The notes below the pieces were generated by a model that saw only the letters and a program-made list of their open reading frames with translations, was not told where the DNA came from and did no database searches. Below are positions 1 through 64,000 of a stretch of 64,000 nucleotides of DNA, piece by piece; positions within the stretch are counted from its first letter, which is position 1, and each line of letters begins with the position of its first letter. The stretch lies in assembly GCF_025949695.1 (NCBI RefSeq), contig NZ_JAPDFL010000001.1:3413501-3477500 (forward strand), written 5' to 3'. Both the position numbers and the translations under genes were made by a program. This DNA comes from Pararhodobacter zhoushanensis. Lineage in GTDB: Bacteria > Pseudomonadota > Alphaproteobacteria > Rhodobacterales > Rhodobacteraceae.

Positions 1-268
1 CTGTCCGGGCCAGTGACCACCACGGATGGACCGCGCGCAGGGTGCCCGGCTCGGGATCGCGGATCAGAATGACGACCAGCAGCGGGAAGCTCAACAGACC
101 CATGTAGAACATGATCTGAAAAACGCTGTATGTCTCACCGAGGATCCGGATCAGAACGTCATGGGTGGCGTATAGCGCGAACCCCAGCAGCGCCATCAAA
201 GGTCCGATCGGACCCGAGGGCGCGCGCTCTGGGGTCATGGCGGTCGGGGCTGTCATCGGCGGGTCCAT
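1..268 (-). CDS. EamA/DMT-family transporter, N-terminal fragment
   Basis: Reading leftwards from an ATG at 266-268 the frame stays open to the window edge, giving about 89 residues of a larger protein. After a short polar N-terminus (MDPPMTAPTAMTPERAP) come two hydrophobic segments: residues ~24-34 (LMALLGFALYA) followed by THDVLIRILG, and ~50-65 (MFYMGLLSFPLLVVIL). That pattern, with a first helix followed by a conserved polar stretch and a second helix, fits the start of 10-TM drug/metabolite transporters of the EamA type. Such proteins are inner-membrane exporters and their substrate cannot be read from this piece. An in-frame ATG lies at 256 and another at 238, so the exact start is uncertain. 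Family assignment rests on hydrophobic pattern and short motifs only. Confidence 0.6.
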   Translation of the reverse strand, partial: MDPPMTAPTAMTPERAPSGPIGPLMALLGFALYATHDVLIRILGETYSVFQIMFYMGLLSFPLLVVILIRDPEPGTLRAVHPWWSLART

Positions 269-335
269 TTCACTGTTTGCGCCACCAGCCTAAACCGCCC
301 CGCTCTGACGCCGCAAGGGAGGGGATCGGCGCAAG

Positions 336-546
336 GGGGGCTTTCCGCCCCCTCTTTGGCTGACGCCAAATTCACCCCCCGAGGATATTTCCAGACAGAA
401 AATGCACCGTTAACGAAACCCTAATTCGCGCATTTTCTGTCTGAAAATATCCTCCAGGAGGGTTCGGGAGGATGGAAAATCCTCCCGAGCGGGTGCGGGT
501 GGCAACCCGCGCGGGCCGAGGGGGCTCGACGCCCCCCGAGGCCCGC
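336..546. repeat. Modular hairpin repeat, copy 1 (between pheT and the EamA gene)
   Basis: A string of stem-loops: GGGGGC/GCCCCC (336-341/347-352, loop TTTCC); TTTGGC/GCCAAA (355-360/365-370); a long central hairpin whose arms are 381-405 and 430-454 (outer GAGGATATTT with AAATATCCTC, inner AGACAGAAAATG with CATTTTCTGTCT) around a loop containing GTTAAC (409-414); GGGAGGAT/ATCCTCCC (466-473/479-486, loop GGAAA); GCGGGT/ACCCGC (495-500/505-510, loop GGCA); and a nested GC hairpin 511-546 ending 7 bases from the pheT stop, which can serve as the pheT terminator on the minus strand. The right-hand modules match copy 4 (14537-14747), defining one subtype. This is the only copy of five not lying between convergent genes. 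Confidence 0.85.
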
Positions 547-553
547 CCTCGCC

Positions 554-2977
554 TTAGCCGCGCAGCACGCCGCCGGTGGCCTTGCCGACCTTGTCGATGA
601 TCTTGGCGCTGACCGCCTCGATGTCTTTTTCGGTCAGTGTCTGGCCTTGCGGCTGCAAGCGCACAGTGATCGCCAGCGATTTCTTGCCTGCGCCCATTTG
701 CGCAATGGCTTTCTCGCCGGTGAACTCGTCGAACACCCGCACGCTGTCGATCAGCCCCTTGTCCGCGCCTTGCGCCGCATTGACCACGGTCAGTGCCTCG
801 ACGCCCTCATCAAGCACGAAGGCGAAATCGCGCTCGACCGGCTGCAGGTCGTTGAGCACCAGCGCCGCGCGCGTTGCCGAGGCATTGCGCGGCATCGGCG
901 CGGCGGCAACCGGCAGTGTGAAGGCCACAACGCTGCCCTTGATCCCATACGCCTTGAGCACGCGCGGATGGACCTCGCCAAAGCTGGCCAGCGCCAGTTT
1001 CGGCCCCAGCGTCAGACGACCCGAGCGGCCCGGGTGGAACCACCCGGCAACGCTGCGATCCGCCTGCATCCGCGCCGGTGCGCCGATCGCGGCCAGCACC
1101 GCCTCGGCGTCGCCCTTGGCGTCGAACACATCGACCGGACGGCGCGCGTGATGCGGATCGCGCGGACCATTCGCCCCCACCAGCAGCCCGGTGGCATGGA
1201 TCGCCTGTTCGCCCGGCTCGCCGCCATGGAACACCGGCCCCAGCTCGAACAGCGCCATATCGGCAAAGCCACGCGCCTGATTGCGGGCTGCGGCCTGCAA
1301 CAGGCCGGGCAGCAGATCGGGCCGCATATGGGTCATCTCGCTGGAAATCGGGTTCTCCAGCTTCAACGCATCCTCACCACCGCCGAACAGCGCCGCCGAG
1401 GCACCGTCAATGAAGCTGTAGGTGACGCATTCATGGTAGCCCAGCGCCGCCAGCGTGCGGCGCATCAGACGTTCGCGCTTTTGCATCGGGGTCAGGATCG
1501 GTGCCGGAACGCCCACCGTCGCCCGCGCCATCGGCTTGCCCTCAAGCTTGGTGAGCGAGGCAATGCGCGCGATTTCCTCCACGATATCCGCGTCGCCCAG
1601 CACGTCAGGCCGCCAGCTCGGCGGGGTCACCTGCGTGCCGTTCAGCGCGAAGCCCAGCGCCTCCAGCGTCGCGCGCTGCTCGGCCTCGGGGATGTCCATG
1701 CCGACCAGACTGACCACACGCGCCGGATCGAAGCGGTAGTGCCGCGTGGTGTCGGGCGCGGTGCCATCAACCGCCAGTTCGCTCGCCTCGCCACCGCAGA
1801 GCTCCTGAATCATCCGCGTCGCCAGGTCCAGCCCCGGCAGGGTGAATTCCGGGTCCACGCCGCGCTCGAAGCGGTAACGGGCATCAGAGTTGATCTTGAG
1901 CGCGCGGCCGGTGGTGGCCACGGTGATCGGGTCCCAATAGGCACTCTCGACGAAGACATCGGTGGTCTCGTCGGTGCAGCCCGACTGCTCGCCGCCCATG
2001 ATGCCGGCGATGCTCTCGACGCCCTTCGCGTCCGAGATCGCCATCATGCCCGCCGCCAGCGTATAAGTCTTGCCGTCGAGCGCGAGGATCTCCTCGCCGC
2101 CCGCCGCCGGATGGATGCGCAGCGTGTCGCCCGCCACCTTGGCCACATCGAAGACGTGCAGCGGGCGGTTCAGCGCGAAGGTGAAGAAGTTGGTCACATC
2201 GACCAGCGCCGAGATCGGCCGCAGACCGATCGCCGTCAGCCGCTTTTGCAGCCATTTCGGCGAGGGGCCGTTCTTGACGCCGCGGATCACCCGACCGGCG
2301 AAAAGCGGGCAGCCCTTGTCCTTGAGCGCCGGATCGATGGCGACGCGGAGAGGGCTGGGGAACCTGCCCGCCACCGGCTCGGCAACCAGCGGCTTCAACG
2401 TGCCCAGACCGCGCGCGGCCAGATCGCGCGCAACGCCGCGCACGCCCAGCGCATCGGGGCGGTTCGGCGTGATCTTGATGTAAATCATCGGGTCGTTGAG
2501 ACCCGCATAGTCGATATAGCGCGCGCCCAGCGGCGCATCGGCGGGCAGGTCGATAATGCCGTCATGGTCGTCGCTGAGCATGAGTTCGCGTTCCGAACAC
2601 ATCATGCCGTTCGACGCCTGCCCCCGGATCACGCCCGGTTTCAGATCGACGCCGGTGCCCGGCACATGGGTGCCCACGGGCGCGAAGACGCCGACCAGCC
2701 CGGTGCGCGCATTCGGCGCGCCGCAGACGACCTGTACTTCCTCGGTCTTGCCGCCCGGCCCGTCGGGCAGGGTTTCAACCCGGCAAAGCCGCAGCTTGTC
2801 GGCGTCGGGGTGCTTCACGGCTTCCAGAATGCGCGCGATGCGGAACGCGCCCAGACTTTCGGCCGGGTCCGAGACCTCTTCAACCTCAAGCCCCAGATCG
2901 GTCAGCGCCTCGACGAGGGTGTCGAGACTGGCTGCAGTGTCCAGATGTTCCTTGAGCCACGACAGGGTGAATTTCAT
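554..2977 (-). CDS. pheT: Phenylalanine--tRNA ligase beta subunit
   Basis: 807 residues starting MKFTLSWLKEHLDT, the usual beta-subunit N-terminus. The frame continues 45 codons further upstream, but that part does not resemble PheT and is rejected. Domains in order: N-terminal OB-fold tRNA-binding region (~45-155, with AVKHPDADKLRLCRVE), B3/B4 editing region (~205-390), B5 domain (~395-470, with RYRFERGVDPEF), a catalytic-like core that lacks the class II active site, and a C-terminal ferredoxin-fold anticodon-binding domain (~710-807, with VRVFDEFTGEK). It forms the alpha2-beta2 enzyme that charges tRNA-Phe in the cytoplasm and hydrolyses mis-charged Tyr-tRNA. Its partner pheS lies about 5 kb upstream on the same strand, with four genes between them. 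Length and motifs are normal. Confidence 0.98.
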   Translation of the reverse strand: MKFTLSWLKEHLDTAASLDTLVEALTDLGLEVEEVSDPAESLGAFRIARILEAVKHPDADKLRLCRVETLPDGPGGKTEEVQVVCGAPNARTGLVGVFAPVGTHVPGTGVDLKPGVIRGQASNGMMCSERELMLSDDHDGIIDLPADAPLGARYIDYAGLNDPMIYIKITPNRPDALGVRGVARDLAARGLGTLKPLVAEPVAGRFPSPLRVAIDPALKDKGCPLFAGRVIRGVKNGPSPKWLQKRLTAIGLRPISALVDVTNFFTFALNRPLHVFDVAKVAGDTLRIHPAAGGEEILALDGKTYTLAAGMMAISDAKGVESIAGIMGGEQSGCTDETTDVFVESAYWDPITVATTGRALKINSDARYRFERGVDPEFTLPGLDLATRMIQELCGGEASELAVDGTAPDTTRHYRFDPARVVSLVGMDIPEAEQRATLEALGFALNGTQVTPPSWRPDVLGDADIVEEIARIASLTKLEGKPMARATVGVPAPILTPMQKRERLMRRTLAALGYHECVTYSFIDGASAALFGGGEDALKLENPISSEMTHMRPDLLPGLLQAAARNQARGFADMALFELGPVFHGGEPGEQAIHATGLLVGANGPRDPHHARRPVDVFDAKGDAEAVLAAIGAPARMQADRSVAGWFHPGRSGRLTLGPKLALASFGEVHPRVLKAYGIKGSVVAFTLPVAAAPMPRNASATRAALVLNDLQPVERDFAFVLDEGVEALTVVNAAQGADKGLIDSVRVFDEFTGEKAIAQMGAGKKSLAITVRLQPQGQTLTEKDIEAVSAKIIDKVGKATGGVLRG

Positions 2978-3123
2978 CGCCAGACCTTCGGTTTCGTTCC
3001 GCTTTGCGCGTCCTGTTAGCCGATCCGCGCGGCCAAGGAAAGGCGGCAGTCCGGCCTGTGCGCGCGCCAGCAAAAAGGCGCGCCCCCGGGGGAACGCGCC
3101 TGATAGGGTCAAAGCGAAGGCGA

Positions 3124-3912
3124 TCAGCGACGCGGCTTGTCGTCTTCCTCATCCTCGTCCTCGTCGTCGTCCTTCTCGCCATCGGGCAGGTTGAAGAAAC
3201 TGTCGGCGTTGGAATAATCCACCGGCTTCTTGTGCTCGTTGGCGTCTTCATCCGCGTTGCCACCCAGCGTGAACGCCTCGAGCCCGGCCATGTTGCTCGG
3301 CAGGCGCGGCTCGTCCGACATGTCCAGCGACTGTTCGGTCGACACCAGCTTGCGACGCTCGTCATCGGTCATCACGGTGCCTTCGGCGGCTTTCGCCTTG
3401 GCGGCTTTCTGCACTTCCAGATCCAGCTCGGACTGGCGGCACAGGCCCAGCGCAACCGGGTCGATCGGCTGGATGTTCTGGATGTTCCAGTGCGTACGCT
3501 CGCGGATCGCCTGAATCGACGGGTTGGTCGTGCCGACCAGCTTGCGGATCTGGGAATCGGCCAGCTCGGGGTGGAACTTCACCAGCCACAGGATCGAGGC
3601 CGGGCGGTCCTGACGCTTGCTGAGCGGCGTGTAGCGCGGGCCCCGGCGCTTTTCCTCACCGACCGACGCCGGGTTGAATTTCAGCTTGAGCGCATAGGCG
3701 GGATTCGCCTCGCCCTTCTTGATCTCGACTTCGTCGAGCTGGTTATGGGCGATGGGGTCGAAGCCCTTCACGCCCGTCGCGACATCACCGTCGGCAATGC
3801 CCTGCACCTCAAGCTCGTGCAGGCCGCAAAAATCAGCGACCTGTTTGAAGCTGAGCGTCGTGTTGTCTACCAACCACACGGCGGTAGCCTTCGCCATCAA
3901 CGGTTTAGCCAT
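3124..3912 (-). CDS. trcR: TrcR/DUF1013 family cell-cycle transcriptional regulator
   Basis: 262 residues starting MAKPLMAKATAVWLVDNTTL, with a GAAGGATC ribosome-binding site upstream; a longer 5' extension of the frame is rejected. The protein matches the alphaproteobacterial DUF1013 family, named TrcR after its cell-cycle role in Caulobacter. The N-terminal ~60 residues (LVDNTTLSFKQVADFCGLHE) look like a helix-turn-helix. A central stretch (RRGPRYTPLSKRQDRPASILWLVKFHPELADSQIRKLVGTT; residues ~115-155) is the family hallmark and a second HTH-like unit. The C-terminus is a strongly acidic tail (DDDEDEDEED). It is cytoplasmic and probably acts on transcription together with RNA polymerase; the acidic tail is a low-complexity addition. 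It lies divergently to the RNase T2 gene, sharing 137 bases of upstream DNA. Confidence 0.85.
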   Translation of the reverse strand: MAKPLMAKATAVWLVDNTTLSFKQVADFCGLHELEVQGIADGDVATGVKGFDPIAHNQLDEVEIKKGEANPAYALKLKFNPASVGEEKRRGPRYTPLSKRQDRPASILWLVKFHPELADSQIRKLVGTTNPSIQAIRERTHWNIQNIQPIDPVALGLCRQSELDLEVQKAAKAKAAEGTVMTDDERRKLVSTEQSLDMSDEPRLPSNMAGLEAFTLGGNADEDANEHKKPVDYSNADSFFNLPDGEKDDDEDEDEEDDKPRR

Positions 3913-4049
3913 CGTAATCGATCCTTCAATCCGGCGAGAACCGCATGGCGCGGCAGTCGCCGGGGGACCGGCCGCGCCGCGGGCCACGCATCCTCGATTT
4001 CGGGGAATGGAGCGTATATAAGCGCCCCAAGGACCATAGGAAAGAGAAA

Positions 4050-4700
4050 ATGCAGCGCCTGATCCCCGCCTTTGCCGCCCTTTTGCCGATTTTCGCCGCC
4101 CAAAGCGCTGCCGCACAGGACCGGGCCGGCGCGTTTGACCATTACCTGCTCGCGCTCAGCTGGATCCCGGCCTATTGCGCCACCGATGGGGATGACCGCG
4201 ATGACCCGCGCTGCCGGGATGGCAGCGCGATCGGCTGGGCGGTGCACGGGCTCTGGCCGCAGAATGCGGGCGGTGACTGGCCGGAGTATTGCACCACGTC
4301 TGAACGCGCGCCGTCGCGGCGCGAAACGGCAGAGCAGGCGGATCTGTTCGGCACCCCGGGCGCGGCCTGGCATCAGTGGAATAAACATGGCCGCTGTTCG
4401 GGCCTGTCGGCAGCGCAATACTACCGTCTGGTGCGGGCGGCGGCGGAGGGCATCGCGCTGCCGCCGGTGTTCGAGGGCGTGAACCGCGACCTGCGCGTCG
4501 GACCCGAGGTGGTCGAGGCCGCCTTCATCGAGGCCAACCCCGACCTGACGCAGGATCGCATCGTCACCAGCTGCCCCGGCGGCGCGCTGGTCGAGCTGCG
4601 CCTCTGCCTGACCCGCGATCTGGAACCGATGGATTGCGGCCCCGCCCTGACGCGCCGTGAATGCCGGCTGAGCGCAGCCACATTGTTGCCCTTGCGGTGA
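4050..4700 (+). CDS. Secreted RNase T2-family ribonuclease with a Glu-to-Gln change in the active site
   Basis: 216 residues. The ATG at 4050 gives a clear signal peptide (MQRLIPAFAALLPIFAAQSAAAQ, cleavage near residue 23), so the protein is periplasmic or secreted; a longer in-frame extension upstream lacks this and is rejected. The two conserved active-site segments are present: CAS I as AVHGLWPQ (His66) and CAS II as WHQWNKHGRC (His108, Lys112, His113). In typical RNase T2 enzymes CAS II is HEWxKHG; here the acidic Glu is Gln109 (codon CAG), so activity may be altered. Several cysteines (43, 55, 81, 116 and C-terminal ones) suggest disulfides. T2 enzymes cut RNA via 2',3'-cyclic phosphates and in bacteria scavenge nucleotides. 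It is convergent with the MORN gene, with repeat copy 2 between. Confidence 0.9.
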   Translation: MQRLIPAFAALLPIFAAQSAAAQDRAGAFDHYLLALSWIPAYCATDGDDRDDPRCRDGSAIGWAVHGLWPQNAGGDWPEYCTTSERAPSRRETAEQADLFGTPGAAWHQWNKHGRCSGLSAAQYYRLVRAAAEGIALPPVFEGVNRDLRVGPEVVEAAFIEANPDLTQDRIVTSCPGGALVELRLCLTRDLEPMDCGPALTRRECRLSAATLLPLR

Positions 4701-4708
4701 CGGGGCAA

Positions 4709-4867
4709 GGGGGGCCTTCTGCCCCCCTCTGCGCGTACCGCGCATTCACCCCCCGAGGATATTTGCAGAGCAAAGAGGGGCGCTAACACTTTGTTAACCG
4801 CGCCTCTTTGCTCGCTAAATATCCCGGGGGGCGGGCCGGAACGGCCCGGTGGGGGGCAGCGCCCCCC
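4709..4867. repeat. Modular hairpin repeat, copy 2 (convergent RNase T2/MORN junction)
   Basis: Fills the whole gap between two convergent stops (4700 and 4883). Stems in order: GGGGGGC/GCCCCCC (4709-4715/4721-4727, loop CTTCT); TGCGCG/CGCGCA (4730-4735/4739-4744); central hairpin 4757-4824 with GGATATTT paired to AAATATCC and GAGCAAAGAGG paired to CCTCTTTGCTC around a GTTAAC-containing loop; GGGCCG/CGGCCC (4833-4838/4842-4847, loop GAA); GGGGGGC/GCCCCCC (4851-4857/4861-4867, loop AGC). The two right-hand stems are the same as in copy 5, defining the second subtype. The GC stems without U tracts could terminate transcription arriving from either side. Confidence 0.88.
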
Positions 4868-4882
4868 GTCCGAAGGCTCAGC

Positions 4883-6322
4883 TTACCCGTCGTTCGTGGC
4901 CGGCGCTTCGGCTCCCGCCGCCTCCGGCTCGACCAGCACACCCTGTTCCCAGCGCCCCGAGACGACCTGCCCGGCGGCGTAGCGCAGCGTGCCGCGGCCG
5001 ACGCGTTGGCCATCGACGAACTGCCCCTCATACACATCGCCCGTCGCATAGGTCGCGGTCCCTTCGCCCTCGATCCGGCCTGCGCGCCATTCGCCGGTAT
5101 AGGTGAACCCATCGGCCAGCGTGATCGTCCCCTGTCCTTCGCGCTCGCCGCCGACAAAGCCCCCCTCGAAGCGCGTCGCATCGGGGTAGACCATCACGCC
5201 CTGCCCTTCGCGCACACCGCCGACGAAATCGCCGGTGTAGATGCGCCCGTCGGGGTATTCCATGCGGCCTTGCCCCTGCGGCTGGCCGGCGCGGAAGTTG
5301 CCCTCGTAGACCATGTTCTCAGCAAGACGCGCCCGGCCCTGACCTTCGATCCGGCCCTCTGACCATTGCCCGCTATAGCCCGTGCCATCGGCATAGGTGA
5401 TCACCCCCTCGCCGTCGGGCACACCATCGCGGAACTGACCGTCGTAGCGCGCGCCATCGGGGGCGGTCATCACGCCGGACCCGTCGATGCGGTCCGCCAC
5501 CCAGTCGCCGGAATACACATAGCCCTGCGCCGAGCTGAGCCGCCCGCGCCCCTGACGCATGTCGTCGACGAAATCGCCCTCGTAGATCGCCCCATTGGCC
5601 ATGATCAGACGGCCGACGCCCTGCAAGACGCCCTGCTCAAAGGTGCCCTCGCGCCGGTCGCCGCCCGGCAGGGTCAGCACACCTGCGCCGTGCAGCATGC
5701 CCTCGGACCATTCGCCGTCGTAAATCGTGCCATCGGGCCGCGTCAGCCGCCCCTCGCCGTGGCGCTGATCCGCGTGCATTGCACCGACATAGGTCGAGCC
5801 ATCGGGGTAGGTGATCGTCCCCTGCCCCTCGCGCAGACCGTGCTGCCACTCGCCCTCGTAGCGAAGTCCGCCGGGACGCTCCATCGTGCCGGTGCCATGC
5901 GGTTGGCTGTCGTCGAACGCGCCGGTATAGACCACACCCGTCACGTAGCGCCGCACGCCCTGCCCCATGATGCGGCCTGCGTCCCAGTTTCCCTCGTAGG
6001 AAGACCCATCGGCAAACACCATGCGGCCCTGACCTTGCGGGCGGCCATCCTCGAACTGGCCCTCATAGACCGAGCCATTGGGGTAGCGCGCTGTGCCCGC
6101 GCCGGTGATCTGCCCCTGCACCCAGTCGCCGGTATATTCGAACCCGTTGGGCAGTCGGTACGTGCCGGTACCGTGCTGCAAGCCGTCCAGAAACGTGCCC
6201 TCATAGATGCCGCCATCGGCATACTGACGGGTTATCGTCTCGCTCAGATCCTGCGCAAATACAGGACCGGCGAGACAGGCAACTAGTCCGGCGGCGATCA
6301 CCCGGTTGCGGAACGGCGTCAT
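4883..6322 (-). CDS. Exported MORN-repeat protein (19 tandem repeats)
   Basis: 479 residues. The ATG at 6322 (MTPFRNRVIAAGLVACLAGPVFAQ) gives a signal peptide; the frame runs 29 codons further upstream without one. From residue ~38 the protein consists of 19 back-to-back repeats of exactly 23 residues with the MORN pattern G-x-x-Y-x-G-x-(F/W)-x-x-G-x-x-x-G-x-G, for example IYEGDFVDDMRQGRGRL. No linker separates the units; repeat 9 has lost the Tyr (GDRREG) and repeat 19 is truncated. A short Ala/Glu/Pro tail (VEPEAAGAEAPATNDG) follows. MORN sheets bind lipid or act as elongated scaffolds in other proteins; the role here is unknown. The signal peptide places it in the periplasm or at the cell surface. 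Confidence 0.9.
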   Translation of the reverse strand: MTPFRNRVIAAGLVACLAGPVFAQDLSETITRQYADGGIYEGTFLDGLQHGTGTYRLPNGFEYTGDWVQGQITGAGTARYPNGSVYEGQFEDGRPQGQGRMVFADGSSYEGNWDAGRIMGQGVRRYVTGVVYTGAFDDSQPHGTGTMERPGGLRYEGEWQHGLREGQGTITYPDGSTYVGAMHADQRHGEGRLTRPDGTIYDGEWSEGMLHGAGVLTLPGGDRREGTFEQGVLQGVGRLIMANGAIYEGDFVDDMRQGRGRLSSAQGYVYSGDWVADRIDGSGVMTAPDGARYDGQFRDGVPDGEGVITYADGTGYSGQWSEGRIEGQGRARLAENMVYEGNFRAGQPQGQGRMEYPDGRIYTGDFVGGVREGQGVMVYPDATRFEGGFVGGEREGQGTITLADGFTYTGEWRAGRIEGEGTATYATGDVYEGQFVDGQRVGRGTLRYAAGQVVSGRWEQGVLVEPEAAGAEAPATNDG

Positions 6323-6521
6323 GCGGTGGCTTCCCCTTTGGTCATCCGCATCCCCCGGGGGGTGCGGCCCAAACCTAGTTGAGCGGTGTGGGGCATGGCA
6401 AGGGTGCACGGGTCAACTCGCCGGGACTGCAGCCCGTCAGGCAGCGAAAAGCGCCCGCAGCTCGGATCGATCCGGCCCGCGCCGGACCCAAGCGCGGCCA
6501 CGACCAGACGAATGCACACGC

Positions 6522-6541
6522 CCGGCGCCGCAAAGCGCCGG
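6522..6541 (-). terminator. Hairpin downstream of the serine protease gene
   Basis: CCGGCGC (6522-6528) pairs perfectly with GCGCCGG (6535-6541) around the loop CGCAAA, 46 bases beyond the protease stop as read on the minus strand. There is no U tract, so it is a weak terminator candidate. I see no gene in the remaining 6323-6586 stretch. Confidence 0.45.
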
Positions 6542-6586
6542 GGAGGACTGGCGTACCTTTTGCGGCAGACAGCCCCGCTGAGCCGG

Positions 6587-7492
6587 TTAGTCGGCGCGGC
6601 TGTCGTGCCGGTTCATCGTCGCCGCGATCCACTGCTGGAAATGCGACACCCGCGTATAAACCCCCGGCAGATGGGGCCGCGCGCAGCCATCGCCCCAGCT
6701 GGTGATGCCAATCACAAACCATTGGCCATTGATTGCCGCCGACAGGGGACCGCCCGAATCTCCCTGGCAGGCATCAAGTCCGCCGCGATGCAGGCCCGCG
6801 CACATCATGCTGTCGGTGATGGCACCGTCAGCATAGTTGGTCCGGCAGCGCCGCCGGGTGGTGATCGGCACGACCACACGCTGCAGGCGGTCAGGATAAT
6901 TCCCGGCACCGTCGCCCATATCGCCCCAGCCGATTGCGTTCAGCCGCATACCCGGGCGACCAATGGCGCGCATGGCGGCGACGGTGGCAGGCACGGCCAG
7001 CGGCAGGTCGACCGGCGTGGCCAGATGCAACAGGCCGATGTCGTTAAGCTCGGGCCCGGCCTCGTAATCGGGGTGGGAATAGATCGCATTAACGTCGATC
7101 ATCGTGCCGCCCGTGGACAACAGGGGCGAATCCGTCAGCACCTGCACAGCCGACGGGGACAGTCCCGGCAGGCAATGCGCTGCGGTCAGCACCCATTGCG
7201 GCGCGATCAGCGAACCGCCGCAGAACTGCCCCTGAAACGGATCGGCCCCGGAGGTAACCAGCGCGACAACCCAGCGAAAATGCCGGTTGTATCCCCGGTT
7301 ACTGACGGCCCAACCGCCCACGATCGAGGGGGTTGGCGCTGTCCCAGCCTCAGCGGCAGCGAGGGCCCGCGCCTCGACACGTTGATGGGCAAAACTGGGG
7401 CTCTGCGCCAACGCGGGCAGCGCCGCCACCGCGCTGAACGCCAGAGCCGCGCTCAGGCTGCGCCACAAGGTATATAACTTTGATACCGACAT
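6587..7492 (-). CDS. Secreted trypsin-like (S1A) serine protease
   Basis: 301 residues from the ATG at 7492 (MSVSKLYTLWRSLSAALAFSA), chosen because GGAAGGG lies just upstream; an ATG 18 bases earlier has no ribosome-binding site. A signal peptide ends near LPALAQ, followed by a ~35-residue propeptide and the activation junction PSIVGGWAV. The catalytic triad is visible: His in LTAAHC, Asp in LNDIGLLHL, Ser in CQGDSGGPL. TSWGDGCARPHLPGVYTRVS is the usual substrate-pocket segment. An Asp lies six residues before the catalytic Ser (LDACQGDSGGP), as in trypsin-type S1 pockets, so cleavage after Arg/Lys is likely. It would be an extracellular or periplasmic zymogen. It shares strand with the MORN gene, 264 bases apart. 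Confidence 0.93.
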   Translation of the reverse strand: MSVSKLYTLWRSLSAALAFSAVAALPALAQSPSFAHQRVEARALAAAEAGTAPTPSIVGGWAVSNRGYNRHFRWVVALVTSGADPFQGQFCGGSLIAPQWVLTAAHCLPGLSPSAVQVLTDSPLLSTGGTMIDVNAIYSHPDYEAGPELNDIGLLHLATPVDLPLAVPATVAAMRAIGRPGMRLNAIGWGDMGDGAGNYPDRLQRVVVPITTRRRCRTNYADGAITDSMMCAGLHRGGLDACQGDSGGPLSAAINGQWFVIGITSWGDGCARPHLPGVYTRVSHFQQWIAATMNRHDSRAD

Positions 7493-7902
7493 CCCCGAAC
7501 CCTTCCCCATTACTCATAAAAACACAGCGTCGAGCACGCGCACGGACAGTGTCAAGTCTTCGTGAGTACAGAGCCATGCGTTAAGAAAGTCTTACCTGCG
7601 CTACCGATTTCCGGGGCAGAGACGCCAGCTATCGCACAAGCGCGCGCGTTAAGGCTGGCGGTCGACGACCTGTCTGCCTTGCAGGCGCTCGGTGGACCGG
7701 CGCACGCAGGAAACACCGCCCCGCAGATGTTGGGGCCTGAGACCGCACTGGTGACGTGGCCCCACGCCGCAGCCATCAGCACATTGACCGACCGCGCCTC
7801 GGGCGCACCGTATCCGTTGAAGATCCGATGCCAGCGCCGGTGCGAGAGGGACAATAACGGTAGAGTGCCCGGTTTGCCCAGGACGTAACAGCCTGTCCAA
7901 CT
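7493..7902. other. Intergenic stretch without a convincing gene
   Basis: About 410 bases between the protease start and the pheS 3' end. Frames of about 100 codons exist on both strands (plus 7562-7888 from GTG; minus 7552-7854), but neither shows the strong GC third-position bias of neighbours, a good ribosome-binding site or a recognisable motif. It may hold the protease promoter or a decayed gene. I support nothing more specific. Confidence 0.5.
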
Positions 7903-7923
7903 GCAGCCGGGAGGCCCGGCTGC
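7903..7923 (-). terminator. pheS terminator-like hairpin
   Basis: Perfect 9-bp stem GCAGCCGGG (7903-7911) with CCCGGCTGC (7915-7923), loop AGG, starting 13 bases beyond the pheS stop on the minus strand. There is no real U tract after it. Position and stability suggest termination of pheS. Confidence 0.55.
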
Positions 7924-7935
7924 GCGGACTGAACC

Positions 7936-8997
7936 TTACCCGGCGTGCACGCTCGGCGCTTCGAGCGCACCAAAGCCATAATGCCGCAGCCAGCGCAGAT
8001 CACTCTCGAAGAACGCGCGCAGGTCGGGGATGCCGTATTTCAGCATCGCCATCCGGTCGATGCCCATGCCAAAGGCAAAGCCCTGCCACTGGTCGGGGTC
8101 GATGCCCCCGGCGCGCAGCACCTTGGGATGCATCATGCCCGAGCCGAGCACTTCCAGCCAACCGTCCCCCTCGCCCACGCGCAATTGCCCGTTGACCCAG
8201 GAGCACTGGATATCCACCTCGGCGGAGGGTTCCGTGAACGGGAAATGCGAGGCGCGGAAGCGGGTTTTCACCTTGGTGCCGAAGAAAGCGGTGAAGAATT
8301 CCTCCAGCACCCATTTGAGGTTCGCCATCGAGATATCGCGATCAATCGCCATACCCTCGATCTGGTGGAACATCGGCGCGTGCGTCTGGTCCATGTCCAT
8401 GCGGTAGACGCGGCCCGGCGCGATCACGCGGATCGGCGCGCCCTGCTCCTGCATGGCGCGGATCTGCACCGGCGAGGTATGCGTGCGCAGCACATGCGGC
8501 GGGCGGTTGTCGCCGGGCGCGCGGTGCATGAAGAACGTGTCGTGCTCTTGGCGCGCCGGATGCTCTGGCGCGATGTTGAGCGCGTCGAAATTGTACCAGT
8601 CGGTTTCGATCTGCGGGCCCTCGGCCACGCGGAAACCCATGTCGGCGAAGATCGCCGTGCATTCCTCGGTCACCTGGCTGACCGGATGGATGGTGCCGCG
8701 CGCGCGGTGGCGGGCAGGCAGCGTCACGTCCAGCCATTCGGCTTTCAGCCGTTCGTCGAGCGCCGCGTCTTCCATCGTGGTCTTGCGGGCACGCAGGGCC
8801 GAGTCCAGTTCATCGCGCAGCTGGTTCAGCGCCTTGCCGGTGGTCTGGCGCTCTTCGGGCGACATTGTGCCCAACTCGCGCATCATCAGGCTGATTTCGC
8901 CCTTTTTGCCCAGTGCGGCAAGCCGCACCTCCTCCAGCGCGGCCGCATCGGCAGCGGCCGAAATACGGGCCAGATAGGTTTCGCGCAACTGATCCAT
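7936..8997 (-). CDS. pheS: Phenylalanine--tRNA ligase alpha subunit
   Basis: 353 residues from the ATG at 8997 ([12 protein letters not shown]), preceded by GGAGG at ideal spacing; GTG/ATG codons 5-6 residues upstream are poorer starts. An N-terminal coiled-coil arm (~1-90) is followed by the class II catalytic domain with motif 2 ([20 protein letters not shown]), [14 protein letters not shown] and motif 3 ([17 protein letters not shown]). It activates phenylalanine and, with PheT, charges tRNA-Phe. It is normal in length and complete. pheS and pheT are transcribed in the same direction but separated by the protease and MORN genes, the plus-strand RNase gene and trcR, so they cannot be assumed to form one operon. 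The divergent MFS gene starts 120 bases away. Confidence 0.98.
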
Positions 8998-9116
8998 GGC
9001 AGCCTCCGACATCACGCGCCCCTGCTATCCGTGACGTGGCGTGATTGCAAGCGGCCGGGGTTGTTGTGACGCAGACGACGCGGCATCAAAGAGCGGAACG
9101 CCGGGGGGACAGGCCG

Positions 9117-10289
9117 ATGAACGAGACGAACACGGCCAATCCGTGGCTGGTGCTGACCGGGCTGTCGCTGGGCGTGCTGGTCACCAACGGCTTCGCGCGC
9201 TTTGCCTACGGTCTGATCCTGCCCGCGATGCGCGCCGATCTGGACTGGACCTATGCACAGGCAGGCTGGCTGAACACGGCCAATGCGCTGGGGTATATTC
9301 TGGGCGCGGCGGGAACGATGCTGGCGTTGAGGCGACGCGGACCCGCCGGGCTGTTCGCGGCCGGTCTGGTGATGACGGCGCTGTCGCTGGTCGCCACAGG
9401 TCTGGTGCCGGCGCTGTGGTGGCAGAGCCTGTGGCGGTTCATTGCCGGGCTGTTTGGCGCGCTGTCGTTTTCGACCGCCGGAGCGCTGGCTGCGCGGCTC
9501 TGGGCAAACGACCCCAAGCGCAATGCGCTGGGGATCGGTATCCTGTTTGGCTCGGGCGGCGGCATGGCAATTGTGCTGGCCGGGGCGACGCTGCCGTTGA
9601 TGCTGGCCGAATGGGGCGACAGCGCCTGGCCCTGGGCCTGGCTGATCGTCGGGGGCTTGAGCCTGCTCTGCGTCCCGCTGGGACTGTGGGCGGCGCTGAA
9701 AGCGCCGCCGGTGCCGCGCCGCGACGTCAACGCCCCTGCCCTGCCATTGGCGCGCATGCTGCCCCAATTCGCGGGCTATGCCGGGTTCGGGTTGGGGTAC
9801 ATCGTCTATCTCACCTTCCTGTCGGCCTGGATGAAGGAACAGGCCGCGAGTGCGCTGCAGGTGGCGCTGGTCTGGGTGCTGCTGGGCGCGTGCATTTCGC
9901 TGTCGCCCCTGCTCTGGCGCGGCGTGTTTGCGCGCCACGCCAGCGGGCGACCGCTGGCGCTGGTGTTGACGGGCATCGCCGTCGGTTCGGCCCTGCCCGT
10001 CCTGTGGCCGACGCTGCCGGGGCTGGTCGTCTCGGCCATGGTGTTCGGCTCTTGCGTCTTCATGGCCCCAAGTGCTGTGACCAATTTCACCCGCCAGAAC
10101 CTGCCGTCCGAAAGCTGGGGCAGCGCCATCGCCCTGTTCACGCTGGTCTTCGCTGTGGCGCAGACTGTCGGCCCCTATGCGGCGGGGATGCTGGGCGACC
10201 ATGCGGGCAGTATCGGCGTGGCGCTGCTGGCGGGATCGGCGGTCCTGCTGGTCGGCGCTGCGATCGTGTCGCGCCAAAAGCCTCTCTAG
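9117..10289 (+). CDS. YbfB/YjiJ-type MFS transporter
   Basis: 390 residues starting MNETNTANPWLVLTGLSLGV. About 12 hydrophobic segments run through the whole length. GFARFAYGLILPAMRADLDW, in the first loop, is a hallmark of the YbfB/YjiJ branch of the major facilitator superfamily. It is an inner-membrane transporter with unknown substrate. It lies divergently from pheS, and CcdA and a thioredoxin follow on the same strand (86 bases to the CcdA ATG), so the three could be co-transcribed, although no functional link is evident. Confidence 0.85.
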   Translation: MNETNTANPWLVLTGLSLGVLVTNGFARFAYGLILPAMRADLDWTYAQAGWLNTANALGYILGAAGTMLALRRRGPAGLFAAGLVMTALSLVATGLVPALWWQSLWRFIAGLFGALSFSTAGALAARLWANDPKRNALGIGILFGSGGGMAIVLAGATLPLMLAEWGDSAWPWAWLIVGGLSLLCVPLGLWAALKAPPVPRRDVNAPALPLARMLPQFAGYAGFGLGYIVYLTFLSAWMKEQAASALQVALVWVLLGACISLSPLLWRGVFARHASGRPLALVLTGIAVGSALPVLWPTLPGLVVSAMVFGSCVFMAPSAVTNFTRQNLPSESWGSAIALFTLVFAVAQTVGPYAAGMLGDHAGSIGVALLAGSAVLLVGAAIVSRQKPL

Positions 10290-10374
10290 ATCACGGGTTT
10301 GTCATCGCGCGCGCGCAACGAAAGGCCCGGTGGGTCCGTATCGCAAGGGAAAGGCCCCAACCGGACCGGAGCAG

Positions 10375-11088
10375 ATGGATATTCTTCTCGGCTTTCTCGC
10401 CGGCGCGCTGACGCTGCTGAACCCCTGCGTGTTGCCGGTGCTGCCCATCGTACTGGCCTCGGCCACCGCCGCCGACAGGCGCGGGCCGCTTTATCTGATG
10501 GCAGGCATGGCCAGCAGTTTTGTGCTGATCGGGCTGGCGCTTGCCCGGCTGGGGCCGTCGATCGGCCTGACGCCGGAGACGGTCGAGGGTGCCGCAGCGC
10601 TGGTCATGGTCGCCTTCGGCCTGGTGCTGCTGGTGCCGGCGCTGAACACCCGCTTTGCCAGCGCGACCGCCGGGCTGGCAAACCACGCGGACACGAGGAT
10701 CACGCACCTTGACCAGTCCGGCCCTTGGGGCATGGCGCTTGGTGGCGTGCTTTTGGGCGCTGTCTGGTCGCCCTGCATCGGCCCCACGCTGGGCGGTGCC
10801 ATCGCGCTGGCCGCCAGCGGCGACGGGCTGGCGCAGGCCGCCGCGATCATGGTCGCCTTTGCGCTCGGTGTCTGCGCGGTAATGCTGGCGCTGGCCTACG
10901 GCGCGCGAAACGCCCTGCAACGCCGCGCCGCGCTGATGCGGCGCATCGCCCAAGCAGCGAAACCGGTGCTGGGCGTGAGTTTTGTGCTGGTGGGGCTGGG
11001 CCTGTGGTTTGGCATCCACCGTCTGCTGGAAGCCTGGGCGATCCAGACATTGCCCAACTGGTTCAACGACCTGTCCATCCTCATCTGA
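10375..11088 (+). CDS. CcdA-family membrane thiol-reductant transporter
   Basis: 237 residues from the ATG at 10375 (ribosome-binding site CGGAG). Six hydrophobic helices are present. The two redox cysteines sit in the expected places: NPCVLPVLP in the first helix and WSPCIGPTLGG in the fourth. CcdA proteins carry electrons from cytoplasmic thioredoxin to periplasmic thiol proteins, for example for cytochrome c maturation or thioredoxin-like partners. The next gene, 22 bases downstream, encodes an exported thioredoxin-like protein that is the obvious electron acceptor. Confidence 0.9.
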   Translation: MDILLGFLAGALTLLNPCVLPVLPIVLASATAADRRGPLYLMAGMASSFVLIGLALARLGPSIGLTPETVEGAAALVMVAFGLVLLVPALNTRFASATAGLANHADTRITHLDQSGPWGMALGGVLLGAVWSPCIGPTLGGAIALAASGDGLAQAAAIMVAFALGVCAVMLALAYGARNALQRRAALMRRIAQAAKPVLGVSFVLVGLGLWFGIHRLLEAWAIQTLPNWFNDLSILI

Positions 11089-11110
11089 CCCCAAGCCGGA
11101 GACCTTCCCC

Positions 11111-11512
11111 ATGCTGAGACGCGACTTTCTGATGCTGACCGCTGCCGTATCCCTGATGCCGCTGGCCGCCCGCGCCGAGTTTGTCCCCTACACCCCGGGT
11201 CTGGCCGAAGACGCCATGGCGCGCGGCGACCGGATCATTCTGAATTTCTACGCCACCTGGTGCTCGACCTGCGCACGCCAGCAGCGGGTCATGGAACAGC
11301 TGCGCGCCGAGACCCCGGCCTATGACAGCCAGTTGACGCTGATCCATGTCGATTGGGATACCTATGGCAACGGTACGCTGGCACAACGCTTCGCGGTACC
11401 ACGCCGCTCGACGATCATCGCGCTGAAAGGCGAGGTCGAGCTGGGTCGAACGGTTGCGGGAACCTCGGTCCGCGACATTCAGGGATTGTTCGACCTGGCG
11501 CTTAACGCCTGA
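11111..11512 (+). CDS. Exported thioredoxin-like protein
   Basis: 133 residues. The N-terminus MLRRDFLMLTAAVSLMPLAARA has an RR followed by a hydrophobic stretch and an Ala-x-Ala cleavage site; it resembles a signal peptide, possibly Tat-like. The thioredoxin active site is NFYATWCSTCARQQ (CxxC near residue 56), with the cis-proline in FAVPRRST. It probably works in the periplasm as a thiol-disulfide oxidoreductase fed by the adjacent CcdA. Together they resemble a split DsbD. The gene ends just before repeat copy 3 and is convergent with the monooxygenase gene. Confidence 0.9.
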   Translation: MLRRDFLMLTAAVSLMPLAARAEFVPYTPGLAEDAMARGDRIILNFYATWCSTCARQQRVMEQLRAETPAYDSQLTLIHVDWDTYGNGTLAQRFAVPRRSTIIALKGEVELGRTVAGTSVRDIQGLFDLALNA

Positions 11513-11520
11513 GCGGGTGT

Positions 11521-11670
11521 GCGAGGGGCTCCTCGCCCCTCGCGCTCCCTCGCCAGAGGAGGGGGCACGCCCCTCCTCTGGACACCTCCCGTGGATATTT
11601 TCAGACAGAAAATGCGGTAAGGTTAACAGACCGTTACCGCGCCTCTTTGCGCTTCAGGTATCCTCAGGGG
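11521..11670. repeat. Modular hairpin repeat, copy 3 (mismatched central arms)
   Basis: Between convergent stops at 11512 and 11753. Left stems: GCGAGGGG/CCCCTCGC (11521-11528/11536-11543) and a perfect 11-bp stem CAGAGGAGGGG/CCCCTCCTCTG (11554-11564/11570-11580). The core then starts GGATATTTTCAGACAGAAAATGCG as in copy 1, but its right side (11639-11664) reads GCGCCTCTTTGCGCTTCAGG then TATCC, resembling copy 2. The left and right arms therefore belong to different subtypes and pair poorly, apart from GCGGTAA/TTACCGC (11614-11620/11634-11640) around GTTAAC. The right-hand GC hairpins of the other copies are missing; 11671-11752 shows nothing recognisable. Confidence 0.75.
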
Positions 11671-11752
11671 GTGAAACCGGCGTTGGCCCAAGTGGGTGGC
11701 CAGACTGCCCTCTTGCCCGGTGCGTCAAAGGCGACCATGGCCGAGCGGTGCG

Positions 11753-12931
11753 CTATGGGGCGGTGACATCATGGTCATAAATCCACGCATACCGCCGCAG
11801 GGCCAACCCCGGCGCTAGCCGGTCGCCAGCCCGCAGGATGGCGTGAGCCACGGGGGCCAGAGGCGCGCGCAGGTGGTAATTGCGCGCGTTACGGTTGGCT
11901 TCGGCGACGACTTTGGCAGCGCGGGGAGCGCGGCGTTTGGCGTAGGCGCTCAGGGCCGCGGCCGGGTCATCGGGGGTCGCGGCCAGCGCCGAGGCGAGCG
12001 CCCAGGCATCCTCGAGCGCCAGATTGGCGCCCTGAGCCATGAAGGGCAACGTCGGGTGTGCGGCGTCGCCGACCAGGACCGCGCGCCCGGCGCTGTCGTG
12101 CCAGTGCCGGGCGACCGGGTGGCGGAACAGACCCCAAAGGAAGGGGGCACGCACCGCCGCAAGCCACCCCGGCACAGGCCCGCCAAAGCTGGCAAATGCA
12201 GCGCGCAGGGCCTCGGGATCGTCGGGATGGTTCCAGCCCTCAGCCGCCCAGCTCTGGCGCTCTTGCACGGCGACGATGTTGCGCAGCGCCCCGCCGCGCA
12301 GCGGGTAGCTGACCAGATGTTGGCCGGGACCGGTGAAAATCTGTGCGACGCGCGCACCGCCATCGCCGGGGATCGTCGCCCGCCACGCCACCTGACCGGT
12401 AAAGAACGGCTGCGCCGCTCCATTGAGGGCGGCGCGCAGGGGCGACTGCAGCCCGTCGGCACCGATCAGCAGCGGCGTGTCATGGCGCGCGCCGACACCT
12501 GTGGTGACGCGCGCGCCTCCCTCAACCAGCGCGATTCCCGTGACTTTCTGCAGCAACTGCACCTCGGTCCCCGAGGCCCGCATGGCACGCTCGAGCGCCG
12601 CAATCAGGTCTGCCCGGTGGCAGAGGAAAAACCCGGGATCTTGCGGCAGGTCCAGCCGCGTGACCAACCGCCCGCTGCGATTACGCAGCTCGACCGCCTC
12701 TGAAAGATCGCCAATTTCGGCGGGATCAATGCCCAGAGCCCGCAACACGCGCGTGCCGTTCGGGCTGATCTGCAACCCCGCGCCGACCTCGGTTATCGCG
12801 GGGGCCTGTTCCAGAATTGCGACCTGCGCGCCGAAGCGGCGCAGCGCCGTCGCGGTGGCAAGCCCGGCGACACCGGCACCCAGAATCAGAGCACGGTGGC
12901 CGGACAGCAGAGCGCTTCCGTCTTGGGGCAT
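11753..12931 (-). CDS. FAD-dependent aromatic-ring monooxygenase (salicylate hydroxylase-like)
   Basis: 392 residues. The N-terminal Rossmann motif GAGVAGLATATALRRFG binds FAD; the middle holds the group A monooxygenase region, and the second FAD motif is LVGDAAHPTLPFMAQGANLALEDAWAL (~residues 280-306). These features define NAD(P)H-dependent flavoprotein hydroxylases such as salicylate or 6-hydroxynicotinate 3-monooxygenases; the substrate cannot be predicted. It follows dksA by 25 bases on the same strand and may be co-transcribed with it. It is convergent with the thioredoxin gene across repeat copy 3. Confidence 0.9.
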   Translation of the reverse strand: MPQDGSALLSGHRALILGAGVAGLATATALRRFGAQVAILEQAPAITEVGAGLQISPNGTRVLRALGIDPAEIGDLSEAVELRNRSGRLVTRLDLPQDPGFFLCHRADLIAALERAMRASGTEVQLLQKVTGIALVEGGARVTTGVGARHDTPLLIGADGLQSPLRAALNGAAQPFFTGQVAWRATIPGDGGARVAQIFTGPGQHLVSYPLRGGALRNIVAVQERQSWAAEGWNHPDDPEALRAAFASFGGPVPGWLAAVRAPFLWGLFRHPVARHWHDSAGRAVLVGDAAHPTLPFMAQGANLALEDAWALASALAATPDDPAAALSAYAKRRAPRAAKVVAEANRNARNYHLRAPLAPVAHAILRAGDRLAPGLALRRYAWIYDHDVTAP

Positions 12932-12956
12932 ACTGCCGACCTTGAGCCTTTGGCAA

Positions 12957-13379
12957 TCAGTCGTCGCGGTGGACGCGCTCGCTGCGTTCGTGGCGTTCCT
13001 GCGCCTCCAGCGTCATCGTGGCGATGGGGCGCGCATCAAGGCGACGCAGCGAAATCGGCTCGCCGGTCATCTCGCAATAGCCGAACTCGCCATTCTCGAT
13101 CCGGCGCAGGGCCGCGTCGATCTTGGAGACCAGCTTGCGCTGACGGTCCCGCGTGCGCAGTTCCAGCGCGCGGTCGGTCTCTTCGCTGGCGCGGTCGGCG
13201 ACATCGGGGAGGTTGCGGGTGGAGTTCGCGAGATCCGCCAGGGTCTCTTTGTTGTCCACGAGGATCTCGTCCTTCCAAGCCAGCAGCTTGCGACGAAAAT
13301 ACTCGAGCTGACGATCGTTCATGAACGGCTCGTCTTCAGCGGGCTTGTAATTGTCAGGAAGAAAACTTTCCGGCTTCAT
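12957..13379 (-). CDS. dksA: DksA/TraR-family RNA polymerase-binding regulator with a reduced zinc finger
   Basis: 140 residues if started at the ATG at 13379 (MKPESFLPDNYKPAEDEPFMN; ribosome-binding site GGGGAAG); an ATG at 13445 would add 22 residues. A coiled-coil hairpin (~20-100, including NDRQLEYFRRKLLAWKDEIL and DVADRASEETDRALELR) carries the conserved acidic tip DVADRA. The C-terminal finger reads GYCEMTGEPISLRRLDARPIATMTLEAQ. Aligned to E. coli DksA, its four zinc cysteines become Cys, Thr, Thr, Ala, so no structural zinc site is expected. A similar single-cysteine DksA is known in Rhodobacter sphaeroides. It acts in the RNA polymerase secondary channel with ppGpp. Confidence 0.93.
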   Translation of the reverse strand: MKPESFLPDNYKPAEDEPFMNDRQLEYFRRKLLAWKDEILVDNKETLADLANSTRNLPDVADRASEETDRALELRTRDRQRKLVSKIDAALRRIENGEFGYCEMTGEPISLRRLDARPIATMTLEAQERHERSERVHRDD

Positions 13380-13615
13380 CTCAACTTCCCCTGTTTGCCC
13401 GGAAAGCATGGTAACCGACTCGACGATTTGGTTCTTCGCGGTCATTCCGGGTTCCCTATTGGGGACGCCTTACTCCGCGGGGCGCTCAATGTCACGCGCC
13501 ATTCGGCAACTTTTGCCCCGGCGTGACCTTGGAAGCCCAGCCCGGGCGCGCTCGCCTTGCGGTGCTGCGGCGGCACGGCTAGGGTCTGCGCAACGCCAAA
13601 CAAGGGTTTTTACGG

Positions 13616-14461
<846 letters not shown>

Positions 14462-14536
14462 GGGGTTTCGCCCTCGGCCGAGACGGCTGACGCCGCCGCG
14501 TCCTTGGGCGACCCACGCGTCGCTTTGCGGCGGCGC

Positions 14537-14747
14537 AGGGGGCATTCTGCCCCCTCGGCCCGTGCCGGTCCTCACCCCCTGAGGATATTTTGGGGCATAA
14601 AGTTGCAGGGTTAACGGATCGTTAAGACCCAACTTTATGCTCCAAATATCCTCCAGGAGGGTCCGGGAGGATGGAAAATCCTCCCGGGCGGGTCTGGGCG
14701 GCAGCCCAGAGCGGCGCGCGGCGCCCTCAATGGGGGCCGCGCGCCGC
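14537..14747. repeat. Modular hairpin repeat, copy 4 (convergent MoxR/histidine-kinase junction)
   Basis: Stems in order: AGGGGGC/GCCCCCT (14537-14543/14549-14555, loop ATTCT); central hairpin 14581-14653 with GAGGATATTT paired to AAATATCCTC and GCATAAAGTTG paired to CAACTTTATGC around GTTAAC...GTTAAG; GGGAGGAT/ATCCTCCC (14665-14672/14678-14685, loop GGAAA); CTGGGC/GCCCAG (14694-14699/14704-14709, loop GGCA); and a 12-bp GC stem 14711-14722/14736-14747 ending 7 bases before the kinase stop. The modules and loop sequences GGAAA and GGCA are the same as in copy 1, although the central stem sequence differs throughout. It lies between convergent stops at 14461 and 14755. Confidence 0.88.
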
Positions 14748-14754
14748 CCCTCGC

Positions 14755-16092
14755 CTAGCGGCGCCCTTGCGGCAGCATCAACCGCGCAAGCAACCCGCCA
14801 AAGTCCGGCGTCTCGCCCCGCGCCAGATCCAGCCTTCCGCCATGACTGCGCATCGCGTCCGCGACGATAGCAAGGCCCAGCCCGGCCCCGGCCCCGCGTG
14901 AGGCACCGCGGGCCGGGTCGAGGCGCACAAACGGCCGTATCGCGCGGTCATAGTGCTGCGGCTCGATACCCGGGCCATCGTCTTCGACCGAGATGATCGC
15001 CCATCCCTGCGCAGACGTGACCGATACACGCGCCTTGCGCCCATAGCGCAGCGCATTGCCGATCAGATTGTCCACCGCCCGTGCCAGAAGTTGCGGCCGC
15101 AGCGGCAGAATCGGACCTTCCGGCGCGCCGATCAGGTCGACCGAACGCCCCAGACGCGCCGCCTCATGCACCCGTTGCGCCACCAGCGCGCCCAGATCGG
15201 TCGGCGAGACCGGTTCCTCGGCCTCGCTGCGGGTGAAATCGAGGAAGCGGTCGATCAGCGCTTCCATCTCGGCGACATCGGCCAGCAACGCCTGCGCCTC
15301 GGGCTCGTCGTCGAACATTGACAGGGCCAGACGCATCCGCGTCAGCGGTGTCCGCAAGTCGTGACTGATACCCGACAACAGCAGGGTGCGCTGCTCGATA
15401 TGGCGCTCGATCCTTTCGCGCATCTCCAGAAACGCCGCCCCCGCCGCGCGCACCTCGGTCGCCCCGGCGGGCCGGTACGGCAGTGTCTGGCCGCGGCCAA
15501 AGGCCTCGGCCGCGCGGGCCAGACGCTGCATGGGACGCATCTGGTTCTTCAGATAGATGAACGACACGAACCCCATCCCCAGCCCGATCACCAAGGTCAG
15601 CACCAGCATCTGGTGCGGGTTGCGCGCCGAGATCCGGCCAAGCCCGAAATCGAGCTGCAATTGCCCATACCGTGTGGTCATCCACAACGACACATCGGCA
15701 CGCCGCAGCAGCACCGAGGTCATCTCGGGCAGCCCCCGTTCAAGTTCGCGGATCGCCAGACGGCCCGAGAGATCGTAAAACGGCAGATCCTCGGCTGTTG
15801 CGGTTGGCGGTGCCGTCGGCACCACTGTGGCGTTCAGATCGAACACCAGCGCCAGCGCGGCGGCCCGCGCCTCGGCCGTGGCGCGGTCGGGGGCGGCGTC
15901 GACCTCATCGCGCAGGTGATCCGCAACCAGCACAAAGTTGCCGGTCATCTGCCGCGTCACACCGTCATAGTGGCGCTGGATAAAAGCCAGCGAGACGACC
16001 AGGAGAATCGTTGCCACGGGCACAAAAACGATCAGCGCGGCGCGCCAGAACAGGCCGCGGGGCAGAAACGGTTTGAGCAGGCGGCCAAGCAT
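14755..16092 (-). CDS. Membrane sensor histidine kinase (EnvZ-like), orphan
   Basis: 445 residues. One TM helix at ~17-38, a periplasmic region of ~120 residues, a second TM helix at ~161-181, then HAMP (~182-235), HisKA with GISHDLRTPLTRMR (His244) and HATPase_c with N box DNLIGNALRYG, G1 VEDDGPGI and G2 GAGLGLAIV. The layout matches EnvZ-type osmosensor kinases. No response regulator gene is adjacent, so the partner is elsewhere. The metallo-hydrolase gene is divergent, 58 bases away. Confidence 0.93.
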   Translation of the reverse strand: MLGRLLKPFLPRGLFWRAALIVFVPVATILLVVSLAFIQRHYDGVTRQMTGNFVLVADHLRDEVDAAPDRATAEARAAALALVFDLNATVVPTAPPTATAEDLPFYDLSGRLAIRELERGLPEMTSVLLRRADVSLWMTTRYGQLQLDFGLGRISARNPHQMLVLTLVIGLGMGFVSFIYLKNQMRPMQRLARAAEAFGRGQTLPYRPAGATEVRAAGAAFLEMRERIERHIEQRTLLLSGISHDLRTPLTRMRLALSMFDDEPEAQALLADVAEMEALIDRFLDFTRSEAEEPVSPTDLGALVAQRVHEAARLGRSVDLIGAPEGPILPLRPQLLARAVDNLIGNALRYGRKARVSVTSAQGWAIISVEDDGPGIEPQHYDRAIRPFVRLDPARGASRGAGAGLGLAIVADAMRSHGGRLDLARGETPDFGGLLARLMLPQGRR

Positions 16093-16150
16093 GACGATAC
16101 TCTAGGCCGAGCGCTGGCGCTTTGCCAGCCGTCCCAAACCCGAGGCCCCT

Positions 16151-17056
16151 GTGACCGACCCTGACTTCGCCCCGCGCACCGGGCATCCGCTGATCCTCGA
16201 ACCCGGCCTGCGGCTGGTGCTGGCCCCCAACGCCTCGCCAATGACCGAGCGCGGCACCAACACCTACCTCCTGGGGCAAGGCGCGGTAACCGTGATCGAC
16301 CCCGGCCCCGCCGACCCCGCGCATCTGGCGGCGATCATGGCCGCCCTCGCCCCGAAGGAACGCATAACCCAGATCCTTGTCACCCACGCGCACAAGGACC
16401 ACTCCCTCTCGCCCGGCCGCTGGCCGAGGCGACCGGCGCGCCGGTGCTGGCCTTTGGGGATGCGTCGGCAGGGCGGTCAGCCCGGATGGCCACCCTGACC
16501 GGAGCGGATATCGGCGGCGGCGAAGGGGTTGATGCCGGGTTCATGCCGGATGAGACCCTGCCCGATGGCATCACATTCGACGTTGCCGGCCGCCCAATGC
16601 AGGCAATCCACACGCCCGGGCATTTTGGCAATCACCTGTCGTTTCGCTGGGGCGACGCGCTTTTTTCCGGCGACCATGTGATGGGGTGGGCCCCCAGTCT
16701 GGTCTCGCCCCCGGATGGCGACCTGACGGACTTCATGGCCAGTCTTGATCGGCTCGAATCACTGGGCGCGTTGCGCTACTATCCGGGCCACGGGGCACCT
16801 GTCGTCGATGGACTGGCCCGCACCCGCGCATTGCGCCAGCACCGGCTCGGACGCGAGATCGTCGATTCGTGCTGCCGTGGCAGCCGGAGCCGCCACACTG
16901 AACGCGGTGACTGCGGCGGTCTATACCGACATCCCCCCGGCCCTGCTCCCTGCCGCCGCGCGCAACGTTCTGGCCCATCTGATCGATCTCGACGCCCGCG
17001 GGATGCTTGTTTTCAACGGCCCGCCGGGCCCCGACACACCCCTCTCTTCGCGCTGA
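16151..17056 (+). pseudogene. MBL-fold metallo-hydrolase with two compensating frameshifts
   Basis: Assembled from three pieces. Frame A (from ATG 16151) encodes MTDPDFAPRTGHPLILEPG to the metal motif LVTHAHKDHS. At about 16401-16405 (ACTCCCTCTC) one base appears missing: adding a C continues into the next frame as PLARPLAEATGAPVLAFGDAS. That frame runs through HTPGHFGNHLSF, LFSGDHVMGWAPS and YYPGHGAPV. Near 16857-16863 (GAGATCGTCGATTC) the reading returns to frame A (IRAAVAAGAATLNAVTAAVYTD) to the stop at 17056. The two shifts cancel, giving a 302-codon span. All zinc ligands of the LACTB2-like MBL family are present. Both flanking frames look conserved, so the frameshifts are very recent or are sequence errors. 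Confidence 0.8.
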
Positions 17057-17133
17057 GTTGCCGGTCTGAAAGGACCGGTTGAGGGCCCGTTTCAACGCCG
17101 TGACATTCGGGTAAAAAAAACGCTGAAATCCTC

Positions 17134-17162
17134 TGGACGCCGGTAGGGTGCCTTGTTATACG
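17134..17162 (+). promoter_or_regulatory. Predicted promoter of tRNA-Asn
   Basis: TGGACG (17134-17139) and TATACG (17157-17162) are separated by exactly 17 bases, and the tRNA begins 11 bases after the -10 box. This fits a housekeeping sigma promoter starting just before the tRNA. An A8 run lies at 17113-17120, upstream of the -35. Prediction from spacing and position only. Confidence 0.5.
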
Positions 17163-17172
17163 GCCCCCATGT

Positions 17173-17247
17173 TCCGGCGTAGCTCAGCGGTAGAGCAGTT
17201 GACTGTTAATCAATTGGTCGTAGGTTCGATCCCTACCGCCGGAGCCA
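17173..17247 (+). tRNA. tRNA-Asn (anticodon GTT)
   Basis: 75 bases that fold as a cloverleaf: acceptor TCCGGCG/CGCCGGA, D arm GCTC...GAGC, anticodon stem GTTGA/TCAAT around loop CTGTTAA with anticodon GTT at 17205-17207, T arm GTAGG TTCGATC CCTAC, discriminator G and an encoded CCA at 17245-17247. All key invariant positions are present. It is flanked by a predicted promoter and terminator, so it is a single-gene transcript. Confidence 0.97.
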
Positions 17248-17273
17248 AAATCTCTTACTGAGATCAATGGCAT

Positions 17274-17299
17274 AAGGGCCCATCGCAAGATGGGCCCTT
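17274..17299 (+). terminator. tRNA-Asn terminator
   Basis: Perfect 11-bp stem AAGGGCCCATC (17274-17284) and GATGGGCCCTT (17289-17299) with a stable GCAA tetraloop, followed by the moderately T-rich GTCATTTC. It lies 27 bases after the tRNA. Confidence 0.8.
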
Positions 17300-17679
17300 G
17301 TCATTTCTGGATGCGCTCGCCAGCCCCCTGCGTTCAACATCCGTCCGTGGGATACGAGCCTGCGGTATCGCCATTTTTCGGCAAAGGGTTCGATCAATCC
17401 TGACCGCCGCGCCGCGATGGCTTTACCCCGGTCAACCGCTTCCTCTTTCGGGCGCACCGGCACGTGGGCACTCTACGGCCGCGGTCAGACAGACCAGATC
17501 GAAACCATCGACCAGCGCCTTCACCGCGCGCAGATCATGCCGCCAAATCTTGTGTATCAGGTAACGACGCCGCTTTCCGGCACATCCCGAACAGACTAGA
17601 AAAGCTTGTGATCAGGCGACAAAGCCTTTGCGCGAGACCTCTCGTTGATCGCCAATTTGTCCACATCGCCCTTTTCCCT
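17300..17679. other. Intergenic region with a degenerate copy of the tRNA-Asn T arm
   Basis: About 380 bases without a supported gene. At 17387-17408 it contains GGTTCGATC followed by CCTGACCGCCG, resembling the tRNA 3' end (GGTTCGATC, CCTACCGCCG) but with four extra bases before CCT and a G between CCT and ACCGCCG. On the minus strand a start-less reading frame (about 17440-17590, with RYLIHKIWRHDLRAVKALVD) looks protein-like but is unrecognised and ends at a TGA. This could be the scar of an element once integrated at the tRNA. There is no integrase gene. Confidence 0.4.
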
Positions 17680-18414
17680 TTACCGAAACAAGAAACTGTC
17701 CGGCTGTTCGGCATCGAGGAAAAACTGAGCCATATCCGCTTCAGGAGGCAGACCGAAGTTCACGCCGACGGTACGAACCACATCGCGCAGACCGTCCTGG
17801 AGCGTTTCACGCAAGAGGCTGCGCACATAAGAATCTTCAAGCGCGATCTGCATGAAATTGCGAATTTCATCCAGATTCACCACGGGCTTCGGGTCACCAA
17901 AGTATCGAGAAAACTGTCGCGAGCCACTCAGTGCAGAGAGGACGGTTCCCTGCAGGTAGTCGGGTGAAATATCCGACTTCATAATGAAATCCTGGCACCC
18001 GTTTTTCATCGCGCTCACGGCGATGCGTTGATCGGCCTGCCCCGATATCATGATGGAAACGGCCCCGGACTGGCTTTTGTGGTTGCGAATGACGTCAAGT
18101 GCAGAAAGACCATCCGATCCCGGCATCTTGTAATCGATAAGAAACAGATCAAAATTCTGCCGATCCAAGCATTCCTTCAAGCCCTGAACAGATGTCGCTT
18201 CTTCGATGCGCAGCTTCAAATCGAGACCATTTCCCATCCGACAGATACGTTTGCGATCAAAGCTGCTGTCGTCCAGCACGAGTGTGCGAATTTCCGGCAG
18301 TTTCGCCAAGTCGACAGAGGAGAATTCAGGTGATTTTGGCGCCACGTTGATTTCCCCCTCTCGGTCAGTCTTCGCCTCGACTCTGTGCAAAATGTCCTTA
18401 GAAACCGTAAACAT
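17680..18414 (-). CDS. Response regulator with receiver domain and uncharacterised C-terminus
   Basis: 244 residues from the ATG at 18414; a TTG 30 bases upstream is also possible. A receiver domain spans ~43-165: acidic pair LDDSS, phospho-acceptor Asp94 in LFLIDYKMPG, Ser in MISGQAD, and Lys in FIMKSDIS (conserved lysine). The last ~75 residues (NFMQIALEDSYVRSLLRETLQDGLRDVV...) are helical and match no DNA-binding or GGDEF domain I know. It follows a histidine kinase by 57 bases and closes the stressosome gene set, so it is the likely output. Codon use is visibly less GC-biased than in neighbouring housekeeping genes. Confidence 0.85.
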   Translation of the reverse strand: MFTVSKDILHRVEAKTDREGEINVAPKSPEFSSVDLAKLPEIRTLVLDDSSFDRKRICRMGNGLDLKLRIEEATSVQGLKECLDRQNFDLFLIDYKMPGSDGLSALDVIRNHKSQSGAVSIMISGQADQRIAVSAMKNGCQDFIMKSDISPDYLQGTVLSALSGSRQFSRYFGDPKPVVNLDEIRNFMQIALEDSYVRSLLRETLQDGLRDVVRTVGVNFGLPPEADMAQFFLDAEQPDSFLFR

Positions 18415-18471
18415 GTCCGCCGGCCGCCACGAGGCGCTGTCCAACGGTCGAACAAATCTTTCGAAAATCCG

Positions 18472-19209
18472 CTACGTTTCTTCGCACCCATGGTCGGGAA
18501 ACCATAGCTTGAAGCCCACACCACGCCCGTCTGGCTGATCAACCCAGGCAAGGTGACCACCATGGACTTTCAAGATCTTATGGACATGCGCCAAGCCCAT
18601 GCCGCTTCCTTCCACCTCATCGCGCGACTTCAATGTTGTCATTGCGTGAAATATCCGTTCGCGGAATTCAGGCCGGACGCCGGGACCATCGTCGCGAAAG
18701 GACAGCACTGTTCCGCCGCCTTCTGATCCGGATTCGATCCAGATATGGTGCATGTCAGCATCGCGGTGGCGCACGGCGTTGGACAGCAAGGCACCCAGCA
18801 AGGTCAAAAGGTCCCGATCGCAGATGTCTATCGTCGGCGTCTCCAAGGCCACATTCATTTGAACATCGTGGGGAATTGGTTGGTCGGCACAAACAGTGGC
18901 AACCGCCGCCGCCAAATCACTTCTGCCGGTTTTTTGTCCTCGACCGATACGCGAATAGACCAGAAGATCGGAAAGCATCTGATCCAACCGTTTGGCATGG
19001 ACATTCAAAAGTTCAAGATTCTCGCCCAGCGTGCCCTTGATGCTGTGTCCGGCCGCCTCAAGATCCTCTGCAATCCATTGTGGCACCTCGATCAAGGCGC
19101 GGATGGAATTCTTCAGATCATGGCTGATCACATAGGCGAAATCGTCGTCGTCCCCGCTCGCATTGGCGAGCGGTCCGGTCCCAGAGCTGACGCTCGATTG
19201 ACTGTGCAC
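18472..19209 (-). CDS. Small cytoplasmic histidine kinase without sensor domain
   Basis: 245 residues, starting at a GTG (19207-19209) with GAAGAAGG upstream. There is no transmembrane segment and only ~25 residues before the HisKA box FAYVISHDLKNSIRAL (His30). HATPase_c follows with N box LLGALLSNAVRH, G1 SFRDDGPGV, and G2 GSGMGLAHVHKIL. With no sensory part, it must get its signal from a partner, most likely the upstream stressosome proteins or the other kinase. The response regulator lies directly downstream. Confidence 0.88.
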   Translation of the reverse strand: MHSQSSVSSGTGPLANASGDDDDFAYVISHDLKNSIRALIEVPQWIAEDLEAAGHSIKGTLGENLELLNVHAKRLDQMLSDLLVYSRIGRGQKTGRSDLAAAVATVCADQPIPHDVQMNVALETPTIDICDRDLLTLLGALLSNAVRHRDADMHHIWIESGSEGGGTVLSFRDDGPGVRPEFRERIFHAMTTLKSRDEVEGSGMGLAHVHKILKVHGGHLAWVDQPDGRGVGFKLWFPDHGCEET

Positions 19210-19465
19210 GGTCGAAACCTTCTTCGAGATCTCGCCCCGGTATACGCTGAAAAGCGCTACGAAACCGTTAAGGCAAGTTGCGCACGAACCGCGCAGCGGT
19301 TTGATTAAGCCGCTCGCCCTGCGAGTCGCGCGGCCCCGGCGGTTCAGCTACGGCCTCCAGTCATTCAAACCGTTTCAGGGGCGGCGTTGAAGAACCCGTT
19401 GATAGCGTTTTTGGCCGAAGCTTTCGTCATCTGTCGACATTGCTGTTCGGATTATCGGCGCAGAT

Positions 19466-20671
19466 TCAGTCTACAAATCTTTTCAACGCAATGGAAAAGG
19501 AGCTTCCGACACCTTGTCGTGACGTAAGACTGAGTTCGCCGCCCAGATTGGCCGCGATTCGTTTGCACAGGGCAAGCCCGATGCCGCTTCCCGGATAGGT
19601 GTCATAGGTATGCAGGCGCTGAAACAGGGTAAAGATCCGCTCAAAATGTTGCGGAGCTATGCCGATGCCGTTGTCACTGACGGTCACCCGGACTCGCGTG
19701 GGCTGGATCTTTGCCGTGATCAGGACGCGCGGTGGCCGACCGGGAGAGCAATACTTTATCGCGTTTGAAATCAGGTTTTGAAACAAAAGCTTGACCTGCA
19801 TCGGGTCACCCATGATCGACGGAACATCGGCCATTGTGATTGTCGCCCCCGACCGGATGATGTCGAAACGCAGATCCTCCAGTATATCGTGCAGCACGCC
19901 GTTAAGATCGACCCGCCCGAGCGGCGCCTGATGATCGAGGCAACGCGAATACGCCAGAACGTCATCGACCAGCCTGCCCATTCGCACGGAAGTCATGCGG
20001 ATCAGCGCCAGAAGTTCTGCCGCATCCGTATCGAGGTGCTCGCCCAGGGAAATTTCCAGCTCATCGGAGAGCATGGTGATGGTGTTGGAGGGCGATTTCA
20101 GATCATGCGATATCGCGTAAGTAAACTCGGCCTGCTCACGGTTTGCCTGGCGCAAATGGTCTAACGTCTTGTCCAGGACTTCGGTTTTTTTCAACAAATC
20201 GCGCGTTCGGTCAGCGACGAGCTTGTCGAGCGTGTCCCGCTGGGCGGCCAGTTGAGCCGACGCCTGTCGCAGTTCGGCCTCTGCCTTCTGGCGGTCGGCG
20301 ACCTCTTGCAGCAGCCGCGGGACGGTCGTTTTGTAGCCCTTCAGGGCCATGTCATACACGGACAGAAACTCGACCACGAAACTCTCGATCTGGTCGCGGC
20401 ACTGTTGTGAATGACCGTGGTCGACCAGAAGCGCTTGCGATGCAGAGAAGTGTATATCCATGATTTCCGTTAGTTGGATATCCTCAGGCAGGGCTTCACG
20501 CGCCAGGGAATAGGCCGCCATCAAACCCGCTTCGCTGTCCTCTTCAACGCATCTGCGCAACGCCTCCTCATACCGCCGGGCTATGGTCTGCGGCTCGGTG
20601 CCTGCTGGATGGTGGTGCGCCGAGTCCGTCGCGTCCGCAGAAGTCTGGTGTGGGGGCTGTGACTTTGTCAT
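19466..20671 (-). CDS. Cytoplasmic histidine kinase with an RsbU-like N-terminal domain
   Basis: 401 residues, starting 4 bases inside the end of rsbX (ATGA overlap). Residues ~28-120 (ARRYEEALRRCVEEDSEAGLMAAYSLAREAL...) resemble the N-terminal dimerisation domain of RsbU, the part bound by RsbT in Bacillus. A coiled coil (~125-180) leads to HisKA (FTYAISHDLKSPSNTI, His189) and HATPase_c (N box LISNAIKYC, G1 VSDNGIGI, G2 GSGIGLALCKRIA). The layout suggests that RsbT, released from the stressosome, binds this kinase instead of an RsbU phosphatase. That is inference from domain similarity and gene order. 256 bases without a gene separate it from the next kinase. Confidence 0.85.
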   Translation of the reverse strand: MTKSQPPHQTSADATDSAHHHPAGTEPQTIARRYEEALRRCVEEDSEAGLMAAYSLAREALPEDIQLTEIMDIHFSASQALLVDHGHSQQCRDQIESFVVEFLSVYDMALKGYKTTVPRLLQEVADRQKAEAELRQASAQLAAQRDTLDKLVADRTRDLLKKTEVLDKTLDHLRQANREQAEFTYAISHDLKSPSNTITMLSDELEISLGEHLDTDAAELLALIRMTSVRMGRLVDDVLAYSRCLDHQAPLGRVDLNGVLHDILEDLRFDIIRSGATITMADVPSIMGDPMQVKLLFQNLISNAIKYCSPGRPPRVLITAKIQPTRVRVTVSDNGIGIAPQHFERIFTLFQRLHTYDTYPGSGIGLALCKRIAANLGGELSLTSRQGVGSSFSIALKRFVD

Positions 20672-21279
20672 TGCAGGGCCCTCAGCTCGATCACCAGAAC
20701 GAGGGAATCATCGTCGGGGCGGCGGAACGCGGGCAGGATCTGCTCGGCTGCCGCCGCGGCCGTCACGTCGGGTGAGATGTCTTGCGCGAACTCACGCCGC
20801 ACGCCGTCGGTTGTCAGCACGATCAGCGAACCGGGCCTGAGCAACTGCGATTGCGGTGCGACGCCGTTGAAGGTGAGGCCCAGCGTGCCGCCGATCCGGG
20901 TAAGTCCGCCCTCCGGTGTCCGACCGCCATCCGCGTGACCAAACAGCGTGCCGTCAACATCGCCCACCGCGGCCCATGTCATCATGCCCGTCTCATCATT
21001 GATCCTGATCAGGGCCAGCGCGGCGCCGCGGCCGCGTTTGAGCGCCTGATGGCAACGCTGAAAATCCGCCTCCAGATGCCCGGTCGATGCGTCTAGCGTT
21101 TTCAGACACAGTTCGGTTGTCTCGGCCGCCTTGTGCCCACTCCCCGAGCCATCGGCGACGGCGAACAACAGACCATCCGGTTGGCGCCAGATGCCATAGC
21201 CATCACCGCTGGGCTCATGCGGTTTCTTGGCGAAGGACGTCACCGCCCAGTTGAGCATCAAACCGCAGCCGGCAAGCAT
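20668..21279 (-). CDS. rsbX: RsbX-like PP2C phosphatase
   Basis: 203 residues from the ATG at 21279 (G-rich ribosome-binding site GGGGG); an ATG at 21309 would overlap rsbT and has no site. FAVADGSGSGHKAAETTELC is the metal-binding PP2C/SpoIIE-like motif and parallels the VADGLGSG motif of B. subtilis RsbX. RGRGAALALIRINDETGMMTWAAVGDV and IVLTTDGVRREF complete the fold. RsbX resets the stressosome by dephosphorylating RsbR and RsbS. Position after rsbRST supports this. Confidence 0.88.
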   Translation of the reverse strand: MLAGCGLMLNWAVTSFAKKPHEPSGDGYGIWRQPDGLLFAVADGSGSGHKAAETTELCLKTLDASTGHLEADFQRCHQALKRGRGAALALIRINDETGMMTWAAVGDVDGTLFGHADGGRTPEGGLTRIGGTLGLTFNGVAPQSQLLRPGSLIVLTTDGVRREFAQDISPDVTAAAAAEQILPAFRRPDDDSLVLVIELRALQ

Positions 21280-21296
21280 GATTTCGCCCCCGGCGT

Positions 21297-21713
21297 TCAA
21301 TGCAACCATTTGACAACCGTCACTTTGACGCCTTTGCCCGGCTCCGAGGCGATATGGAAGTCATCGACCATCCGCCGCGTCCCGGGCAGACCAAGCCCCA
21401 GTGATCTGGCGGTCGAAAACCCGTCAGTCATGGCGGCTTCCAGGTTTTCGATGCCCGGCCCGCTGTCCTTGGCGACAACGCGCAAGCCGCGCTTGCTGCC
21501 CCGGTTCACCAGCGACAGTTCGATCGTTCCGGTTTTGGCGTAGTTGACGATGTTGCGCGCCAGCTCGGAAATGGAGGTGGCGATCAGGGCCTGATCCGGT
21601 CGGCTGAAGCCCATATCGGCAGCGACCGTGCGCCCCTGTTGGCGGGCAGAGACAATATCGGCATCGGACGCAATCTGACAGGCCATGACGATATCGCTTT
21701 CAACCGTGTTCAT
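21297..21713 (-). CDS. rsbT: RsbT-like serine/threonine kinase (GHKL switch kinase)
   Basis: 138 residues. GHKL ATPase motifs: SELARNIVNYAKTG (N box), AKDSGPGIEN (G1) and SLGLGLPGTRRMVDDFHI (G2). This is the single-domain anti-sigma-type kinase. In Bacillus, RsbT is held in the stressosome, phosphorylates RsbR and RsbS on signal, and leaves to activate its partner. It overlaps the rsbS stop by 4 bases, indicating translational coupling. Confidence 0.93.
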   Translation of the reverse strand: MNTVESDIVMACQIASDADIVSARQQGRTVAADMGFSRPDQALIATSISELARNIVNYAKTGTIELSLVNRGSKRGLRVVAKDSGPGIENLEAAMTDGFSTARSLGLGLPGTRRMVDDFHIASEPGKGVKVTVVKWLH

Positions 21714-22072
21714 GGCACGTGCCTTGGGCCCAGCAACGCCATGCCTGCATCAAGGTCCAGCGCCGTGGCGACCTTCGGCAGCGACAGGCCCAACAGCACC
21801 ATCGACAGGGCCACATCGGCCTGTATGCCGACGATCACGGTCTTTGCCCCGCGCAACTGGATCGCGGCGGCAATATCGGACAATGTCCGCGTGCCAAAAC
21901 TGTCGAGCACGTCCAGCGCGCTCACATCAATGACGACCCCTGTGGCATTGACCGAGAACACCTTGTCCAACAGGTCCTGTTGCAAATTCAGCAGGTCGCT
22001 GTCTGACAGCGCATCCTGAACCGACACGATCAGCACCTTTCCTTGCTGCAAAATCGGCACACGGATGGTCAT
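21710..22072 (-). CDS. rsbS: RsbS-like STAS scaffold protein
   Basis: 120 residues, a single STAS domain. VIDVSALDVLDSFGTRTLSD aligns with the RsbS phosphorylation segment of B. subtilis; the phospho-acceptor is Ser58 (LDSF). The end, ATALDLDAGMALL, also parallels RsbS. It would form the core of the stressosome with RsbR and be phosphorylated by RsbT. It starts 3 bases after the rsbR stop. Confidence 0.93.
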   Translation of the reverse strand: MTIRVPILQQGKVLIVSVQDALSDSDLLNLQQDLLDKVFSVNATGVVIDVSALDVLDSFGTRTLSDIAAAIQLRGAKTVIVGIQADVALSMVLLGLSLPKVATALDLDAGMALLGPRHVP

Positions 22073-22075
22073 GCT

Positions 22076-22990
22076 CTACCTCGCCAGGATCGCTTCGGCT
22101 TCGATGATGCCGGATTCCAGATCGCCGGCGGTGTTCAGATCAGCCCCGATCACACCGATCTTGACCAAAGACTGCGCCACATCTGACGAGACCCCGGTCA
22201 GGATCGAGCGCGCGCCCATCAACCGGGCGGCCTGCATGGACTGGATCAGGTGGTTGGCCACCGAGCTGTCCACGTCGGCCACCCCGGTAATGTCGAGCAC
22301 CACCGCGCGGGCATGAAACTGGCGAATGCCTTCGAGCAGCGACACGGTCAGGCTGCGCGCCCGGGACCGGTCCAGCATCCCGACGACCGGGATCAACAGC
22401 AGCCCCTGCTTGAGCTTGAGCACCGGCGTGGGCAGTTCGCTCATCAGGCGTTGTTGCCGCTCGATCGTTGCTTCGCGCGTCTCGACATAGGTTTCGAGCG
22501 CCAGCGCCATGTCGAAATGGGCGATCTTGGCCAGCGACAGGAACAGCCGGAAGGCCGTCGCCGGGTCTTCGGCCATCATGTCGCCGATCAGGGTGCCCAG
22601 CCGATGCAGATAATAGGCGTAAGAGCCGATATAGAGCGTGGGGGTGATCCCCGCCACTTCATGGATGCCGCCGATGCGGCGACGGTCGGCAACGTAGGCA
22701 TCGTCAAATTCGGCCGAGATAAGGTCCGTAAAGTATTTTTTCTGCCCCGCCTTCACCTGCTCGATCTGACCTTTGGACGTGAATTTCTGTGCCGCGTTAT
22801 CAAAGCGCAGAATATGGGCATAGAATTCCTCAATGATCTGGTCGGCCACCTGATCGCTGATCGGACCAAGCCTTGCTGCCTGATCCCGGTCGACCTGCCC
22901 CAGATCGAACCACGCCAGCGCATCATGGGTGGCGTTGCTGGTCGCGCTGCTGTGATGAGCCCTGTGAGACCCGGAGAGGAGTTCATTCAT
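22076..22990 (-). CDS. rsbR: RsbR-like stressosome sensor with globin-type N-terminal domain
   Basis: 304 residues. Residues ~25-180 look like a globin-coupled-sensor/protoglobin fold: ISDQVADQIIEEFYAHIL, then RRRIGGIHEVAGITPTLYIGSYAYYL, where His110 is the expected proximal heme ligand. Residues ~188-300 form a STAS domain. The two RsbT target positions of B. subtilis RsbR (Thr171, Thr205) correspond here to Ser242 (DVDSSVANH) and Ser274 (VAQSLVKIG). Heme-globin RsbR proteins are known from Vibrio vulnificus and probably sense oxygen or redox. It is the first gene of the rsbRSTX-kinase set; the upstream 256 bases should hold the promoter. Confidence 0.9.
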   Translation of the reverse strand: MNELLSGSHRAHHSSATSNATHDALAWFDLGQVDRDQAARLGPISDQVADQIIEEFYAHILRFDNAAQKFTSKGQIEQVKAGQKKYFTDLISAEFDDAYVADRRRIGGIHEVAGITPTLYIGSYAYYLHRLGTLIGDMMAEDPATAFRLFLSLAKIAHFDMALALETYVETREATIERQQRLMSELPTPVLKLKQGLLLIPVVGMLDRSRARSLTVSLLEGIRQFHARAVVLDITGVADVDSSVANHLIQSMQAARLMGARSILTGVSSDVAQSLVKIGVIGADLNTAGDLESGIIEAEAILAR

Positions 22991-23246
22991 CTGCTGACCT
23001 GTCTTTGCCGAAAGCGTCGGTGCACGCCCAGAGATTAGACGCTGTTCATGAACACCCGCTTAATTCCGATCAGGGTCTGTCAGCGACCCTGCGCCCGGGC
23101 CGGTTCGTGTCACCCTGCCCCCTCCGCCCGCCCCGCCCATCGGCGTGCAGCCGCCATGTCGCCGCCGCGCTGGCGAAAATCGCGTGTACGCCGCGCGCCG
23201 GGCTGATACCGTCCAGTTCTTCCGACCGCTCACAGGTGAGTTCACC

Positions 23247-23822
23247 GTGTCTGACATTTTCGACGTCTTCACGCGCGGCCCGCTGGCCGCCCTGCGCGCG
23301 GCAGAGCTGTGCGAGACGTTGGTCAATGATGTTGCGTTCACACCGAAGATCTACCCCAGTTGGGACAGCGAGGCTGCGCAGGTCACCCTGACCGCGACAA
23401 GCGCCCGCGACGAGCTTGTGCAGATTGCCGGTGTCGTGACCGGGACACCGCGCTGGTTGACGCTCAATTTCGATCTTGGTTCCACGACCCTGCAGGTCGG
23501 GGACGTGCTGTGCCTGCTCATCGAGGGCAGCATGGACGTGGCAGCAGACCTCGCGCTCTTTCTGCGCAGCGCGACCGCGTGGGGCACGGAAGACACGGCA
23601 TGGCTGGACCCCTTGCGCCTGAGCGCCGAGAACGGCGTCACAGCCGCGTTTCACACGCTGGCGCCCTTTGACGCGATCTGCGCGAACGAGGGGTATCACA
23701 CCCTTGTCATCGACCTGCCGACCGCCGATTTCTCTCTGACTCTGCGCGCCATGCGGCTGTTTTGCATCCCGGCAAACCACGGGCTGGCAAGCGTCCCCTA
23801 TACCCTGTCCAGCGAGGCCTGA
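23247..23822 (+). CDS. Hypothetical protein
   Basis: 191 residues if started at the GTG at 23247, which has AGGTGAG upstream; the frame is open a further 34 codons, but that part is arginine-rich and unconvincing. The sequence (VSDIFDVFTRGPLAALRAAE...) is rich in beta-strand-like segments (PRWLTLNFDLG, QVGDVLCLLIEGSMDV, YHTLVIDLPTADFSLTLRAMRLF) and has no signal peptide or TM helix. I do not recognise the family. It lies at the head of the polysaccharide region and is divergent to rsbR, so a role in sugar modification is possible, but not shown. Confidence 0.7.
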   Translation: MSDIFDVFTRGPLAALRAAELCETLVNDVAFTPKIYPSWDSEAAQVTLTATSARDELVQIAGVVTGTPRWLTLNFDLGSTTLQVGDVLCLLIEGSMDVAADLALFLRSATAWGTEDTAWLDPLRLSAENGVTAAFHTLAPFDAICANEGYHTLVIDLPTADFSLTLRAMRLFCIPANHGLASVPYTLSSEA

Positions 23823-23918
23823 CATGGCCCCCTCAGCCGCACGCCATCGGGGATGGATTAAGCGAGTCGGATGTGTTTCAAGATATGATTGTCAGAATTT
23901 TGGTACGTTGATCTCTGG

Positions 23919-25235
23919 ATGAAACGAACACGCAGCGACACGCCGACATCGGCGCAACCGGCGGTTTTCTTCCTGGATACGCCGGGACGTGCCACCCTGA
24001 CCCGGATATGCGACGCGCTCGGACCGGGAACGCGGCAAGCGACATCGCTTGACGGGGCGCTCGACAAGGACGGTCCGGTGCTTGTTGTCACGCTGAACCC
24101 GGTCGACAGTCTGGCGCTGGCGCTCAGCACAAACCAAGACACGGCACAGGCCTGTCAGGACTGGCTGGCCACGCGCCGCGATCTGGCCGCGCGGCTTCGC
24201 AAGGCGCGCCGGCGCCTGACCCTGATCGACCTGAGCAGCCTGGCGCAACCCGAGGCCACCGCGCTGTGGTCCGAAATCGCGCATCGCTGCGGTCTTGGCG
24301 GCCCCGCTGCGGCACCCGCCATCGATCCGCCTGCCCTGCCCGATGCGGTCTTTCGCGCCGCAGCGCAGGCCCTGCTGCAAAGCGACGAGACGGTGACGGC
24401 GCTGATCGACGAACTCGCGGCCTGCACGCTGGCCCCCTCTACCCCCACCGATACCCTGAACACCGTCGTCAGCGCGCTGACGCAGCAGCGCGCGCTTGAG
24501 GCGCAGATCCGGCACTTGCAGGCAACCGTCGCGCGGCAGACCGAGGCCGACCGCAGCATTCGGGACAGCCACGACCAAGCCCGGTCAGAGATCGGGCAGT
24601 TGAAGAAAGACAGCGCCGGCCAGCGGGCCGCGCTGGAAAGAGCCCGCGAGGAACAACGACAGAGCGCCGCAGACCTTGAGGGCAAGTCCCGTGCGCTTGG
24701 CGATGCAATGGCGCAATCGGACCTGCTGACCCAACAATTGCTGCAGCTCGAAACAGCTCTCGTGCAAGCAAGCCGCGACAGCGACCAAGCCCGCGACCGC
24801 GTCACCGCGCTGGAAAAAGCACTGGCCCAACACCGCAAAGAGCTGACCCTGCACGCCGAGCGGGACCAGCAACTGCAGGCCGATGCCGCGCGCCACCGCG
24901 CCCAGGTCACGGCGTTGACGGACCGGCTGGCTGATCGGCTGATGCTCAAGGCAACGAACGAGGCGCTTGAACGCGCCCTGGTCGAGGCGCAGGACAGCGA
25001 ACGGCGCAGGATCGCACTGCTTTCCGCGCAGCTCCTTGCCGATTCAGCAGCCGCGCAGGTCAGCGCCGATGCCCTTGCTGCAACGCAGGCCGACCGTGAC
25101 AGCCTGCGCGACCGGTGCCGCGAACTGAGCGACGAGCTGACGCGCGTCTACGGTTCGGCTTCGTGGCGCGTGACAGGGTTGGCGCGCGCAGCGCGGCATC
25201 ACCTCGGGCCGAAATCGCCCGACGCAAAAGGCTGA
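23919..25235 (+). CDS. Coiled-coil protein with SWRVT motif, polysaccharide-associated
   Basis: 438 residues from the ATG at 23919 (no strong ribosome-binding site; a TTG lies 30 bases upstream). Residues ~10-125 form a compact domain (VFFLDTPGRATLTRICDALGPG...) reminiscent of sulfotransferase/glycosyltransferase-associated N-termini. Residues ~170-410 are heptad-rich (IRHLQATVARQTEADRSIRD..., LEKALAQHRKELTLHAERD). The C-terminus ends LTRVYGSASWRVTGLARAAR, a SxSWRxTxPxR-like motif common in coiled-coil proteins of LPS/capsule clusters. It probably scaffolds or gauges glycan synthesis. It overlaps nothing; the next gene starts 6 bases after its stop. Confidence 0.75.
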   Translation: MKRTRSDTPTSAQPAVFFLDTPGRATLTRICDALGPGTRQATSLDGALDKDGPVLVVTLNPVDSLALALSTNQDTAQACQDWLATRRDLAARLRKARRRLTLIDLSSLAQPEATALWSEIAHRCGLGGPAAAPAIDPPALPDAVFRAAAQALLQSDETVTALIDELAACTLAPSTPTDTLNTVVSALTQQRALEAQIRHLQATVARQTEADRSIRDSHDQARSEIGQLKKDSAGQRAALERAREEQRQSAADLEGKSRALGDAMAQSDLLTQQLLQLETALVQASRDSDQARDRVTALEKALAQHRKELTLHAERDQQLQADAARHRAQVTALTDRLADRLMLKATNEALERALVEAQDSERRRIALLSAQLLADSAAAQVSADALAATQADRDSLRDRCRELSDELTRVYGSASWRVTGLARAARHHLGPKSPDAKG

Positions 25236-25241
25236 TCGCCG

Positions 25242-26168
25242 GTGCGTCGTTCGGCATCCCATCCTGACGTTGGCCCCAAAAGACCGGGCGCACCGTCCGT
25301 TTTGCGACGGCGTCGGCCCCGACTGTTCCTTGACGCCCAGCACGGACTTTGCAACCGCCTGCGCGCGCTGGCCTCGGGCGCTGTCATCGCGCACAACACC
25401 GGGCGCGAGCTGGTCACCGTCTGGCACCGCGACGAGCATTGCAGAGCGACCTTGCACGATCTGCTGGCCTATGACGGCCCCGTCATCGACGGCGAAGCGG
25501 GCGCGCTGATGCGCGCACGGGCTGCCCGGGTTTATAACTACATGGAAATCGAACCCGGTTCGCAGTTCCGCGAGGTGTTGAACGCCCGCGACTGGCCCGA
25601 CGATGGCGATGTCTATGTGCGGTCGGCCTATACGCTGCACAGCCCCCACCGGACGGTTCAGGCGGAAAACCGCTTCCTGCGCGCGCTGCGCCCCTCGCCC
25701 GAGGTGCGCGCGCTGGTCGCACGCGTTGACCATCCGGTCGATGTTGCTGCGCATATCCGCATGGGCACCGGCCCTGAATTCGACCATCTGCCCTATGAAG
25801 CCCCTGACAACTGGCCCGAAAGCCGCCACGCCGAGCTGGTCGCCTGGCGGCAGAAAAGCGACGTCAGCCGGTTCATCGCGCGGCTGGACCGGATGCTGGT
25901 CATAAAGCCGGACCTCAGCGTGTTTGTCGCCGCCGATCTGGCCGCAACCTATGCCGCCCTGCATCAACGCTATGGCGCGCGGGTGCGGTTCTTGCGACGC
26001 GAGCGGTTCGATCGTTCGGCACAGCAAATGCAGTATGCACTGGCCGATCTGATCCTGCTGACTGCCGCGCCGCATTTTCTGGCAAGCGAATGGAGCTCGT
26101 TCTCCGAGGTCGCGCAGCGTCTGGCGCGCCCATGGCGCACGCTGGAACGCAGCGGCATTGATTTTTGA
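25242..26168 (+). CDS. Fucosyltransferase-like (GT-B/NodZ-type) protein
   Basis: 308 residues from a GTG 6 bases after the previous stop. DAQHGLCNRLRALASGAVIAHNTGRELVTVWHRDEHC is like the nucleotide-sugar region of NodZ-type and O-fucosyltransferases. AAHIRMGTG resembles the HxRxGD loop, and FLASEWSSFSEVA the late conserved segment of those enzymes. No TM segment is seen. The next genes make GDP-L-fucose, which supports GDP-fucose as donor. Assignment is by motif resemblance only; it could use another donor. Confidence 0.6.
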   Translation: MRRSASHPDVGPKRPGAPSVLRRRRPRLFLDAQHGLCNRLRALASGAVIAHNTGRELVTVWHRDEHCRATLHDLLAYDGPVIDGEAGALMRARAARVYNYMEIEPGSQFREVLNARDWPDDGDVYVRSAYTLHSPHRTVQAENRFLRALRPSPEVRALVARVDHPVDVAAHIRMGTGPEFDHLPYEAPDNWPESRHAELVAWRQKSDVSRFIARLDRMLVIKPDLSVFVAADLAATYAALHQRYGARVRFLRRERFDRSAQQMQYALADLILLTAAPHFLASEWSSFSEVAQRLARPWRTLERSGIDF

Positions 26169-26476
26169 ACGCGATGCGCAGAAAAAGGGCCGGAACGCCC
26201 ACCGCGACGGCAGTCGCGGACCGGGTTGGCGTGAGCGATCCAGAAGGTCGCACACCGCCACTTCGCAGTTGCGCTGACCTGCGTTCCGCGCCACGATTGC
26301 TGCACCTGCAGCCCCCCGCAACACGCGGCTAAACGGGCCGCAAAAGACGCCAGTTTTTAGCTTCAATATAGGATTTCCCGCCGATCCCATCCTTTGTTGC
26401 ACATGCAGCACCCCGCCTGTAAAACGGCGCAAAGCGAAAAATTTCATGTTCGCCCGCCTCAAGGTTGCGTAGGAAA
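26169..26476 (+). promoter_or_regulatory. Intergenic region upstream of gmd, probable promoter
   Basis: 308 bases without a supported gene. The second half is AT-richer than its surroundings (26351-26400). TTGTTG (26394-26399) and TGTAAA (26418-26423), 18 bases apart, could be a promoter for gmd, about 50 bases before its ATG. No operator-like repeat was seen. Low confidence. Confidence 0.35.
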
Positions 26477-27601
26477 ATGACAGTCAAAAAAGCGCTTATC
26501 ACCGGCATCACCGGCCAGGACGGTTCGTATCTGGCCGAGTTTCTTCTTGAAAAAGGCTATGAAGTTCACGGCATCAAGCGCCGGGCTTCGTTGTTCAACA
26601 CCCAGCGTGTCGACCACATCTACCAAGACCCGCACATCGACAACGCACGGTTCAAGCTGCACTACGGCGACCTGACCGACACCTCGAACCTGACGCGCAT
26701 CCTGTCCGAGGTGAAACCGGACGAGGTGTACAACCTCGGTGCCCAGAGCCACGTCGCCGTCAGCTTTGAAGCCCCCGAATACACCGCCGATGTCGACGGC
26801 ATCGGCACGCTGCGCCTGCTCGAAGCGATCCGCTTTCTGGGGCTGGAGAAAACCTGCCGGTTCTATCAGGCCTCGACCTCGGAACTCTACGGGCTGGTGC
26901 AGGAAATCCCGCAGCGCGAGACGACACCCTTCCACCCGCGCAGCCCCTATGCTGTGGCCAAGATGTACGCCTACTGGATCACGGTGAATTACCGCGAAGC
27001 CTATGGCATGTATGCGTGCAACGGCATCCTCTTTAACCACGAAAGCCCGCGCCGCGGCGAGACCTTCGTGACCCGCAAGATCACCCGTGGTCTGGCCAAT
27101 ATCGCGCAGGGCCTCGAGAATTGCCTGTACATGGGCAACATCGACAGCCTGCGCGACTGGGGTCACGCCAAGGACTATGTCCGCATGCAATGGATGATGC
27201 TCCAGCAGGACGCGCCGGACGACTTCGTCATCGCGACCGGCGTGCAGTATTCGGTGCGTGAGTTCATCACCTGGTCGGCCCGCGAGCTGGGCATCGAACT
27301 GGCCTTCACCGGCTCCGATGTCGACGAAACGGCAACCGTGGTGTCGGTCACCGGCGACAAGGCTCCGGCCGTGAAACCCGGCGATGTGCTGGTGCGCATC
27401 GATCCGCGCTATTTCCGTCCGGCCGAGGTGGAAACCCTGCTGGGCGATCCGACCAAAGCCAAGGAAACACTGGGCTGGGTTCCTGAGATCACCGCTCAGG
27501 AAATGTGCGCCGAGATGGTCGCCGAAGACCTCAAAACCGCCAAACGCCACGCGCTTCTCAAGGCACATGGCATGGATCTGCCGGTATCGGTGGAAAACTG
27601 A
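26477..27601 (+). CDS. gmd: GDP-mannose 4,6-dehydratase
   Basis: 374 residues from the ATG at 26477 with AGGA upstream. NAD(P) motif [19 protein letters not shown], the GDP-sugar region [15 protein letters not shown], catalytic triad STSELYG and [10 protein letters not shown], and [16 protein letters not shown] are all typical of Gmd. It converts GDP-D-mannose to GDP-4-keto-6-deoxymannose, the first committed step of GDP-L-fucose synthesis. Length is normal for the family. Its product is used by fcl downstream. Confidence 0.98.
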
Positions 27602-27738
27602 GGTCCTGAAAGCTATTGTCCCTCCGTTGCTCGATGTACCACGCGCATCTGAGGGACATTTCAGAACTGAAGGTCGTTGCAGAAGGAAATCGTGACTTCA
27701 GATGTCTTGTCGTAAAGATAAAAGGATAGCGAATTCCA

Positions 27739-28401
27739 ATGGATATTGCCCGTTTTGAGAGCTTAGGCGACAACTGCGAGTTCGGGTTTGTCATGGCGCG
27801 CCATCAGCCAAAGAAGAGCAGCCTGTTGCGTTGGGCGCTCACCCCCTTTCCGGTGTTGACCAGACTGCTGCGCGACGACTTCAAGGATCTCTATCAGTTC
27901 GAAAACCTGGAACCGACCAGCCCCAAGATGTTGCTGGATCGGGGAACGGGTGTCCGGTTTCACACCGACATGGTCCGCGACAGTGTCTTCGTAGAGGATC
28001 ACAAAGCGGTCTACGAAAAAGAGATCCACAAGGTGGCGCATCTGCGGCAACGCCTGGAAGAACAACTTCAGAACCCGGACATGATCTTTGTCTACAAAGG
28101 TCGCCAGGAGCTGCCCAAGGCCGAGCTTCAGACCCTTGCCGATCTGGTGTCCAGGCGGGGTGGCGCGCAGCTTCTCTATGTGACTGCCAAAGGCGATCTT
28201 CCGCCGGGTAGCGTCGAAGCCCATGGCGACAATCTACACATCGCCCGGATCGATCGATTTGCCGATTATGCGACCGCCAATGTCACATCTGAGGCCGTCT
28301 GGGATCAGATCCTTGAGAATGCATCCATCAAGATCGCCCCGCGCGCACGCTCAGCCAGCGACATGCCCGGGAGCAAGCCAGCAGGACAGGAAACTTCGTG
28401 A
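27739..28401 (+). CDS. [14 protein letters not shown] protein (DUF1796-like), hypothetical
   Basis: 220 residues. It begins [34 protein letters not shown], a motif found in a group of proteins in alphaproteobacterial sugar and LPS clusters, similar to the SLGxNC start of DUF1796 (suggested papain-like). [26 protein letters not shown] and [15 protein letters not shown] fit the rest of that family. No signal peptide or TM segment. It lies inside the fucose operon, with its TGA overlapping the fcl GTG (GTGA). Role unknown; sugar decoration is plausible by context. Confidence 0.7.
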
Positions 28402-29372
28402 AGATCTACATCGCCGGACATCGAGGCATGGTTGGCGGCGCGATTTTGCGTCGGTTGAAGGCGCGTCAGGACGCGGGTGAGGCTCTGACGCTGATCACCC
28501 GCACGTCATCGGAACTGGACCTGACCGACCAGCCCGCCGTGCGCGACTTCATGCAGGCCGAGCGGCCCGATGTGGTGATCCTGGCCGCCGCGAAAGTTGG
28601 CGGGATCATGGCCAACAACACCTACCCCGCTGATTTCATTTACCAAAACCTGATGATCGAGTGCAACGTGATCCATCAGGCTTTTGCTGCCGGGGTTACG
28701 CGCCTGCTGCAACTGGGTTCGTCGTGCATCTACCCCCGGGCCGTGCCGCAGCCCATGCGCGAAGACGCGCTGCTGACCGGCGTTCTGGAACCCACCAACG
28801 AGCCCTACGCAATCGCCAAGATCGCCGGGATCAAGCTGTGCGAAAGCTACAACCGCCAGCATGGCACCGATTACCGGTCGGTCATGCCGACCAACCTGTA
28901 CGGACCCGGCGATAACTTCCACCCGCAGAACAGCCACGTCCTGCCCGCCCTGATCCGCCGCTTCCACGAGGCCGCGCAGGCCGGGACCGAGGTGGTGACG
29001 ATCTGGGGTTCGGGCAAACCGATGCGCGAATTCCTGCATGTCGACGACATGGCCGAGGCCAGCCTTTTCGTGCTCGACCTGCCGCAAGACGTTTACGCCG
29101 CGAACACCCAACCGATGCTGAGCCATATCAACGTCGGCTCGGGGACCGATGTGACGATCCTTGAACTGGCGCAAACCGTGGCGGCGGCGACCGGGTTCAA
29201 GGGCCGGATCGACACCGATCCAAGCAAGCCAGACGGCACCATGCGCAAACTGATGGACGTCAGCCGTCTTGCCGATATGGGGTGGCGCGCGCGGGTCGGT
29301 TTGGCCGAGGGGATCGCTGGGACGTATCAGTGGTTCCTTGAGCAGGATTCTGGTAGCATCCGGGACAAGTAA
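28398..29372 (+). CDS. fcl: GDP-L-fucose synthase
   Basis: 324 residues, starting at a GTG that overlaps the previous stop. Rossmann motif [14 protein letters not shown], catalytic SSCIYPR and [15 protein letters not shown], and the substrate region [21 protein letters not shown]. It epimerises and reduces GDP-4-keto-6-deoxymannose to GDP-L-fucose (also called wcaG). Together with gmd it completes the pathway from GDP-mannose. A hairpin lies right after it. Confidence 0.98.
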
Positions 29373-29383
29373 ACTGCGCCTGT

Positions 29384-29422
29384 GCGCCGCAAGATCTGGC
29401 ACAGGTCGGGATCTTGCGGCGC
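29384..29422 (+). terminator. 13-bp inverted repeat after fcl
   Basis: GCGCCGCAAGATC (29384-29396) and GATCTTGCGGCGC (29410-29422) are perfect inverted repeats with a 13-base loop, 11 bases past the fcl stop. No T run follows, but it is the most stable hairpin in the 337-base gap before manC. The rest of the gap (29423-29709) shows no gene and probably carries the manC promoter. Confidence 0.65.
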
Positions 29423-29709
29423 GGACGAACGACACGATGGGCCAGACACCCTGTTGATGACCGCCATGTTCAGGAGGCTATTTTTTGGGCAAAACCAGCG
29501 ACAATCGCGGTCGACAGGCCCGGCACCGTTCACGGACACCCGTCAACGGCCAGCCTGTCATCAGGCGCGCCGACGCCCTCGGCCGAACATGCGCAAATTT
29601 CGTCTGATTTCTTCCACCGCTCAGACACTTAGTTCTCTGGGTGCTTCGGATAAGGCTCTCTTCGGATCACTCGGGCACACCACCAATTCTTTTTGAGGCT
29701 GCAACTTCC

Positions 29710-31149
29710 ATGATTCATCCTGTTCTTCTGTGTGGCGGCTCGGGTACGCGCTTGTGGCCCCTGTCGCGCAAATCGTACCCCAAGCAATTCTCGTCGCTTG
29801 TCGGGGACGCCAGCCTGTTCCAGACCTCGGCGCAGCGCCTGTCCGGCGACGGGTTCGCGCAACCGGTGGTCGTGACCGGCTCGGATTTTCGCTTTATCGT
29901 CACCGAGCAACTGACCAGTGCCGAGGTGACGCCCGCCGCCATCCTGATCGAACCTTCGGCGCGCAACACCGCCCCGGCGATTCTGGCGGCCGCGTTGCAG
30001 ATCAGCGCCAGCAATCCCGACGCGCTGATGCTGGTGGCCCCCTCGGACCATGTCATCCCTGACGCCAAGCACTTCCGTGACACCGTGCAGGCTGCCACCG
30101 AGGCGGCGCGCGCCGGGCAACTGGTCACTTTCGGCATCCGCCCCGACCGCCCCGAAACCGGCTATGGCTGGCTGGAGCTGAGCACCGCCCCCGACGCAGG
30201 ATTTGCCCCTGTCGTGCAGCCGCTGGTGCGCTTTGTCGAAAAGCCGGACCTTTCCACGGCGCAAAGCATGCTCGACGGCGGTTTGCATCTGTGGAACGCC
30301 GGGATCTTCCTGTTCGAGGCCCGCACCCTGATCGCCGCGTTCGAGGCCTATCAGCCCGCCATTCTGGCGCTGGTCCGCGATGCGCTGGCCCAGGCGCAGG
30401 CTGATCTGGGCTTTACCCGCCTTGCCCCTGACCCCTGGGCCGCGATCGAGGATATCTCGATCGACTATGCCGTGATGGAAAAGGCCGACAACCTGTCGGT
30501 CATCCCCTACGGCGGCGTGTGGTCGGATCTGGGCGGCTGGGAAGCCGTCTGGCGCGAGGGCGGGCCGGATGCAACGGGCGTCGTGACCTCGGGGGCGGCA
30601 CTGGCGATTGATTGCCAGGATACGCTGCTGCGGTCGGAATCCGACGCGGTAGAACTGGTCGGCATCGGCCTGAAAGACATCGTTGCTGTCGCCATGGCCG
30701 ACGCTGTGCTGATTGCCCACAAGGACCGCGCGCAGGACGTCAAGAAAGCCGTCACCGCGCTGAAAGCCAAGGGTGCCAAGCAGGCCGAAAGCTTCCCGGT
30801 CGATCACCGCCCGTGGGGCTGGTTCGAGACGCTGGTGCTGGCCGACCGCTTTCAGGTCAAGCGCATCCATGTCCACCCGGGCGCCGCGCTGTCGCTGCAA
30901 AGCCACCACCACCGGTCGGAACACTGGATCGTTGTGTCGGGCACAGCCAAGGTGACGGTCGACAAAGAGGTCAAGCTGGTAACGGAAAACCAGTCGGTCT
31001 ATATCCCGCTGGGCGCGGTGCACCGCATGGAGAACCCCGGCAAGGTGCCGATGGTGCTGATCGAGGTGCAGACCGGTGCCTATCTGGGCGAGGATGACAT
31101 CATCCGCTACGAGGATGTCTATTCGCGCGGCCAGGGAGCCAAGGGATGA
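29710..31149 (+). CDS. manC: Mannose-1-phosphate guanylyltransferase/mannose-6-phosphate isomerase
   Basis: 479 residues from the ATG at 29710 (GAGG upstream). N-terminal nucleotidyltransferase domain: [20 protein letters not shown], with FVEKP in the middle. C-terminal cupin (type II phosphomannose isomerase) domain from ~355: [39 protein letters not shown]. It is bifunctional: it makes mannose-1-P into GDP-mannose and may isomerise fructose-6-P to mannose-6-P. It overlaps manB by 4 bases. Confidence 0.97.
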
Positions 31150-32504
31150 GCCTGACCTGCTTCAAAGCCTATGACATTCGCGGCAAGCTGGGCATTGATC
31201 TGGACGAAGAGATCGCCTTTCGCATCGGTCGCGGCTTCGCCCGCGCACTGGGGGCCAAGAAGGTTGTGCTCGGCCGCGACATCCGAGCCAGTTCCGAGGC
31301 CTTGGCGGCCTCGGTCGCCAAGGCGCTGGTGGCCGAGGGGTGCGAGGTTCTGGATCTTGGCCTTTCGGGCACCGAAGAGATGTATTTCGCCACCACGCAG
31401 TTCGGCGCGGATGGCGGGATCTGCGTGACGGCGTCGCATAATCCCATGGATTACAACGGGATGAAGATGGTCCGCGCAGGCTCGGCCCCGCTTGACGCCG
31501 CAACCGGCCTGTCGTCGATCAAGGCACTGGCCGAAGCGGATGAGTTCGGCCCCGCCCTGCCCGGCGGCAGCGTCACCGATATCGCACAGGTCGCGCGCGC
31601 CGCCTATGTCGAGCAGGTGCTCAGCTTTGTCGACGTCTCGGCGCTCAAACCGCTCAAGATCGTGGTGAACGCTGGCAACGGGGCAGCAGGTCCGACCTTT
31701 GACGCGATCGCCGAGGCGCTGGCCGCCAAAGGCTCGCCGCTGACCTTCATCCGCATGCACCACACGCCGGATGGCAGCTTCCCCAACGGCATCCCCAACC
31801 CCCTGCTGGTCGAAAACCGCCCGGTCACTGCCGACAAGGTGCTGGCCGAAGGGGCCGACATGGCCGTCGCCTGGGACGGTGATTTCGACCGCTGTTTCTT
31901 CTTCGACCACACGGGCGGCTTTGTGGACGGCGAATACATCGTCGGCCTGCTGGCCGAGGTGTTTCTGACCAAGGAACCCGGTGCCAAGATCATCCATGAC
32001 CCGCGCGTGATCTGGAACACGCAGGACGTCGTTTGCAAGGCAGGCGGCACGGCGGTGCAATCGCGCACCGGACATGCGTTCATCAAGCAATCCATGCGCG
32101 ATGAGAACGCCGTTTACGGCGGCGAGATGTCGGCGCACCATTACTTCCGCGATTTCGTGTTCTGCGACAGCGGCATGATCCCCATGGTGCTGATGGCCGA
32201 GCTGGTCAGCCGCAAGGGCGCGCTGGCCGATCTGGTGGCGCAACGCCGCGCGGCCTTTCCGTCCTCGGGCGAGATCAACTTTCACCCGACCGACCCCAAG
32301 GCGACCATCGCCGCCGTGCGCGCGCGCTATGAGCCCGACGCCCGCGGCGTGGATGAAACCGACGGTATCAGTCTGGATATGGGCGACTGGCGCTTCAACC
32401 TGCGGTCGTCCAACACCGAACCGGTGGTGCGGCTGAACATGGAAAGCCGGGGCGTTCCGCTGGACGCATCGCTGGCCGCCATTACCGCGATGCTACAGGA
32501 CTGA
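31146..32504 (+). CDS. manB: Phosphomannomutase
   Basis: 452 residues. Phosphoserine loop [14 protein letters not shown], metal-binding [11 protein letters not shown], sugar-binding [10 protein letters not shown], and phosphate-binding [12 protein letters not shown] mark the alpha-D-phosphohexomutase family in its phosphomannomutase branch. It converts mannose-6-P to mannose-1-P for manC. Start ATGA overlap with manC indicates one operon. A terminator-like hairpin follows. Confidence 0.96.
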
Positions 32505-32535
32505 CGCGGACACGCCTTGCATTTGCCCGATTGAA

Positions 32536-32577
32536 CCGGCAGGTCTGCCCCTGTTCTCAAAGGGTCAGGCCTGCCGG
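32536..32577 (+). terminator. Terminator-like hairpin after manB
   Basis: CCGGCAGGTCTG (32536-32547) pairs with CAGGCCTGCCGG (32566-32577) over 12 bp with one G-T pair; the loop contains CCC and GGG that may extend the stem. It lies 32 bases past the manB stop. It also ends only 30 bases before the ugd ATG, so ugd transcription may depend on read-through or on a very close promoter. Confidence 0.65.
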
Positions 32578-32606
32578 CTGTGGCGCGCAAATGCAGGGAC
32601 GGGACG

Positions 32607-33773
32607 ATGAAAATTGCAGTTGCCGGACTGGGCTATGTCGGCCTGTCGAACGCCATTTTGCTGGCGCAGGGCAATGAGGTCTGTGCGCTGGACATCTCGG
32701 CCGAGCGGGTGCGCGCGGTCAACGAGCGCCGCTCGCCCATCGCGGATACCGAGGTTCAGGCGTATCTGTCGCATCACGCGCTGGACCTGACCGCGACCAC
32801 CGACCCAGCGCAGGCCTTTACCGGCGCGGCCTATGTCGTTGTCGCCACCCCCACCAATTACGACACACTGACCAACGCCTTTGATACCGCCAGCGTCGAG
32901 GCCGTGGTCCGCGACGTGCTGCGCTACGCGCCGCAGGCGGTTGTGGTGATCAAATCGACGATCCCGGTGGGCTATACCCTGCAATTGCGCGCCCGGACCG
33001 GGCATGACGCGATCCTGTTCTCGCCCGAATTCCTGCGCGAGGGCCGCGCGCTGTATGACAACCTGCACCCGTCGCGCATCGTCGTCGGCGAACGCAGCGA
33101 ACGGGCGCGGGTCTTTGCCGGTCTGCTGCGCGACGGGGCGATCAAGCGAGATTGCCCGATCCTGTTCACCGATCCGTCCGAGGCCGAGGCGATCAAGCTC
33201 TTCGCCAACACCTATCTCGCCTTGCGCGTCGCCTATTTCAACGAACTGGACAGCTACGCCCTGTCTCGCGGGCTGGATACGCGGCAGATCGTCGATGGCG
33301 TGGGGCTGGATCCGCGCATTGGCGGGCATTACAACAACCCGTCCTTCGGCTATGGCGGCTATTGCCTGCCCAAGGATTCCCGGCAGTTGCTGGCCAATTA
33401 TCAGGATGTCCCGCAAAACCTGATCGCTGCCGTGGTCGAGGCGAACCGCACCCGCAAGGACTTTATCGCCAGCCAGATCATCGCGCGCGCCCCGCGCGTT
33501 GTCGGCGTCTACCGGCTGGCGATGAAAGTGGACAGCGACAATTTCCGCGAAAGCGCAGTGCATGGCATTGTCGAGCGGCTGCAAGAGAGCGGCATCACCG
33601 TCATCATCCACGAACCGGCGCTGGCGCAGGACAGCTTCAACGGCGCGCGGGTCGAACGCGATCTCGCCGCGTTCAAGGCGCAGTCCGATGTCATCATCGC
33701 CAACCGCCACGCCGCCGACTTGAGCGACGTGGCGGACAAGGTTTTCACCCGCGATCTATTCGGGGTCGATTGA
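32607..33773 (+). CDS. ugd: UDP-glucose 6-dehydrogenase
   Basis: 388 residues from the ATG at 32607. NAD motif [42 protein letters not shown], and active-site [16 protein letters not shown] with catalytic Cys. It makes UDP-glucuronate from UDP-glucose with two NAD+. The 388 residues and the YDNLHPSRI segment match the short bacterial Ugd used in capsule synthesis. Its 3' end overlaps the convergent tail-protein gene by 18 bases. Confidence 0.97.
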
Positions 33774-34085
33774 GCCCCAGACCGGCAAGCCGGCAAGCAC
33801 CGCGTCCACGCTCAGCGCCCCGCCTTCCGGCACCTGTTGATCCTGCGCTTGATACATCGCCAGCCAGACGGCATCGCGCCACGCGATGAACGCCTGCGCT
33901 TCGGCGGCCCACGGCGCGACCGTGGACGTGCGATACCCGGCGCAGGCTGCCGCATCGTTGTAGCCCAAGGCGCGCGCCTGCGCCTCGACCCGGGCATCCA
34001 CCGCCGCAACGATCTGCGCCTTGAGCACCGCCAGAGCCTCGGCTGCGCGGTCTTCGGCGGTCTTTATGGTCAGGGTGAAACTCAT
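33756..34085 (-). CDS. Small phage/GTA-tail-associated protein (DUF4376-like)
   Basis: 109 residues from the ATG at 34085 ([20 protein letters not shown]), which overlaps the likely true end of the upstream gene (ATGA). The sequence is helical, with [22 protein letters not shown], typical of small proteins encoded beside DUF2793 tail fibre genes in Rhodobacterales. Function unknown; possibly a tail-fibre assembly chaperone. Its end overlaps ugd. Confidence 0.65.
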
Positions 34086-34398
34086 TGGCCTGCCTCCCCC
34101 GCACCGCCGGAAGAACAACGGCCCCTGCCGACGCGCTCACGCTCCAGCCGCTTTCCGGCTGATCGCGGGCGGCATCATCGCCCAAAATCACCCGCACCGT
34201 GCATCGAATGTCGCCGCCCTGCCGGGTCACGACGCCGATAAAGGGATGATCGCCGCCCCCAGGCCTGCCTTCGCCGCCTTCAGGCACGCCTGAAAGATCA
34301 TAAGCCACGCCGTCAATGGTCAGAACCTCGTTCATCACCGAGACAGTTGTTTCGGCGGCACCGGGCAGACCCTGACAGGGAGAGAGTGTGATGTGCAT
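34082..34398 (-). pseudogene. Small tail-cluster protein, C-terminus frameshifted
   Basis: Starts at the ATG at 34398 (MHITLSPCQGLPGAAETTVS, ribosome-binding site GGAGG). As sequenced, the frame misses a stop and runs on through the whole next gene to 33745. If one G is added in the run at 34096-34100 (C5 on the plus strand), the protein ends EAGQ with a TGA at 34082-34084, overlapping the next ATG. That is the normal coupling seen in this cluster. Corrected length is about 105 residues with pattern VSVMNEVLTIDGVAYDLSGVPEGG. It is a small unknown companion of the tail fibre. Confidence 0.65.
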
Positions 34399-34408
34399 GC
34401 GTTCCTCC

Positions 34409-36001
34409 TTAGAACCACAGACCAAGAGCAAAGACATCCGCCGCCACGGCCGTCGCATCGGTGCCACTGCTGGCGCGGTGCGCGCGGATGTAGGTCACGG
34501 CGGTTGTCGTGAGCGTTGCGTAGCTGATGTTGAAGATGCGATCCCCGATCGGCGCCGGAGCCCCCTGACACGCAAGGCCCATGAATTTGGGCGCCGCCGC
34601 AAAAGCCGCAGGCAAACTCCAGTCGGCGCTGTTGGTGTAGAACGGTGCAGCGCGCGTGCCCGCGCCGTTGGCGGTTGGCGCGCCAAGGCTCAGCGTGTGC
34701 CAGCAAAGCTGCACGCCGTTGGCCAAGCGAACATATTTGCCGTTGGCATTGCTGCCATATTCCATCACCGCACCCGTCGGCACCCCGCCGGACTGCGACA
34801 CCGCTCCTGACAGGTTGCGGGTATGCAGCAAACGCGCCCAGGCGCCAAAGACGCTTGACCCCCTGTTGCGCACGAAGGCCTCGGTCGCATCCGCGCCATT
34901 GGCCCGAACGGCAAACTGTGCGCCCGAGCCGACAGACGCCGGCATGTACTGAATCGCCATCCCGGAATAGGCCGCGGGCAGTCCCGTCGCGCCGCTGTTC
35001 GCCCCGTTCGTGGCAAGGCCGCCATAAAGAAAGGCGTCCAGATCCGAAATGGTCGGTGCCGTCGCGCCCAGCACCCCGGCATCCCCGGTCTTGAGCAGAC
35101 GCCCCGCCGTTGTGTCGACCGCGCTCTGCGTGACCGCCGTCCCGGTGACGCCCGTGTTGATCACCGGCGCGCTCAGGGTCTTGTTGCCAAGCGTCTCGGT
35201 CCCGTCACGGGTCGCCAGCGTGCCCGCAATCGGCAGTGTCAGCGATGTTGCCGCCGTCGTGGTCAGCGTCACGGCATGATGGCCTACCCGCGTCAGGGTT
35301 GCGGCGACGTCATTGGCGACACCGGTGCCGCCTTGTGCCGGGGACAGCGCGGTGCCCAGCAGCAGCTGGGCCACTGTCGTGGCATTGGTGGCGGCATCGA
35401 CGCTGAGCGCGGTTGTCCAGGCCGTGCCGTCCGGGCTGACCTTGACGCCGAAACTGTCGTCGCCCAGCGTTCCCATCTCGGCCCGGCCCGAAAAGCCGGT
35501 CTGGAACACCAGCGATGCCGTATCGCCACTTGCCGCCTTGTTGACCTTCAGCTGGTGGCCCGCACCGTCATGCGTCATCAGCGTCGCTGCCGCTGCCACG
35601 GCCAGCTTGTTGGTGCTGTCATAGCTGGTGTTGACGCCCACCCCCGGCACATTCTGCAAATCGGGCAGATCGGGCGCGACCCAGGCCGCGCCGTCCCAGA
35701 CCCGGATCTCGGTCTCGAGGGTTGCGCGCCAGCCTGTCTGGGGTGCCAGAAACAGCCAGCCGCCGTTGGCATAGGCTGCCAAGGCACCCGCCTGCCCCGC
35801 CCAGTCGTTGACCGGCGCCGGGCCGACAGCCCAGACCTGCCCCTCTTGAGGGGTCAGGGGCGGCGTGTTTTGCGAATAGCTTTGCACGCTCAACTGGACG
35901 ATCAGGTCCAGTTTTTCCAATGCGGCATTGTGGGTCAGGTGCTTTTGCGCCTGCGCGGCCTGCAAATACGGCAGGCTCAGATTGGTGGATGTCTCGTCCA
36001 T
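34409..36001 (-). CDS. DUF2793 tail-fibre-like protein
   Basis: 530 residues with AGGAGG before the ATG. Residues 1-110 are the DUF2793 domain (NLSLPYLQAAQAQKHLTHNAALEKLDLIVQ, GQVWAVGPAP, ANGGWLFLAP). The middle has tail-fibre repeats (GTLATRDGTETLGNKTLSAPVINTG). The C-terminus has a knob-like segment (AWARLLHTRNLSGAVSQSGG). In R. capsulatus an unlinked DUF2793 gene is thought to encode a GTA tail fibre, so this may be a gene transfer agent receptor-binding protein, or a prophage remnant. No head or packaging genes lie nearby. Confidence 0.8.
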   Translation of the reverse strand: MDETSTNLSLPYLQAAQAQKHLTHNAALEKLDLIVQLSVQSYSQNTPPLTPQEGQVWAVGPAPVNDWAGQAGALAAYANGGWLFLAPQTGWRATLETEIRVWDGAAWVAPDLPDLQNVPGVGVNTSYDSTNKLAVAAAATLMTHDGAGHQLKVNKAASGDTASLVFQTGFSGRAEMGTLGDDSFGVKVSPDGTAWTTALSVDAATNATTVAQLLLGTALSPAQGGTGVANDVAATLTRVGHHAVTLTTTAATSLTLPIAGTLATRDGTETLGNKTLSAPVINTGVTGTAVTQSAVDTTAGRLLKTGDAGVLGATAPTISDLDAFLYGGLATNGANSGATGLPAAYSGMAIQYMPASVGSGAQFAVRANGADATEAFVRNRGSSVFGAWARLLHTRNLSGAVSQSGGVPTGAVMEYGSNANGKYVRLANGVQLCWHTLSLGAPTANGAGTRAAPFYTNSADWSLPAAFAAAPKFMGLACQGAPAPIGDRIFNISYATLTTTAVTYIRAHRASSGTDATAVAADVFALGLWF

Positions 36002-36115
36002 GTCGGCCTCCTGGTCGAAGGCGGACCATAGGGTCAGACCCGCTAGGAAGCGTGGAGTGTCCGGCCCAACGCAACACAGCCCCGCGCAACACGGCCGCGT
36101 GCAACAGGCCTGATG

Positions 36116-37000
36116 TCAGCTTTCGTCAGCGGGCACCACATCGACCGAATGGCGGCTGTCCTGCCCACCCGTGGTGCGCATCACGCCCATAACCGGCGAC
36201 ACATCGCGGTAGTCGCGCCCGCGTGCAACGGTGATGTAATCCACACCGGCGGGCTGATCGTTGGTCGGGTCAAACTCGATCCAGCCGGTCACCGGCCCGG
36301 CCCAGGCCCGAACCCAGGCGTGCATCGCATCCGCGCCCTCCAGCCGGGGTTCACCCGGCGGCGGCAAGGTGCGCAGGAAACCCGAGACATAGCCCGCCGG
36401 TATCCCCAGCGCGCGCAGCCCCGCGATCATCACATGCGCAAAGTCCTGACAAACCCCGCTGCGCTGCGCGAACGCTTCCGCCGGGCCGGTCTCGACCGAA
36501 GTTGCCTCGGCGTCGAACGCCATCGCACGATGCAGCGCGCCGCCCAGCGTCTCGATTGCCTGCCGCGTTGTCATGCCTTTGCCGACGGCCTTGCGCGCAA
36601 AGGCCGAAATCTCAGACACCTCGGGCACACGGGCCGACGGACCCCGAAAATGATGCGGCGAGTCGGGCCCGAGATCCGTGCACCCCGCCAAGGCGTCATC
36701 CAAATCGCGCAGCAGCGGCGACAGATCGGCCCCCTCGACAGGGGCCAGTCGCTCGACCTTCAGCGCCAGGGTCAGGGCCAGCGCCTCGATCGGGCGATGC
36801 CAGACGGCCGTCGTCGTGGCGTTGCCGAAGAAATCTTTCATCTCCCGCTGTTCGTCGGGCCGGGGCTCAAGCGTCAGGCGCTGCGACAGCACCTGCTGTT
36901 CGCCCGGCAGGCTGGGTGCCATCAACCGCACCAGCGTGCGCGAGCGGTCCGACGGAGCCGCGTAGTCGTAGTCGATCGTCAGGGCGATGTCATAGATCAT
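36116..37000 (-). CDS. Transglutaminase-like cysteine protease family protein
   Basis: 294 residues. N-terminal bacterial transglutaminase-like region (YDIALTIDYDYAAPSDRSRTLVRLMAP), then the catalytic core: Cys in QRSGVCQDFAHVM, His in GADAMHAWVRAW, Asp in EFDPTNDQ. No signal peptide. It forms a same-strand cluster with the ATP-grasp/alpha-E protein and the large DUF2126 transglutaminase, an arrangement common in proteobacteria that probably makes or cleaves an amide-linked peptide. The biochemical product is not known. Confidence 0.9.
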   Translation of the reverse strand: MIYDIALTIDYDYAAPSDRSRTLVRLMAPSLPGEQQVLSQRLTLEPRPDEQREMKDFFGNATTTAVWHRPIEALALTLALKVERLAPVEGADLSPLLRDLDDALAGCTDLGPDSPHHFRGPSARVPEVSEISAFARKAVGKGMTTRQAIETLGGALHRAMAFDAEATSVETGPAEAFAQRSGVCQDFAHVMIAGLRALGIPAGYVSGFLRTLPPPGEPRLEGADAMHAWVRAWAGPVTGWIEFDPTNDQPAGVDYITVARGRDYRDVSPVMGVMRTTGGQDSRHSVDVVPADES

Positions 37001-37009
37001 GACGCATAC

Positions 37010-39436
37010 TTAGCGCAGATACGCCGCCGTGATCAGGTCAGAAACGCCTGCCAGCTCGGCGCGGATGTGCAAAAGCTGATCCGCGTCGATCTTTTCGGGG
37101 CTGACCACGCTGAGCAGCGACTCCAGCGGCACGATTGCCCGCAGCAACGGCGACAAGCGCCCGTTATCCAGCGCATTGGGCAGCGCCGATGCCTGCGCGC
37201 GCATCACCTGCATCTGGAACAGGACCGAGCGCGGGTTGTCCGCATCCAGCGCCAGCAGGTCAATGACCGTATCGCGTGACGTTTCCACCGAATAGCGACG
37301 GCGGTGGGTGATCACGCTGTCGGCGACCTCGACTGCCAGATCGAGCGCCCCCTCGGGCGCGTCAGCATCCGTCAACCCGTGCAACAAGGCAGTCAGCGCA
37401 TCAGCCCGCTCCAGCGCCCGGCCCAGCGTCAGGAAACGCCAGCCCTGAAAGCGGTACATGTTGTCTTGCACCAGCCCCGAGAAGCCCGACAGCTTGCGCA
37501 CCAGAATGCCCATCGCCCGCGCCGCATCATCGCCGGGCTTGATGTCACGCAGCGTCGTCTTGGCCGTGCGGTCCAGATCGACCACGGCTGCCCAGCCATC
37601 GACCGAAAAGCGATCGCGCACCTTGGCGGCGCACGACCGCGCCACGCTGATCCGGTCCAGCAGCGCATCGGGCATCGGTTGCGCAATATCAACGCCGTAG
37701 CCACCCAGGAAGGCCCTGAGCCGCCGCAGCAGCGGGTCCGCCGGGTTGTCCGTCGCCGCCAGCCGCAGATGATAGGCTCGGATCAGCCGCGCCGCATCCT
37801 CGGTCCGCTCGATGTAGCGGCCTAGCCAGAACAGGTTATCCGCCGCCCGCGCCGGCACCACGCCCGGGCTGGCCCGGCGGAACGGCGCCCCCGCGCTGGG
37901 TTGCAGCGACACTTTGGGCACCAGCCGGTCCGAGACGATCCACACATCGGCGACCGAGCCGCCCTTTTGCATCGCCAGCGCCGTCGCATCGCCCGAACGC
38001 CCGATGCGCGCATAGCCGCCCTTCATGAACCGCCAGCCCTGCGGCGTGCGCGTCGCAAACACCCGCACCGTCATCGGGCGCGGTTGCAGGCGGCCTTCGG
38101 CCAGCGTCTCGCCCGGCTCGGTGACCCAGGCGGGCGTCGTGGACAGCGCCACCGCCTCTTGCCCGACCAGTGCCGCGCCCTGCGCCTCGATCCAGTCGGC
38201 CAGCTTGCCCTTGACCCCGCCCGCGAATTGCCCGCCCAGCGCCGAGCGCGCCGTGACGTCAAACGGCAGGTCGATAGTCGAAGCCGGACCGATCAGCATC
38301 TTGTGCGCGTTCTGGCGCACATAGGCCCGCTCCTTGGCCCCGCCACACCACCATGTCGCGATGTTGGGCAGCGCCAGTGGCTGCCCCTGCAACACCTGCG
38401 CGATACGCGGCAAAAACGCCATCATCGCACGCATTTCCAGCACGCCCGAGCCCAGCGCGTTGACCATCGCCAGCTTGCCTTGCCGCGCGGCCTCAACTAG
38501 ACCCGGCGTGCCGATATGGCTTTGCGCGTTCAGCTCCAGCGGATCGGCAAAGCCGGCGTCAATGCGCCGCCAGAGCACGCCCAGCGGCTTTGGCCCCTCG
38601 ATCGTGCGCACCATCGCCTCGCCGTTCTCGACCAGCAGATCCTCGCCTTCCAGCAGCATCAGGCCCAGATAGCGCGCGATATAGGTATGCTCGTAATAGG
38701 TATCGTTCGACGGCCCCGGCGTCAGAATTGCCGCCCCGGCCAAGGGGTTACCGCCCGCCGTCGCCAGCCGGTCCAGCGTCGCGCGGAAATCGAGGAAGAA
38801 GCTGGCCAGCCGGTGAATATAGGCGCGCGGGAACCGCTCGGGGAAGATCCGCCCGGTGGCCATGCGGTTTTCCAGCGCAAAGCCGGCGCCCGACGGCGCT
38901 TCGAGCCGGTCACCCAGCACCAGCCACGACCCATCGGGCGAGCGCCCGATCTCGAACGCCAGATGATGCAGGAAATGCCCGCCCGCAGGCGCGACCCCGA
39001 CCATGGGGCGCAGCCATTGCGGCGACCCGGCGATCAGCGAGGCGGGCAGATGCCCCTCGCTCACCAGCCGACCGGGGCCGTAAAGATCGGCGACGACCGC
39101 TTCAAGCAGATCGGCCCGCTGCGCAAGACCAGTGCAGATCTCGTCCCATTCGCTGTCGTGCAGGATCACCGGGATCGGTGCCAGTGGCCAGTCCCGTTCG
39201 GCCAGCGGATCGCCGGTGTATTGCCGGTAATAAACCCCGGTATCGCGCAGATAGGCATTGCCGCGCTCAAACCGTGCGGCCAGATCCGTCACGCTCAGCC
39301 GGGCAAACCGTTCGACAAAACGCTGCCAGACCGGGCGCATCCGCCCGGCCCCGTCAAACAGCTCATCGGCGACGCCGGGCGTCAGCCCGTAATCGGCAAA
39401 GATGTCGCGCGTTTTTTTCACAGCGGACGGTGGCAT
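37010..39436 (-). CDS. Circularly permuted ATP-grasp/alpha-E domain fusion protein
   Basis: 808 residues. Residues ~1-470 are a circularly permuted ATP-grasp (type 2) domain: [19 protein letters not shown]..., [44 protein letters not shown]. Residues ~500-808 are the alpha-E helical domain ([46 protein letters not shown]). In many genomes these are two genes; here they are fused. Such ATP-grasp proteins may form peptide bonds. It follows the DUF2126 gene by 15 bases (after frame correction) and precedes the transglutaminase by 9. Confidence 0.93.
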
Positions 39437-39451
39437 AAGGCACCTGACGTG

Positions 39452-42400
39452 TCAGTGCAGACCCGCTGGACGGCGCAAGTCCAGCGTGAGTGGGAATTCA
39501 GGATGCGGCGTCTCGGGCGCCGGGCGATACGATCCTGCGGTGTGCCCGAAGGGTTCGAACCGCGCAAGACGCCGCGCTTCCGCCTCATAAGCATTGACCG
39601 GGAACGTGTCATAATTGCGCCCCCCGGATGCGCCACATGATAGGTGCAGCCCGCCAGTGCGCGCCCGGTCCAGTCATCGTAGATGTCAAACACCAAGGGC
39701 GTGTTAACGGGCAACACCGGATGCAGCGATTCCGCCGGTTGCCACGCCTTGTAGCGCACCCCGCCCACCGACACGCCCGAGGTCTGCGTGCGCGCCAGCG
39801 GCACGGGCCGCTGGTTGACCATCACCCGGTAGCGGTCCTGATGCAGCGTCGTCAGCTTGACCTGCAACCGCTCGACCGAGCTGTCCGTATAGCGCACCGT
39901 GCCGCCAATCGCACCGGTCTCGCCCAGTACATGCCACGGCTCCAGCGCCTGACGGACCTCCAGATGCACGCCCTCGACCTCAAGCTGACCGCAGAACGGG
40001 AAGCGGAACTCGGATTGCGCCTCGAACCAGACGGGATCGAAGTCGAACCCGTTCTGGCGCAGGTCGCCCAGCAGGCTGAGCAGGTCTTCCCACAAGTAAT
40101 GCGGCAGCATGAAGCGGTCGTGCAGCACCGTGCCCCAGCGCACCGGTTTGCCGATGACCGGGCTGTTCCAGCAGCGCGCAATGATCGCCCGCAGCAGCAG
40201 TTGCTGCGCCAGCGACATGCGCGGATGCGGCGGCATCTCGAAGCCGCGGAACTCGACCAGACCCAGACGGCCCGTCGGTCCATCGGGTGAATAGAGCTTG
40301 TCGATGCAGATCTCGGCGCGGTGGGTGTTGCCGGTCACATCGGTCAGCATGTTGCGCAAGAGCCGGTCGATCAGCCACGGCGGCGGCAGATTGCCGCCCT
40401 GCACCGGATCGCCGATCTGGTCCAGCGCGATCTCCAGCTCATAGAGCGTATCGTGCCGCGCTTCGTCGATGCGCGGGGCCTGGCTGGTCGGACCGATGAA
40501 CAGCCCCGAGAACAGATAGCTGAGGCTGGGGTGCCGCTGCCAGATCAGGATCAGCGATTTGAGCAGATCGGGCCGCCGCAGGAACGGCGAATCCGTCGTC
40601 ACTGCCCCGCCCACCACCACATGATTGCCGCCACCGGTGCCGGTATGCCGCCCGTCGATCATGAATTTATCGGCCCCCAGCCGCGAGTTACGGGCCTCGT
40701 CATAAATCGCCTCGGTCGTCGCGACACAATCCTCCCAGCTATGCGCCGGGTGGATGTTCACCTCGATCACCCCCGGATCGGGGGCCACGCGGATCACGTT
40801 CAGACGCGGATCGTTCGGCGGCGCGTAGCCTTCGATATGGATCGGCAGGTTCAGCTCTTGCGCCGTCACCTCAGCCGCGGCCAGCAGTTCGAGATAATCC
40901 TCAAGCGTGTCGCAGGGCGGCATGAACAGGTTGAGCCGCCCGTCACGCGGCTCGATCGCAATCGCCGTGCGCACCGCCCCCGTCACCGGATCAACGCCCT
41001 GCTCGTTCACCGCCTGCTTGTCGCTGTCATCCTCGGCGCTGCGGGTGACTTTCTGGTCATGCTGATCGGTCACGCCGGGCAGCATCGCCTTGCGCTCGGC
41101 GGCTTCCAGCGCGTCGCGCTCGGCCTCTTCCGCCGCAAGCCGGTCGATTTCCTCCTGCACCTTGCTGCGCCGCGCCTGAATCGCCTCATGGAAATCGGGC
41201 AGGGCGGCATAGGGCAGCGTGGTGTCGGCGGGATACGAATAGGGATACTGCGCGGGCGGCACATAGGGCAGCGCGCCCAGCGGCAGGCGGAAGCCCACCG
41301 GGCTGTCACCGGGCACCAGAAACAGCTTGCCGCGCCGGGGTTTCCACATCTCGGACCGCCAATGCGAGGCCGTGGCCTTGCTCTGCCAGCGCTGGATCGG
41401 CAGCACATAACCCGACGCCTCGGTCAGCCCGCGGTCAAACACGCGGGCATAGCGTGCCCGGTCCTCGGGGTTTTTCAGCTTGGAATTCTCGGGCGTCACG
41501 TTCGACGGCAGCTGCGCTTCCTTCAGGATCCACTCGGCCGGATCCTCATAGGCGGGCTGGGCGTAATGCTTCTGGATGCCCAACTGCTCGGCAAAGCGCT
41601 CCATGAACTGCCCTGCCTCGACCGAACCATGCGGCTTGGGCTGGCTTTCACGCGCCACCAGCTCGGGGTTCTTCCACACCGGCTGCCCGTCGCGCCGCCA
41701 GTACAGCGAGAAGGTCCAGCGCGGCAGGCTTTCACCCGGATACCACTTGCCCTGCCCGTAATGCAGGAACCCGCCCGGCGCGAACCGCCCGCGCAGCCGG
41801 CGGATCAGATCATCGGCCAGCGCGCGCTTTTGCGGGCCGACGGCGTCGGTGTTCCACTCGGCGCTCTCGAAATCATCGACCGACACGAAGGTCGGCTCGC
41901 CGCCCATGGTCAGGCGCACATCGCCCTTGGTCAGGCTTTCATCAACCTGCTTGCCCAGCGCGTTCAGCCGGTCCCAGCTTTCATCCGAGAACGGCTTGGT
42001 GATGCGCGGATGCTCGGCCACGCGGGTGACGGTCATGTCGAAGGCGAAATCGGTCTTCAGCGTCCCTTGCGCCGTATACCCGCCACTGATCGGTGCCGCG
42101 TTCTGGTAATGCGGGGTCGCGGCCAGCGGGATATGGCTTTCGCCGGTGAACAGGCCCGAGGTCGGATCAAGCCCGATCCAGCCCGCGCCGGGCAGGAACA
42201 CCTCGACCCAGGCGTGCAGGTCGGTGAAGTCATTCTCGGTGCCCGAAGGACCGTCGAGCGATTTCACATCCGCTTTCAGCTGGATCAGATAGCCCGACAC
42301 GAACCGCGCCGCAAAGCCCAGATGCCGCAGCACCTGCACCAGCAGCCAAGAAGAGTCGCGGCACGAGCCCGAGCCGATCCCCAGCGTCTCCTCGGGCGTC

Positions 42401-42900
42401 TGCACCCCCGGCTCCATGCGGATGGTATAGTTGACCACGCCCGCAATCTTGGCGTTCAGCCCGACCAGCATGTCCACCGTGCGTTGGCGCGAATAGTCCA
42501 GGCCCCCGATCAGCTGCGCCAGCAGCGGGCCTTCCGGCTCAGGCTGCCGGTAGATCGACAGATCGGCGCGCAGCTCTTCGGGGTACTCGAACGGCCAGTG
42601 CTCGGCGCTTTCCTCGACGAAAAAATCGAACGGGTTGTAGACCGTCATGTCGGCGGTCAGATCGACCTCGATCTTGAATTCGGTCACCGGCTCGGGGAAC
42701 ACAAAACGCGCCAGCCAGTTACCATAGGGGTCTTGCTGGTGGTTCACGAAATGCCCCGCCGGGCTGACCTTGAGCGAATGCGAGATCACCCGCGTGCGCG
42801 AATGTGGCGCGGGCCTGAGCCGGATGATCTGCGGTCCCAATGTGACCGGACGGTCATAAGTATAATGGGTCAGATGGTGGATGGACGCGTAGATGGCCAT
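39452..42900 (-). CDS. Large transglutaminase/DUF2126 protein, C-terminus frameshifted
   Basis: About 1150 residues. N-terminal transglutaminase core: [19 protein letters not shown], Cys in [14 protein letters not shown], His in [15 protein letters not shown], Asp in GLDPTSG. From ~320 on, the DUF2126 region ([36 protein letters not shown]). In the raw sequence the end is scrambled: after YHVAHPGG it reads AIMTRSRS. Adding one G in the six-base run at 39620-39625 restores [24 protein letters not shown] and a stop at 39452, removing an overlap with the next gene. Typical family ends look like the corrected version. It heads the transglutaminase cluster. Confidence 0.9.
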
Positions 42901-43040
42901 GTTTCAACCTTGTCGGTGATTTGCCTTTACCTTAGGCCCCCACGCGCCCTGTGCCACCGGGAAACGCAAAACTCGGCCCGTTACCGCCAACTTCCCGGGC
43001 ATTTGCGCAGAATTGCGGCATGTCCACAGCCGCCCCCAAA

Positions 43041-43074
43041 CGCAAAACGCCGCCGGGCGGTTAACCCGGCGGCG
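43041..43074 (-). terminator. cysNC intrinsic terminator
   Basis: CGCCGCCGGG (43048-43057) pairs with CCCGGCGGCG (43065-43074), loop CGGTTAA. On the minus strand the stem is followed by TTTTGCG (43041-43047). It lies 20 bases after the cysNC stop. A classic rho-independent terminator. Confidence 0.88.
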
Positions 43075-43094
43075 GTTCTTGCAAGGCGCACGCC

Positions 43095-44996
43095 TCAGGG
43101 GATCAGGCGTTCGATGATCTTGTCCGCAGCCTCATCCGCCGTCATCGCGGTCGTATCAATGCGGATCTCGGCATTGTCGGGCGCTTCATAGGGCGAATCG
43201 ATGCCCGTGAAGTTCTTCAGCTGACCCGAGCGTGCCTTGGCATACAGCCCCTTCACGTCGCGCTCTTCCGCCACGCTCAGCGGCGTGTCGACGAAGACCT
43301 CGATGAACTCGCCTGGCTCCATCATCCCGCGCACCATGTCGCGCTCGGACCGGAAGGGCGAGATGAAGGCCGTGACAACGATCAACCCCGCATCGGTCAT
43401 CAGACGCGCCACTTCGCCGACCCGGCGGACGTTTTCCACGCGGTCAGCCTCGGTAAAGCCCAGATCCTTGTTCAACCCGTGCCGCACGTTGTCGCCGTCC
43501 AGCAGGAACGTATGCCGGTTCATCCGCGCCAGCTTTTTCTCCAGCGCGTTGCCGATGGTCGACTTGCCCGACCCCGACAACCCGGTCAGCCAGACCACGG
43601 CCGGTTTCTGGTGCTTCATCGCGGCGTGGTGATCGCGGCCAATGTCCGTGGCCTGCCAATGGATGTTCGACGCCCGGCGCAGCGAGAAATGGATGATCCC
43701 GGCAGCGACCGTGTGGTTGGTGATCTTGTCGATCAGGATGAACCCGCCCAGATCGCGGCTTTCGGCATAGGGCGCAAAGGGGATCTCGCGGTCGGTGGTG
43801 ATCGTTGCCACGCCGATCGAGTTCAGGTCCAGCGTCTTGGCCGCCAAATGTTCCTGCGTGTTGACGTCCACCTCATACTTGGGCTGCGCCACCTTGGCCG
43901 ACACCATCTGCGCACCGATCTTGAGCCAATAGGCCCGGCCGGCGACCATCTCGTTCTCGTCCATCCAGACGACGCTGGCCTCGAACTGGTCCGCCACCTC
44001 CAGCGGTGCCTTGGACGCGACAATCACCTGCCCGCGCGAGCAGTCGATCTCGTCGGCCAGCGTCAGCGTGACGGATTCGCCCGCCACCGCCTCGTCCTTG
44101 TCACCGCCGTACGCCACAATGCGCGCGATGGTCGATGTCTTGCCCGACGGCAGCACCCGCACCGCATCGCCCGGCTTGACCGACCCGCTGGCAATCATCC
44201 CCGAGAAACCCCGGAAATCCAGATTGGGCCGGTTCACCCACTGCACCGACATGCGGAACGGCTGCTCCTGATCGGCGGTGATGTTGACCTCGACCGCCTC
44301 AAGATAGGGCAGCAGCGACGGGCCGCTGTACCACGGCGTCTTCTCGCTGGGCGCGGTGATGTTGTCGCCCTTGAAGCCCGAAATCGGAATCGCGGTGAAG
44401 TCCTTGATGCCGATGCTGGTGGCAAAAGCGCGGTAATCGGCAACGATCTGGTCATAGGTGGCCTGATCATAGCCCACCAGATCCATCTTGTTCACCGCCA
44501 GCACGATGTGGCGGATGCCCAGCAGATTGACCAGATAGCTGTGACGGCGGGTCTGGGTCAGCACGCCCTTGCGCGCGTCGATCAGGATCACCGCCAGATC
44601 GGCGGTCGAGGCACCCGTCACCATGTTGCGGGTGTATTGCTCGTGGCCGGGCGTGTCGGCGACGATGAACTTGCGCTTCTCGGTCGCGAAAAAGCGGTAG
44701 GCCACGTCGATGGTGATGCCCTGCTCGCGCTCGGCGGCCAGCCCATCGACCAAGAGCGCAAAGTCGATCTCTTGCCCCTGCGTGCCCACGCGCTTGCTGT
44801 CGGCTTCCAGTGCTGCCAGCTGGTCCTCAAAGATCATCTTTGAATCATACAGCAGCCGCCCGATCAGCGTCGATTTGCCGTCATCCACCGACCCGCAGGT
44901 GATGAAGCGCAGCATGGTCTTGTGCTGGTGGGTTTCCAGATAAGCGTCGATGTTTTCCGCGATCAGCGCGTCGGTCTTGTAGATAGGATCGGTCAT
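43095..44996 (-). CDS. cysNC: Sulfate adenylyltransferase GTPase subunit fused to APS kinase
   Basis: 633 residues. N-terminal CysN GTPase: [19 protein letters not shown] (G1), [12 protein letters not shown] (G3), NKMDL (G4), then EF-Tu-like domain II/III. From ~450, APS kinase (CysC): [18 protein letters not shown] (P-loop), [18 protein letters not shown], and [25 protein letters not shown]. It activates sulfate with CysD to APS and then phosphorylates it to PAPS, for cysteine synthesis or sulfation. It lies 47 bases after cysD. The fused form is common in this group. Confidence 0.98.
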
Positions 44997-45043
44997 GTAG
45001 TCACCTCAGAGGGTGTTGAAATTGCTTGAAAGAAAGCGGCGGC

Positions 45044-45949
45044 TCAGAAATAGCCTTCCTGCTTCTTCTTCTCCATCGAGGCGGCCTGATCATGGTCGAT
45101 CGCCCGGCCTTGCCGTTCCGAGGTCGTGGTCAGCAGCATCTCCTGAATGACCTCGGGCAGCGTCTTGGCCTCGCTCTCGACCGCACCGGTCAGCGGGTAG
45201 CAGCCCAGCGTGCGGAAGCGGATCGAGCGCATCACCGGCACCTCGCCGTCACGCAGCGGGAAACGGTCGTCGTCGACCATCAGCGTCAGCCCGTCCCGCA
45301 CCACGGTCGGACGCGGGGCGCTGAAGTAAAGCGGCACGATTTCAATGCCTTCCAGATGGATGTATTGCCAGATGTCCAGCTCGGTCCAGTTCGAGATCGG
45401 GAAGACCCGCATGCTCTCACCCTTGGCCTTGCGAGCGTTATACAGGCGCCACAGCTCGGGGCGCTGGCTTTTGGGATCCCAGCGGTGGTTGGCCGAGCGG
45501 AACGAGAACACCCGCTCCTTTGCCCGGCTCTTTTCCTCATCGCGCCGTGCGCCGCCAAAGGCTGCATCGAACCCGTAGAGGTCCAGCGCCTGCTTCAGCC
45601 CTTCGGTCTTCCACATATCGGTGTGCAGCGCGCCGTGGTCGAACGGGTTGATGCCACGCTCTTTCGCCTCGGGGTTCTGATAGACCAGCAGCTCCATGCC
45701 CGCCTCGGCGGCGGCCTTGTCGCGCAGCTTGTACATGTCCTGAAATTTCCACGTCGTATCGACATGCAGCAGCGGAAACGGCGGCGGCGACGGGTAGAAG
45801 GCCTTCTTCGCCAGATGCAGCATCACCGCGCTGTCCTTGCCGACGCTATACAGCATCACCGGCTTCTCAGCCTCGGCAACGACTTCGCGCATGATGTGGA
45901 TGCTTTCGGCTTCCAGCCGCTGCAGGTGGGTCAGAGTCTTCGCGGACAT
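45044..45949 (-). CDS. cysD: Sulfate adenylyltransferase subunit 2
   Basis: 301 residues from the ATG at 45949 (ribosome-binding site AAGGA); the frame extends 14 codons further without one. The ATP pyrophosphatase loop is [44 protein letters not shown] and [20 protein letters not shown] are typical of CysD. It forms APS from ATP and sulfate with GTP hydrolysis by CysN. First gene of the cysD-cysNC operon; divergent to the LuxR-type gene. Confidence 0.97.
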
Positions 45950-46061
45950 TGCCGGTTCCTTGTCGTTTGACGCATCGATGTTGACCCCCACCTAACAGCG
46001 GCACTACAAGGCGGAACCCCCCATATGGGAGGTATGCCATCACAAAAGCGAAAACCCCCGC

Positions 46062-47072
46062 ATGCTGGGACGCAGCCAAGACGTCGAAACCCTGCGCCTG
46101 CTCTATTCTTGTGCAGCGCAACCCGCCGACATCGCCCCCCTTGGGGCGCGTTTCTTGACGCGCTCATCGCCCTGACCCGGGCACAGGCCGCCCATCTGCG
46201 GATCGCGGCGGGCAGCGACACGCTGACCTACAGCACCGACCCCGCCGCCACTCTGCCGCCGCTTGAGGGGCTGCGCACGGGCCGGGTCTATGGTCAGGGC
46301 GAGATCGCGGGGGCAACCACACCCCTGCGCGCCCTGCGCGTATCGCCGCGCGGGGACATGCAGGCGTGGCTGGTCATCACCACAACCCGGCCCGAGTTTG
46401 ACGCGATTGACGGCGTCAAACTCAGCAATCTCGCGCCCCATCTCGCTCAGGCGGTTGAGACATGGCTGGCGCTGGCGGGCGAACGCGCCCGTGCCCAGCA
46501 AAGCGCCCGCGCCGCGCAGGATCTTGGCGCGGGCTGGCTCTGGCTCGACGCCACCGCCCGCGTCAGCGCCAGCGACGACGGCGCGCGCGCGCTGATCGCC
46601 GCCACCCCTGCGCTGCGCCTGACGCTCGACAACCGGCTCGACTTTCGCGACGCCACGCTCGCCCGTGATCTGCGCCGCAGGATCGACCGGGCGCTGCTCC
46701 CGGGGGCCGACCCGCAGATCCTGACACTGGAACGATCCCCGCTGTTGCAACTGTCGCTGCTCCCCGGCCTTGCGCCCCGCGCGCCGGGGCTCGAGCCGAC
46801 CCTGCGCGCGCTGTTGCGACGGGCCCCCAGCGCCCGACACCTTGCACAGCCTGCCTTGGGCGCAGCGTTCGACCTCAAACCCAGCGAAACACGGCTGGCG
46901 GCCCTGCTCTGCGACGGGCTGTCACTGGCGGAATGCGCCGCACACCTCGGCTGGACCATCGAGACCACACGCAGCTGCTCGAAGTCGCTCTTCGCCCGCA
47001 CCGGCACCCGCAGCCAAAGCGATCTGATCCGACAGAATCCTCACCAGCGCCGTCTGGTTCAGCCCGGACTGA
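46062..47072 (+). pseudogene. LuxR-type transcriptional regulator with two compensating frameshifts
   Basis: Starts at ATG 46062 (MLGRSQDVETLRLLYSCAAQPADIAP). At the six-C run 46135-46140 the reading frame breaks; one more C gives PWGAFLDALIALTRAQAAHLRI and a continuous protein. The C-terminal helix-turn-helix (FDLKPSETRLAALLCDGLSLAECAAHLGWTIETTRSCSKSLFARTGTRSQSDLIRQ) is a LuxR type. Just after it, near 47036 (CAGAATCC), a further shift is likely: removing one A gives ILTSAVWFSPD and a stop at 47070-47072, a normal family end, while the raw frame runs to 47182 with atypical codons. About 337 codons in total. DNA-binding regulator, possibly of cysD or kdsD; target unknown. Confidence 0.7.
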
Positions 47073-47234
47073 CCGCCGCCGATCGCGCCTTGCGTGCACC
47101 GCAGCCTCTACACCTTGGCGCTCAAACATGCGAGGAACAGCTGGCCGTCGCCCGTCGACATCGCCCGGCATCCCGGGTGTGACGTCAAACGCAGGCCCTG
47201 CCCGGGCCTCCGTTCTCGCTGTAAGGATTGAGAC

Positions 47235-48209
47235 ATGGCTTTGAACACGATTGTTTCGGTTGATACCGCTGCCGTCGCGCGGCGCGTGCTTCAGGTCGAA
47301 GCCGAGGCCCTGATGGCCCTCTCGACCGACCTGCCTGCGGACCTGCCTGCCGCTGTGCAACTGATCCTGGACCGTACCGGCCGGGTGATCGTGTCGGGGA
47401 TGGGCAAATCCGGCCATATCGGCCGCAAGATCGCCGCCACGCTTGCCTCGACCGGAACGCCGTCCTTCTTTGTCCACCCCGCCGAAGCCAGCCACGGCGA
47501 TCTGGGCATGGTGACGCCGCAGGACACCTGCATCCTGATCTCGAACTCGGGCGAGACCTCGGAACTGGGCGATATCATCGCCCATTGCGTCCGCTTCAGC
47601 ATCCCGATTGTTGGCATCTCAAAGCGCGACGACAGCTCGCTGATGCGCACCGCCACCTGCAAGCTGACCCTGCCCGACCTGCCCGAGGCCTGCTCGATCG
47701 GCATGGCCCCCACGACCTCGACCACACTGACGCTGGCCTTGGGCGATGCGCTCGCCGTTGCCCTGATGGAGGCCCGCGCCTTCAAGCCTGAACATTTCCG
47801 CACCTATCATCCCGGTGGCAAACTGGGTGCCCGGCTGGCCAAGGCCGCGCAGCTGATGCACGGTGCAGACAGCCTGCCGCTGGTGAGCACCACCCAACCG
47901 ATGACCGAAGTGATCCTGACCATGACGTCACGCGGGTTTGGCGTGGCCGGGGTTGTCGATGCCGCCGGCGCGCTGACCGGCGTGATCACCGATGGCGACC
48001 TGCGGCGCAACATGGACGGGCTGATGGGGCGCACGGCGCAAACCGTGGCCACCCGCAATCCGATCACAGTGCGCCCCGAGACGCTGGCAGCCGAGGCGCT
48101 GGCGGTGATGAACGCACACAAGATCACTGCGCTTTTTGTCACCGACGTGACAGGCACCCCGCTGGGCATCCTGCATCTGCACGACTGCCTGCGCGCCGGG
48201 GTCGTCTAG
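47235..48209 (+). CDS. kdsD: Arabinose-5-phosphate isomerase (KpsF/GutQ family)
   Basis: 324 residues. SIS domain with GMGKSGHIGRKIAATLASTGTPSFFVHPAEASHGDLGM and ISNSGETSELGDII; two CBS domains follow (~205-324, with GVITDGDLRRNM and ALFVTDVTGTPLGILHLHD). It interconverts ribulose-5-P and arabinose-5-P, first step of Kdo synthesis for LPS or capsule. Located at the head of the dTDP-rhamnose genes. Confidence 0.96.
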   Translation: MALNTIVSVDTAAVARRVLQVEAEALMALSTDLPADLPAAVQLILDRTGRVIVSGMGKSGHIGRKIAATLASTGTPSFFVHPAEASHGDLGMVTPQDTCILISNSGETSELGDIIAHCVRFSIPIVGISKRDDSSLMRTATCKLTLPDLPEACSIGMAPTTSTTLTLALGDALAVALMEARAFKPEHFRTYHPGGKLGARLAKAAQLMHGADSLPLVSTTQPMTEVILTMTSRGFGVAGVVDAAGALTGVITDGDLRRNMDGLMGRTAQTVATRNPITVRPETLAAEALAVMNAHKITALFVTDVTGTPLGILHLHDCLRAGVV

Positions 48210-48288
48210 CGCCAACCGATCACCATCGCGCCTTGTTCACACGCGTGCTCTCGCGGTAAACCGAAACGACCAAGCCAAAGGCCTCTCG

Positions 48289-48852
48289 ATGCAGATTGAA
48301 GAAACCGCGCTTCCCGGCGTCCTCATCCTGACCCCGCGCCGCTTTGGCGATGCCCGCGGCTGGTTCAGCGAAAGCTGGAACCGCAAGACGCTGCGCGCCG
48401 CCGGGCTGGATCTGCCAGAGTTCGTGCAGGACAATCATTCGCTGAGCGCCCGCATCGGCACGCTGCGTGGCCTGCACTATCAATCGCCGCCGCATGCTCA
48501 GGGCAAGCTGGTCCGCTGCGGGCGCGGGCGGTTGCTGGACGTTGCCGTGGACGTGCGCCGCGGCTCGCCGACCTACGGGCACTCGGTGAGCGAAGAATTA
48601 AGCGCCGAGAATGGTCGCCAGCTGTGGATCCCTGCAGGCTTTCTGCACGGTTTTGTCACGCGCGAACCTGACACCGAGATCATCTACAAATGCACCGACC
48701 ATTACGCACCCGAGTGCGACGGCGCCGTGCATTTTGCGTCTGTGGGTGTGGAATGGGGCGTTGAAATGTCAGATATTCAATTGTCTGACAAAGATAAAGC
48801 CGCCCCCGCCCTCGCTGACTGGACCTCACCCTTCACCTGGGAGCCCGCATGA
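48289..48852 (+). CDS. rfbC: dTDP-4-dehydrorhamnose 3,5-epimerase
   Basis: 187 residues. Cupin epimerase with [34 protein letters not shown] (catalytic His), and [27 protein letters not shown]. It makes dTDP-4-keto-L-rhamnose. The TGA overlaps the ATG of rfbB (ATGA). Ordinary length. Confidence 0.98.
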
Positions 48853-49885
48853 AACTGCTTGTAACCGGGGGGCGGGCTTTATCGGCTCGGCTGTTGTTCG
48901 GCGGGCAATTGCCCAGGGCCACGGGGTGGTCAATGTCGATTGTCTGACCTATGCAGCCTGCCTGGAAAACGTCGCCAGCGTCGATCAGAACCCTGCGTAT
49001 TCGTTTGAAAAGGCAAACATATGTGACGCCGAAGCGCTCACGGATATTTTCCAGCGCCACCGTCCTGATGCCGTGATGCACCTTGCTGCCGAAAGCCATG
49101 TAGACCGATCCATCGACGGCCCCGGCGCGTTTATCGACACCAATGTGACGGGCACCTACACCCTGCTGCAAGCGGCTCGGGCCTATTGGCAGGAAAGTGG
49201 AAAGTCAGACAATTTCCGTTTCCACCATATCTCCACGGATGAAGTCTTCGGCTCGCTCGGGCCGACGGGGATGTTCACCGAAACCACCCCTTACGACCCG
49301 CGCAGCCCCTATTCCGCATCGAAAGCCGCCAGTGACCATCTGGTCCGCGCCTGGGGTGAGACCTATGGCCTGCCGGTCGTGCTGACCAATTGCTCGAACA
49401 ACTACGGCCCCTATCACTTCCCCGAAAAGCTGATCCCCGTGGTGATCCTGAACGCCATCGCCGGGTTGCCGATCCCGGTCTATGGCGCCGGAGAGAACGT
49501 GCGGGACTGGCTTTATGTCGAGGATCACGCCGACGCGCTGCTGCTGGTTCTGCAACAGGGCAAGACCGGGCGCAGCTATAACATCGGCGGCGAGAACGAG
49601 GCGCGCAACATCGACATCGTGCGCCTGATCTGCGCCCTGCTCGACGAGATGCGCCCCGCCGCGCAGCCCTATGCCGAGCAGATCACCTTTGTTACCGACA
49701 GGCCGGGCCATGACCTGCGCTATGCCATCGACCCGTCGCGCATCCGCGACGAGCTGGGCTGGCGCCCGTCCGTCACGCTGGAAGAAGGGCTGCGCCGGAC
49801 CGTGCGCTGGTATCTCGACAACGACGCGTGGTGGCGGCCGCTGCAGGCCCGGCAAGGGGTCGGCAAGCGGCTGGGCACAGCGTAA
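48849..49885 (+). CDS. rfbB: dTDP-glucose 4,6-dehydratase, frameshifted near the start
   Basis: Starts at the ATG at 48849, inside the rfbC stop. The raw frame reads [14 protein letters not shown] and dies, while the true continuation [20 protein letters not shown] is in the next frame. One extra G in the six-G run at 48867-48872 joins them as [16 protein letters not shown], the expected NAD motif. Beyond that the protein is complete: [57 protein letters not shown]. About 346 residues. It dehydrates dTDP-glucose to dTDP-4-keto-6-deoxyglucose. A sequence error is much more likely than real loss, as the rest of the operon is intact. Confidence 0.93.
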
Positions 49886-49964
49886 CGCCGCCCTGTCGCC
49901 CCGCCCCGGCCTCAGCGCCGCCGCTTTCGCGCGCGACGCTCAGAACAGCAAGAAAGGTCATACG

Positions 49965-50813
49965 ATGCGCATCCTTGTTTTCGGCGAAACCGGTCAGGTC
50001 GCGCGGGCGCTCGCCCCGCTGCTGCCCAAGGACGCGGTCTGCCTGAACCGGGCGCAGGCCGATCTGCTGGACCCTGCCGCCTGCGCCGCCGCGATCCATA
50101 GCCACGCCCCGGATGTGGTGATCAACGCCGCCGCCTGGACCGCCGTGGACAAAGCGGAGGGTGAAGAGACCGACGCGCTGACCGTCAACGCGCTTGCCCC
50201 CGGCGCGATGGCGGCGGCCTGTGCATCGCGCGGCATCCCCTTTCTCCACGTCTCGACCGACTATGTCTTTGACGGCTCGGGCGATGCGCCCTGGCAGACG
50301 GACGCCCCCACCGCCCCACTCAACGCCTATGGCCGCACCAAACTGGCCGGCGAACAGGCGATCCGCGCCGCCGGAGGCCGCGCGGCGATCCTGCGCACCT
50401 CGTGGGTGTTCTCGACCCATGGCGCGAATTTCCTCAAGACCATGCTGCGCCTGTCAGAAACCCGCGACGCACTCAGCATTGTCGATGACCAGATCGGCGG
50501 CCCCACCCCGGCCGAGGCCATCGCGCGCGCGCTGATCACCATGGCCGAAGCCCTGTTCAACGGCCATCCCGGCGGCACATGGCATATCGCCGGCACGCCC
50601 TTCGTCAGTTGGGCCGATTTCGCGCGCGAAATCTTCGCCGCCGCAGACCGCAGCGTGACCGTGACCGGCATTCCCACCGCCGACTACCCAACCCCGGCGC
50701 CGCGCCCGCTGAACTCGCGGCTCGACGGCACCACACTTTTGCGCGACTTTGGCCTGCCCCAGCCCGACTGGAAGGCCCAGACCCGTGCCGATGTCAGGAG
50801 ATTGATCCCATGA
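49965..50813 (+). CDS. rfbD: dTDP-4-dehydrorhamnose reductase
   Basis: 282 residues from the ATG at 49965 (AAGG upstream). [32 protein letters not shown] and [12 protein letters not shown] (YxxxK) are family motifs. Last step of dTDP-L-rhamnose synthesis. It lies 79 bases after rfbB and overlaps rfbA by 4. Confidence 0.97.
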
Positions 50814-51715
50814 CCGCCGCAACGCCCCGTCAACGCAAGGGCATCATTCTGGCCGGAGGATCGGGCACCCGCCTGTTTCCGATCACCATCGGTGTCTCCA
50901 AACAGCTGATGCCGATCTACGACAAGCCGATGATCTACTACCCGCTGTCGGTGCTGATGCTGGCCGGGATCCGCGAGATCGCGGTGATCACCACCCCGCA
51001 TGATCAAGAGCAGTTCCAGCGCGCGCTTGGGGATGGGTCACGCTGGGGCCTCAGCTTTACCTATATCGTGCAGCCCTCGCCCGATGGTCTGGCGCAGGCC
51101 TTCATTCTGGCCGAAGAGTTCCTCGATGGCGCCCCGTCGGTCATGGTGCTGGGCGACAACATCTTTTTCGGCCACGGCCTGCCCGAATTGCTGGCCGCAG
51201 CCAACGCGCGCCCCAGCGGCGGCACGGTGTTTGGCTACCGCGTCTCTGACCCCGAGCGTTATGGCGTCGTCGGGATGGATGACACCGGGCGCGTCACGCA
51301 GATCGTTGAAAAGCCGACCGTCCCACCGTCGAACTATGCCGTCACAGGCCTGTATTTCCTTGACGACACCGCGTCTGAGCGTGCCCGCGCGATCAAACCC
51401 TCTCCGCGCGGCGAGGTCGAGATCGTGGACCTGCTGCAAACCTATCTCGACGAGGGCGCGCTGGATGTGCAGCGCATGGGCCGGGGCTACGCCTGGCTGG
51501 ACACCGGCACGCATGGCAGCCTGCTGGACGCGGGAAATTTCGTGCGCACGCTGCAGGCCCGGCAGGGCTTGCAAACCGGCTGCCCCGAGGAAATCGCCTT
51601 CCAGCAGGGCTGGATCAGCGCCGAAGACCTTCAGATCATCGCCCGGCCCTTGGCAAAGAACGAATACGGCAAATACCTGCTGAACCTGATCGCCGAAGGC
51701 CGCGCCTGGGACTGA
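50810..51715 (+). CDS. rfbA: Glucose-1-phosphate thymidylyltransferase
   Basis: 301 residues from an ATG overlapping the rfbD stop. [71 protein letters not shown] are RmlA motifs. It makes dTDP-glucose from glucose-1-P and dTTP, the first step of the pathway, usually feedback-inhibited by dTDP-rhamnose. Confidence 0.98.
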
Positions 51716-51779
51716 TGCAGGCTGTTGGCGCGGACGGGGCGCCGGTCTATCGTCGCCCCATGAAAGCAGGAGCGCGGGC

Positions 51780-52661
51780 ATGAGCTGGCTGGGCGTAGAC
51801 ATGGGCGGCACGGCGACGCGCTGGGTCCGCTGCGATGTGTCCGGTGCGGTGCTTGGCCACGGCAAGACGTCGGGCGCGAACGGGATGGTGTTTGATCCCG
51901 CAGAGCGTGCCGCCTTTGACGCGGCCCTGACCGGCATCCGGGCCGCCACCGGCCCCTTGTCGGGGGCGTATCTGGGCGTCACCGGCGCGGGATTTACCAA
52001 GGATCCCGCCCTCTTGCACGCAGCGGCGCAGGCGCTGGACCTTACCCCGGATCGCGTGCGCGTGGTCAATGACATGGTGCTCGCCTGGCACGCCGTCTGG
52101 CCGCAGGGCGGCGGGCATGTGGTGACGGCGGGCACAGGATCGGTCGGCTTTTCCTTGGCGCGGGGAACGACCACGCTGGTCGGCGGACGCGGCATGTTGC
52201 TCGACGATGCAGGCTCGGGCGCTTGGATTGGCTTGCAAGCCGTGCGCGCCCTCTGGCGGCTGGTTGAGGATTACGGCAAGCCGCAGGGTGCCGAGACCCT
52301 CGCCCGGCTGGTGTTTGACGCGATGGGCGGCAGCGACTGGGAAGACACGCGCCGCTATATCTATGGCCATCACCGCGGAGGCATCGCCGCCCTCGCCCGC
52401 CCGGTGGCACAGGCCGCCGCACAAGGCGACCCGCTGGCGCTGGACCTGCTGACCCGCGCAGGCGATGAGATCGCGCGCCTTTGCCGCACCATCGTCGCCC
52501 ATGCAGGCCCCGGGCCGGTCGCGGTCTTTGGTGGCATCATCGCGCTGCACCCGAGCATTCGCGCGGCGATAGAAGCAGGCACAGCCGGTTTGACCCTCAG
52601 CTTCCCCCACCCCGACGCGGCGCTCACCGCTGCCGCCCTCGCCCGATCGGAGATCGCATGA
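51780..52661 (+). CDS. BadF/BadG-type ATPase, N-acetylglucosamine-kinase-like
   Basis: 293 residues. LGVDMGGTATRWVRCD (phosphate 1), VVTAGTGSVGFSLARG (phosphate 2), GRGMLLDDAGSGAWIGLQAVRA and AVFGGIIALHP. The family includes eukaryotic-like N-acetylglucosamine kinases and BadF. It overlaps murQ by 4 bases, so it likely phosphorylates an amino sugar (GlcNAc or anhydroMurNAc) released from cell-wall turnover. Confidence 0.88.
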   Translation: MSWLGVDMGGTATRWVRCDVSGAVLGHGKTSGANGMVFDPAERAAFDAALTGIRAATGPLSGAYLGVTGAGFTKDPALLHAAAQALDLTPDRVRVVNDMVLAWHAVWPQGGGHVVTAGTGSVGFSLARGTTTLVGGRGMLLDDAGSGAWIGLQAVRALWRLVEDYGKPQGAETLARLVFDAMGGSDWEDTRRYIYGHHRGGIAALARPVAQAAAQGDPLALDLLTRAGDEIARLCRTIVAHAGPGPVAVFGGIIALHPSIRAAIEAGTAGLTLSFPHPDAALTAAALARSEIA

Positions 52662-53536
52662 GCAGCACCGAACACGCCGCCGCCCGCTTCGCCGGGATCG
52701 AGGACTGGCCGACCGCCGACCTCGCCAGCGCCCTGCTGGAAACCCAGCTTGCCGCCGTTTCCGCCGCTACCAGCGCACAGGCAGCCCTCGCGCAAGCCAT
52801 TGACGCTGCTGCCGAACGCCTCGCCCAAGGCGGGCGGCTGATCTATCTGGGGGCTGGCACGTCGGGCCGTCTGGCGGTTCTTGACGCCGCCGAACTGCCG
52901 CCCACCTTCAACTGGCCCGCCGAGCGCGCCATCGCGCTGATGGCGGGCGGTCCCGGTGCCGTGGTGAACGCCGTCGAAGGGGCCGAGGACAGCGTGACCG
53001 AGGCCCCTGCCGCGCTCAAAGCCCTCACGCTCACCGCTTTGGATGTCGTCATCGGCGTCGCCGCCTCGGGACGCACGCCCTATGTCCGCGCGGGCCTTGC
53101 CGCTGCCAAGGCCATCGGCGCGCTGACCCTCAGCGTCACCAACGCCCCCGAAGCGCCGCTGGCCGCCGAGGCCGACATCGCCCTGACCGCCGCCACCGGG
53201 GCCGAGATCATCGCAGGCTCGACCCGCATGAAAGCGGGCACCGCGCAGAAGGTCTTGCTGAACTGCCTGAGCACCGGGATCATGATCCGGCTCGGTTACG
53301 TTTATCGCGGCCGCATGGTCGAGATGCGCCCAACCAACGTCAAACTCCACGCCCGCGCTGTCGCCATGATTGCCGACCTGACCGGCGAAAACACCGAGGC
53401 CGCCGAAAAGGCATTGCAAGCCGGGGGCGACATCAAGACCGCCGTGGCGATGCTGCTGCTGACCCTCGACGCCAAGGCGGCGACAGCCCGCCTGACAGCC
53501 ACCGGCGGAAAGCTTTCGGCCGCGCTCAAGGACTGA
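52658..53536 (+). CDS. murQ: N-acetylmuramic acid 6-phosphate etherase
   Basis: 292 residues. SIS-fold MurQ: RLIYLGAGTSGRLAVLDAAELPPTFNW, GVAASGRTPYVRAGL, EIIAGSTRMKAGTAQKVLLNCLST, GYVYRGRMVEMRPTNVKL. It cleaves the lactyl ether of MurNAc-6-P to GlcNAc-6-P and lactate. With the upstream kinase it makes a small recycling operon. Convergent to pepF, with only 35 bases between stops and no repeat element. Confidence 0.97.
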   Translation: MSSTEHAAARFAGIEDWPTADLASALLETQLAAVSAATSAQAALAQAIDAAAERLAQGGRLIYLGAGTSGRLAVLDAAELPPTFNWPAERAIALMAGGPGAVVNAVEGAEDSVTEAPAALKALTLTALDVVIGVAASGRTPYVRAGLAAAKAIGALTLSVTNAPEAPLAAEADIALTAATGAEIIAGSTRMKAGTAQKVLLNCLSTGIMIRLGYVYRGRMVEMRPTNVKLHARAVAMIADLTGENTEAAEKALQAGGDIKTAVAMLLLTLDAKAATARLTATGGKLSAALKD

Positions 53537-53571
53537 GCGCGGCCGATCAAACCGTTCAAAAGGCAGGAAGA

Positions 53572-55407
53572 TTAGTCTTCCATCGCCTCCAGTTCGTCGA
53601 TGAAGCCCGAGATCATGCTCAACCCCTTGTCCCAGAACGCAGGGTCCGAGGCGTCCAGACCAAAGGGCGCCAGCAGCTCCTTGTGGTGCATCGACCCGCC
53701 CGCCGAGAGCATGGCGAAATACTTGTCCTGAAACCCTTCGGGCGCGTCGCGGTAGGCGGCATAAAGCGCGTTTACCAAGCCGTCGCCAAAGGCATAGGCA
53801 TAGACGTAGAACGGCGAGTGCACGAAATGCGGGACGTAGGACCAGAAGGTCTCGTAGCCCTCCATGAAGTTGAACACCGGCCCCAGACTTTCGGCCTGCA
53901 CCGACATCCACAGCAGGTTGATATCATCGGGCGTCAGCTCACCCTCGCGCCGCGCGGCGTGCAGCTTGCACTCGAAATCATAGAACGCGATCTGGCGCAC
54001 GACGGTGTTGATCATGTCCTCGACCTTGCCGGCCAGCAGCGTCTTGCGCTCGGCCGTGGTGGTCGCCTTGGACAGCAGCCGCTGGAAGGTCAGCATCTCA
54101 CCGAACACCGAGGCCGTCTCGGCCAGCGTCAGCGGGGTCGAGCTGAGCAACTCGCCCTGCCCGGCCGCCAGTCGCTGGTGCACGCCATGGCCCAGCTCAT
54201 GCGCCAGCGTCATGACGTCGCGCGGCTTGCCCAAGTAATTCAGCATCACGTAGGGGTGCACCGTGGTCACGGTGGGATGCGCGAAAGCGCCGGGTGCCTT
54301 GCCCGGCTTGACGCCCGCGTCGATCCAGCCGTCGGTGAAGAACGGCCTGGCCAGCTCGGCCATGCGCGGGTCGAACTCGGCATAGGCCGACAGCACGGTT
54401 TCCTGCGCCTCGGACCAGGTGACCAGGCGCGTTGTCTCCATCGGCAGGGGGGCGTTGCGATCCCAGACCTGCAGCTCATCCAGACCCAACCATTTGGCTT
54501 TCAACGCATAATAGCGGTGCGACAGGCGTGGGTAGGCGGCAACCACGGCATCGCGCAGGGCCTGCACGACCTCGGGCTCGACATGGTTGGACAAGTGCCG
54601 ACCGTGTTGCGGCGTCGGCATCTTGCGCCAGCGGTCGCTGATCTCCTTTTCCTTGGCCAGCGTGTTGTGCACGCGGGCAAAGAGCCGGATGTTGGCCTGA
54701 AACACTGCGGCCAGCGCATGCGCTGCGGCCTCGCGCCGGTCGCGCGACGGGTCGGTCAGCAGGTTCAGCGTCGATTCCAGCGGCAGCGGGTCTTCCTCGC
54801 CCGGCACCTCGAACGACAGGCTCGCCATCGTCTCGTCGAACAGCCGGTTCCACGCCGCAGCCCCCACGGTCGACTGATCGTGCAGGAATTTCTCCAGCTC
54901 GTCCGACAGCTGGTGCGGGCGCATGGCGCGCATCCGCTCGATCACCGGGCGGTAGCGGTTCAGCTCGTCATTGGCCGACAGCATCGACTCCATGGCCGCG
55001 TCGTCAAGGCGGTTCAGCTCCAGCGAGAAGAACACCAAAGGCGTGGTGGCCACCGTTACGCGGTCCTGCGCGTCGGCCATGAACTTGGCGCGGCTGGAAT
55101 CGGTGGTCATCTGGTAATAGCGCAGGCCTGCGTAGCTCATCAGGCGGCCCGCGGTGATGTCGATCGCCTCGTAGTCGCGGATGCAGGCCAGAAGCCCGCT
55201 GCCATCAAGCGCCGCCAGCTTGCCCTCATAGGCGCTGGCGAAGGCGGCACAGGCGCTGTCGAGCCAGTCAAAATCGCGGGTGATCTCCACGCAATCCTCA
55301 GACGGATACAGATCGCTCAGATCCCATTCCGGCAGATTGCCCAAGCCCTTGCCCGATGCGTTGATGTCAAAGCGGCGGAGGTCGGTCAATGCAGGCAGTC
55401 GGAACAT
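53572..55407 (-). CDS. pepF: M3-family oligoendopeptidase F
   Basis: 611 residues. The zinc site MTLAHELGHGVHQRLA (HExxH) with the downstream Glu in LAETASVFGEML marks M3B metallopeptidases. FVHSPFYVYAYAFGDGLVNALY is the usual substrate-side segment. No signal peptide: cytoplasmic, cutting short peptides. Length fits the PepF/M3 family. Confidence 0.96.
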   Translation of the reverse strand: MFRLPALTDLRRFDINASGKGLGNLPEWDLSDLYPSEDCVEITRDFDWLDSACAAFASAYEGKLAALDGSGLLACIRDYEAIDITAGRLMSYAGLRYYQMTTDSSRAKFMADAQDRVTVATTPLVFFSLELNRLDDAAMESMLSANDELNRYRPVIERMRAMRPHQLSDELEKFLHDQSTVGAAAWNRLFDETMASLSFEVPGEEDPLPLESTLNLLTDPSRDRREAAAHALAAVFQANIRLFARVHNTLAKEKEISDRWRKMPTPQHGRHLSNHVEPEVVQALRDAVVAAYPRLSHRYYALKAKWLGLDELQVWDRNAPLPMETTRLVTWSEAQETVLSAYAEFDPRMAELARPFFTDGWIDAGVKPGKAPGAFAHPTVTTVHPYVMLNYLGKPRDVMTLAHELGHGVHQRLAAGQGELLSSTPLTLAETASVFGEMLTFQRLLSKATTTAERKTLLAGKVEDMINTVVRQIAFYDFECKLHAARREGELTPDDINLLWMSVQAESLGPVFNFMEGYETFWSYVPHFVHSPFYVYAYAFGDGLVNALYAAYRDAPEGFQDKYFAMLSAGGSMHHKELLAPFGLDASDPAFWDKGLSMISGFIDELEAMED

Positions 55408-55485
55408 GGGTCACCTTTTCTTGTGTCGGACAGGATGTAATCACACCAGCCCGGCGGTGCAAGTTGCCCCCCAAGCCAATGAAAA

Positions 55486-55508
55486 CGCCCGGTCCTGAGG
55501 ACCGGGCG
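55486..55508 (-). terminator. bmt intrinsic terminator
   Basis: Perfect 10-bp stem CGCCCGGTCC (55486-55495) and GGACCGGGCG (55499-55508) with loop TGA, followed on the minus strand by TTTTC. It lies 8 bases after the bmt stop. Strong rho-independent terminator. Confidence 0.9.
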
Positions 55509-55516
55509 CAAAACTC

Positions 55517-56560
55517 TCAGCTGGCAGGACGCCGACGACCGCGACGCTCGCGCCCGTGGTTGTGCGAGGGATCGCCGCAGCCCGCCTCGGTCCCGTCCGA
55601 GGCCGACGACAGCGGCCCCAGCGCTGCCGTGATCTGCTCCAGCGTCGGACGCTCGCCCATCGGACGGGTGTCCAGCGCTTCGCGCATGGCACGCAAATGC
55701 TCGGGCATCGTGCCGCAGCAGCCGCCGATGATCTTCGCCCCGGCGTCGCGGGCCAGCATCGCATAGTCGGCCATCAGCGCGGGCGTGCCGTCATACTGGA
55801 TCGCGCCATCAACGTATTTCGGGATACCGGCGTTGCCCTTGGCGATCACTGGCAGTTCAGGCCCCTGCGCCATGAAGCCCAGAATGGTGCGCATCAGATC
55901 CGATGCCCCGACCCCGCAATTCGCCCCGAAGGCGACCGGCGCATGCTTCAGCTTGCCGACCAGCTTGACGAAATCGGCCGAGGTCACGCCCATCATCGAG
56001 CGCCCCGCCGTGTCAAAGCTCATCGTCCCGGCCCAGGGCATGCCCGCCAGCGCGCAGGCCTCGGCAGCGGCGCGGTATTCCTCGGGCGCCGAGATCGTCT
56101 CGACCCAGAGCACATCCGCCCCGCCCTCTTTCAGGCCCTCGGCCTGTTCATGGAACATCTCGACCGCCAGCGCATGGGTCAGCGCGCCGATCGGCTCGAA
56201 AATCTCGCCCGTCGGGCCCATCGACCCGGCGACCAGCACCTTGCGGCCCGCCTTGTCGGCGACCGCGCGGCCAATCTCGGCCCCGATGCGGTTCAATTCG
56301 CGCACGCGGCCTTGCGCTTCGTGCAGCTTCAGCCGGCTGGCGTTGCCGCCGAACGTGTTGGTCAGGAACAGATCCGACCCCGCCTCGACCGCATCGGCGT
56401 ACAGCCTGGTGATCCGGTCCGGGTGATCGACGTTCCAGAACTCGGGCGCATCGCCCGAGGACAGCCCCATGTTGAACAGGTTCGTGCCCGTGGCCCCATC
56501 GGCCAACAGCACACCGCGTTCGGCCAGAAGAAGGCTCAGAGGATCGGACGGGGTCGTCAT
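55517..56560 (-). CDS. bmt: Betaine--homocysteine S-methyltransferase
   Basis: 347 residues. Pfam S-methyl_trans features: VLLADGATGTNLFNMGL, zinc Cys in VAFGANCGVGASDL and KIIGGCCGTMPEHL. WVETISAPEEY and GNAGIPKY are typical of the bacterial BHMT-type enzyme. It moves a methyl group from glycine betaine to homocysteine, yielding methionine and dimethylglycine. The C-terminal ~25 residues are basic (GRERRGRRRPAS). It sits downstream of a terminator-containing leader. Confidence 0.92.
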   Translation of the reverse strand: MTTPSDPLSLLLAERGVLLADGATGTNLFNMGLSSGDAPEFWNVDHPDRITRLYADAVEAGSDLFLTNTFGGNASRLKLHEAQGRVRELNRIGAEIGRAVADKAGRKVLVAGSMGPTGEIFEPIGALTHALAVEMFHEQAEGLKEGGADVLWVETISAPEEYRAAAEACALAGMPWAGTMSFDTAGRSMMGVTSADFVKLVGKLKHAPVAFGANCGVGASDLMRTILGFMAQGPELPVIAKGNAGIPKYVDGAIQYDGTPALMADYAMLARDAGAKIIGGCCGTMPEHLRAMREALDTRPMGERPTLEQITAALGPLSSASDGTEAGCGDPSHNHGRERRGRRRPAS

Positions 56561-56698
56561 GGGGGAAACCTCGGTAAATGCAAAACGCGCCGCAAAGCGC
56601 GGCGCGTCGATCTTTTCGCATATCCCGGGGCGCGGCGCAAATGCAGCCCGCTCATCAAGGTTATGCAGCCAGTAACAAAGCGGCTAGCAAAGGGGCGT
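56561..56698 (-). promoter_or_regulatory. Candidate attenuator or riboswitch-like leader of bmt
   Basis: On the minus strand, a perfect 9-bp hairpin (56585-56593/56599-56607, GCGGCGCGT and ACGCGCCGC) followed by GTTTTGC lies only 20 bases before the bmt ATG. No promoter fits between the T run and the start codon, so bmt RNA must read through it. A possible promoter on the minus strand is TTGCTA (-35) and TGCATA (-10), about 60-90 bases upstream. Within the leader, GCGCCGC (around 56634-56640) could pair with the 3' arm of the terminator instead, an anti-terminator option. I recognise no known riboswitch class. It could also be the terminator of the upstream gene. Confidence 0.5.
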
Positions 56699-57013
56699 TC
56701 AGCCCTCTTTGACCATCTTGTCTTTGACCTCGAGCATCACGGCGGCCATCTTGGTGCGGATCTCAGCCTCGGTCGCCTTGCCGTCCAGATCGCGGACCAG
56801 CTTGCGGATCACATCCTCGTCGCCTTCTTCTTCGAAGTCGGCAGAGATGACTTCCATCGCATAGGCATCGACCGCATCGCCGGTCTTGCCCAGCAGCGCA
56901 GCGGCCCACTGGCCAATCGCCTTGTTGCGGCGTGCCGAGGCCTTGAACGCCATTTCGGCATCATGGGCATACTTGGCCTCAAAGGCATTTTCGCGTTCGT
57001 CAAAGGTCGACAT
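56699..57013 (-). CDS. ATPase inhibitor subunit zeta (DUF1476)
   Basis: 104 residues, starting MSTFDERENAFEAKYAHDAE with GAGAGG upstream; a 71-codon upstream extension is out of character. FKASARRNKAIGQWAAALLG, ISADFEEEGDEDVIRKLVRDLDGK are the signature of DUF1476, the zeta inhibitor of F1Fo-ATPase in Paracoccus-like bacteria. The N-terminus inhibits ATP hydrolysis by F1. Divergent to purC, as in many Rhodobacterales. Confidence 0.93.
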   Translation of the reverse strand: MSTFDERENAFEAKYAHDAEMAFKASARRNKAIGQWAAALLGKTGDAVDAYAMEVISADFEEEGDEDVIRKLVRDLDGKATEAEIRTKMAAVMLEVKDKMVKEG

Positions 57014-57231
57014 GGGGCTGGCCTCTCGTGCAAATCCGTGGGGTCGTTTCCGCCTCAGATATGGGGGGAGACGCCGCGCGCTGCAAGTCTTGTTTGCACG
57101 CGCATAGTGCCGCAGGGGGTGCATCGCAGGCATCCGGGGGCTGCGCTTGCGGGTTGCGACAGCTTGGCGTATAGCCAGCGCTGACTTCAGCAGCCCGCGC
57201 CAGCAGCGGGCCCTTCGGGGAATCACCTGAC

Positions 57232-57993
57232 ATGGCGAGACGCACCAAGGTTTACGAGGGCAAGGCCAAAATCCTTTACGAAGGCCCGGAACCCGGAACC
57301 TATATCCAGTATTTCAAAGACGACACCAGTGCCGGCGACGGCGCCAAAAAGGCGCAGATCGAAGGCAAGGGCGTTCTGAACAACCGGCTGTCCGAATACT
57401 TCATGACCGGCCTGAACGAGATCGGCGTACCGACGCATTTCATCCGCCGGGTGAACATGCGCGAGCAGCTGATCCGCGCAGTCGAGATCATCCCGCTGGA
57501 AGTCGTCGTGCGCAATGTCGCTGCCGGCTCGATCTCGAAACGACTGGGCATCGACGAGGGCACGCCGCTACCCCGCCCCATCGTTGAATACTACTACAAG
57601 AACGACGAGCTGCATGACCCGATGGTCAGCGAGGAACATATCCTCGCCTTCGGCTGGGCCACGCATCAGGATCTCGACGACATCATCGCGCTTGCGCTGC
57701 GCGTGAACGACTTCCTGTCGGGCGTGATGATGGGCGTCGGCATCAAGCTGATCGACTTCAAGATCGAAATTGGCCGCATCTATGAAGGCGACTTCCAGCG
57801 TCTGGTGATCGCCGACGAGATCAGCCCCGACAGCTGCCGGCTGTGGGACGTCAAGACCGGCGAAAAGCTGGACAAGGACGTGTTCCGCCGCGATCTGGGC
57901 AACCTGTCGGAAGCCTATACCGAAGTGGCGCGGCGTCTGGGCGTAATGCCGACCAACGCCACGCCGATCACCAAGCCGAAACTGATGAACTGA
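57232..57993 (+). CDS. purC: Phosphoribosylaminoimidazolesuccinocarboxamide synthase
   Basis: 253 residues. [51 protein letters not shown], and [30 protein letters not shown] are SAICAR synthetase motifs. It joins CAIR and aspartate in purine synthesis. purS follows by 11 bases. Confidence 0.98.
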
Positions 57994-58004
57994 GGGACGA
58001 TCCT

Positions 58005-58244
58005 ATGAAGGCGCGCGTGCATGTGATGCTGAAAACCGGCGTTCTTGACCCCCAGGGCGAAGCCATCCGCCACGCTTTGGGCGCTCTGGGCTTCGCCGGG
58101 GTCGAGGGTGTCCGTCAGGGCAAGATGATCGAACTGGATCTGACCGAAACCGACCGCGAGGCGGCGGAAGCGGCGGTCAAGGCGATGTGCGACAAGCTGC
58201 TCGCCAACACGGTGATCGAACGCTACGAGATCGAGCTGCTCTGA
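58005..58244 (+). CDS. purS: Phosphoribosylformylglycinamidine synthase subunit PurS
   Basis: 79 residues: MKARVHVMLKTGVLDPQGEA, then VEGVRQGKMIELDLTE. It is the small bridging subunit of the FGAM synthase complex (PurS-PurQ-PurL). The usual next gene, purQ, is missing; repeat copy 5 follows and then a convergent lipoprotein gene. Confidence 0.97.
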   Translation: MKARVHVMLKTGVLDPQGEAIRHALGALGFAGVEGVRQGKMIELDLTETDREAAEAAVKAMCDKLLANTVIERYEIELL

Positions 58245-58271
58245 GCACAGCATCAGACACGGACCGGACAC

Positions 58272-58459
58272 AGGGGGCTTTCAGCCCCCTCTTCGCTTTC
58301 AGCGAATTCACCCCCCTGAGGATATTTGAAGAGCAAAGAAAGCGCGGTTAACCAAACGTTAACGCCCCTCTTTGCTCTCTAAATATCCCGGGGGGCGGGC
58401 CGGAACGGCCCGATGGGGGGCAGCGCCCCCCGCGCGGCGCGAGCCCCCTCGATGGGGGC
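58272..58459. repeat. Modular hairpin repeat, copy 5 (convergent purS/lipoprotein junction)
   Basis: Stems in order: AGGGGGC/GCCCCCT (58272-58278/58284-58290, loop TTTCA); TTCGCT/AGCGAA (58292-58297/58301-58306); central hairpin 58320-58388 with GGATATTT/AAATATCC and AGAGCAAAGA/TCTTTGCTCT, and two GTTAAC boxes (58347-58352, 58358-58363); GGGCCG/CGGCCC (58397-58402/58406-58411, loop GAA); GGGGGGC/GCCCCCC (58415-58421/58425-58431, loop AGC); GCCCCC/GGGGGC (58443-58448/58454-58459). Same subtype as copy 2. Between convergent stops 58244 and 58476. Confidence 0.88.
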
Positions 58460-58475
58460 GAGCGCCACCGCCTGC

Positions 58476-58838
58476 TTACAGCGTCATGATCCGCGCCGAG
58501 GCCGTGTCATAGGCATAGCTGCAGCGCACCTGCAGGCTCCGCCCGCTCCGGTCGACGTTCAGCATCACGTCGCGCGACACGGCCATGCCATCGGCACCCG
58601 TCACCTCCTGCGTGCCGACGACCCCCTGCACGTTGAAACCCGCGTTGCTACCGGCAGCCATACAGGCCTGTTCGGCATTGCTCGGCGTCGGGGCCATGGC
58701 CGTGGGCCCTGCGCTGATCGGCTCGGACATCCCGCCGCCGCCCATGTTGGGCATGCGCCCGCGCATGTCAGGCATTTCGCCGCAGCCTGCCAGCGTCAAC
58801 CCGGCCAGAACCGCGCCTGTCATGATGATCTTGGTCAT
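58476..58838 (-). CDS. Small lipoprotein, hypothetical
   Basis: 120 residues from the ATG at 58838 (AGGGATA upstream). The signal peptide ends in a lipobox: MTKIIMTGAVLAGLTLAGCGE, Cys near residue 19. A Met/Gly/Pro-rich linker (MPDMRGRMPNMGGGGM) is followed by a small domain: AEQACMAAGSNAGFNVQGVVG, RDVMLNVDRSGRSLQVRCSY, where conserved Cys pairs may bond. Likely anchored in the inner or outer membrane. Function unknown; similar domains occur in Rhodobacterales lipoproteins. Confidence 0.8.
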   Translation of the reverse strand: MTKIIMTGAVLAGLTLAGCGEMPDMRGRMPNMGGGGMSEPISAGPTAMAPTPSNAEQACMAAGSNAGFNVQGVVGTQEVTGADGMAVSRDVMLNVDRSGRSLQVRCSYAYDTASARIMTL

Positions 58839-58912
58839 TATCCCTGCTCTCCAGCGTTTTTGATCTAACGCGCGAGACAGCTGCCGGTTCCCCGGCGCTT
58901 CTGCCCGCCGAC

Positions 58913-60562
58913 TCACGCGCCGATAAGCGCCCGCGCCGCGCCGCGCGCTGCATCGGTGATGGTATCACCCGAGAGCATACGGGCAATCTCATCCACGCGT
59001 TGATCGGCGGAAAGCGGCATCACATCGCTGAGGGTCTGGCCATCCTTCACGCGCTTTTCAACGCGCCAGTGGTGTGCACCCAACGCCGCGACCTGCGGCG
59101 AGTGGGTCACGACGAGCACCTGCGCCCCCTCGGCCAGCGCCCGCAAACGCCGACCGACGGCATCGGCCGTGGCACCACCCACACCCCGGTCGATCTCGTC
59201 GAAGATCATCGTCACGCCGGTGACACCCCGGCTCAGGCAGACCTTCAGCGCCAGCAGGAACCGCGACAATTCACCGCCCGAGGCGATCTTGTTCAGCGCC
59301 CCCGCCGGCGCCCCCGGATTGGTCGCAACCTCGAAGCTGACCGCATCGGCCCCCTCGGGCCCCGGTTCAGCCGGGGTCAGCACGGTCTGGAACACCGCGC
59401 GCTCCATCTTCAGCGGCGCCAGCTCGGCCGCCATCGCCGTATCCAGCGCCTTGGCCGCCCCGCGTCGCAGCGCGCTCAGCGCGTCGCAGGCCGCGTCATA
59501 GCGCGCCCGTGCCGCTGCCTCGGCCTGCGCCAGCTTGGCCACGCCGTTGTCGCCCGCATCCAGCGCTTCCAGCCGCTCGCGCAGCCCGTCGGCGTGGGCG
59601 CCCAGATCATCGGCCTGCACCCCATGTTTGCGGGCCAGCGCGCGCAGCGCGAAAAGACGCTCTTCGACGCGCTCCAACTCACCGGGATCGGTGTCCAGCG
59701 CGCCCAGACAGGCCTCGACCCCTGCCGTCGCCTCTGACAACTCGCCCATCGCGCGCCCCAAGGCTTCGATCGCCGCGTCCAGACGCCCTTCGACGCCGTC
59801 CGCCGCATCCTCGAGCCAGCGCAGGGCGTCCAGCGTCAGGCGCTCGACCCCATCCTCGCCCAAGGCGGCGCGGGCACGGTGGATGTCGCCAGTCAGCCGT
59901 ACGGCGGCCTGCATCAGGCGGCGGCGGCTGTCGAGCACCGCCTCTTCGCCCGGCTGCGGGTCCAGCTGGTCCAGTTCCTTGACCGCGTGACGCAGAAAAT
60001 CTTCCTCGGCGCGCAGCGTGTCCAGCCGCGCCGCTGCGCCCTCACGGGCGCGCCGCGCCTCGGCCAGCGCGCGCCAGTGGCCGCGCACCTCGGCCAGCAG
60101 GCTTTCCGCCCCGGCATAGGCATCCAGCAACTGGCGGTGGCCACGCGGGTTCAAGAGCCCACGGTCATCGTGCTGACCATGCAGTTCCACCAGCGTTTCC
60201 GACAGCAGCCGCAACACCTCGCCCGAGGCGCGGCGGTCGTTGATCCACGCCGTCTTGCGCCCCTCGGCGGTGTTCACCCGGCGCAGGATCAGCTCGTCTT
60301 CAAAGGGAATTCCGGCCTCGGCCAATACCGCGCGGCCGGGGTGATCCTCGGCCAGTTCGAAAACCGCCTCGACCTCTCCCTGCGCCGCCCCCTGACGGAC
60401 CAGTTCCGCCCTGCCCCGCCAGCCCAGCACAAAGCCCAGACTGTCGAGCAGGATCGACTTGCCCGCCCCGGTCTCGCCGGTCAACACGTTGAGGCCCGGA
60501 TGAAACTCCAGGTCCAGCCGCTCGATCAGCAGCATGTCGCGGATCGCAAGGCTACGCAGCAT
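58913..60562 (-). CDS. recN: DNA repair protein RecN
   Basis: 549 residues. SMC-like: Walker A GLNVLTGETGAGKSILLDSLG, long helical middle (~150-370), signature ASGGELSRFLLALKVCLS, Walker B GVTMIFDEIDRGVGGATADAVG. It acts in double-strand break repair and is normally SOS-controlled. It follows bamD by 18 bases. Confidence 0.97.
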   Translation of the reverse strand: MLRSLAIRDMLLIERLDLEFHPGLNVLTGETGAGKSILLDSLGFVLGWRGRAELVRQGAAQGEVEAVFELAEDHPGRAVLAEAGIPFEDELILRRVNTAEGRKTAWINDRRASGEVLRLLSETLVELHGQHDDRGLLNPRGHRQLLDAYAGAESLLAEVRGHWRALAEARRAREGAAARLDTLRAEEDFLRHAVKELDQLDPQPGEEAVLDSRRRLMQAAVRLTGDIHRARAALGEDGVERLTLDALRWLEDAADGVEGRLDAAIEALGRAMGELSEATAGVEACLGALDTDPGELERVEERLFALRALARKHGVQADDLGAHADGLRERLEALDAGDNGVAKLAQAEAAARARYDAACDALSALRRGAAKALDTAMAAELAPLKMERAVFQTVLTPAEPGPEGADAVSFEVATNPGAPAGALNKIASGGELSRFLLALKVCLSRGVTGVTMIFDEIDRGVGGATADAVGRRLRALAEGAQVLVVTHSPQVAALGAHHWRVEKRVKDGQTLSDVMPLSADQRVDEIARMLSGDTITDAARGAARALIGA

Positions 60563-60580
60563 GGAGGCTATCCTATCGGA

Positions 60581-61426
60581 TCAGATCCACTCGCCGCGCA
60601 CTGTCCGGCGATAGATCTCGCTCAGCCAGCTCTCGCCCGAGGCTTCATCGGTCAGACCTGCGCTCGACAGCAGACGGAAGCTGTCCTCGTAGAACGGGTT
60701 CGAACGGAAGTTGTGGCCCAGAATGGCCCCCGCCGTTTGCGCTTCACCGCGCAGACCCAGCGCGAGATACGCCTCGACCAGACGGTGCAGGGCTTCGGGG
60801 GTCTGGCTGGTGGTCTGGTAATCCTCGACCACCACGCGGAAGCGATTGATCGCCGACTGATAGTTGCCGCGCGCCAGATAATAGCGCCCGATCTCCATCT
60901 CTTTGGCGGCCAGACGGTCAAAGGCCAGATCGAATTTCAGAACCGCCGAGCGGGCGTATTCGGTGTTGGGGTATTGCTCGATCACGTAGCGCAGCTGGGT
61001 CAGCGCCTGGAAGGTCAGGCCCTGATCGCGGCCGACATCCTCAATCTGATCGTAATAGGTCAGGGCGACGATATAGGCAGCCCAGGCGGCATCGGGATCG
61101 CCGGGGTACTGATCGAGGAAACGCTGCGCGGTGGCGCGCGCTTCTTCATATTGCTGGTCACGGTGCAGCGCATAGGCCTGCATCACGATCGAGCGGCGCG
61201 CCCAGTCGGTATAGGGATAAAGGCGCTCGACCTCGCGGAAATAGCGCAGCGATGCATCGGTGCGTGCGTTGTTTTCCAACACGTATTCACCGCGGGCAAA
61301 AATCTCTTCTGCGGTGAAGGCGTCCAGCGGCTCATCCGTGCCGACGTTATTGGAGCATGCCGACAGCGCCAGAACCAGCGCCCCCGTCACCGCCAGCGAA
61401 GCGTATTTGCGCCCGGTGCCGCCCAT
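60581..61426 (-). CDS. bamD: Outer membrane assembly lipoprotein BamD
   Basis: 281 residues from the ATG at 61426, which has GAGGG upstream; an ATG 12 bases earlier is possible. Lipobox ALVLALSACSNN (Cys ~24). TPR-like repeats follow: YTDWARRSIVMQAYALHRDQQYEEARATAQRFLDQYP, LTQLRYVIEQYPNTEYARSA. It is part of the BAM complex. Order lpxC-bamD-recN is usual in this order of bacteria. Confidence 0.95.
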   Translation of the reverse strand: MGGTGRKYASLAVTGALVLALSACSNNVGTDEPLDAFTAEEIFARGEYVLENNARTDASLRYFREVERLYPYTDWARRSIVMQAYALHRDQQYEEARATAQRFLDQYPGDPDAAWAAYIVALTYYDQIEDVGRDQGLTFQALTQLRYVIEQYPNTEYARSAVLKFDLAFDRLAAKEMEIGRYYLARGNYQSAINRFRVVVEDYQTTSQTPEALHRLVEAYLALGLRGEAQTAGAILGHNFRSNPFYEDSFRLLSSAGLTDEASGESWLSEIYRRTVRGEWI

Positions 61427-61607
61427 GCCGTCCCTCATCTTTCACTTCAACAATGCGGGCCATGGTCGCGCCATCGCTCCGAATCCCACCCACCCCTCTT
61501 GGGGGCTTCAGGGCGTCTGTTAGCACGTTTGCCAAACGCACGCAAAACGGCAATGCAGGGAAAATCGCGCGGCGTGTCGGGGAGTTGACGGCTGCGCGGA
61601 GCCTTGC

Positions 61608-62534
61608 TCAGGCCGCAGGCAGCAGGTCGGCGGCGCAGACACCGGCACCGGGCATCGAATGCGCCTGTTCGCTGTCCACGGTGACCCATTCCCAGGCCAG
61701 CGGATCAGCCATCAGCGCCCGCACCAGACGGCCCGTGACGGTATGTCCGGCCCGGTGACCGATATAGCGGCCCAGAATCGGCGCACCGGCGACAGCCAGA
61801 TCACCCATCGCATCGAGCATCTTGTGGCGCACCGGCTCGTTGGCGCGGCGCAACCCGCCGGGGCTGAGCACAGCGTCGCCCTCAACCACCACGGCATTCT
61901 CATAGGTGCCACCCAGCGCCAGACCGTTGGCACGCATGAAATCGACATCCGCCTGACGGCAGAAGGTGCGGCAATTGCTCAGCTCACGCACGAACGTGCC
62001 GTTGCGCAGTTCCAGATCGTAAACCTGATGGCCGATGGCCGCATCGGGGAAATCGATCTCGAACGCGATCGACAGCGAATCCGCCGGCTCCAGCCGGGCC
62101 CAGGCGTCGTTCATGCGCACTTCGACAGGCGTGAGCACCCGGATCGCCCGCAGCGGTGCGTTCTGCGTGGTAAAGCCAGCCGCGACAAACGCCGCGACAT
62201 AGGCGCGCGACGACCCGTCAAGGATCGGCACTTCCGGCCCGGTCAGCGTCACCAGCGCATTGTGGATACCGCAGCCTGCAAAAGCCGCCATCAGATGTTC
62301 GATGGTTGCCACAGTCGTGCCATGATCGTTGCCGATCTTGGTGCACAGATTGGCCTCGATCAACGCATCCGGCGTGACCGCCACCCGCCGCGCCGCAACC
62401 GGCAGATCCAGATCGAGGCGCTCGAACACGATGCCATGCCCGGCCGGGGCCGGGTACACCGTCAGCGTCACGGCATCGCCTGAATGCAGGGCGGTGCCGT
62501 CAAAGCGCGTAAGAGTGGACAAAGTGGTCTGCAC
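61608..62534 (-). CDS. lpxC: UDP-3-O-acyl-N-acetylglucosamine deacetylase
   Basis: 308 residues from a GTG at 62534 with GAGGA upstream; reading further upstream gives a non-homologous extension. Zinc and catalytic residues: Glu79-His80 in TTVATIEHLMAAFAGCG, His237 and Asp241 in RHKMLDAMGD, and His264 in GHRAGHT. LpxC commits UDP-GlcNAc derivatives to lipid A, at the inner membrane's cytoplasmic side. Between ftsZ and bamD. Confidence 0.97.
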   Translation of the reverse strand: MQTTLSTLTRFDGTALHSGDAVTLTVYPAPAGHGIVFERLDLDLPVAARRVAVTPDALIEANLCTKIGNDHGTTVATIEHLMAAFAGCGIHNALVTLTGPEVPILDGSSRAYVAAFVAAGFTTQNAPLRAIRVLTPVEVRMNDAWARLEPADSLSIAFEIDFPDAAIGHQVYDLELRNGTFVRELSNCRTFCRQADVDFMRANGLALGGTYENAVVVEGDAVLSPGGLRRANEPVRHKMLDAMGDLAVAGAPILGRYIGHRAGHTVTGRLVRALMADPLAWEWVTVDSEQAHSMPGAGVCAADLLPAA

Positions 62535-62696
62535 GAGGGGTCCTCGGGACGTTAGGCATATCTTCACAGGGTATCTATGGAGCGAGCCTTCAGAGGTAAA
62601 GTCACGCTTTGTAACACGATGTAACAGACCGATCACCGCTGCGCGACATTCCGCGCACGTAAAGTGACCAAGCCTAAATGCCTTGAAAACAAAAGA

Positions 62697-62722
62697 AAAG
62701 AACCGGCTCTCGCCGGTTCTTT
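62697..62722 (-). terminator. ftsZ intrinsic terminator
   Basis: Perfect 11-bp stem AAAGAACCGGC (62697-62707) and GCCGGTTCTTT (62712-62722) with loop TCTC, continuing on the minus strand into TTTTCTTTTG. 40 bases after the ftsZ stop. Very strong terminator; it separates ftsZ from lpxC. Confidence 0.92.
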
Positions 62723-62762
62723 ACGTCTTGGTCATCGGTGCGATGTGATCGCCACCGTGAAC

Positions 62763-64000
62763 TTAATTCGCCTGACGACGCAGGAAAGCCGGGATCTCGA
62801 TCTGATCCTGCGCGCGGTGATGCGGGTCATCATCATAGGCCTGAACGGCAGGCTGCTGGCGCACGGCGCGGGCCGTCTGTTCCCCATGACCACCGTGCGA
62901 GGCCTGCGCGCCGGTCATCCGGTTGATCAGGCCACCGACCAGACTGCGGCGCTGTTCGGGCTGCTGGGCAACCGGCTGCGGCGCGGGCGCCGGGACCGGG
63001 CGACGCTGGGCCGCCTGCTGCTCGGGCTGCTTTTCGACCACACGACGCAGACGGGCCAGAACCTCGGGCGACGGCTCACCGACCGGGCGGCTGGGCCGTG
63101 GCGCGGTGTATTGCGCTTCAGGCTGCTGCTGCACGGGCTGGTGGTGAACCGGCTGATGCTGCTGAACCGGCTGCTGTTGCACCGGGGGCGCCATGCGGGT
63201 CGGCTGCGGAGCCGGGCGCTGCTGGGCGCGCGGCTGTTCGCGCAGGATGTCCTCCAGGAAGAAATCGTCCTGCACCGGTGCCGGCGCGGCAGGCGCTTCA
63301 CGCATCTGCTCGTGACGCGGTTCCTGGCGCTGTTCGTGACGGGGTTCCTCGCGATAGGCGGTCTGCTGACGCGGCTCGGGCTGCGGCTCGTAGCGCGGCT
63401 CATAAGCCTGTTCGTCATACTGCGGCTCATAGGCAGCCTCTTCGTACCGCTCTTCGCGATACTGCGGCTCCTGCGGCGCGTCGAACATCGGCGGTTCATA
63501 GGCGGCGGGCTCTTGCACCGGTGCCGGAGCAGCCGGAGCGGCCTCAACCGTGAGCGGCTCGGCCAGACGACGCCGCGGGACTTCGACGGTCTGCTCGCGC
63601 GCTTCGATGCCGGTCGCGACGACCGAGACACGGATCGCGCCTTCCATCGTTTCGTCCAGCGTCGAGCCAACGATGATGTTGGCCTCGGGATCGACTTTTT
63701 CGCGGATCAGGTTGGCGGCTTCGTCCAGTTCGAACAGGGTCAGATCGTGGCCACCGGTGATGTTGATCAACACCCCCTTGGCGCCATGCAGGCTGATCTC
63801 GTCCAGCAGCGGGTTGGCAATCGCCTTTTCAGCGGCCTGACGCGCGCGGTCTTCACCGGTTGCCTCGCCCGTGCCCATCATGGCTTTGCCCATCTCGTCC
63901 ATCACCGCGCGAACATCGGCGAAGTCGAGGTTGATCATGCCCGGACGGACCATCAGATCGGTCACACCCTTGACGCCCTGATAGAGCACGTCATCAGCCA
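62763..64000 (-). CDS. ftsZ: Cell division protein FtsZ (5' end beyond window)
   Basis: The last ~412 residues of FtsZ; the start lies beyond 64000. The visible core begins [20 protein letters not shown] and includes the C-terminal GTPase subdomain: [48 protein letters not shown] ~240-residue linker rich in Gln, Pro and Glu ([40 protein letters not shown]) leads to the conserved C-terminal peptide [11 protein letters not shown]. Such long linkers are usual in alphaproteobacteria. Followed by its own terminator. Confidence 0.97.

Follow-up and report, generated by a model that had tools for sequence, protein, structure and literature searches.

A globin stressosome locus in Pararhodobacter whose kinase HK1 appears to have lost its receiver gene

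Genes and features of the locus

We analyzed a window of 64,000 nucleotides and examined positions 17680 to 22990, where seven open reading frames lie on the minus strand. An earlier note on this DNA had read them as RsbR, RsbS, RsbT, RsbX, two kinases (here, HK1 and HK2), and a receiver protein (here, RR), and the open reading frames and Pfam searches agree with this assignment. The features, with their coordinates in the window, are as follows.

rsbR, 22076..22990, minus strand: protoglobin domain at residues 22-173 (~22472-22927) plus STAS domain (Pfam, 7o0i match, alignment)
rsbS, 21710..22072, minus strand: STAS scaffold with Ser58 (Pfam, alignment)
rsbT, 21297..21713, minus strand: switch kinase with a DIVxARQxGR motif (Pfam, alignment, survey)
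rsbX, 20668..21309, minus strand: SpoIIE/PP2C-type feedback phosphatase (Pfam)
HK1, 19466..20671, minus strand: RsbU_N at residues 33-109 (~20345-20575), long helix, HisKA (His189), HATPase_c
Apparent receiver-gene 5' remnant, 19384..19464, minus strand: 27 codons, phospho-acceptor part not found (sub-profile search)
HK2, 18472..19209, minus strand: sensor-less histidine kinase (Pfam, alignment A3)
RR, 17680..18345, minus strand: receiver (Asp71) with a C-terminal extension of ~80 residues (Pfam, alignment A1)
RR C-terminal tail, 17683..17700, minus strand: [DE]-x-F-x-F, conserved

The first five genes are coupled, as had been noted, by gaps or overlaps of 3 to 13 bp: a 3 bp gap between rsbR and rsbS, 4 bp overlaps between rsbS and rsbT and between rsbX and HK1, and a 13 bp overlap between rsbT and rsbX that becomes a gap if rsbX starts later. 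HK1 and HK2 lie 256 bp apart, and HK2 and RR 126 bp apart. Compared to Pararhodobacter zhoushanensis, dN/dS is 0.10 to 0.35 for all seven genes, and HK1 is under purifying selection. Scans for promoters (2 found, 1.8 expected) and terminators (6 found, 5.6 expected) gave no signal above chance. Given that HK1 was matched over 80% of its length in 0 of 72,556 plasmid records, we rejected a plasmid-borne module; RsbT had matches in 24 plasmid records, at <60% identity and from other lineages, and RR in four, by its receiver part only.

The stressosome genes and the RsbU_N kinase

Pfam recognized all four members of the RSTX set, confirming that it is complete, and rsbS, rsbT, and rsbX stand directly 3' of rsbR in the order of globin-coupled rsbRSTX modules. 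The globin-like N-terminus previously proposed for RsbR matches the Protoglobin family (116.1 bits, E 1.9e-33, residues 22-173), and its STAS domain scores 44.4 bits, both above the cut-off. The best solved relative of RsbR is the Vibrio vulnificus stressosome RsbR 7o0i (residues 23-295, E 3e-35). RsbS has a STAS domain, and the predicted Ser58 site is present in the alignment; RSTX alignments were made without L009 (frame errors) and L012 (no rsbRSTX). By comparison with the Bacillus phosphosites, RsbR has Ser242 at the second STAS phosphosite and Arg208 at the first. RsbT carries HATPase_c/HATPase_c_2 and had no match at E 0.01 among PDB sequences, and RsbX carries a SpoIIE-type phosphatase domain.

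The RsbU-like N-terminus that the earlier note had seen on the first kinase is borne out by an RsbU_N match above the Pfam cut-off (33.0 versus 25.5 bits, residues 33-109), and HisKA and HATPase_c domains are also present. Neither outcome that the earlier note would have taken as a refutation, a missing globin-fold match in RsbR or a kinase N-terminus unlike RsbT-binding domains, was observed. The four best PDB matches of the HK1 N-terminus are RsbU N-terminal structures (best E 0.012). The predicted model of HK1 (mean pLDDT 83.3) places helices at residues 27-44, 47-60, 67-84, and 89-212. In a fold search with this model, the best 50 of 534 matches were kinase cores or proteins holding one, with no RsbU among them; because the listed matches were all kinase cores, this search is no test of the RsbU_N assignment.

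RsbU_N and RsbT above 160 bits both occur in the same 4 of 390 genomes of the order, and weaker RsbT-like genes (57 to 88 bits) occur in 12 other genomes of the 390, without RsbU_N. Genome G419 has RsbU_N on a short contig that lacks rsbT. A sample of 367 genomes from the class yielded four further RsbU_N genes, three of which lie beside rsbT and encode kinases; two of these three kinases follow a full rsbRSTX set.

The genome, which is 97% complete, supports the claim that no sigma-B-type factor is present: TIGR02980, used for SigB/F/G-type sigma factors, had five matches, the best at 132.5 bits against a cut-off of 234.35. The accompanying claim that other RsbV/W/U-like parts are missing is correct for the window. 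It does not extend to the genome, where RsbV-like, RsbW-like, and REC-PP2C phosphatase genes elsewhere rule out an organism devoid of other partner-switching parts. These genes encode the same protein types (STAS, RsbW-type, and REC-PP2C) as the RbaVWY partner switch described for Rhodobacter capsulatus in PMC3999984; however, the counterparts here are not beside the stressosome genes, and the phosphatase carries REC rather than RsbU_N.

A receiver-gene remnant and the HK2-RR pair

Six close relatives from outside the Pararhodobacter lineage were examined, and each has a receiver-only gene directly 3' of HK1; this count excludes L008 and L009, which belong to the same lineage as the window. 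Unlike Leisingera (L011), the window has no intact receiver-only gene after HK1, and we found only a 27-codon 5' remnant there. No remnant was found after HK1 in L008. The three more distant RsbU_N kinases (L145, L146, and L148) showed no receiver-only match alongside, so we infer the ancestral order for close relatives only. The earlier note had not recorded a receiver remnant in the HK1-HK2 gap.

By BLAST, the remnant scored 30.0 bits, compared to 26.6 for the best of 2,000 shuffles, but the search was not specific, since an unrelated stretch at ~2.7-3.0 kb, inside an 852-aa open reading frame on the other strand, also scored 30.0 bits. An N-terminal profile of the first 36 residues, picked once the BLAST outcome was known, scored the remnant at 24.5 bits, compared to 4.8 elsewhere in the window and 8.8 for shuffles. 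With the full-length receiver profile, the remnant scored 15.1, RR 16.6, and the unrelated stretch 12.2 bits. To allow for the choice of profile, we ran all nine overlapping sub-profiles of 12 receiver-only relatives. The remnant ranked first in the window at 24.7 bits, at the expected place, strand, and gene end, with the unrelated stretch at 15.9 and RR at 10.3; among 9,000 translations of 3,000 shuffles, the best scored 19.3 bits and the second 10.1. Judged by these scores, HK1's usual receiver gene has apparently decayed here, leaving a stump.

HK2 has a HATPase_c domain and a HisKA match just below the cut-off (25.3 versus 26.9 bits), and it keeps His30, Asn144, Asp173, and the glycine boxes in alignment A3 (26 sequences). 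The Pfam receiver domain of RR has D25, D26, D71, S101, and K123 invariant in alignment A1, which was made without P0003. Because most homologues begin there, the start of RR is most likely GTG 18345, giving 221 aa rather than the 254 aa assigned earlier. No DNA-binding or enzyme domain was recognized in the C-terminal extension of RR, which was modeled at low confidence (pLDDT blocks <=65). Of 30 sequences, 27, including that of the window, have the [DE]-x-F-x-F tail close to their end, and D216, F218, and F220 are nearly invariant in A1.

In each of the 11 loci chosen from the same family, HK2 is accompanied by RR, and the stretches examined hold no stressosome gene. Their dS relative to P. 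zhoushanensis is 0.60 to 0.62, versus 0.14 to 0.36 for the stressosome genes. By these measures, HK2-RR is a separate, independently distributed pair that is more diverged than the stressosome genes. P. zhoushanensis also has the pair after HK1, and Mangrovicoccus has a 5' fragment of HK2 immediately after HK1 and its receiver. In view of the receiver stump, the separate distribution of HK2-RR, and the different divergence, the earlier description of one module wired to two kinases and a response regulator is not supported as it stands.

Proposed signaling route, alternatives, and significance

In the model we propose, a change of globin ligand or redox state would shift a haem-globin stressosome, an RsbR/RsbS shell holding RsbT. 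This change of state would free RsbT, and RsbX would reset the system. Free RsbT would bind the RsbU_N bundle of HK1 and the coiled coil that follows, altering the kinase activity of the dimer, as RsbT does with RsbU in Bacillus. Ancestrally, HK1 would have passed its phosphoryl group to the receiver-only protein encoded alongside. In this lineage, the receiver gene would have decayed and the operon would now continue into HK2-RR, so that a non-cognate receiver would carry the output: RR, working by protein contact and perhaps by way of the D-x-F-x-F tail, or a receiver paralogue encoded elsewhere in the genome. For the model as a whole, we hold acceptance and rejection to be evenly balanced.

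RsbR is probably a haem-based stress sensor, judging from its alignment: His110, the candidate haem ligand, and distal Tyr57 align with relatives and with V. vulnificus RsbR, and both are kept in the window, L008, L010, L011, and L112. Among relatives whose RsbR lies beside RsbU_N kinases, the ligand position is Asn in L111 and L113 and Tyr in the more distant L146 and L148; because the His is replaced in these four relatives, haem seems dispensable in the family. A globin that is an apo domain here, like the non-haem globin of Bacillus RsbR, would fit these replacements but not the retained His and Tyr, and we consider it improbable. RsbT acting on HK1, as the earlier note suggested, is likely and is the best reading, and the idea had already appeared in print (PMC9237108; PMC12143880). 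Of the four RsbU contacts named in PMC12143880, Glu24 is kept as Glu47, a position that aligns with this RsbT contact and is nearly invariant in alignment A2 (51 sequences), and Ile74 is conservatively replaced by Val100. The other two are changed (Tyr28 to Met51 and Ile78 to Ser104); a Tyr is common in the HK1 family three residues after Met51. Two changed contacts could mean that RsbT does not bind RsbU_N and that HK1 is controlled otherwise, for example through phosphorylation by RsbT. PMC9237108 reports that the RsbT-D1 interaction was not positive in V. vulnificus and suggests phosphorylation; in D1, unlike HK1, RsbU_N was not detected. The RsbU_N and rsbT genes adjoin, which counts against this explanation, and we think it unlikely.

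The target of HK1 is harder to assign. It may have been retargeted to RR in a single phosphorelay, with HK1 feeding RR and HK2 feeding or draining it. The cluster has no complete receiver other than RR, whose receiver residues are retained, and the receiver gene between HK1 and HK2 decayed while purifying selection on HK1 persisted. In addition, HK1 and RR homologues lie on longest contigs of equal length (9978 and 53449 bases), as do HK1 and HK2 homologues (8882 and 460800 bases); such equality only suggests a single contig, and thus that the genes travel together. The phospho-acceptor helix of HK1 resembles those of kinases paired with receiver-only proteins, unlike that of HK2, which speaks against RR as the target, and the specificity helix is not shifted towards that of HK2. 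We regard retargeting to RR as possible but doubtful. A serious alternative is that HK1 signals to a receiver-only paralogue encoded with another sensor kinase (G000:C1, ~852.2-854.0 kb) and that HK2-RR is a mere neighbor. The paralogous kinase shares 44% identity with HK1 in the core, its phospho-acceptor helix is nearly the same, and an intact 134-aa receiver follows it; the greater divergence of HK2-RR and its occurrence without nearby stressosome genes also favor this explanation. However, the pair is kept behind HK1 in P. zhoushanensis, and the HK2 fragment in Mangrovicoccus occupies a similar place. We treat the paralogue, too, as a tentative candidate.

The general design, a globin rsbRSTX set with RsbU_N kinases as RsbT targets, is already published (PMC9237108; PMC12143880). 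The former (Heinz et al. 2022) describes proteobacterial modules with the same rsbR-S-T-X order, globin RsbR, and HisKA and receiver proteins downstream (with mention of Ruegeria), and treats downstream proteins bearing RsbU_N as likely RsbT targets; its figure draws eleven architectures, among which the order in our window may be found. In contrast to those modules, the receiver gene of HK1 is decayed here and is followed by a sensor-less kinase and a regulator with a tail. PMC12143880 proposes that RsbT activates histidine kinases and diguanylate cyclases with RsbU N-terminal domains by way of a coiled-coil linker, and it shares with our locus RsbU_N, a long helix, a kinase, and rsbT in one operon. 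The kinase given there as an example is a different one, from a gammaproteobacterium and modeled with AlphaFold2, and the parts consulted report no experiment on such a kinase. The oxygen-sensing stressosomes of V. vulnificus and V. brasiliensis have the same proximal His and distal Tyr in RsbR (PMC9237108 and PMC4976288, in part), and that of V. vulnificus likewise has a two-component output (PMC9237108). Among the literature matches listed, which included few subscription papers and no figures or supplements, none concerned a Pararhodobacter stressosome, a decayed receiver, or the HK2-RR pair. What appears to be new is the decay of HK1's partner receiver gene, with a different kinase-regulator pair in its place.

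The switching of a histidine kinase by RsbT via RsbU_N has been proposed, with no direct kinase test reported in the parts of PMC9237108 and PMC12143880 consulted, and this compact operon offers such a test with soluble proteins. The decayed receiver also makes the locus a natural experiment on the next role of an orphaned yet conserved kinase, and the D-x-F-x-F tail marks a candidate output common to other regulators of the family. More speculatively, and in our view rather improbably, the locus may record a natural rewiring in which a stressosome kinase lost its receiver and joined HK2-RR, whose RR acts through its C-terminal D-x-F-x-F peptide. If so, a protein-contact regulator would be a third stressosome output, beside sigma-factor release and cyclic-di-GMP, and it would be of a kind found, in other members of the family, next to kinases that carry different sensors.

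The cluster and its RsbU_N kinase

All seven genes that the earlier note had placed on one strand at 17680-22990 were recovered by ORF inspection of the window, on the minus strand.

Genes of the cluster and their Pfam domains
RsbR, within 17680-22990, minus strand, protoglobin and STAS
RsbS, within 17680-22990, minus strand, STAS
RsbT, within 17680-22990, minus strand, HATPase
RsbX, within 17680-22990, minus strand, SpoIIE-type phosphatase
HK1, 19466-20671, minus strand, kinase with RsbU_N, HisKA and HATPase
HK2, 18472-19209, minus strand, sensor-less kinase with HATPase, HisKA slightly below cut-off
RR, 17680-18345, minus strand, receiver with a C-terminal extension

Junction spacings from rsbR through HK1 are +3, -4, -13, and -4 bases, followed by gaps of 256 bases (HK1-HK2) and 126 bases (HK2-RR). 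RR probably starts at GTG 18345, because most homologues begin there. P. zhoushanensis carries all seven genes too, with DNA identity of 92% across the stretch with rsbR to HK1 and 83% across HK2-RR, which places the window genome close to Pararhodobacter. This similarity stops immediately past RR, which has a tRNA-Asn (17173-17247) close downstream; a chromosomal junction is possible at that point. At 16151-17082, a hydrolase-like coding stretch (recognized by eye) is broken over overlapping reading frames, and it represents either a pseudogene or sequence errors.

The RsbU_N domain proposed for HK1 held up in a profile check (Pfam, 33.0 bits versus a cut-off of 25.5), and the best PDB-sequence matches of the HK1 N-terminus were RsbU N-terminal structures (best E 0.012). 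Four RsbT-contact positions of RsbU are named in PMC12143880: Glu24, Tyr28, Ile74, and Ile78. Glu24 corresponds to HK1 Glu47, which is almost invariant among 51 aligned sequences, and Ile74 corresponds to Val100; Tyr28 corresponds to Met51, with Tyr frequent in the HK1 family three residues later, and Ile78 to Ser104. The predicted HK1 model has four helices, the last continuing unbroken into the kinase. The general wiring is not new, because PMC9237108 already describes rsbRSTX modules with a globin and, for some alpha-, beta-, and gammaproteobacteria, downstream proteins that carry RsbU_N; it also describes HisKA/receiver phosphorelays, naming Ruegeria.

A receiver-only gene and its remnant

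In six relatives (L010, Leisingera L011, Mangrovicoccus ximenensis L012, L111, L112, and L113), a receiver-only gene of 125 to 140 aa directly follows HK1. In the window, the first 27 codons of this gene survive as a remnant at 19384-19464, immediately past HK1; the earlier account did not mention it. We searched nine sub-profiles of 12 receiver-only proteins against the window, cut into 2,976 overlapping pieces over six frames. The remnant gave the top score (24.7 bits), followed by 15.9 at the next unrelated place and 10.3 for the RR receiver; among 9,000 shuffled translations, the highest score was 19.3. The full-length profile discriminates less (15.1 versus 12.2 at that unrelated place), as expected for a short stump. 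The phospho-acceptor part of the gene was not found in the window. dN/dS against P. zhoushanensis is 0.10 to 0.35 for all seven genes; therefore, HK1 is not decaying alongside its receiver.

The same remnant occurs in L009, which is 97% identical to the window, and is absent from L008, of the same lineage. The contig of L009 is JAPCWB010000004.1, filed under Novosphingobium sp. MW5, and aligns to the window at 97.2% identity across 19.2 kb with 205 gap openings; it probably carries many frame errors and is either a contaminant or wrongly labelled. Beside the more distant RsbU_N kinases at L145, L146, and L148, no receiver-only match was found; the L148 kinase bears a receiver within itself.

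At L012 9965-12180, HK1 is truncated and lacks the start of RsbU_N, the receiver is intact, and a 5' HK2 fragment follows; rsbRSTX was not found at this locus. By its gene content, this is a decaying form of the module, and its arrangement suggests an older gene order HK1-receiver-HK2.

The HK2-RR pair

HK2 and RR are adjacent in the same order in 11/11 loci from the same family (L114-L124), a selection from the best RR matches rather than a random sample; the fetched stretches contained no RsbR, RsbS, RsbT, or RsbX matches. Named HK2 homologues belong to roseobacters, e.g., Roseovarius and Sulfitobacter. HK2 was searched for (E 1e-25) in six further genomes that have a relative of HK1: one (G021) has an HK2-like kinase of similar size elsewhere in the genome, four gave larger kinases only, and Mangrovicoccus gave no match. 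Near the C-terminus, [DE]-x-F-x-F occurs in 27/30 RR sequences, the window's included; of the three sequences that lack it, two are truncated. Confidence in the RR model is low over its C-terminal part.

Along-gene DNA identity to P. zhoushanensis is 0.88 to 0.92 in HK1 and 0.79 to 0.87 in HK2-RR, where dS climbs from 0.14-0.36 to 0.60-0.62, which indicates unlike histories on either side. Neither the receiver loss nor the HK2-RR appendage was found described in the text of the papers listed.

Two loci (L123 8180-14582 and L114 5484-12299) combine HK2-RR with a solute-binding-like protein, a large kinase, and a second regulator, plus a receiver-only gene in L123. They are possible ligand-sensing phosphorelays; solute-binding and HAMP-kinase domains were tested on the L123 proteins, of which the L114 proteins are cluster mates. 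In L115, HK2-RR adjoins a receiver-only gene as well as a kinase with a PAS domain.

Distribution, sensor, and output of the module

RsbU_N occurs in 4/390 genomes of the order, and RsbT exceeds 160 bits in the same four; any RsbT match was found in 34, including 12 others at 57 to 88 bits (the one inspected, L128, has a different gene set) and 18 lower. In the class, 5/367 genomes have RsbU_N, the window genome included. Three of the four other genes are kinases adjoining rsbT, two of them after complete rsbRSTX; no rsbT was found for the fourth (G419), whose locus runs off the contig end. Among 18 genomes of the genus, only the window genome has a full-length HK1 match.

The claimed globin-like N-terminus of RsbR was borne out, its closest solved relative, matched over residues 23-295 (E 3e-35), being RsbR of the V. 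vulnificus stressosome (7o0i). His110, the proposed haem ligand, aligns with the His of 7o0i. Tyr57 and His110 are both retained in the window, L008, L010, L011, and L112, while the ligand His is replaced by Asn in L111 and L113 and by Tyr in L146 and L148. From this alignment, haem binding is likely here and is not general across the family. The His-less RsbR proteins of L111 (G021) and L113 (G189), both from genomes of the same family, and of L146 and L148 adjoin RsbU_N kinases and are perhaps apo-globin sensors. Position 208, which by the Bacillus sites we take to be the first STAS phosphosite (Ser242 being the second), is Arg in the window and Ser in every other aligned relative except L008.

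Elsewhere in the genome, on G000:C1, are a REC-PP2C phosphatase like RbaY of Rhodobacter capsulatus (about 524.3-525.6 kb) and an RsbV/RsbW-like pair similar to RbaVW of that species (about 656.5-657.4 kb).

We give equal weight to two outputs for HK1. RR is a complete receiver adjoining HK1, but the HK1 phospho-acceptor helix differs from that of HK2; it is almost identical to that of an HK1 paralogue at about 852-854 kb of G000:C1, whose own intact receiver is the other candidate. The RsbR-to-HK1 part itself is best explained by a stressosome that would free RsbT to act on HK1.
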